Positions 1 through 64,000 of a stretch of 64,000 nucleotides of DNA are shown piece after piece. The notes below the pieces were generated by a model that worked only from the letters and a program-made list of their open reading frames with translations, searched no databases and was not told where the DNA came from. Position 1 is the first letter of the stretch, and each line of letters begins with the position of its first letter. Made by a program: the position numbers and the translations under genes. This DNA is from Pagrus major (taxonomy: Eukaryota; Chordata; Actinopteri; Spariformes; Sparidae): positions 13,154,197 through 13,218,196 of the forward strand of contig NC_133230.1 of NCBI RefSeq assembly GCF_040436345.1, in the 5' to 3' direction.

Positions 1-2
1 CC

Positions 3-1698
<1,696 letters not shown>

Positions 1699-2545
1699 AG
1701 AGGGAGGACGGACAGATGTGTTAAAAGGTGGATGGATGAGAGGCAGGCAGGAAGAGAAAAGAGGGGAGAAAAAGACTGACAGCTGCCCCTCTGTGTCTTT
1801 ACCTTCGCCCTCAGGATAAAAACTGAGACTTTTACCTCCCAGAATCCCCTGCGGTCCCCTCCTGTCGTGGAGGAGTCGGGGTTCATGATGATATCTGTAC
1901 TGTAATGTGTGTCCACAACCACCTCACTCAAAAATGACGCATGGACCTCTCTTCTCAGTAGCTGGTTTGTGTCATGATGGCGTCTACAAAACATCTCTTC
2001 AGGATGAGTTCCTACTTTTTATTTATCTCCCCCTCCTCTTTTATTTTATTGATCATGTCACCTTTATCCGTGTTTCCATCTCACACTTACACACACTTTT
2101 TTTGGACTGAACTCATCTGGGAAGTGTTGCAAAGCCATATCTGAGACAACAACCCCGCTCTTTGCTCCTCTGGACCTTTGGGAGACTTTTAGCTCCACTC
2201 TGATTGGACGAGCACAGCTTCCATATGTAGTTCTTCTTAATTGGTGGTCATGGGAAATTGAGTTCTCTGGGTGAGGAGGGTGAGGAGGAGTCAAAGGCAG
2301 CTAAAGGAGAATTGTTTTCTTTTATTTTGAAGTACTGCGTGTTGGTAACTTAAGAAAATAACACAAATCATTTTGTACTTTCTGTGTATGTTTATTATTA
2401 ATGTTATTACTGTTGTTATTATTATTGTATTACGGCATAAATGTAATATATTATTAAACAATTAAGAGCTGATCGGTCGAGTTTCACGAGTGTGTTTTTA
2501 TGTTTGATCTCTTATATCAGAACAATAAAAAGTAATAGTCCCTTC
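1699..2545 (+). other. tfap2e 3' UTR (inferred)
   Basis: No open frame follows the TAA at 1696-1698. An AATAAA lies at 2524-2529 and an earlier ATTAAA near 2453. The 3' UTR is placed to just past the later signal; its exact end is inferred. Confidence 0.5.
2524..2529 (+). promoter_or_regulatory. Polyadenylation signal, tfap2e
   Basis: AATAAA about 0.83 kb after the tfap2e stop, followed by T-rich sequence. It is the most plausible distal poly(A) signal. Confidence 0.5.
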
Positions 2546-3599
2546 AGGTACTTTTTAAATGCAACAGCCCACTTTAACGTATAGTTTTAAATCCAGAGGT
2601 GACAGTGGGCTTTTATTGTGCTCCTATTGTAAATGCTTCCACCTTCTGTTTGTCTCAATAATGACAATTTTTATTGGTCCCCTTAGGCAAGGTCTAATGT
2701 GACTTCAACAGGATGGTCACAGCGAGGGCTGCAACTCATATTTAATGTCATTATTGATTGATCTGTCAATTTATTTTATTTTTGGGTGGTTATTTGGTTG
2801 TTTAGTCTATTAAATGTCAGAAAAGGTGTACATTACAGTTTACCACAGTGTCTTTTGCAGTCGGAAACCAAAAGATACTCAATTTACACCAATATAAAAC
2901 CGAGAAAATTGCTAACAAACAGGAAATGTTTAGCATTTCCAGCTGCACTCTAGGGATGGTCCTGTTGATCTGTCCTCCACATTTGTCCAAGCTGAAATAC
3001 CTCAACAACTTTTAGATTGATTGAAATGTTGTACACACATAAATGATTCAAAGAGGATGAATCCTACTGAGCCATCAGCAGGTCAAAGTTTTTACTTATC
3101 CAGTCGGCTGAAAAAAAATCTTCCTGGTTCCCCGACAGTGAATAATGACTTTGGTGATTCTCTGATTTTCCTCTTGAAGCATGATTTGTCCAAAACTTTG
3201 GTTTATGACCAAATACCTGCAAAACTAGCGACATCCTCATCATCCAATGGCAACCGACGCATATTAGCTGCTGGCTAACTCTGGTGCAATTACTTTAAAT
3301 TGTGTGCAGTACGTGCAAAAATAAAAATAAAATAGAAAAAAAAAATTCCTCAGCTGCACTTTGAGATGTGTGCTAAGAAGAAAATGATAGCATGCTAACG
3401 TGCAAGATGGTAAACATGGTGAATATTAGCATGTTAGCATCGTCATTGTGAGCTTGTTGGCTCTTGTAGGTCGCTAAATTACTTTAACTATTGTTCTATT
3501 AATAAAACTATTAATTAACTTTCTGTCAATCTATTAAATGATAAATCGAATCACTGTTTTTAGCACTTGTCTAGCATAGTCTAGGTTTAGCCGAGCATA

Positions 3600-4330
3600 A
3601 GGGGACAGTTCATCCCAAAAAACAAAAATAGTAGCCTAAATATTTTTCCTCTTAGTCGTAAAGTTATGTGTGTTTAGATGGCCGGCGGCTTGTGATGCTG
3701 AGAGCTCCAGAAAAATGTGATAAACTCAACAGCTGAGTATCTTTACAGAAATCAGCACAAGGTTACGCGGATGGTTAGCGTGGACTCATGGACAAAAGGC
3801 AGGCTAAATAAGCTAACTAACGTTACAGCTGAGTTGAGAACATCCTGCATATTCACGAGCATTAGCCTCTTGTCCATGAGTAGATCATGGATGTAATAAG
3901 GAAATCTGGATAAAGCGTCAGAGGCGTTTACTCCTATGAAGCCATAAATGTTGGACTTCCTGGGTATAAAATGATCTGGATCTAGGCTAAATCTAGACAC
4001 AACTTATTATTAAATAGATTCACAGAAAGCTAATCAACAATATTAGTAATTTATTAAGCTGCAAGACAATAGTTGTGCTAGCAGATCTGTGAAACGTAGG
4101 CTTTGAGCTAAATGTAAACATAGCATTGTTAGCTGTCTGCTTCCTTCTGCCGGCGGCGTATGGTCGAGAGAAAGTAGTTCCTGCATGAGACTGCACGCAA
4201 CAAGGTCTGTGGATTATCTTCAGTAATCAGGTCATGACTCTAGAAAGAGACATTGAGTGAGTTTTTTTAAATATATGTTTTTGGTGCCATCTAGTTCAAG
4301 AGAAGGCAGACACCTCTTAAACCCTGCAAC
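3600..4330. mobile_element. Probable non-autonomous DNA transposon relic
   Basis: Begins near 3600 with AAGGGGACAGTTCATCCCAAAA, similar to the ends of the element at 23402-24340 (GGTTCACCCAAAA). Inside it has text, including the stretch around 4200-4230, that I associate with a dispersed fish repeat. The right boundary is uncertain. Confidence 0.35.
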
Positions 4331-5479
4331 TCACAAACAAACAATAACACTAAAGGTAAGAGGAAAAATATGCATCTTTTGGGGCCACGTGTATCATGCT
4401 TGGAATAATTTTTCTGTGTTCACCTCAAGGGCCCCCTCTGTGCATGTAGGGGCCCGGGTAGTCGTCGGTGTCACAGCTGCAGCCCTGAAACACTGTACCT
4501 GGGAGAACGGAGGCATCTGTTCTGCCTCTTCTTTTCCCACCGACCACCCCTCAACCTCGCCTCTGCACAGTCCTTCACTTTATCTGCTCAACACAATCGC
4601 TGCTTTCCAGGGACGGCAACACCAGACACGTGTCGCCTGCTCGTACACTCTCAAACATCACTCATTTTCTACCTGCCGTATGTCCCTCTCTCTCTCTCCT
4701 CCCATCTCATTACCCTCCTGTGTCAATTCCCCCCCTCATCCCTTCATCTCCCTCTCTTGTAACCTAACTCCCCTCCTCCTCCTCCTCCTCCTCACCCCCT
4801 CCCCTCTCTCCCCTATTCTCTCCCTCTATCTGACACTCAGTGGGGCCGCTCTCCATCTCTCTCTGTGCCTCCAGGCAAACATATGCTGCTCTTCCCGTCA
4901 GATTCCGGTGTGTTTGAGAGAGGAGGGATTGTTTAATGTTTATTAATCACCTGTCTGTGGTGGAGAGAGGAGACGATGATAGAGCCACACACACACACAC
5001 ACATACTGAACACACACTTTCTCTCTCTGTCTCACAACACACACACTCATTGGGTTGTGATGTTACCAACTTGGCCTGGTTTTTCCATTTACAGCTCCAC
5101 GTAAGCGTGCTCATTTACTGTAACGCTGCCTCTACACAGTCAAAATGCATTTATTTCAGCAGCTTCTTTTTCAGCAAATCATTGTGGGTTGAAGTTTTTT
5201 TTTTTTTTTACCGAAGATCATCCTCCTACAGGCCCCAAACCGACTTCAGTAACAAATAAAAAGAAAAAAAAAGAAAGAGTTGAATTCCTGCACACATCTA
5301 CTGAAAAAATACAAGCTCATCCACCAAGCAGCCTGCAGCTGATGAATTTGATACCTGGCAAAGGTCTTTAACAAAAAAAAGGTTGCATTTTCAACATTAT
5401 CTGTTCTGACAGTGCGCAGGAATCAGAGATTACTTTCTTGTAATTAGCAACGTTGTCCATTGATTTACAAAAAGCTAAG

Positions 5480-5800
5480 ACTTTATAATTACATTCATTA
5501 ATAAATAACATTAAAATATAGTTAATTAAATAGTTATTTCACTGTTAACAAACAATAAACGCTTTATAAACCATTTATTTAGCATTTAACCATTTTACCA
5601 TTTTTACCGGACTACTTTGTAAGTGGTTAATAAATACTGTGATTTATTAACCACTTACAAAGTATTTTAAACAATAATTGCAACTGTTCGATAAACAATT
5701 GCTTAATAAATGGTTTGTCGATGTTCGTTAACAGTGAAATGACTATTAACTAAAGATAAATAACTATAAACTCAACCTTTATTAAGTAATTGGAAATGTA
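5480..5800. mobile_element. Palindromic MITE with a perfect central stem
   Basis: The whole stretch is an imperfect inverted repeat. The left arm has ATTTCACTGTTAACAAAC and ACCATTTATTTAGCA; the right arm has the complements, read as TGCTTAATAAATGGT and GTTAACAGTGAAAT. At the centre, 5613-5635 and 5642-5664 are perfect 23-base reverse complements with a 6-base loop. Related sequence recurs at 30880-31870, so this is a dispersed family. Confidence 0.7.
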
Positions 5801-7273
5801 ATAAAGTAATCCTCGACAATGTAACTATAAATCTGGCTTGTTTTGGTGCACTTGCATCCTGATGGTGACCCATTACCAACAAAGTTTTATAACTTGATTA
5901 CTGACACATAAACCCTTTAAAAGCAGGACTAGATTTAAAACATGTAGGTTGACTTTAATGAAAAACTCACAGTAAGCACATTATTTTGGCTGGTTTTGGT
6001 ATTCTTGGTAGTTACTGTAGTTGTTTGAGTGGGAACTGGTATAAAGGGGAAAAATGTTAATTTGAATTTAAGACATAAATGTTCTTTCTTTATCAAAAGA
6101 AAGAAATTATAAAATGAAATGATTCAAAAGAAAGCACTGAATTCCTTCACACGATCAGCAGCCATCCTTTTGTAAATACCAGAATACCATATCATCTACA
6201 CCTGCTCTGTATAGAAAGTGTCATGAGGTGACTTTTGTGATAATATACCAAACTCATGGTCCACTTACTAGATTTTTTCCAGACCTTTGAAAGGAGCTTG
6301 CTTATTTCGCACCACATGAATGTGAAACTTCAGTACCAGAAATGTATCATTCTGGTCAGAAAGAGAAAACTGAGGAACCTCCATCATCTGAGGACCGTGG
6401 GCTGCAGGTGAAATCTCTGGAGAAAAGCTGGTAAGTGGACCTTGAGTAAAACATACAAGAGTATAAGAAGTATCTCGTATTTATTTGTCTGTGGCCTTCC
6501 AGCTGATGGAGCCGATACTCAGCATTAACTTTGGTACATATTTAAATGTTTTCAGACTGGACTTGGGGTAGTGTGGGTTATGGCTCAAACTGAAATAAAA
6601 TCAGGGTGTTTTGTGTGTGTGGGTTGGTGGTAAAAAAGAGAGTACACTGTTGAAAAACAGATTATCCTGAAGCATGGCTGGGTTTGTTTGACAACCCCGC
6701 TGAGGTGCATCACAATCTGAACACCTGTAAAATGTAACCTGAGCAGTTGGCAGTCGATGCCAACTTTGTGCAGGTGATGTTTATTCATTTATCGACACTG
6801 CATCGGAGAGGTGTTGAAACAACTCATACTAAGTTTTTCAGGCCACATTTTCTTGTGTTTTAATTGACTACATGCAAACTTTTACCTTATTCTGAATATA
6901 TTCCCTTGAATACTGAATTAAATCAGCTTGTGATGTAAAAATATGTTGAATTTAAACAAGCACTGAAACAGAACACACCATTTTAACTGAGTGATTTCAA
7001 CTTTATAGCAAAAACTTTGAATATTTCAATGTAGTTTGGTAATTCGGGGAAAAATATGTGAAAACTACTAAAAGCCATATGTGCATGCATGTTTTTATTA
7101 CACGTGTACAAGCATGAGCAAGTGTACATTACCCACACGAACACTCACCGAGTGCAAGTGCAAAAGTACACAGCCAGAAGGCTGTTCTCTTTCTATGTGC
7201 AGATGAGTCGACTGGAGAGCAATGAGAAAGCACCACAGGGACAAAGAGCTTGTATCTCAACTGTGTGTCACTT

Positions 7274-7279
7274 TTTATT
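7274..7279 (-). promoter_or_regulatory. Polyadenylation signal, psmb2
   Basis: AATAAA on the minus strand, about 95 bases after the psmb2 stop codon. It implies a short 3' UTR ending near 7255. Confidence 0.7.
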
Positions 7280-7374
7280 GGAACAGAAAGAGCAAGGAGG
7301 TCAACAGTACAAAAAAAAAAAAAAGAGAGAGGGAGAAACGAGGGCGTCAGGGTTGGTGGTTAAGCAGTGAGCGG

Positions 7375-20110
<12,736 letters not shown>

Positions 20111-20378
20111 TCTGTATAACAGCTACGAGTTGAGAGATTTCTATGAAAATCTGAAAGAGCAGTCGTCTCCTTTTCCTCGTCTGTGCAGATTACACAGCAA
20201 AAGTTTGAGATGGGTGTCGCAGCTTGTTGTCGTCACCGGAAAAAGCTCTTGCGTGCATTCAACGCGACTCGGGCGGGCAATTTGAGCGGACTGCCGTTGT
20301 CGTGTTGTGATAACTTCTGTGTCGACTCTGAAGTAAATCCCCAAAATAATCGGGTTATTTCTCCGGGAAGCGGTCGGT
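20111..20378. promoter_or_regulatory. Bidirectional psmb2/cdca5 promoter region
   Basis: The two start codons face away from each other with 268 bases between them. The segment contains an ETS-type ACCGGAA at 20235-20241 and a GGGCGGGCAATTTGAG string at 20271-20286. The latter pairs a GC-box or E2F-like core with a TTTGAG that is only near the CHR consensus. No TATA box is evident. The 5' ends of the transcripts are not determined. Confidence 0.6.
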
Positions 20379-21176
20379 ATGAACGAAGGGGTGTCTGACA
20401 ACATAATGGCGGATTCTTGTAACCAGGACGGCTCGCAGCGACGGCGGTCAGCGCGGTTGACTTCTCCTCCTCAAGCTAATGTTAAAACTGGCAACAAAAT
20501 GGCGGCGGCCTCTGTTGCTGTTAAACGCTCCATCACTGTGAGGAAAATAGCACCCAGAAAAACTGTAGCACCCTCGGAGCACAACAAGGAGAACACGCCG
20601 AGGCGGTCGGGGTCAGAAGGCAGCCAGAAGAAGCCGAAGGTCTCCACCCCTGGTCCCGTCCCGGGCCGCGGAGGCTCCTCCTCGGCTAAGCAGCAGCAGA
20701 AGAAGAAGGCCACTATGCTCTCACCGATCCTCCCCTCGACACCTCCGCCGCCTCCTCTTCCTCGGCAGCCGGCAGTGGATCCAAAGGACGCGGTGTGGTC
20801 CCAGAAAGTGCGCCGGTCCTACAGCAGGCTCAGCGACAGATCCCTCAACAGCCCCGACTCCAGAGACAACTTGTTCGGCTTTGACAAGCTGAACACCCCC
20901 GAGGTGGGCCGGAGGGGCGGGCGGCCCAAGACAGCTCTGGAGGTCTCCGGATCCTTGTCTGGTCTGAACTCATTCACGACTCTGCTCGAGGCAGAGGACG
21001 GCGGTTCGGCAGCTTTGCCCGAGCCGGACACAAACATCCCTGGAGTGGCTGTGGTGAAGGAGAAGAGGAGGAGGAGGAAGGTCCAGCAGATAGATGACAC
21101 AGAGGTGGACGCGATGGCCGCCAAGATGAACGCTGAGTTTGACGAGGCTGAGGTGTTTGAGTTGGTGGTGGAGTGA
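20379..21176 (+). CDS. cdca5: Sororin (cell division cycle associated 5), intronless
   Basis: One uninterrupted frame of 265 residues; human sororin has 252. Family marks in order: KEN box at residues 70-72 (HNKENTP), Ser/Thr-Pro sites including PSTPPP near 119-124, KVRRSYSRL at 143-151, FGF motif at 166-168, INIPGV-like LPxI region near 219-222, a basic stretch at 229-234, and the conserved C-terminal sororin domain ending AAKMNAEFDEAEVFELVVE. Sororin binds PDS5 on acetylated cohesin, opposes WAPL to keep sister chromatids together in S/G2, and is destroyed by APC/C through its KEN box. A second in-frame ATG at 20406 has a strong context (A at -3, G at +4) and could be used. The human gene has several introns, so this single exon is unusual. 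It is shared-promoter neighbour to psmb2. Confidence 0.96.
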   Translation: MNEGVSDNIMADSCNQDGSQRRRSARLTSPPQANVKTGNKMAAASVAVKRSITVRKIAPRKTVAPSEHNKENTPRRSGSEGSQKKPKVSTPGPVPGRGGSSSAKQQQKKKATMLSPILPSTPPPPPLPRQPAVDPKDAVWSQKVRRSYSRLSDRSLNSPDSRDNLFGFDKLNTPEVGRRGGRPKTALEVSGSLSGLNSFTTLLEAEDGGSAALPEPDTNIPGVAVVKEKRRRRKVQQIDDTEVDAMAAKMNAEFDEAEVFELVVE

Positions 21177-21970
21177 ATGTGGTGATTTACAGACATTAAA
21201 AGACTGAAGGGACTCTCTTACAGCATGTTGTTTTTGTCACTGACAGGCTGAAACACACTGACTCTGAGAGGACAACACTTATATGTGTGCTTTAAACTCA
21301 ACACGTTCAAGTTTTTGTATAATTTCAGCTCTAAATATTGTACATTTTGATCTTTTGAGTTTTATATGTGTTGTTGTGCATTTAAATGCTCTTAAAGTGG
21401 TTGTTCAGGTCATTATGTGATGGCATAGCAGCATAATATCACATTTGTTTTGATTATGACCAGTAGTTGGTTGAGTAAAACCTAAAGCATGTTCTTTATT
21501 TTGTTTTTTTAATGAAACATTCATACAGATTTTGTTTCCTGTGATCATTTACCTTTATATTTGTGATTTTAAACGTCCAACAGTCTTGCCAAAAGTGTAT
21601 TTTGTAAGTTTGTTGTTCAATGACGCGACACAGTTAATTATGGCTCGTTCTCACATGTATAAACTGGTTTGTAAAATTTGAACCATTATTTGCAGGAATG
21701 GTCGGATCTGAGAGCTATAATGGGATTATTTTTTTTCTATTGGGTGAAATTTACTGGACAGAATTGGTATTTTGTTTTTCATCATTGTTCATAATATTTG
21801 AATCAAAAACAACAGATGTGGGCAGCAGTTCAGAGGTTTATAACCACACTTAAATAATGTTTTATGTCCACATTTAATTGACACAAAATTTCAGAATAAC
21901 ACTGTAAGACAGTATCTACAAAAAAAGTCACAACACAGTTTGTTTAATAAAAATTCGGACAGAACGACAC
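21177..21970 (+). other. cdca5 3' UTR (inferred)
   Basis: No frame follows the TGA. ATTAAA at 21195-21200 is close to the stop and AATAAA at 21946-21951 is distal. Either could end the transcript. The stretch is AT-rich with no other feature. Confidence 0.45.
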
Positions 21971-22032
21971 GTGTTGTCAGTGATTATTTAAGTAATGTCA
22001 CTTTGAATGAAAGCACTATGTGTACATTTTAG

Positions 22033-22234
22033 TGCATTTAGCAGACGCTTTTGTCCAAAGCAACTTACAGTAATTCATACGCTGATGGCGGTGGCTGCCA
22101 TGCAAGGTGCCGACCAGCACATCAGGAGCAGTTTGGGGTTCAGTATCTTGCCCAAGGACACTTCGACATGCAGACCAGGAGAATCGAACCAGTGACCTTC
22201 CGATAACAAGACGCTGGCTCTACCCCTGAGCACA
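22033..22234 (-). mobile_element. tRNA-derived SINE
   Basis: Read on the minus strand it starts with an A-box-like GGGGTAGAGCCAGCGTCTTG and has a B-box-like GGTTCGATT about 30 bases later, the two parts of a tRNA-type RNA polymerase III promoter. A body with GTCCTTGGGCAAGATACTGA follows, and it ends with AAGCGTCTGCTAAATGCA. This layout is typical of very abundant fish SINEs. Confidence 0.8.
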
Positions 22235-23401
22235 GGGGTTCCTAAACATTTGCAGTCCTTAAAATCTGACGTAGACTTTGTAAAAAAAGAAGCACAACAC
22301 AGACAATTATCTGCTCAATCTGCAGCAACATTACCATCTGAGTGGAAGGTAGATCTTGTTTAAAGAGTTGTGTTTGGTGTGATTACGCCACGACACACCA
22401 TAGAAAACAATGCCTTAAATAAGGGTACAAATCATAAACGTAACTAATGATGGATGAATGTACTGTCACACTTGATAGATCATCAATTTTGTTATGATAA
22501 TTCCCAGTTATTATAACTGATGTGCAGCCAAATCAGCTGGGTTCCTCTTACATAACAGTTTATTTTCAGACTGTGCATTTTTGGTTCCTAAAATGAAACA
22601 AGTAACAGAATTAACATTCCTAAACTGAGGATGATTTATTAAAGGTAAGCAACGTGAAATCATGATGCATCCCGCATCCATTAATGTACCTATTCACCAC
22701 GAGTCATGCGATAGTTAAGCATTACTTAAGCATATGATTTGCACCCTTATTGAAGTGTTACATAATCAGGCCAAAAAGCATTCTGAGCTGTAAAATGTGA
22801 CTGCTGGGGAATGACAACATGTGTTTGTGATAATGTTATCCTGCACAGGTCTTAATAAGGTAGCCAGACATGTTGGCTAACAACACATTCCTATACACAG
22901 CACCGGTCTCTGGTGACTATGATGAGGCAGACTGAATGAGTGAGTGAGTGGGCGATCTGTCTGGATTTAATGAGAATGGTGGACAGGTAAACGCTCTCCT
23001 CCAGAGTCTCTTAACGGTGTAAGTGGATGTGTTGCATAATTTGCTCTAACAAGGGAGGGGGGGGGATGTTATCAGCCCTCATCCCTGCCTCTGACTGTGC
23101 AGACTCAGATAAACTGTCTGTTTGGCTTCAGATGACAGAGACTTTTAATGCGTTTTGCAGCTGACATACAGACGACCTGAATAATTGATCGGGAAAATAA
23201 ATACAGATGCTTCTATTGAGGGCACAAGAGGTCAATGAAACATTTGATGAATATGAAAAAGTTGTTAATCATGTGCTTTGGCCCGCCAGATCTCAACCCT
23301 CAGTTGAACTTACGGGAGACTTTGAACTAATGTGTGAGACAGCACTCCCAGCCACCAGCATCAAAGTGTCAAATGAGGCCAAATTCCTCTTGAAGATGGT
23401 G

Positions 23402-24340
23402 TTAAAGGATAGGTTCACCCAAAAATTACAATTATTATCATTATCTGCTGTTAGTTTTGTAGTCCGCACAACAATTCTGCAGCTTCACAGCAAAACAACG
23501 TCGCAGCGTTCTCCTAAACAACTGAAGTAGATGGAGACTTGTTTAAAAAATGTCAATAAAACAACCCAAATAAACTGAAAATGGCTCCATACAGCTCATC
23601 CAAGTTGATTTGAAAGATGTTATTTACACCCTCGATGCGCGGTGGCACTCCAGCCCGGTCGCCAGGATATAATGTTAGCAGGTAACGTTTCACATCAGGA
23701 GGCGGAGGGGATGGTGGTGGCCTTAGTACAAACCAACAAGGCTACAGAATGGCCGACTGCAATATGAGTCACACCGGTGCATATCTGTAAGGACACCTGT
23801 GGACATTTCCAGCTGTTTTTGTGGCGACCAAAATCAGCTATTTTTTGCGGGAAGTTGGACCATCTTCATCCATTATCGTGGTGACCGAAACAGCTATTTC
23901 AAGCCAAAACAAGTGTTTTTTGTGCATTAACCTTAACTTAATCAGAAAATTCTGTGGTTCAGCAGACACTTACCTTACACTTACACTCGCGATTGGGTTG
24001 CGAGCTTGTGCACCCACTACAGATAGGTTGCGTGCTAATGCTTTAAGCTTAGCAGCTGATATATTTGGTGATAAAAGGATGTTAGTAATGTCTTTTCAAG
24101 TCAGTTTGGGATCTCTCGGCTTCTGCTGTTGACGTGGATTATGCTGGGCAAGCTGTGTGGAGCCATTTAATGTTTTTTTTTTTTAGTAGTTCAGTTGTTT
24201 AGGAGAACGCTGCAACGCTGTTTTGCTGTGAAACTCCAGAAATGTTTTGTTGACTACAAAACTTCACCTGACTCTCCATCCGCATGAGGTTGAGGAGATA
24301 ATGACTACATTTTGTAGTTTTGGGTGAACTGTTCCTTTAA
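23402..24340. mobile_element. Non-autonomous DNA transposon, 0.94 kb
   Basis: The left end TTAAAGGATAGGTTCACCCA and the right end (complement TTAAAGGAACAGTTCACCCA) form terminal inverted repeats. Sub-terminal arms also pair: TTGCAGCGTTCTCCTAAACA-type text near 23510 and its complement near 24200. No transposase is encoded. Confidence 0.75.
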
Positions 24341-24457
24341 CACACGTTTGTGATATTCCACAAAGTAAGATGTAGAAATTTGGGATTTTATTCTCTTAAT
24401 AACAGAAAAAGAGTCACAGCTGAGGCAAAGATTTGGGACACTTGTTTCATGCTGGTG

Positions 24458-24715
24458 TTAAAGGGGCACTACGTAGTTTTGGTGAAGACATTTAAACTCA
24501 GAATTTTAATATTTACAATATAAATGCGGCAATAAGACAAACTAGAAATAGTTATTTTTTCGTTTTCTTTATTTTGGTGGAAGCTAGAGAGGTGGCAGGG
24601 TCCGCCAAATATAAACAAAGTACAACAGGATGAAACTGTGTTGTCCTTTAAGGTCAGTTTGTTTATTCAGTCATGAAAACAAAGAGCGTTTGTTTACTAC
24701 ATAGTGCAGCTTTAA
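24458..24715. mobile_element. MITE, 258 bp, copy 1
   Basis: Terminal inverted repeats: TTAAAGGGGCACTACGTAGT at the left; the right end complement is TTAAAGCTGCACTATGTAGT. Internal text such as AAACTCAG, TAATATTTACAATAT and TACAAACAAAGTA-like sequence is shared with the element at 34476-34732. Confidence 0.75.
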
Positions 24716-25314
24716 AGGTGACTGTCCTGTCCTCACCTTACCAACATACCTGTGCATTAGTTGCAACTGTAATGAATAAAACCCTGAATATCTTTATTTA
24801 AATCTAAATAAGCGATCCACAGTGTTGCAGAGGATGCTGACAAGTATATCTACACCTGTTATACCAACCTTGGAGAGAAAAAAAGTGCCTGAATAAGCTA
24901 TGAAGTCGGTTATTTACATCTGCTGAGAGCACGCACATCATGCTGATAGTATTTGTGAGCGAGACAGAGACGCATAGAGAGATAATGAGTGTGCGGAGGT
25001 GCAGCAGCAAGCGAGAGCGAGTAAATCCACAATTTGCTCACGCATTTTAGGGTGTGCAAAGCGTGCTCTGTTTTCCTTCCTCAGGTGCCATTTCATGTTC
25101 ATACCCCTTCATTTGGCATTTCAGCTCCCTGGGAGAGAGGAGTTTTTTTTTTTGTTTTTTTGTATATTTTTAACAAGGTGTTCATGTCTGCTTGTCACCA
25201 CGGCTGAGAGTTACAAACAGAGAGAAGAAGCAGGGTGTTTTTGTGAGCTGCCACAGCCAGAAACAGTTATTGATTTACAATGCTTCCACACTGCCTCTGC
25301 TCAGGCTGGCTTTT

Positions 25315-25340
25315 TTGTGTGTGTGTGTGTGTGTGTGTTG
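25315..25340. repeat. TG microsatellite
   Basis: A short (TG)n tract, about 26 bases. Confidence 0.8.
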
Positions 25341-25689
25341 CTTTTGAGTCTGTTCATGCTGATTTTTTTGGGAGGTTGGATATTTTACACTCATATTCAT
25401 GTGTTTTCTCTTCTCTCTCCCCTCTCTCCTCTGCTTTTCCCCCCTCCTCCCCTTCACATTTCACTCACGGCAGTTGTCGCTGGTTCAGCTTGACTGCTTC
25501 GTTAGGGCTCATCATTTGCATTCAGATTAATTATCTAATTACCGACAAATGTCCGGCGGCCACCCCACACTCCGGCTCGTCAGCTCTCAGCCTGTAATTA
25601 TTTTAATCATTTACTTTCATCTGGAGCGTTCCTGCCATACTCCTGTGTTTAGAGGCCATTCTTAATTACCCTGCCAAGACACTCTTTTC

Positions 25690-26050
25690 ATGAGAGGGAG
25701 GGGAGGGAGGGAGGGAGAGGGGAGGAGAGGGGTTGGTTTGAGGGGAGAAGAGAGCAATTGGGTGAGGGAACATGTGTGTGTGTGTGTGAGAGAGAGAGAG
25801 AAAGACCAATGGGGACATGATCCAGAGGCTTTGACAGCACAGAGGAAGCTCCCTTCTCTGCTGGATGCTCTTTCCTCTCTCTTCTTTTTCTTCTCTCTCT
25901 ACATACACCCACCCTCCCTCCCTCCCTCCCCCCTCAACCAACTTCCTCATCTCTCCTCTCACCCACCCTTCCCTTCCCTTCCCTCACCCCCTCCCTCCAA
26001 ACCTACCCCTCCTCCACGCCCCACTTCCCCCCGTTATACTTCCTCCCTTT
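25690..26050. repeat. Purine tract followed by pyrimidine tract
   Basis: 25690-25735 is almost pure G/A with five or more G-runs of three to four. 25905-26050 is almost pure C/T. The two strands are complementary in character, so both G-quadruplex and hairpin or triplex structures are possible. Confidence 0.7.
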
Positions 26051-26689
26051 TTCCCTTTATCGCAAGCACACACAGGAATCGCCCGTGGGCTTCAGTGCTC
26101 TGACTGCTAATACACTGACACACACTTACACACACACACACACACTACACTACACTACAACACACACAGAAACAGGCAGACAAGAGAGTCATGCGCCCTG
26201 TTTGTGGCACTCATCAGGATGCACACATCTTTCCACTATCTGCCTGGAAAATCTATACTTCTCCCTCCTCTCTCTCTGCTCTGTTTTCTGTCTGCACATC
26301 CTTCAGACCGACATCTATCTGCTGCCTTCTTCTCCTTCTTCTCCTTCTTCTTCTTCTTCTTCCTCCTCTCCCAGCGTATTTGGACAGCCTCTCACGTCAG
26401 GCCTTGCCGCCGCCCGTCCTCGGCGAAGGGTCATCTCTTTCTCCCCCCGTGTGACCGCTCCATAATGATGCTCTCACTCAACCCCTTAAGCCACTCACCC
26501 TTCTCTCTCTCCTCCCCCCTCCTGACTGCTCTTGTTAAGAAAAGCGAGAGTGAGGGAGAATGAGAGTGAGAGAGAGGGAGAGATACAAGCTCTGTAATTG
26601 GGCTCTTGAATATTTAAGTCACTGGGGATGAAAGTTTAATGAAAAGATGATTATCTACCAGTTTATCACACCACTGTTTCATATTTCAT

Positions 26690-27480
26690 TTTCATATTCT
26701 TCGTTCCCGAGCCGCATTGTCCGTTCTGGCAGCTGTGGATACAGAGTTTATGATCCAGCGTGTGTGTGCTGGAAAAAATATACTGAGAGAAGAGGAGTTT
26801 TAAAGTCGTGACACACAGGAGACACTTTAAGGGGAAATGATGAGGGATTTTTGTCAACACTCAGGTGCAGGAGTGTTCATTTTTTAAGGGATTTCTCCAC
26901 ATTGATCCAATTATTTCTGCTCTCCCCATTTAGATTCTCATTCCTAGTGATCCAGTGCGTGAGAGAAGAGGAGTGTTAAAGTCCTGATACATGGGAGATA
27001 CTTTGAGGGTGTAAAAATGGAGATATTTTGTCCTTTATTGCTCACTTTTCTTGGATTTAGTCAGTGACCATCAGTTATTTCCCACTTAGATTCTCATTCC
27101 TTGCAGCTTTGTCCACTTGATACTGAGTTATGATTTGGTGTGTGTTAGATAACATGAAGACAACTCAAAGTGTCGTAATTTCTCGGTTTTTGGTTGATTA
27201 TGTCGCATTTAATTAATTATTTTTCTACAAAGAACAATGCTGTTCACATACTTTGCCCCATGAATAGATGTCATAAATCTATTACCCTTTTTGGCAGCTG
27301 TGAACTGAGTTATGATCCAGTGAATGATGGAGAATACGGAGAAGAAAAGAGGAAAAGATGCATTTTTATGTTTATGTTGCATACAGACTGTCCTTGTCAT
27401 GATATTAGACACTTGTCTGTATAGCTGCTGTGTCCAATTTTGGCAGGTATGGACCAAATTATAGTCCGAGCAAAAAGGGA
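26690..27480. repeat. Degenerate long tandem repeat
   Basis: Several diverged copies of a unit roughly 170-200 bases long. Recurrent landmarks are AGATTCTCATTCC (near 26932 and 27090), GAGTTATGAT (near 27126 and 27307, with GAGTTTATGATCCAG near 26746), AGAGAAGAGGAG (near 26789 and 26962), TTAAAGTC-TGA-ACA, and GGCAGCTGTG (near 26729 and 27294). Confidence 0.55.
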
Positions 27481-27636
27481 AGAAATGTTCTGTGTTAAGG
27501 CAGCTTAAATCTGTAGAGCAGACATTTTTAAGTGAGACTACACAGGCTAACTTCAGCTGAGCAGCCTCCACTGTGTTCATAAATGGCAATTATGGGATGC
27601 TAAATGCTAAAATACGTCTAGTGTAGCATATATAGG

Positions 27637-28270
27637 CATACAGTTTAACAGTAGCACAAGTAAGAGAGATAAAGTCAGTGAGTTAACTTAGTAATACTAG
27701 TTACTCCCTGTCTAAAGTTGTCTAAACTTAGCTAATATTAGCACCTATAGCCTTATCTCAGCTCATGGTAATACCAGCTAAGGTTGTAGCCTAGCTAAAA
27801 CTTCTAGCTGAATGACTTGAATTGAAAATGTTTGCATTTTTATAATGTATAGCATACATTATAAAGTTAGGTGTTCACAGCACTATCTGTCGAAAGTCAG
27901 CTATCATTAGCTTTAATTAGCATTAACATAATCAACTGGTCATACCAGACCAACTAAGATTGTAGACTAGCAGTCAAACTTATTAAAGACAGTTATATGA
28001 TGTATAGCCTACCTGGTTTAACACTAGCACAAGTACAGAAGAGTTATAAAGTCAATAAATTAACTCAGTAGCCTAGGCTAATGCTAGTTACACATCATTA
28101 TATGTCCAAAGTTAGCTAACATTAGCTACTACAATCAACTGGTAATAGCCTACCAGTCGAATGGTTGTAGTTGTTGTAAGTTGTTTTAGTGCACATTCAA
28201 GATTTTATTCGTAGGAGACGGAATGAGTTATAAAATAATTATATAAAAGTTAGCCTAGGCTATATAGCAT
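27637..28270. repeat. Degenerate tandem repeat rich in TTAGCTA motifs
   Basis: Two clear diverged copies start near 27640 and 28010, both with the order: TTTAACA-TAGCACAAGTA, ATAAAGTCA, AACT-AGTA, CTAGTTAC, GTCTAAAGTT or GTCCAAAGTT, AGCTAA-ATTAGC. A weaker middle copy lies near 27855-27980. No coding potential. Confidence 0.5.
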
Positions 28271-30136
28271 CATTTTAAGGCAATGAAGACACTTTTTCAA
28301 GACAAATATTGGATACTGCAACCTTTTTTGGTAAATTTATTAGCAATGTTTTTCATTGAGGCTATGTATATTATTTAACATGAGTATAAAAGTACTGGAA
28401 TCAACGTATGAAATATCCACAATTTGTATATGTTAATACCAGTATGTTACTCCCATCCAACCAGGTCACTTAACCCCTAAATTTTAATAAAATAAAATAA
28501 AATACTTTTTTTTTAAAAAAAGATCAGCCATCAGTGGAAGCTATTTGGCCGTATCAATCAATTGGGCATACAAGTTTTTCAATTTAGTGGCATTAATCCG
28601 ATCTTTGTTGTTGTTCTTTGCATACAAAAACATGCAGACACAAGATTTCTCAGTTCAGACATTAATTAAGAGACAAATTCAGTGCCAATACTTTGGCTTA
28701 AAGCATCAGATGGTAACTTAACCCGCTGATTTCACCCCATTCTGTTGGTTTGTGTCACCTCCATTGTGTCACAGTTCAAAGAAAGGCACAAGGACACTCT
28801 TTCCTTTATTTAATCGTGTTGGATAAACAGACGGCTGTTTGTTATTCATTCTCATTATTCATAATGGTGGGGACATTAATCCCTTTTTTGCGAGAAGATG
28901 GTGTGAAAAAGCGGCGTTGTGCCGCTCTGACGTGTAGCACTTTTTGCCAAACCCCCAGTGGAATAACAGGCAGGACTGCAGAGTTTTTGAGGGGGATTAT
29001 GTCGCGGACCGACACATAGCCTTAGGCCACAGTTTGGAAAGGGGACGCAGTTTGGACGGCAGAGATTAGAGCACCAAGGTATGGTGCAAAACAGGCCATT
29101 TCCAGGCAAAGACAACCAGCCTACGCGGGTCAATATGTGGTTGCGACAATCTTCTTTGATAAATGAATTCTGGTAATAATACGCAGACTTTATTTTGAAT
29201 GCATGAAAATTAAGATAAGGGGTGATGCTTCCACGAGAGGACACACGACAAAAGATTGAATTTCGGTGGCGTACAATTTGCATTCTTTGTGTTATTTGAT
29301 TAATTTTTGGCAAAGTTGCGCAGATAAATTCATGAGCTGCATTATTAAACAGCTTCGGTCTGTGCTTCAAAAAACCTGAAATCCAATAACCTGTATGAAA
29401 GAAGCCTCTGGGGACTGTAGTGAGACGGAGTTAAAGAGTGTGTTAACCCTGCCTTATGAGTTACTTGGCATTCATTCAGTCCCATAAAACTCCTTCAAAA
29501 AATGTGTGGATCTGTATCGTTCTTGCTGCTTATCAGTTTAATCCACAATTTCACGGCGTCGAGGCGGGGACGACCCGCGCCGCTTGTCGCTTTTGTGGAC
29601 GGGGTGTCACCGTTTAGCCCTATCTCTGCAGCTCGGGGAAAACCAGGGGAGCTCCGTCTCTAGGTCGGGGGTGGGGAAGGAGGGGAGAAAAGAAAAAAAA
29701 AAAAAAAAAGAGCAAGTTAAATGGAAGTGACAATCTGCAAACATTCCTGCCGGCAGCTGCGCAGCATTCTCCATAGTTCACCACCCTCTGCATGGTCACC
29801 GGGGCCCCCCCTGCGACCCCCCGTGCCTGGCACACGCACCTGCCGCTCCCAGCCGTGCTTTCACCGACAGCCAGATAATCTATGGGCGGGTCCCGAGCTG
29901 GGGCTCCCCTCAATGTGCTCTTGAGAAAACCCCTTATGCGTGAAAGAGCCCCCTTTCTCTGCCTTTTGTCCAACACAGTTTTATGGGACAACATTGGGCA
30001 TTATGAGGTTTGGGGGATTTTTCACGGGACTCTATAGAAGGGTATAATCCTTTCAGGCACGGGACGAATAAAAAAGTTTTAACCTGCTGTTTTCATATTT
30101 ATTAGCTGGTTATAGCAGGCGAGGCAGCTGAACCAT

Positions 30137-30138
<2 letters not shown>

Positions 30139-30172
<34 letters not shown>
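30139..30172. repeat. CA microsatellite
   Basis: Seventeen or so AC units followed by a C-rich stretch. Confidence 0.9.
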
Positions 30173-30174
<2 letters not shown>

Positions 30175-30879
30175 CTCCTCCTACTACTCCTCCTCCCTCT
30201 CCTCACACACACATCCACAGAAGCTTCAAGTCCAGGAATCAAGCATTGACAAGATGCTTCGTCTTGAGAGGGGCCCCCCATAATGGACCTGATTGCTTTA
30301 ACTGAATGAGTCAAGAGAGTCAAGTGGGTGACAAACACCAGGGTCACCAAGGCATCAAGTGCCGTGTGGTTTTCTGTTTCAGTCAACAGGTTGATTCAAC
30401 ACATTATTAGATAAAATGTTCCCATTCTGACGGAGGATCTGACCTGTTTTTGTCTTCTTTGTCAATTAAAGTTTCGACAACGTTTAGCTTGTCAATTCGG
30501 GCTTCGAGTTAAGTCAAATTAAGGCGATTTAGAGGCTCAGTGAGTGACGAGAACAATTAGATTTTCTGAATTAGTTGTTGATGAGACTGTGAGTTATTTA
30601 AATTCAATAATAGGGCTCTGTAGCAATGAGCAAAATAATGCAAAATGATGTTTAATAGTTGATTACAGTGAGACATTTAATTAAACAGGTAGATTTCCCT
30701 TCTGTGTAAATCATGTGGGAAGTTTCTCCTCAACACATTTTTGTTATTTTATTTGAACTTAATTTAACCAAGGAGGTCTCTTGAGATTGAAATCGCTTCT
30801 TCAGGAGAGTTTTAGCCAAAATACTGACTTGTTTTTTGCAGTAAAACAAACTAACACTTTTCAATAACCATCGTTACTG

Positions 30880-31920
30880 AATGGTACATTTATAGTTAAT
30901 TAGACTTCAGCTTTATATAGTTATTTGCCTGTTAACTATCAATGAAAGGCTTTAAAAACAATTTATAAAGCGATTGCAAAGGTTTATAAGGACTAATAAA
31001 TGGCAAATTATAGTTAATTAAACATGTTAGGGTGTGTAGGTTTGCTCCGAAAACAAGCTCAAGATGACACTTACTGTGTTGTAAAAATGACTGAAAATTA
31101 AATGGGGTTTGGTTGACAGAATCACACCTAATGGATGGTTTGTATTTTAAGACCTTTTCTAAATCATTCCTAATAGTTTCTCCACAAATAATGGGAAAAT
31201 TGTAGATTTTCCATCATTAATAAATAGTAAATTACACGTAATTAGTTAATAGTTTCACTGTTGACTAACAATTAAATGCTTTATACATCATTTATTAAGC
31301 AATTGTAAAGGTATATACACATTAACAAACGGCAAATTATAGTTAATTAAACTTGTTTGCATGTTTAGTACTGCAATAAAAAAAAGTGGAGGTTTGCTCC
31401 GACAACAAGCTAAAGATGACACCTACTGTGTTGTAAAAATGACTGAAAATTGAATGGGGTTTGGTTGACAGAATCAAACTGATCTGGAGTAGGTTTTATA
31501 ACAACCATCATTAATAAATGGTAAATTATAGTTGATTAAACTTTAGTTAATAGTTATTTCACTGATGACAAACAATGAAATGTTTTAGAAGCCATTTATT
31601 AAGCAACTGTAAAGGTTTATAAACATCAGTTGCAACTCTATAATGGCCATTTAGATGTTTATAAATGAACTACACAGTATTTGTTAACTATTATAAACAT
31701 AAGATGCAACTTTACATCAAACAATTGCTCAATAAATGATTTATAAAGCTTATTATTGTTTGTTAACAGTCAAATGACTGTTAATTAAAGTTTAATTGAC
31801 TGTAATTTACCATTTATTAATGATGGTTGTTATAAAATCTACTATGTTCTTCAATTCCAAATAATTTTCTAGTGTGATTCTGTCAACCAAACCCCATTTA
31901 ATTTTCAGCCATTTTTTAGA
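30880..31920. mobile_element. Cluster of palindromic MITE copies
   Basis: Contains several arms of the same family as 5480-5800 (TTTATAAAGC, AATAAATGG, GTTAATTAAA). A 44-46 base segment with TGGGGTTTGGTTGACAGAAT occurs at 31081-31126 and again in the same direction at 31433-31476. It occurs inverted at 31873-31918, so 31433-31918 looks like one element and 31081 like a second left end. Confidence 0.6.
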
Positions 31921-31937
31921 AAAGACAAGAAAAGAGA

Positions 31938-31938
31938 G

Positions 31939-32018
<80 letters not shown>
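31938..32018. repeat. ATCT tetranucleotide microsatellite
   Basis: About twenty uninterrupted ATCT units directly after the inverted end of the palindromic element. Confidence 0.95.
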
Positions 32019-32019
<1 letters not shown>

Positions 32020-32099
32020 GTTGTCTGTATGTGTTGTGTTGTTTCTCCTCTGACGACAGGTCTTTCTATCCAGTTCATCATACACAGGCCTCAGGGCCG

Positions 32100-32225
32100 C
32101 AGCCTCCCTTCCCCTCCTCTCCACCCTCACCCTCACCCTCACCCTCCCTTCCTCCCTCCCTCTCCCTTCATCCCTCCCTACTCCTCTACCTCCCTCTCTA
32201 TCCTCCACCACCACCACCCCCTTTC
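32100..32225. repeat. Pyrimidine-rich tract
   Basis: Nearly pure C/T, including CACCCT repeats near 32126-32146. On the minus strand it is G-rich. Apparent long frames across it are compositional. Confidence 0.75.
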
Positions 32226-33251
32226 TGTCAAAGCTGATTGTTTCCACGCCAGCAGAGTGCTGCGGGCGAACACACTGTCACACTACATCAGGCAGAGGGA
32301 AGAAGGAGAGAGAGAGAGTATGATAGGGTATATATGTGTTTCTGTGTTCGGGAAAAATGCTCCACGCAACAGCTAAAGCCGAGGCTGCGGCAGGGATTCC
32401 CAAAGTTTTTCATGTCAAGGGCGTCCAAATACCACAAAGACCGCAGACCTCAGATTTTTGTCCTGAGGAGTCTTAATCCAAAAGGACTTTTTGTGGGACA
32501 GATGATATAACTGTCTGAAGCTGCTGTAGACACGGGAGGAAGAATTAAAGTGTTACAGGACATGTGAACGTACAAAATATGCTTTCGTTCAGCACAGAGA
32601 GTACTAAATGAAACTTGACTGTTGGTTTACTGTTGGGTTATTTATCCAAACTGGGCCGAATGACAGCGTAATGACACTAAAAAGCTACATTTTTACTTAA
32701 AACTGTCACAAATGTGTTGCAGGTTGTACAAAGCGATGAGAATATGACGTTTAAAACTGCAAATGATGCACATATTGTTAGCCAACAGCAACAAAATAGT
32801 GATATGTAAGTTAAAGAGCTGGAATACATTTAGTTTGGCTAAATAATGACACTAAATCACCAAAAACAACCCAATGACTTCGGTGGTTTTTTAACTCATG
32901 TTCAGTGGGTGAAGTTAACCCAGTTTTGTGGATCAATTTTGACCCAATGATTTTTAGCGTGTGCGCAGCCAAATATATCTCAAACGCACAGAACTTTATT
33001 TTAAACTCAAGTGGAGATCCAACATTTGCAAAAAGTGCTAAATATGTTGGAGTTTTAAGGGGAAATATGTATGAAATTCTGAATATTTGCCTCAGTGTGA
33101 ACACCGTAGCTTCAGTGAACAAGCTGATACAAAATATAAAGTCTATGATTAGTTCAGAAAGTGAGGTATAAGAGGATTTCTCCAACTCTGAAGGGTGAAA
33201 ATTGCCTGTAAAGTGGTTCATGAAGGAACAGCTACACAATATCAGCTCGTG

Positions 33252-33383
33252 TTAAAGCTCCTGTTGGTGAGATACTTGAGTCTTGAGTCTCATTCTCCAA
33301 CTCGTCAAATACTAATGCTATGATCCCAAAGCTTCAGTATTTGACACTCAAAAATCAGCTATTTTACCAGCAGGAGCTTTAAA
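33252..33383. mobile_element. Short MITE, about 130 bp
   Basis: The left TTAAAGCTCCTGTTGGT matches the complement of the right end, TTAAAGCTCCTGCTGGT. Inside, GTCAAATACT and AGTATTTGAC also pair, so it is palindromic throughout. Confidence 0.65.
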
Positions 33384-34031
33384 GGAAACTTCCGTACAAC
33401 CTGAGTAAACTCACTCAACACGTGGACAGATGATGATCTCATCTTTATTTAAGATGTCTCTAATTTCTTGTTTGTTTTGTTTTGTTTTGGAGCAAGTTGC
33501 CCCTTTAAAAATAATAATCAACGATCTGAGGAAACAGTAAAGGGAGGTAGATGAACTCACCCAATACATAAACATTACGTTTCCCGCGAGATGTATAAAT
33601 AAAGTCTTTGACGATGACAATAAACTTTATTTATACAACAGCACCTTTAAAAACAAAGCTCTTTCTTTCTTTCTCAAAAAAAAAAAAGTGTTTCCCAACA
33701 ATGGCTTTAGCTTGTGAACCCTTGAAACAAACCAGTCTATTTGCAAAAACCCTCGTCATTGCTTGTTAGGTCTACACATCTTGTTCCTTGTCACAGAAAA
33801 AGTTAAACAAAGATTGAAGGAACGTCTGAAAATATATGTCTTTTCTGCTCTCCTGTCCCGTTAATCATCCCACGACCCCCTCTGATGTCTCCTGGTTGGG
33901 AGCTCGTGCATTATATCATTCAACATGTCGTGAAAAACAATCTTCCCAATGGGAATCCTTTCATGGATCCCAGGTGGCCCCCTTGTTAAAGTGCACCACT
34001 GCTGGATGATCCAGCCCCTGTGACCACTGCT

Positions 34032-34116
34032 GCCCCCTGGTGTCAGAACACAGACACAGCAGCAGGAGGTGAGGGTCTGATCTGAGTGTCTGTGATGTGG
34101 TGTCGCCCCCTGGTGG
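34032..34116 (+). promoter_or_regulatory. Two CTCF-like core motifs
   Basis: GCCCCCTGGTG at 34032-34042 and CGCCCCCTGGTGG at 34104-34116, in the same orientation, 72 bases apart. Both fit the CTCF core. Occupancy is not shown by sequence, and this string also occurs within some repeats. Confidence 0.4.
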
Positions 34117-34475
34117 ACACAGTTTTACTGCTGTTATCTTCACAAAGAGGAATCTGTGTGTGTCTGTGTGTGTGTGTGTCCATCTGATAAGTTTTCAGCC
34201 TTGAAAATTTGGAAAAGATTATTTTGTTCTGAGGTCAAACCAAGCAGATAAAGCAACTTTTAAAAATACCTTCCCTTCACCGTCCTGCCAAGACTGATTC
34301 TGCTGCAGTACGGTCAAATCAATCACACCGGAGAGCATCTTCAGCCCTGGGAAGATGTTTTTTTCAGTCATTTGTAGCCTCATTTATATTTTGAAGGAGC
34401 GAGCAAGCTTTGACACTTCACCACAATATGTTTGTTTTCTTGTGTTAAAGGGATAATGAACATTTTTGTATTTAT

Positions 34476-34732
34476 TTAAAGGTGCACTGTCTAGTTTTGT
34501 ACAAGAAAATCAAACTCAGAGAGGTAATATTTACAATATTATTGAGGCAATATTACAAAATTACAACCTAACTAAATAAACAAGCCATGCCCTGGAGAAT
34601 AAGGCCCCAAGAACAACTTGAAAAGTGGCTATTTTGAAGGATCCTGCAAATACAAACAAAGTAAAATAATACAAAATTGTGTTTTCCTCTCGATTTTCCT
34701 TCCCCAGAACTACACTACTATTGCACCTTTAA
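34476..34732. mobile_element. MITE, 257 bp, copy 2
   Basis: Terminal inverted repeats: TTAAAGGTGCACTGTCTAGT at the left; the right end complement is TTAAAGGTGCAATAGTAGTG. It is the same family, length and orientation as the copy at 24458-24715. Confidence 0.75.
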
Positions 34733-36179
34733 TATGTCTTGTATTGTTACGACTGCAGCTTATATTTACGCAGATTTCTACACTGAAGTGATATAAAAAA
34801 TAAACTAAATTAATTTTAGTTAATTTTAATCCTTGATTATTGTAACTGTTGCTGTGCAGATTTATCACATATTGTCCTTCTTAAATGTGCACATTTATTA
34901 AGTGCACACAAATTAAATCAGTCAGTCAGTCAGTCAGATTAGGCTGCTGGTTATTTCTGTAAAGATGGTGATAAAAATGATCTTTGATGGCAGAATTATT
35001 ATCAGTCATGGCTTTAAACATTGAAGGAGATCAGGTAAATGTTTCTGTACAGAACAGAAACAAAAATATAATACAACATTATTTCATCGTACTTAATGTT
35101 ACAAACACTGAACACAATTTATATAAATAGAATTATATTAAAAAAAACATCATTTTCATAATTTTGTCACTGTTTGGAGGTGAAGGTGCCCCAGATCCTC
35201 CTCACGACGCTCCACATCTGGATGTGGGTGTCACAGGCCCAGCTGTGCGCACCTCTCTGCTCCCCAGGATGTTGTGCATTGAAAAGAAAAACCACACATC
35301 TAACACCACACCTGTCGTTTTCTTTCCCACTTTTTTTTTTTTATCGCTATATTAGTGACTGAATTATCAGGTTTGCAGCGGTAGACGTGTGCGTAAAAAC
35401 GCTTCGTCAGTGCGCCCGCAGCCAGCGGGAGTCCCGGCGGTTCAGGGTGAGGAAAGTGAATATAAATATTACGGAGTCACCTTTATCTTACAACATGTGT
35501 GGGTGTTATTGTTACTCAACAAGCACACAACAGTTTGACCTCTGACCCTTTAGAAAAGAGCTGGAAAAGAGCATCTTAGTGACAAACGTGACCCTTTAAT
35601 TTGATTTATTTGTATTTTTAGAGATTTCTCACAGCCACCCATCCAATAAATGACTTATAACCATTCATTAACTCTTAATTCCACCTTATAAACTCTTATA
35701 AAGAGTGCGTTTTTTTTTTTACTGGTTGGCTCGTTTGTTTTAATTCTTACCAACTGGAGGAAACAGCTCATGTGCACACCATCAGAGGATATTATACTAC
35801 ACCTAAAACATGCTTTCCTGAGGGGATCAGGTACCACTGTCTCTGCGCTCTCGCAGCTTTTGGGGCTCATTTATCTCCGTGTTTCATGCGCTTTGTTTGG
35901 ACGCATTTGTAACCCCTCCTAACTACCCTGAAATCACGTCTCGGTGGTTTACAAAATTGCCATCAAAGACGTGTTTGTTCCTCCTTGGTGTCCCCCTTTT
36001 TTTTTTTTCCAGAGGTGTCTGCTTGTACGTTTATTCCGGTGTAAACATGTTTCATGCCTCTCAAACATCCACCTCCAGCCAGCGAACAAGGGATCAATAT
36101 GTAAATCGACTCAAGACTTTTCCCCCCGCGATGCCTGCGTCCAGGAGAGGCGATAAGCTTGAGAGAATAAACGGGAGTT

Positions 36180-36560
36180 GGTTAGTTAGGAGGCATAGTC
36201 GGGGATTATCCCCAAACTTGCCCCGGGGTTTGGCTCTCCTGCGCGCAACCGGACGGGCGTCTGTTCACCGCGGCCGGATAGGACCTGCAGGGCCCCGGGG
36301 CGCAGACTGACAGGCTCCCCGGGCCGCCCCCCCCCCTCCACCACCACCACCACCACCACCACCACCACCACGACTCGCTCCGCATGGAGATTACAGGGTG
36401 GCAACGCGGCTGGTATCTCTGTGAACATACACACATATACGCATAGAAAGAGGTGAGATGATGTCGGAGCGCCCGCGGCTGCAGCCATGCCCGCAAAGAA
36501 CTGATGCTCGAGCCTCACACGGCTATCACACACCCCAGCCCCGTGTGATGAGCCGATACA
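36180..36560. promoter_or_regulatory. CpG-rich patch with CCA repeat
   Basis: 36200-36340 is GC-rich with many CpG dinucleotides, followed by a (CCA)n run at 36337-36371. It could be a CpG island or unannotated promoter. No convincing exon or splice-supported frame was found. Confidence 0.35.
36337..36371. repeat. CCA trinucleotide repeat
   Basis: About eleven CCA units next to a C-run. Confidence 0.9.
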
Positions 36561-36889
36561 GACCAACTCTGTTCGGCTGACAAAGAGGGAATTGTTTGCT
36601 GAAAGGTCAGACGCCTGAGGGGCTCCAGTACAGCAAGTAGAGCTATGGGAGATAAAAAAAAAAAAACTGCCCTTCTTTTAGTCATATCTGCACTGAGGGA
36701 GGCTTTGATAAAACCTGCTCCTTCACATCAACATGCGGATCTGGAATAAAAAATGAAGGCTCTGGGCTCTAAAAGTGCTTTCATCAGCCTTGTACTTCCC
36801 CTCAGATTGATCTATTTTAACTTTTGTGACTAAAGCAACATTTTGAATGTGCAAACAAACACGAAACACACGGAAGCTCAGATATATGA

Positions 36890-36895
36890 TTTATT
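36890..36895 (-). promoter_or_regulatory. Polyadenylation signal, C1orf216 homologue
   Basis: AATAAA on the minus strand about 450 bases after the stop codon. The stretch 36875-37346 is therefore inferred as 3' UTR. Confidence 0.55.
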
Positions 36896-37346
36896 CTTTT
36901 AATTTACTCATTACACTCTATATATACAGCATCTCAGGGTATAAATAATCTCTGATGATGTAAAATCTACATATATTTTCCTTTTTTTTTTTTTGGTACA
37001 GCAGGTGTTTTTTTCAAGACAAAGAAGAACAGCCTACACACACACAGAATATTTTTGATATTAACCTCACAACAAACTGTTCATGATCTCCTTGGACATA
37101 TCATAAATCACACATTTTGGTGAAGGGGTTAGTCTTCAGTTGAAACATTTACTGATGCTCTGGATGGGACACCGTGAAAGAAAAATCAACAAAAACACAA
37201 GTTTTTGCGTCATTACAATCAGAAACATGACAGGATGATGGCAACTGGCGATTGTCTTTGTTTTCAGGGGTCTTCAGGAGAGCAAACAGAACAAAAATGC
37301 TGTTTTTTAACCACTTCCTGTTTCAGTTCCTCCCTCTACCCTCTCT

Positions 37347-38414
37347 TTATGATTGGCTGACGGCAGCAGCAGGCGCGGCGTTGGCCACGGCGTTGGCGGC
37401 GCCCATGCGCAGCAGTTCCTTCCTTTGCGTGAGGATGATGTCGAAGCTGGACTGCAGGCGGTTCTGCTGCTCCTGGATGCGGCTCTGCAGGGTGCGGACC
37501 CAGCGGATAAGCGCCAGGCGGCGGTACATGGTCAGCTGCACCTGGTGCTTCTCCATCTCCTGGGCCTTGAAGCGCTCGCGGTCTCGCAGCGTCCACACGG
37601 GGTCCATCAGCTCTGTCAGGTCGGCGTCGGCGTCGGAGTCTGAGGAGCCTTCTTCTTCGTCTTGCTCTTCTGCTCCTTCCTCCAGGAGGTTTCCCAGGTT
37701 TCTTCCTTTCTGCGGCTTGCGACTGAAGCTTCTCTGTCGTACAGCTGGATCTCGGTTGCTGTTTCCGTCTTCCTGGTGGTTGGATTTGGGTTCCCCGACT
37801 CCGATGCGGTCCCAGCCTCCCATGAGCATCCCTTCGCCCGCGCTGTCCAGGTTGAGAGAGGACATGCTGCCACCGGACTGGTAGCTGAACTCAGAATCGG
37901 ATTCGCTGTCTCCCCATTCGTCATCGTCTTCCATGAGGCTGCTTTTCCTCCTCTGCTGCTCCTTCTTCAGTCTCTGCTTCTCCTCATTCTGGCTCATCAT
38001 CACCCTCCTCACCTCTTCCTCCATCCGACCTTCCTCTGCTCCGTCAGGAGGCACTCGGCCGTAACCATCATCCCCGCACTCTATTTCAGGCAGGGGCTCC
38101 AGAGTGCTCCAGCAGGGCAGACGGGAGCGTGGAGACAGAAGCCCTGAGCCGTGGTGATACCCAGAAGACGGCGAGGAGTTCGGAGGGTCACGACCCAGCG
38201 GACCTAAGTTGCGTGGACGCACCTGGTTTCGGTTCTCATCTCCTCCTCCTCCTCCCCGATTGCCTGTGAAGTCATCGTCACCTTTGCCAGGCAGGAAGTT
38301 GAAGTTGCCATCTTTGTCACCCTTCCTGTTTCTCAGCGAGGAGGAGGAGCCGTTGTTGGAGCGTCCTTGCCCTCCATAGGCCGAGTTCAAAGGCTGGTCC
38401 TGATGGTGAAGCAT
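37347..38414 (-). CDS. c1orf216: C1orf216 homologue (UPF0500 family)
   Basis: A single coding exon of 355 residues with ATG at 38414; the in-frame codon just upstream is GTG, not ATG. A splice acceptor (TTTCAG) ends 22 bases before the ATG, so the leader is in another exon. The C-terminal third matches human C1orf216: ERFKAQEMEKHQVQLTMYRR, LALIRWVRTL, RLQSSFDIILTQRKELLRMG. The N-terminal two thirds are Ser/Gly/Asn-rich and acidic, with no known domain, and look disordered. It is longer than the human protein (about 230 residues). The conserved part probably forms helices or a coiled coil. The family has no established function, and I propose none. Its place between psmb2 and clspn, on the same strand as both, matches human gene order and supports orthology. 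Confidence 0.93.
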   Translation of the reverse strand: MLHHQDQPLNSAYGGQGRSNNGSSSSLRNRKGDKDGNFNFLPGKGDDDFTGNRGGGGGDENRNQVRPRNLGPLGRDPPNSSPSSGYHHGSGLLSPRSRLPCWSTLEPLPEIECGDDGYGRVPPDGAEEGRMEEEVRRVMMSQNEEKQRLKKEQQRRKSSLMEDDDEWGDSESDSEFSYQSGGSMSSLNLDSAGEGMLMGGWDRIGVGEPKSNHQEDGNSNRDPAVRQRSFSRKPQKGRNLGNLLEEGAEEQDEEEGSSDSDADADLTELMDPVWTLRDRERFKAQEMEKHQVQLTMYRRLALIRWVRTLQSRIQEQQNRLQSSFDIILTQRKELLRMGAANAVANAAPAAAVSQS

Positions 38415-38436
38415 CACTGACCTCGACTGAGACTCA

Positions 38437-40752
38437 CTGAAATGACAAAAGACAGAACATTCAAGAACTTAAAGAGACAAACAAGTGTTTCACTACAAAT
38501 TGCCTACACATACAGTCCTAAAAAAAAGTTGTCAGATTGCTGTTTTCTTTGTCATTTATGACAGTAAATGAAGAGTCTTTGGGTTTTGGACTGTTGGTCG
38601 GACAAAAGAAGCAATTTGAAGACGTCACTTTGGGCTCTGGGGAATTGTGATGAGAAATTCCTTTTACATTTTATAGACTAATGATGAAAATAATTGGCAG
38701 ATTAATCATTAATTGCACTCTAAACTTTCTTGAGATGCATATACCATGAAAGACAACATCACGTTGCCTTCAGCATTAAGTCAATTGATCGAGTTGAGCT
38801 GAAATGTGTCCACAGTGGGCATCATGGCGGCCCAATAGTCGAGATCCATACCATGTGACTGCAATAGGGCTGCAATTTAAGATTATTGTAAATATCGATC
38901 AATCTTGTAAATCAAGTAAAAATGATTAATTGTTTAATCTATTGAATGTCAAAAAAATGTGAAAAAACAGTTTCCAAGAGTCTAAAGTGACATCTCCAAA
39001 ACATTTTTGTCAAACCAACAGTCCAAAACCCCAAAAACTCTTCATTTACTGTCATAAATGATCGAGAAAAGCAGCAAATCCTTACATCGAAGAAGCTGGA
39101 ACGAGCAAATGTTTGACATTTTTGCTTGAAAAATGACTTAAACGATTAATCGATTGTCCAAAAAGTTGCCAATAAGGTTAAACGATATATAACTTCAGCT
39201 GTGTGCGCATGCGTAACCGTCAAGGAAGGCAAACTATCTCAAACATGCCCTCCTACAACTTTTTTTGTGCTAAAGAGCAACATTTCCCAGTTTGATACTG
39301 ATCTGGCATCTTTCTTGCATGTTGCCCCCTCCCCATTTTTCCTGTCTGTATCTTAGCTATCATCATCAAATAAAGAAAAAATTAGTCTTAAAGTATCAAA
39401 AACTGTCTTAAGTGTGTAATCTTAGCGTAGCTTTTGTACGTCTCCTTGCGTTTAGACAAAATTAACCGGCAAAGAAATGATATCGAGCGATCAAAAGCCC
39501 CAAAAGTAAACATCTCGCTGTCTTGAAGTTTTCCTTCTGAGGAAACTCTGAGTCATAACAGCACCAATCTACCGAAGTCACACTGTCCTCGCCACCACTG
39601 CTCTGTTTCTCCTGTTGTTCGTGTCACGAGTTTGATTTTTCCCCAGACAAAACTCGATGCTGTTCGATGGCAAGCTCGGCTTTTCCCCCAGAAGCTCGAG
39701 AGTCCTCAAAAACAAGCACGGCTCTTTTTTTTTACGAACTGCATCATCAGCCAACGACGAAGTGGCTTCGACGGGAACTTAAGAGGAAACGTGAGTCAGA
39801 ACCGACCCGGCAGCTGAAAATTAGATGGATTCAAAACACAAGAACAACTGGACGTACGCGGATGAGCCGAAGCGACGATAAAACTGAGGAAGATTCAATC
39901 TGGTTCGCCGACTCACCCCACCCCAAACACACACACATGGACACACACACTTGAACACACACACCCTTGTATTTGTGCACACTCCACTTCTATTAGCATC
40001 AAATATTTACATGTCTCCTCAGAATGGAAATTTCTCTAATCCTGACTTCAGGCTGCTGTCAATCAATCCCCCCTCTCCTCTCCTCATCTCCTCCTCATCT
40101 CCTCATCTCCTCTCCTGCTTCCTCTGTTTCCTCTGTGCATGCGCGTTCACGTGGTGCTGAAGGACAGCGACCGTGGCGTTGTCGGGGGCGCGCACGGGCT
40201 GATGATGGATCACGAGGAGGGGGGAAAAAACGTCATATATTGACGAATTTTAACAATAAAAATAATATATTTCGTTGTAGTATAACGCGTAGTCTGTTTA
40301 CGGGTATATTCACAGTATTTTTTACTCTAAATAAGGAGCAAAACGCGATGAAAAAAAGGAGGAAAATATACCAAAATAGTCCCGCTCCTGGCCGGATGTG
40401 TCTGATCTGTGAGAAAAGATGTCTGTCTGTGAGAGGACGACGGCGGAAAACACGACCAATGGCGCCCAACGACTGCATATTAACGGATTAGCGATGAAAC
40501 ACAACGCAAAACACGACAATCCATCTAAAAAAACCTCGATATTCCCTCTAAAGGTGTTAAAAAATGAAGAAAATCAGAGTATTTGGTGCTCGTCCGGCGT
40601 TATGTAACGCTCACCCCATGTCAGCGCTGTCTCGTCTCCGTCCCTCGTCAGTAAAAACGAGCTTCCCGTCCTTTCATCTCCTATTTGTCGGTCGCGAGAA
40701 GTCAAATGACGGGACGGTGGTTTATTTGCATGATGTTCTGGTTTGTTCTTAC
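38437..40752 (-). other. C1orf216 5' UTR intron (inferred)
   Basis: The acceptor at 38437 and a strong donor (AAAG then GTAAGA on the minus strand, first intron base 40752) define the most likely leader intron. It holds two hAT-like MITE copies in opposite orientation (about 38530-38714 and 38871-39170) and a short CA-rich patch near 39925-39965. Confidence 0.55.
38530..39170. mobile_element. Inverted pair of hAT-like MITEs
   Basis: 38550-38598 (from TGTCATTTATGACAGTAAAT onward) is almost exactly the reverse complement of 39014-39062. The second copy starts TAGGGCTGCAATTTAAGATT near 38871. Both resemble the complete copy at 53721-54027. Confidence 0.65.
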
Positions 40753-40920
40753 CTTTCCTTTGGTTTGCTGTTTCCCGAGGAGAAGCCGGACCACTGCGCC
40801 CTCCCAGTCCTCCCCTCCTCCTCCTCCTCCTCCTCCTCCTCCGACGACCCTCCTATGTGATGTTTATCTTCCTCCCTCCTCCTCCTCCTCCTCCGGCCAC
40901 AGTGGTTCTGGCTGACTGGT
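40753..40920 (-). other. Probable non-coding first exon of C1orf216
   Basis: A consensus donor at the 40752/40753 boundary and the CpG-richer surroundings (40600-40900) suggest a leader exon here. It includes GGAGGA-type repeats on the minus strand. The transcription start is not determined. Confidence 0.45.
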
Positions 40921-41661
40921 AAGACTTCCTGAACTGGGCTGGGACCGGTGGGAAAGGGAAACCATGGGAGGGTGAATAGAAACAATGGGAGCACAGAGAG
41001 GGGCTGTAATGTTTTATATATAAAGAAGCTAAAACTAAAAACACATCAGCACACGAGTCACAGGACTTATAACAAAGATTGTCAATTGTTATTTGACTTT
41101 TAATGTACAGCAACAGATTCCCCACAGCCACATGACGACATGGTGTTAACCTCATTACACGGTTTGGCAAAAACAACAAGTTATAATACTTCTGTTGTGT
41201 GTTTTACCGCCTATATACAGCGACAAAGAGCCGAGGTTCTTCTGTTTGTCAGTAAATCACAGGGTCGCACAGCTAAATTGTTAGCTGCGGGCTGTATGAC
41301 TGGCTTAATGTTAGCTGAAGATAAAACACAAGCAGTTAAACTGGAAACCAAAAGGTAAAAAACAACAACATGGAGGGAAGTGTTGACAACTGTTGCTCTT
41401 TGCTAGCTATCCTTAGCCGTAGCTAGCAACTGTTAGCCCCCCTAGTTACTGTCGCTAGGTCGGCCAAGCTCGAAAATAAGAAACATAGACAAAGAAGAAA
41501 GGAAAAAACTTAATTAATACAGTTTGTTTTTATTCCTGACCACGGTGTTGATTTTTTATACGTTAGCTAGCTTTAACAAAGGATATGACAAAGGATGTTA
41601 CATTAAAATCTGGACACAGCGTTGGAGGCATTGGAGGATAGCTAGCAAATGTCGGTCCCTA

Positions 41662-41896
41662 TGTTTTTAGAGCTACCTTCAAATTCTGGCAATATTTTAC
41701 AAATTACATCTTTAAAGCAAAAAACCCGAACTGCTCAACCAAACTTTGCCATGTTTTGATCGTTCTGGTGGTCTACTAACAAACCGTCGACCACCAGAAG
41801 CAGCTAAATCTGGCGAAATTTGGTTAAAAGTTCATTTCTGGGGTAATACTTTACTTTAAAGGTGTAATTTGTTAAAAAGGTAGCTCCAAAAACACG
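41662..41896. mobile_element. Inverted-repeat element (MITE-like)
   Basis: The left end TGTTTTTAGAGCTACCTTC pairs with the right end complement TGTTTTTGGAGCTACCTTT, and ACAAATTACATCTTTAAAG pairs with the complement of CTTTAAAGGTGTAATTTGT. A smaller palindrome (GTTCTGGTGGTC and GACCACCAGAA) lies at the centre. Confidence 0.65.
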
Positions 41897-44562
41897 TATC
41901 ACCAGAGAAACTGACACCTGCTGCTCTTCGCTAGCTATTCTTGGCTAAAGCTAGCTACTGTTAGCTAATTAGCTCATGGCTCTGTTAGCCTTGGCTATCC
42001 AGCTAATTCAATTTATCCAACCTGGATAAATCTAATCCAACCAGGTAAAAGTCATTAAGAATAACTGAAATAACCATACAGAATTAGCCAATCTTCTCGC
42101 TGATGGTCTCTTTGGCTTATGTAGGTCATATAGAGGCGTCTGTACTAAATTGAGACATTATTAATCTCTTAAATCTGCCTATAACTACAGGATAAAGTGT
42201 GTTAAACAATTAATTAAATGTTTATATAATGCTCACGGATGCTAAATAGCCTAGTTGGGTATGTATAGATGTAGGTTACATATTGCCTTTGTTTGAATGG
42301 CATTCACTTTTATTCTACATGAGCTTGCGTGGTGGACTTTTGCTATATGATTTATGTATTTAATTATGTTTCATTCATCTTATGTTCAAGCCTGGACATC
42401 ACCTTACAAGACAAATATCACAATGGGAATGATAAGTTAAAGATCTCCTCCAGACACATTTTAGTCTTAAACTATCAAATCAAAAAATCTGAAGTCAAGT
42501 TATAATTATGTAAAACATTTAACTATTGGACAGAAGCTTCCTCTTCTGTTTGCGTGCTGGAGGTTTCAAGTTTAGAACATCACACTTACGTAAAAACTGC
42601 ATATTAAACCATGAATCACTTCTGAACAAGTTGTGATGTCCTAAAATTATGCTCACACACTTGTAAAACTCCTATTTTCCTTCCTCCTTCGGCAATATGG
42701 AAACAGCCTCCGAGTGTCAAACTCATTCAGCACAGTGACTTATTTATTCGTTCATCACTTCATCTCAAGAGCAGCACTGAGGGACTTCAACAAACCTTTT
42801 CTTGTACAACCCCTGTGTTATATAATGCCTGATAATTGTATCTTGAAGCACAAACAGTGAAGTAACAGTTTGGAGAACACACTTCTGAGTCGAGTGGGAA
42901 AAAAAACAGCTACATTTTCACACGCAAATGTCCAAAACTGCTTCCTAGGACGTCACTTGCATGTATGAATAGACTTACTGCATCTATTTCTTCAAAAGTA
43001 GATTTTTATATGAGAGGATATGATATTTTGATATTAAATTTTTGGGGGGATCATCCAGGTCATGATATATCTAAGTGCTATACAGAGGAAACTGGACGTT
43101 TCACTTCTGGATCAAGGGTTTTTCAACAAGATCCAAGTTGTGTAATTGTTACGCCGAGTGTACACATACACTTGTGTGAAATTGTTGCACAACCAGAGTG
43201 ACAAAACAACTTGAATCTTGTTGGAAAGATCCCTTTTACAGACTGACTGTCTGCAGACATCCCTCTGAAGGTCTGACCAGACCAAAAAACCTTGTACTTT
43301 TGATGTTAGTTCTGCTCTGTCCTACTGCTTCACACTCACATATAGTCATTTAAATGCCATTAAAACAAACAGGGTCTAAGACAAAATCACATGCAGTATC
43401 AATGAGTATGTCTGCATCAGAAACAGAGTCCACCAAGCACCACATGTAGATCCGTTGGGTGAGTAAATCTCATAAGACTCGCCGCCACACTGACAGATTG
43501 TACTGAAAGTCATTTAATGAAAACCTCTGCCGAGCGTCTCTGTTGTGTTTTGGTGTCGTTTACTGCCGTAGATTTATTTCTACCTCTCTCCTCTGCTGTC
43601 TGTCTGTCTGTGTTTGACACTCAGAGGGACTTCGTGGTGCATTCAAGTGCACGTCTTAAACTCCTAAATCTACATCACTTCGCAGGGATACGTGCAACGA
43701 CCAAGGACAGCACTGACAGTGACATCATGGTGTGCACCTCATAAAAAATTTAAATGACAGTGTCAGGGCATAAGAGTCTAACAATAGCAGCGGGCGTCAG
43801 TACAGAAAAACTTGTTAAAAATTGAAAATTGAATCAAATCGCGACCTTAAAATCGAACATCAAATCGATTTGTGGATTTGGAGAATCGTGACACCAACGA
43901 AAAATGTACAGAAACAGGATATAAAAAGCAGTAAAAAGGTGCGACGTTAAAAATGTATAAAGCAGTAAGTACAGTAATGGTGTAAATTGCATTAAAAGCT
44001 ATAATAGCTGAAGGTGCAGCAGCAGTAAAGTTGTAGTAATGTGCATATACATTCATTAAAGGAGAAACAGTGAAAGCATCATGAGTCTTTAATAGACGTG
44101 TGACTTAAAAGAGGGAAAAAACATCATCTGTTGCTTTTATTCGGTTGTTTCTCTCTCCACATTCTTCTTATTGAATTCAACAAGCGAGGTCATGCCCATC
44201 CTCTGGTGTTTGTCGCACAGCATTCTGGGAAATGGAGGAAATCCCACAGTGGATTTGTAACCAGAGCTTTCTGGCTCGCTGAGTGTCATCGGAGGATGAT
44301 TCTTCGTTTTTTCACAGCATCACAGGTGAGGCTCAAGGCATCGATACTGTTACCCACAATGCAACAGTGACAGGCAACGTCATACCTCCAGTTCCAGCAA
44401 AAGAAAACAGAGGACTGCAGGATTTTGTTGCAGTGTGATTTTTTATTTTTTTTGCAAACTGGTGACTGGCTGCTTTTGTGACTGTCAGTCTCAGATCTGA
44501 GGGCACGGCAGTTAAATGTGTGTGTGTGTGAGAGAGAGTGTGTGTTCATGCATGTCTAGAGG

Positions 44563-44565
<3 letters not shown>

Positions 44566-44599
<34 letters not shown>
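44566..44599. repeat. TG microsatellite
   Basis: About seventeen TG units. Confidence 0.95.
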
Positions 44600-44713
44600 T
44601 ATAGAGAGGCTACATCAGACAGACTTAACAAGTGTTCTCTGCCTCTCTCCACCCTGCTCTCATCCCCCTGACATGTCGTCGCTGGCGGCAGCAAAAAAAA
44701 CCTTCTTCTCTCT

Positions 44714-44714
<1 letters not shown>

Positions 44715-44784
<70 letters not shown>
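44715..44784. repeat. CA microsatellite (long)
   Basis: About 35 CA units, the longest dinucleotide CA array in the window. It faces the TG array 115 bases upstream. Confidence 0.95.
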
Positions 44785-44785
<1 letters not shown>

Positions 44786-46965
44786 CTATCCCTATCTCCC
44801 CCCCACCACCACCCCTCTTCTTTCTCCTTCAACAACATCCCCATTCAAGTGCATCAGCTTCAGGCGTCCTTCCTCCCCCCCCTCCCTCCCCTCCTCTCCC
44901 CATCGTTCACTAGTAGCCTAAGCACATAAAAAATACATCAAACACAGCCGTCCGCCCAAGGCCTCGTCACACGCAAAATCATCCCTCCCTCCCTGCATCT
45001 CTCCCTCTCCCCTCTCTAAAAAAGAAAAAACCCAAGTTACAAAAGACAACCACAGAGGACACTGATAGGAGGAGAGATAGACTGAACTCGCTGGACTGAG
45101 GGGTCGTCTGTGAGGCCTCCTGAGGGAAGAAGACAGATTATTATAATGTTAACACTCCCCCCCCTCTCCACCCCGCCCTCTTCACAGAGTAAAAAAAGGA
45201 GCATGACTTACCTTGCGCATAATAAGACCTTGTTTGAATTGCACACAGCCCGCAGCGCCATGACCCACTTCCCTCAGTTCGGCTCCACATCTGCTCCAGC
45301 ACCAGTCTTCGGCTGTGACAGTGGCCCAGGGCGGCCGGCAGCACCCAGGGGCCACACTGTCAGATCCTCGGCGCTGAGATGCACAGAGACTGTAAAAAAA
45401 AAAAAAAGGAGAGAAGCCTGCTGGACCTCCAGCTCACAGCCAAGCGCTCTTAAAAAAATCAGACAAATCAGCCAAGACGTGCTAAATTGAACCGCTAATC
45501 CAGCACGAGGGTTTGCTTTTTGCACACTAATTACACACTTTTATTTTAGGCATGGACGTGAGTAGACACACGTACAGTGCACACGTCATGACACAAGCTC
45601 ACACACACATATATACACTCCCCTTTGGGTGCTACAGCTCATGTTTCTCTTCAATTATTCCACCCTCTGCCCTCTCTCCTCCTCATAATCTGAATAAAGC
45701 CAGATCCGTGTCCTCTAGATATTTAGAAGCCGGGCCTCGATGCCAAAACATGTAACCTTCCTCTTCTTTCAAGTGTGGAGTGAATTGGGAGTAAAGGGAG
45801 AGGAAGAGGAGAGAGAGGAAGGGTGGCGTTAGTGCGTTGACCTCGTAATTCCCTCTCGGGGGTTAAACAAAGTTGTGAATTTCAGTTTGGAGGAGCTGGT
45901 GTTGATGCACAGAAAAGGAAAGAATTATGCCAAAGCTGCATTACTTCTCCAACTTCCTATTAAATTCTAATTAGGATTGATTTCTTGACCCTGCAAACAG
46001 ACCCTCAGGATCTGGAGTCAGGTCTTTATCTCGATTAATTGCATCGTAATGGCTCAAAGATAATGATAGACGCGGCTCAATGCGAAAAAATCATATTATT
46101 CCTCTGCCTCTCGGCTCTTAAAACCTCACAGAAATCCAGTGATGTTCTGAGACTCTCAACTCAAACAAAACTGACAAAAGGTAAAAATGTAATCAGTGCT
46201 TTAACAACAGCAGGATTAAGCCACAGTGTGCCTGCAGGTGAAGCAGCCTGCTGTAGGCGGGGGCCCACCATGGGGTTCATTCCAGACCCTCCTGGCGTTG
46301 GCCCCTAATGATGTGTAATGGGGCCTCCTGCGCCCATTCCTAACCCCGGGACCTCCTGCTAATCACCGTGGCTACTAATGAGATGGAGAGACTTGAAAGG
46401 GCTCGTTAGAGGACCCTCCCTTTAATGCAGGCCTATTATTAGCCGCTTACCAAATCATTAGTCTCTAAACTGCAATTATGCTTTAAACCAGGAAGAAAAA
46501 GTGAAAGAAAGAGTGAGAGGAGTCCAGAAGTGTGGAGATGTACAGCAAAGGACAGGGAGAGGTGGATTTGCATCCCTGCCCCGACAAAAACCTCGATGTT
46601 TCCCCACAAATGAACAGGAATGAAACCTGTGAAACTCTGGTGAAGTTCGCAGTTTTTTTAATGTTTCTTTATGATCTAAGTTGTGTTTCACACTTGTTTC
46701 CAGTGGCCTTTGGTGTGTGCGGATCTGAGACACTTTTCCCCTTTTAAACTCAAGTGGGATCAAAGTAAGATCTCTTAGAGCAACATTATCGGCACTACAA
46801 CCACACACAACCAGCTAACGTCGGACAAGCCGTGTCCTCCAGCTGCTGGATATACTCTCATTGATTTAAACCTAACCGCTAATTGCTGCTAACTGTAGCT
46901 GCTGCTAGCTAGTTAGCTCAGTTGGCCTTGCAGCTAGATGACTCTGCCTCAGACCGTAGTAGGTT

Positions 46966-47181
46966 TTGGAGCACCAAGGGCTTTTTGGTATTTTCACCAG
47001 AGCCACAGCCGGGCCAGCGGCCTCTACGAACATCATGACAGAAGCAAAGAGACCGAAGAAGATGTTGAGAGAGGAAGCTAAGCTAAGAGAGAAAGTGAAA
47101 GAGCAAGAGGCAAGAGCAACTCTCAGACTGGCTTTTAGTTGTTGGCTTCACGAAATAAGAGTTAATAAGAGAAATTTATGA
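46966..47181 (+). pseudogene. Repeat-derived coding-like fragment
   Basis: A 71-codon frame containing MTEAKRPKKMLREEAKLREK and, further on, RLAFSCWLHEIR. This resembles a basic helix plus RWxELR-type peptide that recurs in fish mobile-element-derived predicted proteins (from memory). No intron signals, promoter or conserved neighbours were seen, and TTAGCT-rich repeat text surrounds it. Most likely a transposon relic, not a gene. Confidence 0.35.
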
Positions 47182-47368
47182 CAAGCAATCCATTGAATAT
47201 TTCCTGTCAAAACCACAATTGTCAACCTTTAAAATGGCGCTAGAGAAAAATCAAGACATCACCAACACTTTAAATACATATCAGGCCTGTTACACATCCC
47301 CTGACCATCTCTAAGTGCTACTGACGAGAGAATACAGGAGCAAGAAGAGCGATTTCTTAAAATACACT

Positions 47369-47374
47369 TTTATT
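47369..47374 (-). promoter_or_regulatory. Polyadenylation signal, clspn
   Basis: AATAAA on the minus strand about 405 bases after the clspn stop. The 3' UTR is inferred as 47355-47778; it includes a GAT repeat near 47731-47754. Confidence 0.65.
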
Positions 47375-47778
47375 TACAACGTAAAACAAATACATTTCAA
47401 TCATACAAATATCCACTATCATTAACAACCAAATCAATCCTATTTACATGATAAAAACATTCTTAATGGACGTCTGTCAGTCCAGGCAGAAATGATTTAA
47501 AATTTTAGACACAAGCTGAACAAGTGAACAGCAGACGTGTGCGAGAAAAAACATCAGCAGATGAGTCAGTGGTGCTCTTAGTTCGCCGTTTAAAGGCGTA
47601 AATGTAAACATACAAGCATCTGTATTTGTGTTTCACGGAGGGATCTTTATCATTCCCCCCCCCCTTCATCTTGGAAGTCTTATTGGTGAAACATTTGACG
47701 AGGTCGGTCAGTTCTGGCTGCTCTCCAGCCTGATGATGATGATGATGATGATGATCCTTCAGTTAGTGTGTTTTGACC

Positions 47779-50700
47779 TCAGTGGCCGAGGAAGTTGAAG
47801 ATGCTCCTCTGGGGGCCTTTAGTCTGTCCAGCAGGTGTGTTCTCCCTGCAGACCCTCTTTGCTGCTGGGTTCACTGCTCCCACCGGCCCCCTCTTCTTCA
47901 TCATCTGAGGGGCAAAACACATCCAAAGTTTAAAGACACATGTGCAAAACTATACAAACTTGATGAGCACTGATAAAATGACTACAGTGGTGAATCCTGT
48001 GATAAAACAAACTGCCCAGCAACAGTCATTCTTGCATTTATACTTCATATTATCTAACAGGAGCAGTGGGCTTTGGCTCCACCTAGTGTCATAAATGTAG
48101 AAGACATCAGAATCAATAATGTCACCCATTACCCTCACATGACTATCACACTGAACAAGATCTTTGGAAAATATTTTGTTTGTGTGCTTATTTTAGCACA
48201 GAGATCAGAGAAGAGACACGACCAGAGAAGATTGGGAAACCAAAACATATGACTGATCATTTTCAACTCGCGCATTAGCTTCTAGAAATATGAAAACAGT
48301 TTTAAAGCATGTCCTCTGACCTAACACGACATTTAGAGATAATCTGTCTGGTAGACTGAAGAGATGAGAAGGTAAATTTTAGAGTTAAGTCGGAGGCGTC
48401 AGCAGCACCAGGAGTCTACTGAGGTCAGTGCAGTTAAATTATTGTTATAAACTCATGGGTGTAACATGCAGGCTGTGATTTGCAACATAACATCATTTCC
48501 CTCTCTACTCCCTATGAAACATTTATCTAATCAAAACAAACGTGACACTGCCAACATTTGCAGGCTTCATACACCTCTTTAAGAGTCAACTTCAAGCACT
48601 TTCAAGGTACCTAAAACAAAGAAATTCAAGACTCTCAAAGCCTTTATCATCACGTCTAAACTGATACAACAAAGGAATAGCAGAAAATAAAGTTTACAGA
48701 ATTCCTTTATCAGGACAGCAATCCATGTATATTGTCACTTTATTTATTTATTTACCGGCTGTTTTATTAACTTTGATTGTATGTTTTGATAGCAGGAGAC
48801 CAAGAAATATGCCACCGGGATCATTTCATTTCAAATATTTAGATTTGTGGTTTGCTTGAGAGCTTTCCAAGATGAAACAACAGATTATTTTAAGAGATAG
48901 GGTATTTTTGAAGGAGAATATTCAAATTTAGGGATGCACATTACGGTCAACAGTAATATATTGTGATTAATTTGACAGATATTGCAACTATGATGTGATT
49001 CATGATGAGCGGGAATGATCATTTTTGCATCAGAATTTCCATTTTCATTAAAAAAACAAAAAACAAAACAACAATCTTGACTTTTTTGTCAAATATTCTG
49101 ACAGCTTCTGTGATTTCGACTACATCTCAATTAATCGTGCAGCCTTATTCAAATTCGAGCACAGCTGTATTCCTAACCTCGAAAACGTAACGATCAGTGT
49201 GAACACTCGTTAGCTGGTTACCATTTAAGTATGTGGTGTGAGAGGGCCGCTCCAGCTGAAAGACCCAAAGCTGGCCATGAGTAGTTGAAATGTTTTTTTT
49301 TAAAGCCATATTGCCATTGAAAAGACTGTACACATGAGGAGGAACCTCTGGAGACTTCTTTTACATTGCATTCGTACTTCTGTAAAGTTTTGGCAGACTT
49401 TTCTTTGTCTGGCATTTCTTTGTTTTGTTTGACATTATTCTTTTATGTTCTGTACCCGTTTCTATTGTCTTTTGGTGTTGTGTTATTGGCTGTTATGTGG
49501 ACAGAATAACAATAAATTCTACCTCGACCTTTCTATGGTGAGATAACATCAATGTTTTAAATGAGATAATAATTTACCAAGCCCCTTGGTGTATTAAAGA
49601 CATTTTGTATATTCAGCTTTAAACATCTGAGGGGCAAGATGGGATTTTATGGTTTGATTGTGATGCTTTGAAGCTCGTTCTGCGTCTCTTCAGTGAGTCT
49701 CTTTTCCCTCACCTGTTTCTGGGGAGCATCTGAGGTCGAGTTGTCCTTCTCAGGAGACAGAGTCTGAAACAGGAATCCTCGGCTGTTTCTGGGCGCCAGA
49801 GGATTCCCCTCTGAGATTGACGCCAGCTTCTGGAGGACGGAGTGAGGCTGACTCAGTAGCGAGCCTCTTCTCACCTGGCAGAGATAAATAAAACATAAGT
49901 CTCAGACTGACCTTGTTCACTTCACAGAGAATATGTAATGAACTTTGCTGGTTAAATATTTAAGAGGCAAGTGGCCAAAATCTCACTCTGCACCATTTTG
50001 GATCATTTTTAGTGAGGGGGTTTGGTTTTACAGAAGTCAGTACCAAGCTGAAAACTGATCTTTATACTCCACTGGCCAGTCTAGCTGGCAACTAAAGCTT
50101 TACACTTGATGGCTGCCTGTCTGAAAAAATGGCTGATAAAGTAAACAAACCTCCTAATTATAACATTTTTCTGTTAGTTATGTTACAACAAAAATATGTA
50201 TTCCAAAAGAAACCAAGTTAAAATTATACTGAAAAAAAGTCTTAATATTTTATCAGTTGTTTTTGTCCTAAAACGTGACCAGTGTTAGTAAGCCGTCTCA
50301 AACAGGACTGAAGCTTAAATTGGTGTGATAAAATGAGAAATCCCTGATGATACCAAACAAAATGAAACAGAATAATAATAAGTCAGAAAAGCAAATGAAA
50401 CCAAGATTCATGATTTGTAACTATTAGGGGTGGCAGTGACGTACCTGTAAGGGCTGTGAAGGTTTCTGGAAGGGGTTGAGAGCTGCTGAGGTCTTCTCTG
50501 GTTGTGGTGCCACAGGAGGTTCTGGTGTGGAAAAGTTGGGAAGTTACAGAACAGACAAAAAGAAAAGATGCTCCTCTAAAAATTCATAGTTAGCCGATTT
50601 AAAGCAAAAATGAAAAAAATCTCTTTGTTTCAAGTCTATTCCTAAATAAGAACAAAAATTCCTGCACACTGCCATCTTCGCTTGCATCAGGAAAATTTGG

Positions 50701-53700
50701 TGACAACATTTTCATCCTTAATCAGGTCGTGTTTTGCTCGGTGGTTCTGTACATCGGTCATCCTGAAATGTTTTTATCTCTACACACTGATGAAAAGCAC
50801 TTTGAAACTTTGTTTTGAAAGGTAAATGAGTTCAAGTGGTTAAAATGCCCTTTAAAATCTGACTAACTTCCTGCTGTAGCGCCATGTTTATCATTTGGAT
50901 CTGAGGATGTGAAGTGGCTGCTAACAAAAAGTCATTAATATTACATGTCGCCACTCTGTTTTAGTCACATTTCTTTTTCCGGGAACACACGAATGCCACA
51001 ACTGTCGGGAAACAAACGCTTGTCATTTAGCAGTGACAGTGTTGGCAGCACTTTCTGCTCAGTGTCCGGGTTAGTTTAGTTTAGTTTGCTGGGACACATG
51101 CCAGTGTTTTGTTGCAATCACAGTGTTTGAGTGTGAGTGTGTGTGTCTCTGTTTTATCTCCAAAGCTCTGTTGCACATCAGGTGGAGTTACCAACGGCCT
51201 TCTCAACTCTCAGTGCTGAGCAGAACAAGACGCACAGAGAAACTAAGACTCTAAGATTAGACTCTGCTAAAACTTTGTGAACTGTTTATCACACCTTCAC
51301 ATTCATCTCTTCCAACTTCTAAAAGCTCAAATATTCCAGATTTAGACACAACAGCAATGTTCCCAAACTTTCAAATGACCTGCCTGGTGATTGAGTTTTC
51401 TTTCCACATGTTTGTTTGCTTTATAAAACTATTTTTATAACTGGACAAAAACACGTCGGACTTCTTGTGAGGCCTCGTATCAAACAGACCTTTTCTCTGC
51501 AGAGTCTTGGCAGTCAGTTTCTTGGCCAGCTTCATGAAATGACTGTCTTCCTCTCCAATCTTCTCATCATCTGCATCCAAATCTTCCCCTTTCTTGGCGC
51601 TCTGTTCAGACTGAGAAGACACAGAGAAAGGAATGAAGACAAAATAACAACACCCCCCACCGCAGAGGAGAGGGGATGACTCAACCACACAGGTCTTGAA
51701 TGTACACACATGTAGCTTTTATTATTCTCTCTTAATCCTGCACGGCGTTTTGAAATCAACAAAGTCAATGCTGCAAATAGACTTTCATTAATGGCTCTTT
51801 ACTATTAGCTTGTGTGTAGGTCTCTTAATATTACCTGTTCTCTGAGCCACTGTTCCCTCTCCAGTCTCTCCTTCCTCCTCTGGACCTCAGACTGGTCCAC
51901 GTCATCTTCCTCCTCATCTTCCTCGCCCTCTGCTCCCGTCCCGTCCATGTTGAAACCATCATCTGGAGGAAGAAGTGAGAGAAACTCAGTGGTTTGTTGG
52001 AAGTTTAGTAAGGTTTGTAGAATATAAAACAAGATCTGATGTACTCAAAGCTCAAAACATACACTTACCATCCATTTTTCCCCCCACACTTTTAGATTGT
52101 TTCTCTCTTTAGATTATTTTTTAAGATTTATTTCATATTGAACACCAATTCCAGATACTTTAAGCGTACAGCCTGAGATTATTTTGTGATAAACACTGTT
52201 TTTCCCTCCATTTTTCTTTTTATCTCTTTTCCTTCTCTTAATTAATTACCGGTATATGTTTTTTCTTTCTTTCTGTAAACTCACCCATATTTTTCCAACG
52301 GAAGCGTCGAGCTCGTCCCGGACCGTCAGAGTGCAGGTCGCCATCAGCGAGATAACGCTCCTGGTAGAGCCTCAGACGACGCTTGTCATCATCCATTATC
52401 TGCTTCCTGTAGGAACATTTCATCTCTCGGTTTAAACCACTTAATTTCAGATATAAGATATCCAAGTTGAATTTTAACTACAGGATATTCCTGTTATGAT
52501 TAGAGCAACGCTGGAGGAAACTCTCTGATGAGTATTAATGCAGTTTGAGCTTGAGACAAACCTAAAGACCAGCTGAACCCTGCAGTGGATAAACAACACT
52601 TCAAAACCATTTCCAATAACTTGACCAGATTTTTTAAAAGTCTTTGACAGTCATAAGGGGCATAAACCTTACAACTTAGTAAAGACACTTGACAACACGC
52701 TTAACGACTGGTCAGTAAATACTAGACTTTACTGGTTATATAGGTCTCCAACTGTCAAGTGCGTTACTGAAGGAAGGCACCAGATGGAATGAGATCCATT
52801 ACTCACATGTGGATCTTGTTGACCTGGTCCTGCAGCTCTTCATCGGAGGGAAGCTCTTCAAGAAGCTCCTCTTCCTCGTATTCGCTCTCTCCGTCACCGT
52901 CCTCATCGTCGCTGCCCAGGTCACTGCCTGACAGCTCAGCCTCCGAGTCCAAGTAGTCAGTCAGACGCCTGTGAACACAACGAAGGAAACCGTTAAAAAC
53001 CCTGTGCTACAGCGTGGATTATCTGATGGAAATTACGAATCCATTTCCTTTTTCCTACAAAGTTATACTTGATTCTACACTTACATTTTCTTCTTCTTCT
53101 TCTTCTTAACCCGATGGGATGCGAACACTCCCTGCATCTCCTCCTCCTCTATATCATCGTCGTCCTCCTCACCAGCTTCAGCCTCGTCCCCATCTTCATC
53201 CTGTCCATCATCGTCCTCCTCCTAAACACATAACTCATCTGTCACTTGCATTATAAAAGACACATTAAGTGGAACTTTAATGGAGACAGAGGTGTGTGTT
53301 GATCTTACCTGTTCACTATGACTTTCGACATCTGACAGGAGCCGGAACTCGCAGTCCTCTTCCTCCTCCTGCTCTTCCTCCTCTGGCTTCTTTTTACTTT
53401 ATACAGAGAAAGCACTATGAGAATCTTGCAATTTCATACAAAATATTTCAATTATTATGACTTCAACACGTTATCAAAAGGAAACTGCTGGAGATATATA
53501 ACATAATCTAAGTTCTGTGTACTGTACCTGTCTTGTACTGGTGAAGCTGAACGAGCAGAACCTAAAAATGGCAGCAAAAGAAACAAATGTAAATATTGTG
53601 TAACTGGAGGGAAAATGATTAAAAAGATGCTCATAACACTGTCAAACCTCTAAATCAAAATGTTGTGAGACAATCATATGTCCTTGAGCTTCCTCATAGT

Positions 53701-56700
53701 TAACAGGCTCCTATTGACAATAGAGCTGCAACGATTTGTCAATCAGTTAGTTGCTCTATTAACCTTTTCATCAAGTAAAAAATCTTCTTAAATGTGAGGA
53801 TTTGCTGCTTTTCTTTGTCATTTATGACAGTAAATAAAGAGTCTGTGAGTTTTGGACCGCTGATTGGACAGAATAAGCAATCTAAAGACATTACATTGGG
53901 CTCTGGGAAATTGCGATGAGCACTTCTCACAATATTGACTTTTTATACACTAAACTCTTAATTGATTAATCATGTAAATAATCATCAGAATAATTGAAAA
54001 TGAAAATAATTGTTAGTTGCAGGCCTACATAGAAAATAAGGGAGGTAGCAGACTCCTTTACCTGGACTTGGAAATTTCCCTGAGCACAGCCCCAGCAGCT
54101 GATCCATGGTATTATCAGATTCTTCATCCTCTCCTCTCTCCTTACTCTTCTCTGTTTCCATCTGTTCCTCTCCGGCCTGTGTTGGTGGAAACGCTCCCGA
54201 GCACAACCCGAGCAGCTCATCTTCCTGTGTAGATCCAAGACCTTTGGTCTGACTCGAGCCGCTCTCCGCTGTCCCGAAAACACCCGAACACAACCCCATC
54301 AGCTCCCCCATGTTGGCGTCCATTGCGTTTTCATCCAGGCTGTCCAGGATCAACTGTCTCTTGTGAGAGCGAGGTGCACCAGGGCGCGGCCCCACATTAA
54401 GGAAGCCATCTGCGTCGAGTAACTGAGAATGGGTGTCATCTTCCAGCGAGAAGCGACCTTGGGAGTCTCCTCCAAGACCGGGACCAGAAGCTGCTCCACC
54501 CAGAGGCCCCGAATCTGCTCCTGGAGATGGAGGTGCATACAAGTCTTGGGAGTCCTCGACAGGGAGGCAGAGAGAGGGCTCGGAGAGTTTTCCTGAACTC
54601 TGAAGGGAAAAGAGATGAAAAATTAAACCAGTTCATTTTGAAGCAAACAGTAATAAAAGGCTGAAAGAATTATTTTTATCCCACCTTGGAGGCAGAGCCG
54701 AGGAAGCTGGGCCTGAAGAGGCAGGGAGACGGGGAGCGGAAAATGGAGGAGTTGGGGACGTTTCTTCCTGCGGAGCGCTGATGACTCACAGGCTGGTAGG
54801 AGGTTATCATAGATCCCGCAAGCTCGAAGCTGCTGTTGTGGCTGTTATCCTTCACCAGGGACAAAGAGTCGTCCTCTTCTAGAGACGAGAGGGATTACAG
54901 AGTTTGGAAAAAAAAAAAAACTTACAAACTTGGCAAGTGTCCTTCCAAATACAGCACATTTAAGTGGAGCAGGCATTGTCGTCACGTAGTCGATATACAT
55001 TAGTCTTTTGAGTGTAAAAAGTTTGGATAAACTGAGTGGGATCTTTCGCTGTACTCACCCATTTTATTGCTGCTGTCCTGTCCAGAAGGACCAGACCTTC
55101 TTACACCATCACTGAAAAGGAGAACAGTGCATGTCAACCTTTAATACCTTTATAGTTGGACAAAGAAGTAATTTCAAGACATTTATTTGGGCTCTGTGAA
55201 ATTGTGACAAGCATTTTCACATTTCATAGACTAAACTATTAATTCAGAAAATAATCAGCAGATTATTGATAATGAAATGTTCATTAGTTGCTTAAAAACT
55301 CAAGTCACAATTACCCTGTGCGAGAGCAGGAGTTGCCCGGGAACAGCAAGAGTGTGCCGTCGGTGCTAACTGGGTCTGGAGTGGGCGAGGGTCTGTTCAG
55401 TGCAACAGGAGAAGGGCTCCTGACACTCTGGGCCACACTGCCTTCCTCCTCCTCCTCCTCACCATCATCACCTCCCAGTAACTCATCCACACCCTGGTAA
55501 AAGGGAAGATTGTGTTTGATGTGAATACACCGAGATAAATGTGAAGACGGTTGTTCCAAAGCAGCAAGAAACAAACAATCTGACCTCTTCTTCCTCAGAA
55601 TCTGTCATATCTTCCTCCTCCTCTTCCTCCTCCCCACATTCTTCATTGTCAAGGCGATTCAGCTCGGCCTTGCGTGCCCTCTCCTCCTGTCTCCGCTGGG
55701 CCATGGCGAGCTGCAGGCGCTGCTTCAGAGTCAGCAGCTTCTCTCCTATGAAAAGATGAAGTTAGTCATGTCAGGAAGTCAACAATCAAAATTCTCTTAA
55801 TCGCTGCCCTCTGCATGCACGTCATGTCTATGCATACCTGGTTTGGTTACCACAGGCTCCTCTGCTCCCTCTTTAACAGTGACAGTGACTGACTCAGTGT
55901 GCAGCTCTTCCTGACCAGACGGCGTGCTGTCTTTACGGATGATGTTAACCTGCATTGTTCGCTCTCCCTGAGGACGTGTGGGCGCCTTGACATGACGCAG
56001 GAAGCGGTTCTTCAGGGCCTCCAGACCTAGTATAAGAAGAGAGGTAAATAAAAGATCTAAATGCAATAGTAGATGGGTTTATTCTGACTCATAACACATT
56101 CTTTCTCTTAATCTCTTGTTCTAAAACTTCTAACACTCACCAGGGTTGAGCTCTGGAGGCTCAAGCTGAATAAAGGCTCCATCATCTGGGCACAATTTAA
56201 CGACAGGTGGGGGGTCCAGTCCAAGCTTTTTCAGCATGGCAAATTTGTCCTTCTTGGGTTTAGTGTGTTGCTGTGATGAAGGCTCTGCTGCAGCTGGATC
56301 AGTGCTCCCACACTGAGTGGCTAAAGGCTCCTCCACAGCCTCAGATTTGGCCTCTTCTTGCAGAGCGTCAGAGTCAGACATTACTGCAGTCTTGCTTTGT
56401 TCTAAGGATGCAGGAGAGGTTTCTTCTCCAGAGTCAGATCTCGACACTGCATCTGTTGGGAGCGACTCCTGCAGACTCTCAGAGAGGTAAAGCATCGGTC
56501 CAGATTCCTGGTCGGGATCTTGGCTCTCAGTGGCTTCTCGGCCCTGGTCGAGTCTCTCTTGCTGCGGGGATGAGGTGGCGGCAGGGTGAGGTATAGGCTG
56601 GATCTGAGTGGACGACAGATCCAGAGAGGGAGAAGAGTCCTGCTCTGTAGATGGCTGCACAGGCTCACTGGGTGGATCGGTGGGAGGTGTCGGTTTCTCT

Positions 56701-59700
56701 AACATCACGGCTGAATACTTGGTGGACCTGACGAGAGATTTTCATTCATTAGTTTATGTCAGCCTTGACACTTCTGATTGTGTGTTTGACAGAAATAAAT
56801 GTAAAACTTTCAAAAATTGTTTGAAAACAGATGTTAACTTCTGGCTAGCTTTTATAGCTTTTTCTATTTTGTTTGTCTTTACTTCAGCAGTGCCATGGCA
56901 GAACCCTCTGGCCGGACTCTCTTCTTGAAGAACTGGTCGATGGTCTTCGGCTCAGGGATGTGGTACGGCAGACCAAGTTCAGACTCTACAAAAGTGTCAA
57001 AGATGAAGACATAAGATTTATTTTTAAAGGTCTGAACCACACTTTTCAAGAGAAGGAGTTACGATAAAGAGATTAAAAGCGTTTCTTGTCTACTGACCTC
57101 TGACCAGCCTCTGGGACTCACTGTGGAGCTGCTTCATTGCCTCTTTGCTGGCGCGTGCAGCTTTCCTCTCCTGCAAACATCACACACATTGAGCATAAAA
57201 CCACTTTTTGGTATTTCATATAAATTTTACAGCATTTAGAATAAATTTAAGAATTCTGACACTGCGTACCACACGCTGGGGCTTCTCTGCTGCCTCTTCA
57301 TCCTCCTCCTCGTCCTCATCTTCCCCATTCAGGAGAGGATCCTGCAGAAATATTTAACCCGGATTACAGAAAGAACTGTCTAGAAAACATCTGCAAAACA
57401 CTGTGCCACTCTTTTCACCACAACATTTCACTAACATTTCAATACCTTTAACAAATTCTGAGACAAGGAATACAGAGCTGTTTTGATTCAAGGTTAGAAA
57501 TTCAAATAAATAATATAAGTTACAAAACATTTCAGAAATATTGAATAAGACATTTCATCTTTTTTTCCACCTTATGTTTTTTCATCCTCTGCTTGACAGC
57601 AGCTCTGATGGCCTCCAGAGACTCTTCTTCCTCCTCGTCCTCATCGCCCAGACCAGTGTCAAACAGGTCTGTGTCGCCCAGTGGACACCCACTGTCATTC
57701 AGAGCCCGAGCAGGAGGCGTGTTCTGTGGAAATGGTACAAAGTTGTGTTCAACTATACAATAAAATCCACATAAAGGATTCAAAATCTATAAAAATCAAT
57801 CATTTCCTTGATGTAACACTGTAAAAAAAGAGTTATAAGAAGAAAAAATAGCTTCAATAACCTCGTTCGTTTCAGAGAACCGATCTTTCTTCTTCTTCAG
57901 TTTTTCCACAGCTTTGCTACGCTTCTCCTTTTTCTCCCGATGCCTCTGACTCTTCTCCCTTTTCTTCTGCTCCTTTGTCGATTCCTTCTCCTTCCTCACA
58001 TCCTCCTGTTGCTCCTCCATTTCTCCATGTTCCTCCTGTTCAGGCTCACTGTCTTCGCTGTCAATGGGAGCGTGGCGTATTCTCTTACTTTTCTGCGCTC
58101 CTTTCTCTTTCCTCTCACTCTTTTCTTCGGCCTCTCCGGTCTCCATCTCATCACCGCTGGAAGCGGATAAGACAAGAGCTTCGGCCATGTGAACACTGCT
58201 CTCTGCAGCTGCCTCCTCTTCCTCGCTGTCACTGTCTCGGATGGCGTTACGATGTGGCTTTCTGTGAACTGTGATGTCTTCATCGTCATCAGAATCTGAA
58301 CACACAAATAACACTTTAGAAAGTCTTGTTGTTGCGGTTTATCCTTTGTATTTTGCTTGTGTTTTACTTTTGTTTGCTCCAGTATTAGCCAATGATGGAT
58401 GTAACTTCAGTCTCCCTTTGCCCCTTTTTTAATGCACTTGTAATGATTCTTCAAAATAACTGTTGTTCTGGAGCAAAAGTCTAGTTATCTTTAATCTGTG
58501 AGCACATGCAGTTAAGTCCCTGAGACACCTTTTTTGTGTTTTACGTAGCATTTATTTTTTCACACAGGAACGACACACAGATTTTCCTTTAAGTGAGTAT
58601 TGAGGACTGTGTGCTGCCATTCAAACAGTAATGTGATTGTTGCATTCATGGTAAGTATTGTGATTAAGTGTCCACTAAATGTCTAAACTCTAAATTTACA
58701 CACTCTCATTTACACAGCCAAAGTGTCTCAGTCCTGCATTATCATCTATTGTTGTGTTACTTCACCTGGAAGCTCTTCTCTATTGTTGGCTGTCTCTGTG
58801 ACCATCTCCTCTGCTGGAGAGCCCATCCCGCTGTCTGAATCACTCTCTGCTGCAGTTTGGGGCACAGCTGGGAGCCCCTCCGCCTGGGAACAATAACAAA
58901 AAACAGAACTTACACATTATGAAGTTTATTTTCTATAATATTGAGGCACCGCAGTCCGTTTTACTGGGGATAAAACACACTGGAGGATCCGTGTTCAAAG
59001 TTATACAGCCTTAATGTAAGGCACACACTGCTGCCTAATATTAGATTGCAGGGCTACTTATTGTGCTAAATGTGATTTAACCATATTTTCATTAAATCCA
59101 AATTTTCTAGGTATTGATTCATGTTTAAAGTGGCAGATTTAGTCCAACTCACTGCTGCTATTTTTCCAGGATACCACAATTAAAGCTTGTGTCTGTATGT
59201 GTCAGAAAATACACGTAGGAAAAAGGTAATTTCTTTGCAAAGTTATCTTGAAAAGTTAAGGTTTAAATATGTGACTTTGTGCAGGAACATGGCTGTTAAA
59301 TTACATCAGTGGCGCCTTGCAATAAACCAAACAATGAGTTAGCGAGCGACAACACTTCCTTTGCTGTGTTTGCACTTAACTTAGCTTCATGTAACACACA
59401 AAGACACAAGTGAGTCATCCCCAACATCATAATATGTTTATGTATAAGATGTTAACGGTGGTTAACAAAACAAAATGCCAAACTAACATCGGTTAATCGA
59501 CGTGAGCAGGCCAAGGCACAACCACCATTACAGCTGGGCGAGCTAGCTAACCGGCTAACGCTAACAATATCTGCAGCTAGCTTAGCACATTTAATCGGTT
59601 TTGAATACTTTTAATCAATTCAGTCTTTCCCCATAACTTATAACTAACGGGGGCTTCATTGACAGCGTGATACCTTCGTGTTAGATGGACTTTCGTGTCA

Positions 59701-59750
59701 GGTATGTGAAAGTGTTTCCTCACCTGGTGTTGAGAGAGGACGAGGCTCAT
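47779..59750 (-). CDS. clspn: Claspin, checkpoint mediator
   Basis: Twenty-four exons joined in frame, 1345 residues plus TGA: 59750-59724, 58883-58766, 58295-57862, 57723-57571, 57341-57270, 57170-57098, 56985-56883, 56727-56141, 56026-55838, 55745-55585, 55493-55315, 55111-55059, 54878-54685, 54599-54062, 53561-53528, 53396-53309, 53221-53085, 52968-52807, 52406-52285, 51962-51835, 51610-51490, 50521-50445, 49874-49713, 47904-47779. All GT-AG; the exon 21 donor (GTCTGT) is weak. Claspin is a nuclear fork protein that lets ATR activate Chk1. Visible: beta-TrCP degron DSGMGS at 26-31; acidic, basic and coiled regions; three Chk1-docking repeats, [11 protein letters not shown] (879-889), [12 protein letters not shown] (907-918), [12 protein letters not shown] (946-957); [21 protein letters not shown]-terminal RSIFNFLGH. 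The third repeat has Gln where the motif has Glu. Confidence 0.96.
47905..49712 (-). other. clspn last intron (1.8 kb)
   Basis: Contains a hAT-like MITE at about 48931-49147 (TTTAGGGATGCACATTA to AATCGTGCAGCC). The rest shows no feature I can name. Confidence 0.6.
48931..49147. mobile_element. hAT-like MITE
   Basis: The ends TAGGGATGCACATTA and ATTAATCGTGCAGCC are near-complementary (the complement of the right end begins GGCTGCACGATTAAT). Length about 215 bases. Confidence 0.55.
49875..51489 (-). other. clspn introns 21 and 22 (around the exon at 50445-50521)
   Basis: The intron at 50522-51489 (968 bases) and the intron at 49875-50444 (570 bases) flank one 77-base exon. No repeats or genes recognised. 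Confidence 0.6.
53562..54061 (-). other. clspn intron 14, mostly a MITE
   Basis: 500 bases, of which about 307 belong to the element at 53721-54027. The MITE ends about 35 bases from the exon 14 donor. Confidence 0.7.
53721..54027. mobile_element. hAT-like MITE, reference copy
   Basis: The left TAGAGCTGCAACGATT and the right TTAGTTGCAGGCCTA form terminal inverted repeats. Internal landmarks are TGAGGATTTGCTGCTTTTCT, TTTATGACAGTAAAT and TTGGGCTCTGGGAAATTG, which recur at 38530-39170, 55150-55300 and elsewhere. Confidence 0.75.
55150..55300. mobile_element. hAT-like MITE, right half, in clspn intron 11
   Basis: Includes TTTGGGCTCTGTGAAATTGT and ends near TTCATTAGTTGC, matching the right half of the reference copy. 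The left half is missing. Confidence 0.6.
58296..59723 (-). other. clspn introns 1 and 2
   Basis: The intron at 58884-59723 (840 bases) and the intron at 58296-58765 (470 bases) flank the exon at 58766-58883. Intron 1 has GCTAGCTAACCGGCTAACG-type text near 59545. No gene recognised. Confidence 0.6.
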
Positions 59751-59799
59751 CTTTGTCCGCCGGCTAGTTTTCGCTCTTCCTGTGAAATAAAACCAGCGC

Positions 59800-60120
59800 G
59801 GACAACTCTTCGCTGTATCCCGGCAACCACAACAGACGTCGAAAAAGTTAATGTCCGTGCGACAGACGCTATTTCAGTCTTTTAAAGCACATTTAGGAAG
59901 CGTTTAGCCGAGGTGCTCCTCTTCCTCCCGCCTGTTCCGACGCACCGAATAGAAAATTTGATCTTTCGCGCGCCGTGACAGCTGGCCCGCAGTCGTTCCT
60001 CGCCGAGGTGTCAATCGCCCCGTTCTCGCGCTCCCATTGGTCCATTCGGGCGCGTTTGTGTCCGCCCACTGTGACGACACAGCTTGGCGGGAGCTGATTT
60101 TAAATACCGGCGATGCTGGG
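59800..60120 (-). promoter_or_regulatory. clspn promoter region with E2F-type sites
   Basis: TTTCGCGCGCC at 59964-59974 and TTGGCGGGA at 60084-60092 fit the E2F consensus. CCAAT (ATTGG on the + strand) lies at 60036-60040. CpG-rich, no TATA box. This agrees with claspin being a known E2F-driven S-phase gene; function here is inferred. Confidence 0.65.
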
Positions 60121-60807
60121 GCGGGCGGGGCTGAAGGGTTTGGGCAAAAAAAAGTGAGCGTTTGTTAGCTGATAATATTTATTTATCACAATTTATTGTT
60201 ATATTGTTAAACTACTCACAGTATAAATGAGTTCAAAATAGCTTCACTTCGACCAGGTTTATATTAAAGACAATAATACAACACACAGGCGCCATTTTCC
60301 TTCAATATGAGTAGGCCTACTGTCACTTTTAATATTTAAAGAAAGACTACATTTGCTTATTGTTATTATTTACTTTTACCATTTTACAATCACAAATAAT
60401 GGAATATTTTTACACTTTTGTGATGCTACTTAAGTAAAGTGTCTGACCCTGTGATAAAATAACTCAAAGATCACAAAGTACACAAGTTATGTATTTTATT
60501 TAATGTTTATCTGTATAGAGTGGTTCAGTGATGATGTATTTTTGTAGTAAGATACTCTACACAGAAGACTGTTGGGATTTTTAAAGCGTATATTAAATCA
60601 CTGGAAGTAAAAAGCTAATGTTAGGTTATAAACATACTACATTATGGTCACATGATTTAAATGTCACCACCGCTAAGCATCTTACTACACAATTACAGTA
60701 TGTTTTCTGTAAATTGATCAATCTACAGGTTGTAGAGTTGGAGTTAGAATAGTTTGTAACTAAGTTAAAGAAAAAAAAGATTAAATCTAAGATTAATGAA
60801 GAAAATT

Positions 60808-60990
60808 TCAGTCAAAATTCTGAGATAGAAAGTCAAAATTATGAAGAAAAAAGTCGAAATTCTGATGCAAGCAGTCAAAATTATGAGATAAAAAGTCGAA
60901 AGTATGAGGTAACAAGTCACAGTTTTGAGATGAAATGTCAAAATAATTAGGTAAAAATTCACATTATTAGATAAAAAGTCAAAATGTATC
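60808..60990. repeat. 21-base minisatellite
   Basis: Degenerate tandem copies of AGTCAAAATTATGAGATAAAA-like 21-mers. The multiple-of-three period explains the minus-strand frame repeating a FYLIILT-type heptapeptide. A few more units lie at 61296-61395. Confidence 0.75.
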
Positions 60991-61043
60991 TAATCATAAA
61001 ATTTGAATGACTTTTTATTTGTTAATTCTGCCTCACTGTGGGA

Positions 61044-61045
61044 AT

Positions 61046-61129
<84 letters not shown>

Positions 61130-61137
61130 ATATATAT
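61044..61137. repeat. TA microsatellite with TG interruption
   Basis: A long (TA)n run broken near 61117 by GTGTGTGTG. The highest AT density in the window. Confidence 0.9.
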
Positions 61138-61147
61138 TCTTTAATCA

Positions 61148-61530
61148 AGGCTTAATTTTTCATCAACTTTTTGTCTTTGTCTGACAGAAAAGGTCTTCCA
61201 CAACATCCTCCTCCTCTGAACTGCTCAACTGTGTGGGCGGTCTGGGTTCTGTAGGAAAAGACGTTTTTTTCATTTGTTTTATTATTATTATCTTTTAGAT
61301 AAAAAGTCACATGATATAATAAGTCACTTATGAGGTAGAAAGTCAAAAATTATGAGATAAAAAGTCAAAACATACTTCACAATTTTATCTCATAATTATT
61401 TAAGGCTAAATTTCCATCAACTTCTTGTCTTTAGCTGACAGAAAATGTCTCCCACTACATCCTCCTCCTCCTCCTGCCCAGCTGTGTGGGTGGTCAGGTT
61501 TGTTTCTGTGGGAAAACATGTTTCTTTCAG
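61148..61530. repeat. Direct duplication, unit about 253 bases
   Basis: 61148-61276 and 61401-61530 share CATCAACTT-TTGTCTTT, CTGACAGAAAA-GTCT, CATCCTCCTCCTC, CAACTGTGTGGG or CAGCTGTGTGGG, and TCTGT-GGAAAA in the same order. Minisatellite text lies between them. Confidence 0.7.
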
Positions 61531-61687
61531 CTTATTTGTATCACAAACATCAATAAATGTCATTACATTAAAAAAAATGAATTACAATAATGGTTGTTAA
61601 TGTATTAATGACCCCCACTGATGTATGATTTAAGTGCTTTCATGATCATTTCCACTGTGTCCCGTCACTAATATGCAGTAGGCACCG

Positions 61688-61708
61688 CCCCCCCCCCCCC
61701 CCCCCCCC
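61688..61708. repeat. Poly-C run of 21
   Basis: Twenty-one consecutive C bases, about 290 bases upstream of the ago4 start. The complementary G-run could form G-quadruplex structures. Assembly length error is possible here. Confidence 0.85.
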
Positions 61709-61749
61709 GCCGACTGCGATCATTAAAATTTGATCTACCAGTGCGGTAC

Positions 61750-61810
61750 AGCAAATTACGCATGCGCACAGCGGGCTCCTAGGCTTCTAACTGGCGCATG
61801 CGCACTTACA
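61750..61810 (+). promoter_or_regulatory. ago4 promoter with paired NRF1-type sites
   Basis: ACGCATGCGCA at 61758-61768 and GGCGCATGCGCA at 61793-61804 fit the palindromic NRF1 consensus, 35 bases apart. They lie in a CpG-rich region about 200 bases before the ago4 ATG. Confidence 0.6.
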
Positions 61811-61995
61811 AATCCCCAGAACCAGCAGCAGCGGCGGTAGCTCAGGTCAGTCAGTCCAGTCAGCAGTCATCCACGCATCTATCTATATTCCCTTTTCTTA
61901 AATTAGCCACTTTAAGCTTCGCGATACCGCCCCCAATTTCAGCGTCGGTACGGAGCCGCCAGGCCGGGACAGAGACGGAGAGAGAGGCCTCGGCC

Positions 61996-62014
61996 ATGGA
62001 AGCGCTCGGACCCG
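61996..62014 (+). CDS. ago4: Argonaute 4, first coding exon (partial gene)
   Basis: ATGGAAGCGCTCGGACCCG followed by a consensus donor GTAAGA encodes MEALGPG, the exact start of vertebrate AGO4 and unlike AGO1 or AGO3. Argonautes bind small RNAs in RISC and silence mRNAs in the cytoplasm. The N, PAZ, MID and PIWI exons lie beyond base 64000; I found no second coding exon in the window. The call rests on seven residues, the splice donor, the CpG-rich promoter and its place divergent from clspn, as in human. A short first exon before a long intron is typical of this gene. Confidence 0.85.
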
Positions 62015-64000
62015 GTAAGACATTTAAAAAAAAAAAAAGGCAGCAGCAGCGAGCGGCAGCGGGGAGAGCGAGCCGTGTGTGGGGCGCGTGTGCGCCAATG
62101 CGACGCTTCACTGGGGGCCGCGGCTTCCAGCGAGGCCTCCACGTCCTGACGGGAAAACAAACCGAGGCCCAGCCCGTGTGTGTGTGTTTGCGTGCGTGTG
62201 TAAGTGTATTTACACCGAGCGGGAAGCCACGTTTTGCGACTCTACGCGGACGGTCGGGGTTTTAATCGGGTCTCCGGTCATGTCTGCGCGGTTTTATTTA
62301 TCGGAAGCACGCACAGCCTCGTCGTGTCGGGGCTGGCATTGTGTGAGTGGGGATTTAACTAGGACCGTCCTTCCTCCTTCCTTCCTTCCGCGTCGTGGTG
62401 TGTTTACGTTGATGTTTGTTCGCGACGTGTTTTTTTTTTTCTTTCTCGTTTTAAACCGCATTACTTCGAGCTCGTTTCGACGCCGACATCGCACATTTTC
62501 TGTCGAAATTTGACAAAACATCGCACCTGTGTCAAAGCTGAGGCACCTTTTTTTTTTTTTTTTAAATTTGTACCATCGCCATCAGGAACAGCGCGTCTCC
62601 TCGGGGCTGCCCCTCGTCCAAGAATGACAGGCGATGGGTGGGAAAAAAACAACAAAATAAACGCCGATAAAAACACATGTTAGTGGCGTTTTAACGAGCG
62701 GTACGTGCGTGTTTTGTGGCTGTTTTTCATGCGCGCGCGCGCGTGTGTGTGTGTGTGAGGCTTCCGCAGGGATGAATGGCGCTTTTTATCGATCAGATTT
62801 TTTTGCGGGCCAGCTTCATATTATCCATCTCCTATATGATAACAAAGGCACTTATATTGCAGCGATGTGGTGATTAAAGCACGCGGAGGGGGGGAGTCCG
62901 CCACACACCTGTACACCCACTGATACGATGCCTTTGTGTTGTTACAGCACGCAAAAAATGTGTGTTTACCTCGCTTTTCCTGCATTATATTTGTGAAATG
63001 CGCCTTTACACACACGTGTAATTGAATGCAGCTTGCAGAGGAATCGGTGAAGCAGTTGTTTTTTGTGTGTGTGTGTTGAGTCCACACACACATGCTCTAG
63101 AAAACAAAGGTGGTGACATTAGGAAAAACGTAGATGCATTATTTAAGGGGGGCATTTGCTCAGCTGCAGTATTAAAAATAAATGTCGAGCATATGCATGA
63201 TGATGTGTGTGAGTCCAGGGGAATGATTGGAGATGACAATATTGTACAACCATCCACAGGTGTGTGTGTGTATGAGCCAAGACTGCCTTATTGTCACACT
63301 TAATCAGTGTAAACCTTGATGACAGCAGCTGCTATGTGGCCAATTTTACCTGATACTACCTGGTTTTCACGAATGCTTTTAATAAATGTGGATGCGGTTT
63401 TGAGATTGCAGACTTCGATAATGATAAATAGGGTGGTTTTTGTGTCGTCCGGTACCAATGTCAAGGCCTTTTACGCTCATAATTGGCCTGCAGTAGCATG
63501 CATCTTCATGAGAGTCTTGTGCAACAGCTGTATTAAGTGATTTCTAGCTGACGAACAAGATCCTGCAGTTTCAGCTCTTCAGTCAGTAGAGTAGCATCAG
63601 GAAACTGTTGTTGTATTGCTTTTTTAAAACCTGATAGAGAAACTATACATACAATCCAATCCTGTATAAGTCTTCACATTGCAATTCTTAATTTAAAAAG
63701 TGCATTTGACAGCTTCCTATGGTTAGGGGATTTCTTTAGACACACACACGCACACACACATTGTTTATGACTTCATTGTGGCTGGAAATCTTAAAGCGGA
63801 GCCCCCCGAAGGTTGTGATGAAAGCGGAGGGTGTTCACAAAGAAGCTTGTTTGAGTGGTTGTTTTCATTCTTTATCAATTCATGAGGTGCGACTGTTGAA
63901 GTGGTGTTCAGATGCAAACAGTTGGCACTAGAGCCCAACCAATAGTCAAGTTTTGGGGCCGATTTGAGGGAGTGAAAACTTCTGATATGGATATTGGCCG
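62015..64000 (+). other. ago4 intron 1 (continues past the window)
   Basis: CpG-rich to about 62500, then ordinary. It contains a (CG/TG)n run near 62730-62757, TG and CA runs near 63061-63090, and at about 63927 the start of a fish repeat (AGAGCCCAACCAATAGTCAA, then GATATGGATATTGGCCG). No exon recognised. Confidence 0.65.

What the first reader, a model, noticed from the sequence alone, without database searches (positions are those of the whole stretch)
20379..21176. Intronless cdca5 inserted into a conserved TFAP2E-PSMB2-CLSPN-AGO4 block
The window reproduces the human gene order except for cdca5, which in human is on another chromosome (11q13) and is multi-exonic. Here the full 265-codon sororin frame is one exon, fused head-to-head to psmb2. 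This suggests a retrocopy that captured the psmb2 promoter and may be the functional sororin in this lineage. No poly(A) remnant or target-site duplication was obvious, so the event would be old.
Basis: partly seen in the sequence, partly recalled or inferred. Interest (0 to 1): 0.72.

Follow-up and report, generated by a model that had tools for sequence, protein, structure and literature searches.

The report
Single-exon sororin gene beside psmb2
A fish-like genome carries a complete, intron-free copy of sororin, a protein that keeps sister chromosomes glued together, back-to-back with a proteasome gene; it is probably an old working retrocopy, and it could be a natural test of the link between RNA splicing and chromosome cohesion.

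Summary
The frame at 20379-21176 (+) is a complete 265-codon sororin (cdca5) in one exon. It matches both Pfam sororin models above their cut-offs and has KEN, YSR and FGF motifs. It lies divergently from psmb2, 268 bp between start codons, in an otherwise human-like AP-2, PSMB2, DUF4653, Claspin block. Human introns are numbered at least to 5. Zebrafish cdca5 lies on the p53 chromosome, while sfpq and hdac1, recalled as neighbours of PSMB2 in human, map to chromosome 19. A derived, old, functional retrocopy is the best reading but is not proven: neither this species' genome nor any other fish genome could be searched. 'Captured psmb2 promoter' needs changing: the spacer holds one CDE/CHR-like cell-cycle element, GGGCGG-N4-TTTGAG, in the cdca5 orientation, and human CDCA5 is a listed target of that pathway. 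Since failed sororin splicing is a main reason why spliceosome loss breaks cohesion in human cells, an intronless sororin predicts cohesion partly uncoupled from the spliceosome.

The parts
20379..21176 (+). cdca5 (sororin) coding sequence, single exon, 265 codons plus stop
20334..20336 (+). first in-frame stop upstream of the start codon
20586..20594 (+). KEN box (residues 70-72)
   Evidence: motif role from PMC11148194, passages
20688..21056 (+). Sororin_middle region (residues 104-226)
20820..20828 (+). YSR motif (residues 148-150), Pds5 binding
   Evidence: motif role
20874..20882 (+). FGF motif (residues 166-168), Pds5 binding
   Evidence: motif role
21102..21173 (+). Sororin C-terminal domain (residues 242-265)
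20111..20378 (.). 268-bp divergent spacer shared with psmb2; CpG o/e 1.16 and 1.26 in the two 200-bp bins (20101-20500) that cover it
20271..20286 (+). candidate CDE/CHR cell-cycle element GGGCGG-N4-TTTGAG in the cdca5 orientation
   Evidence: motif definitions
20024..20110 (-). psmb2 first coding exon
   Evidence: recalled query; no Pfam match for this 29-aa piece alone
7390..19458 (-). further psmb2 exons found (7390-7479, 8551-8730, and matches between 19458 and 19102)
21195..21200 (+). possible poly(A) signal ATTAAA shortly after the stop codon (another, AATAAA, at 21946)

Best explanation
This is an old, functional retrocopy of cdca5. A spliced sororin mRNA was copied into the divergent side of the psmb2 CpG-rich promoter. 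The copy is transcribed to the right from the 268-bp spacer, and its expression is probably timed to the cell cycle by a CDE/CHR element bound by DREAM. It makes a full sororin that binds Pds5 through its YSR and FGF motifs, shields cohesin from Wapl after replication, and is degraded through its KEN box by APC/C-Cdh1. It may be this lineage's only sororin. Shown here: intact one-exon frame, family membership, motifs, divergent placement, the element's sequence. Inferred: retroposition as the route, expression, cell-cycle timing, and status as the sole copy.
For: Single-exon complete frame with both sororin domains and all three vertebrate motifs. At least five introns in human CDCA5, inferred from the named introns 1, 2 and 5. 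The neighbouring psmb2 and clspn match in several separate pieces, so the region has not lost introns in general. The OMIM genes listed for human 1p34.3 do not include CDCA5. Zebrafish cdca5 is on the p53 chromosome, whereas sfpq and hdac1 map to chromosome 19. One [GT]GGCGG-N4-CHR site in 64 kb, both strands, and it lies in this spacer; 7 of 20000 dinucleotide shuffles of the spacer have one. TTTGAG is a published CHR variant and CDCA5 is among 210 potential p53-p21-DREAM targets.
Against: No poly(A) tract and no target-site duplication found, so nothing positively marks retroposition. No second copy, no other fish and no RNA data could be examined. The gene list is incomplete (no C1orf216), so it is weak evidence for absence. 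The DUF4653 neighbour is also one long frame here. The element was seen by eye before it was tested, so its shuffle count is post hoc; with looser CDE forms 126 of 20000 shuffles have one. TTTGAG is not the optimal CHR, and changes in the outer bases cut LIN54 affinity strongly. GGGCGG is also a plain Sp1 box (recalled).
Confidence: 0.62

Rival explanations
1. The retrocopy exists beside a retained intron-bearing cdca5; the parent stays the main sororin and this copy has a special (for example germline or embryonic) role.
For: General knowledge: a retrocopy at first always coexists with its parent, and parents are commonly kept. No call bears on it directly; the sea-bass survey reports a multi-exon paralogue for 312 of 1585 single-exon genes, mixed in origin (PMC8207432, passages).
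Against: Nothing in the window speaks to it; neither the window's own sororin nor the recalled human one found another copy in the 64 kb. Retention of the mitotic motifs suggests the general role.
Confidence: 0.22
2. The gene moved or was always here by DNA-level rearrangement, and lost its introns in place (for example by recombination with a cDNA); the tetrapod location is not ancestral.
For: No poly(A) or duplication traces; human and zebrafish locations cannot be equated from the papers seen.
Against: It needs a move plus the loss of at least five introns while psmb2 and clspn keep theirs; retroposition does both in one step. The zebrafish location argues against psmb2 linkage being general in teleosts.
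Confidence: 0.12
3. A processed pseudogene, not used.
For: Retrocopies are often dead on arrival (general knowledge); no expression data here.
Against: 265 codons open although no trace of the insertion event was found, and KEN, YSR, FGF and C-terminal domain are present. A neutral copy that old would be expected to be broken.
Confidence: 0.04

Closest known systems
Human CDCA5 / sororin
   Same: C-terminal and middle sororin domains, KEN box, YSR and FGF motifs, basic stretch before the C-terminal domain, S/T-P sites (human letters recalled); listed among potential DREAM targets found through CHR sites.
   Different: Human gene is on another chromosome (11q13, recalled) and has introns numbered at least to 5; here one exon next to psmb2. 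The N-terminal half is only weakly similar, and the two KEN boxes do not fall in the same alignment columns.
Functional retrogenes of teleosts (zebrafish and sea-bass surveys; intronless teleost rhodopsin)
   Same: Single-exon functional copies of multi-exon genes (listing; passages); in zebrafish 198 of 440 intact retrogenes lie inside host genes.
   Different: Here the copy may be the only gene for an essential mitotic protein rather than an added paralogue. cdca5 does not occur in the main texts of the two surveys; their supplements were not open to me.
Engineered intronless sororin transgene used in human spliceosome-depletion rescues
   Same: Sororin protein from an unspliced message, which partly restores cohesion when splicing factors are lost.
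   Different: Laboratory construct; the gene here would be a natural equivalent.

Membership tests
Sororin (CDCA5) | C-terminal sororin domain | tested here: met
   PF25220 E 2.7e-9, profile positions 1-24 of 24
Sororin (CDCA5) | YSR and FGF motifs for Pds5 | tested here: met
   SYSR at residue 147, FGF at residue 166
Sororin (CDCA5) | KEN box for APC/C-Cdh1 | tested here: met
   KEN at residue 70; present, but not in the same alignment column as the recalled human KEN
Sororin (CDCA5) | antagonises Wapl, needed for cohesion | not testable with these tools
   needs cells
Retrogene (functional retrocopy) | no introns where the parent has them | tested here: met
   one open frame over the whole protein; human gene has introns 1, 2 and 5 named; exact intron positions not compared
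Retrogene (functional retrocopy) | new genomic location relative to the parent | tested here: inconclusive
   CDCA5 not in the OMIM-gene list for human 1p34.3 (an incomplete list), zebrafish cdca5 on the p53 chromosome; no parent seen in this genome
Retrogene (functional retrocopy) | poly(A) remnant and target-site duplication | tested here: not met
   none found; such traces decay, so this does not exclude an old event
Retrogene (functional retrocopy) | parent gene identified and tree consistent with RNA-level duplication | not tested
   own genome not answered; no fish collection offered
CDE/CHR (DREAM) promoter | CDE, four-base spacer, CHR variant near the start | tested here: met
   GGGCGG-GCAA-TTTGAG at 20271-20286; definitions; transcription start and binding not tested

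The most novel reading that the evidence does not exclude
In this fish lineage an intronless retrocopy has replaced the intron-bearing sororin gene entirely. That would free an essential, spliceosome-sensitive step of sister-chromatid cohesion from pre-mRNA splicing, and hook it to a divergent proteasome-gene promoter through a CDE/CHR element, so that loss of splicing factors should not break cohesion through sororin there as it does in human cells.
Probability: 0.38. Interest if true: 0.62.

Novelty: new member of a known kind. Interest (0 to 1): 0.42.

Why it matters
In human cells, depletion of many splicing factors breaks sister-chromatid cohesion predominantly because sororin introns are retained, and an intronless sororin transgene partly rescues it (PMC7348712, passages; PMC6287947, passages). 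A vertebrate lineage whose native sororin has no introns would be a ready natural control: whatever cohesion defect remains after spliceosome loss there cannot come from sororin splicing. It would also be a case of an essential mitotic gene replaced by its own retrocopy.

Tried and rejected
Searching public collections for relatives of the protein gave none (viral contigs, 7 pattern matches, none confirmed; genome contigs, 57 pattern matches, none confirmed); these are viral and prokaryote collections. PDB search of the sororin frame gave one weak match, E 1.9, taken as chance. Rfam found one UnaL2 LINE tail at 22028-22081 on the minus strand. I considered it as a trace of the machinery that made the retrocopy and set this aside, because it is in the opposite orientation and lies about 850 bp beyond the stop codon. 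No tRNA gene by ARAGORN with the bacterial code. In the spacer the E2F consensus TTSSCGC, CCAAT and a TATA box were not found; one ETS-like CCGGAA (20236) and one TGACG (20235, minus) were. Codon position 3 of the ORF is 71% G+C, like the psmb2 (72%) and clspn (67%) pieces, so composition does not mark it as foreign. The seven direct-repeat families in 20000-23000 include none that joins the 5' spacer to the 3' flank.

One search was badly set (min_terms 2 let in 39,255 papers) and told nothing. In the lists that the other nine showed, by title, counts and start of abstract, I saw no paper on an intronless fish cdca5 or a cdca5-psmb2 neighbourhood: 20 of 211, 7 of 7, 3 of 3, 12 of 12, 7 of 8, 10 of 321, 10 of 11, 15 of 40, 17 of 17. 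So 25 of the 40 papers that hold both 'cdca5' and 'zebrafish' were not seen, and the library is open-licence only. Of the 15 papers opened I saw passages found by term, not whole texts.

Not pursued: structure prediction (probably a mostly disordered protein), and the second genome-contig scan.

Full report
What is there. The frame at 20379-21176 (+) is one uninterrupted 265-codon reading frame. Pfam places it in the sororin family twice over: Sororin_C at residues 242-265 (E 2.7e-9, profile positions 1-24 of 24) and Sororin_middle at residues 104-226 (E 9.3e-7), both above the curated cut-offs. Against the human protein as I recall it, the second half aligns well (tblastn residues 131-252, 37% identity, E 3e-15), best at the C terminus and around RRSYSRL. 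The N-terminal half is only weakly similar, and the two KEN boxes do not fall in the same columns of the alignment. KEN (residue 70), YSR (148) and FGF (166) are present, with seven S/T-P sites. The roles of the motifs are as given in PMC11148194 (passages). An in-frame stop lies upstream with 14 codons between it and the start, so the open frame begins here. An upstream exon spliced into those 42 bases cannot be excluded from sequence alone. In 2000 base shuffles of 20379-21400 the longest stop-free run reached 254 codons, against 265 observed.

Surroundings. psmb2 runs the other way from a start codon at 20110 (recalled query). Of four exons tested, two match the proteasome family and two short ones give no Pfam match. 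One matches PDB chains of proteasome subunit beta type-2 best. AP-2 pieces lie at 9-1695 on the plus strand (three of three match; PDB AP-2-beta and -alpha). A DUF4653 gene lies at 37347-38417 on the minus strand (C1orf216 by recall). Claspin pieces lie on the minus strand at 49701-57173 (recalled query), one of them confirmed by the PDB Claspin chain at E 2.3e-28. A seven-codon exon start followed by GTAAG at 61996-62019 fits AGO4 by recall only; the recalled AGO4 query itself gave no hit. A human 1p34.3 deletion paper lists the OMIM genes KIAA0319L, NCDN, TFAP2E, PSMB2, CLSPN, AGO4 and AGO1 in this region, without CDCA5 (PMC9689888, passages). That list also lacks C1orf216, so CDCA5's absence rests mainly on recall that it lies at 11q13.

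Introns and place. Human sororin introns are numbered at least to 5 (PMC7919097, passages). psmb2 and clspn in this window match in several separate pieces, so the lack of introns is not general here; the DUF4653 neighbour, however, is also one long frame. A zebrafish study used cdca5 and rabep1 as markers on the arm opposite p53 of the same chromosome (PMC9436123, passage). Zebrafish sfpq and hdac1, which I recall as mapping near PSMB2 in human, map to chromosome 19 (PMC5405110 and PMC8584950, passages). That zebrafish p53 is on chromosome 5, and psmb2 on 19, is recalled. If so, linkage to psmb2 is not general among teleosts, and the position here is derived. Retroposition explains intron loss and the move in one step. 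No poly(A) run was found near the gene (the one run of nine or more A or T in 19001-24500 is T12 at 24173), and no flanking duplication. So the event, if it happened, is old. That the frame is nevertheless intact speaks for selection.

Promoter. The two start codons are 268 bp apart, and the spacer is CpG-rich: observed/expected 1.16 and 1.26 in the two 200-bp bins that cover it, against 0.2-0.6 in 16 of the other 23 bins between 18501 and 23500 (the rest range from 0.13 to 0.93). In the cdca5 orientation, at positions -108 to -93 from the start codon, it holds GGGCGG-GCAA-TTTGAG. Published descriptions give GGGCGG and TGGCGG as common CDE motifs and a spacer of four bases (PMC5716687, passages). 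TTTGAG is among ten functional CHR variants, and CDCA5 among 210 potential p53-p21-DREAM targets (PMC4705690, passages). With all ten CHR variants and both strands allowed, this is the only such site in the 64 kb, and 7 of 20000 dinucleotide shuffles of the spacer contain one. With a looser set of CDE forms, 126 of 20000 do. I saw the site by eye first, so these numbers are post hoc. Against it: LIN54 binds TTYRAA best, and a change in an outer base weakens binding much, though the p107 promoter has TTTGAG beside a CDE (PMC4974476, passages). The likeliest reading is a shared CpG-rich promoter with a cell-cycle element serving the cdca5 side, rather than plain capture of a housekeeping promoter.

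How it would work. Sororin binds Pds5, keeps Wapl from opening cohesin, and is removed by APC/C-Cdh1 (established for vertebrate sororin; motifs). In human cells the loss of many splicing factors breaks cohesion predominantly through sororin intron retention, and an intronless sororin transgene partly restores it (PMC7348712; PMC6287947; passages). The first of these also says that the rescue is often incomplete, so other routes exist. A natural intronless sororin should be immune to the sororin route. This is a prediction, not a result.

Limits. No fish genome could be searched: the genome search on the window's own assembly did not complete in seven identical tries, and the viral and prokaryote collections scanned gave no relatives. 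Whether an intron-bearing cdca5 also exists in this species, and in which fishes the single-exon gene occurs, is therefore open.

Verdict. A real, intact, single-exon sororin gene in a divergent pair with psmb2, most likely an old functional retrogene. It is a new example of a known kind, with a clear and testable consequence for the splicing-cohesion link.

Noticed in passing
22028-22081 (-): UnaL2-type LINE 3' tail (Rfam RF00436, 57 bits against a gathering score of 55), about 850 bp after the cdca5 stop codon, in the opposite orientation.
   Followed up: partly
23399-24343: A roughly 0.95-kb fold-back element: inverted arms of 51, 77 and 29 nt at 76-88% complementarity, like a non-autonomous DNA transposon.
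   Followed up: no
   Followed up: partly
61996-62019 (+): Short first coding exon MEALGPG followed by GTAAG, consistent with AGO4 exon 1 by recall; the recalled AGO4 query found no further exon in the window.
   Followed up: partly
25691-25936: Pair of G- and C-rich inverted arms (25 nt, 88% complementary, 196 nt apart).
   Followed up: no
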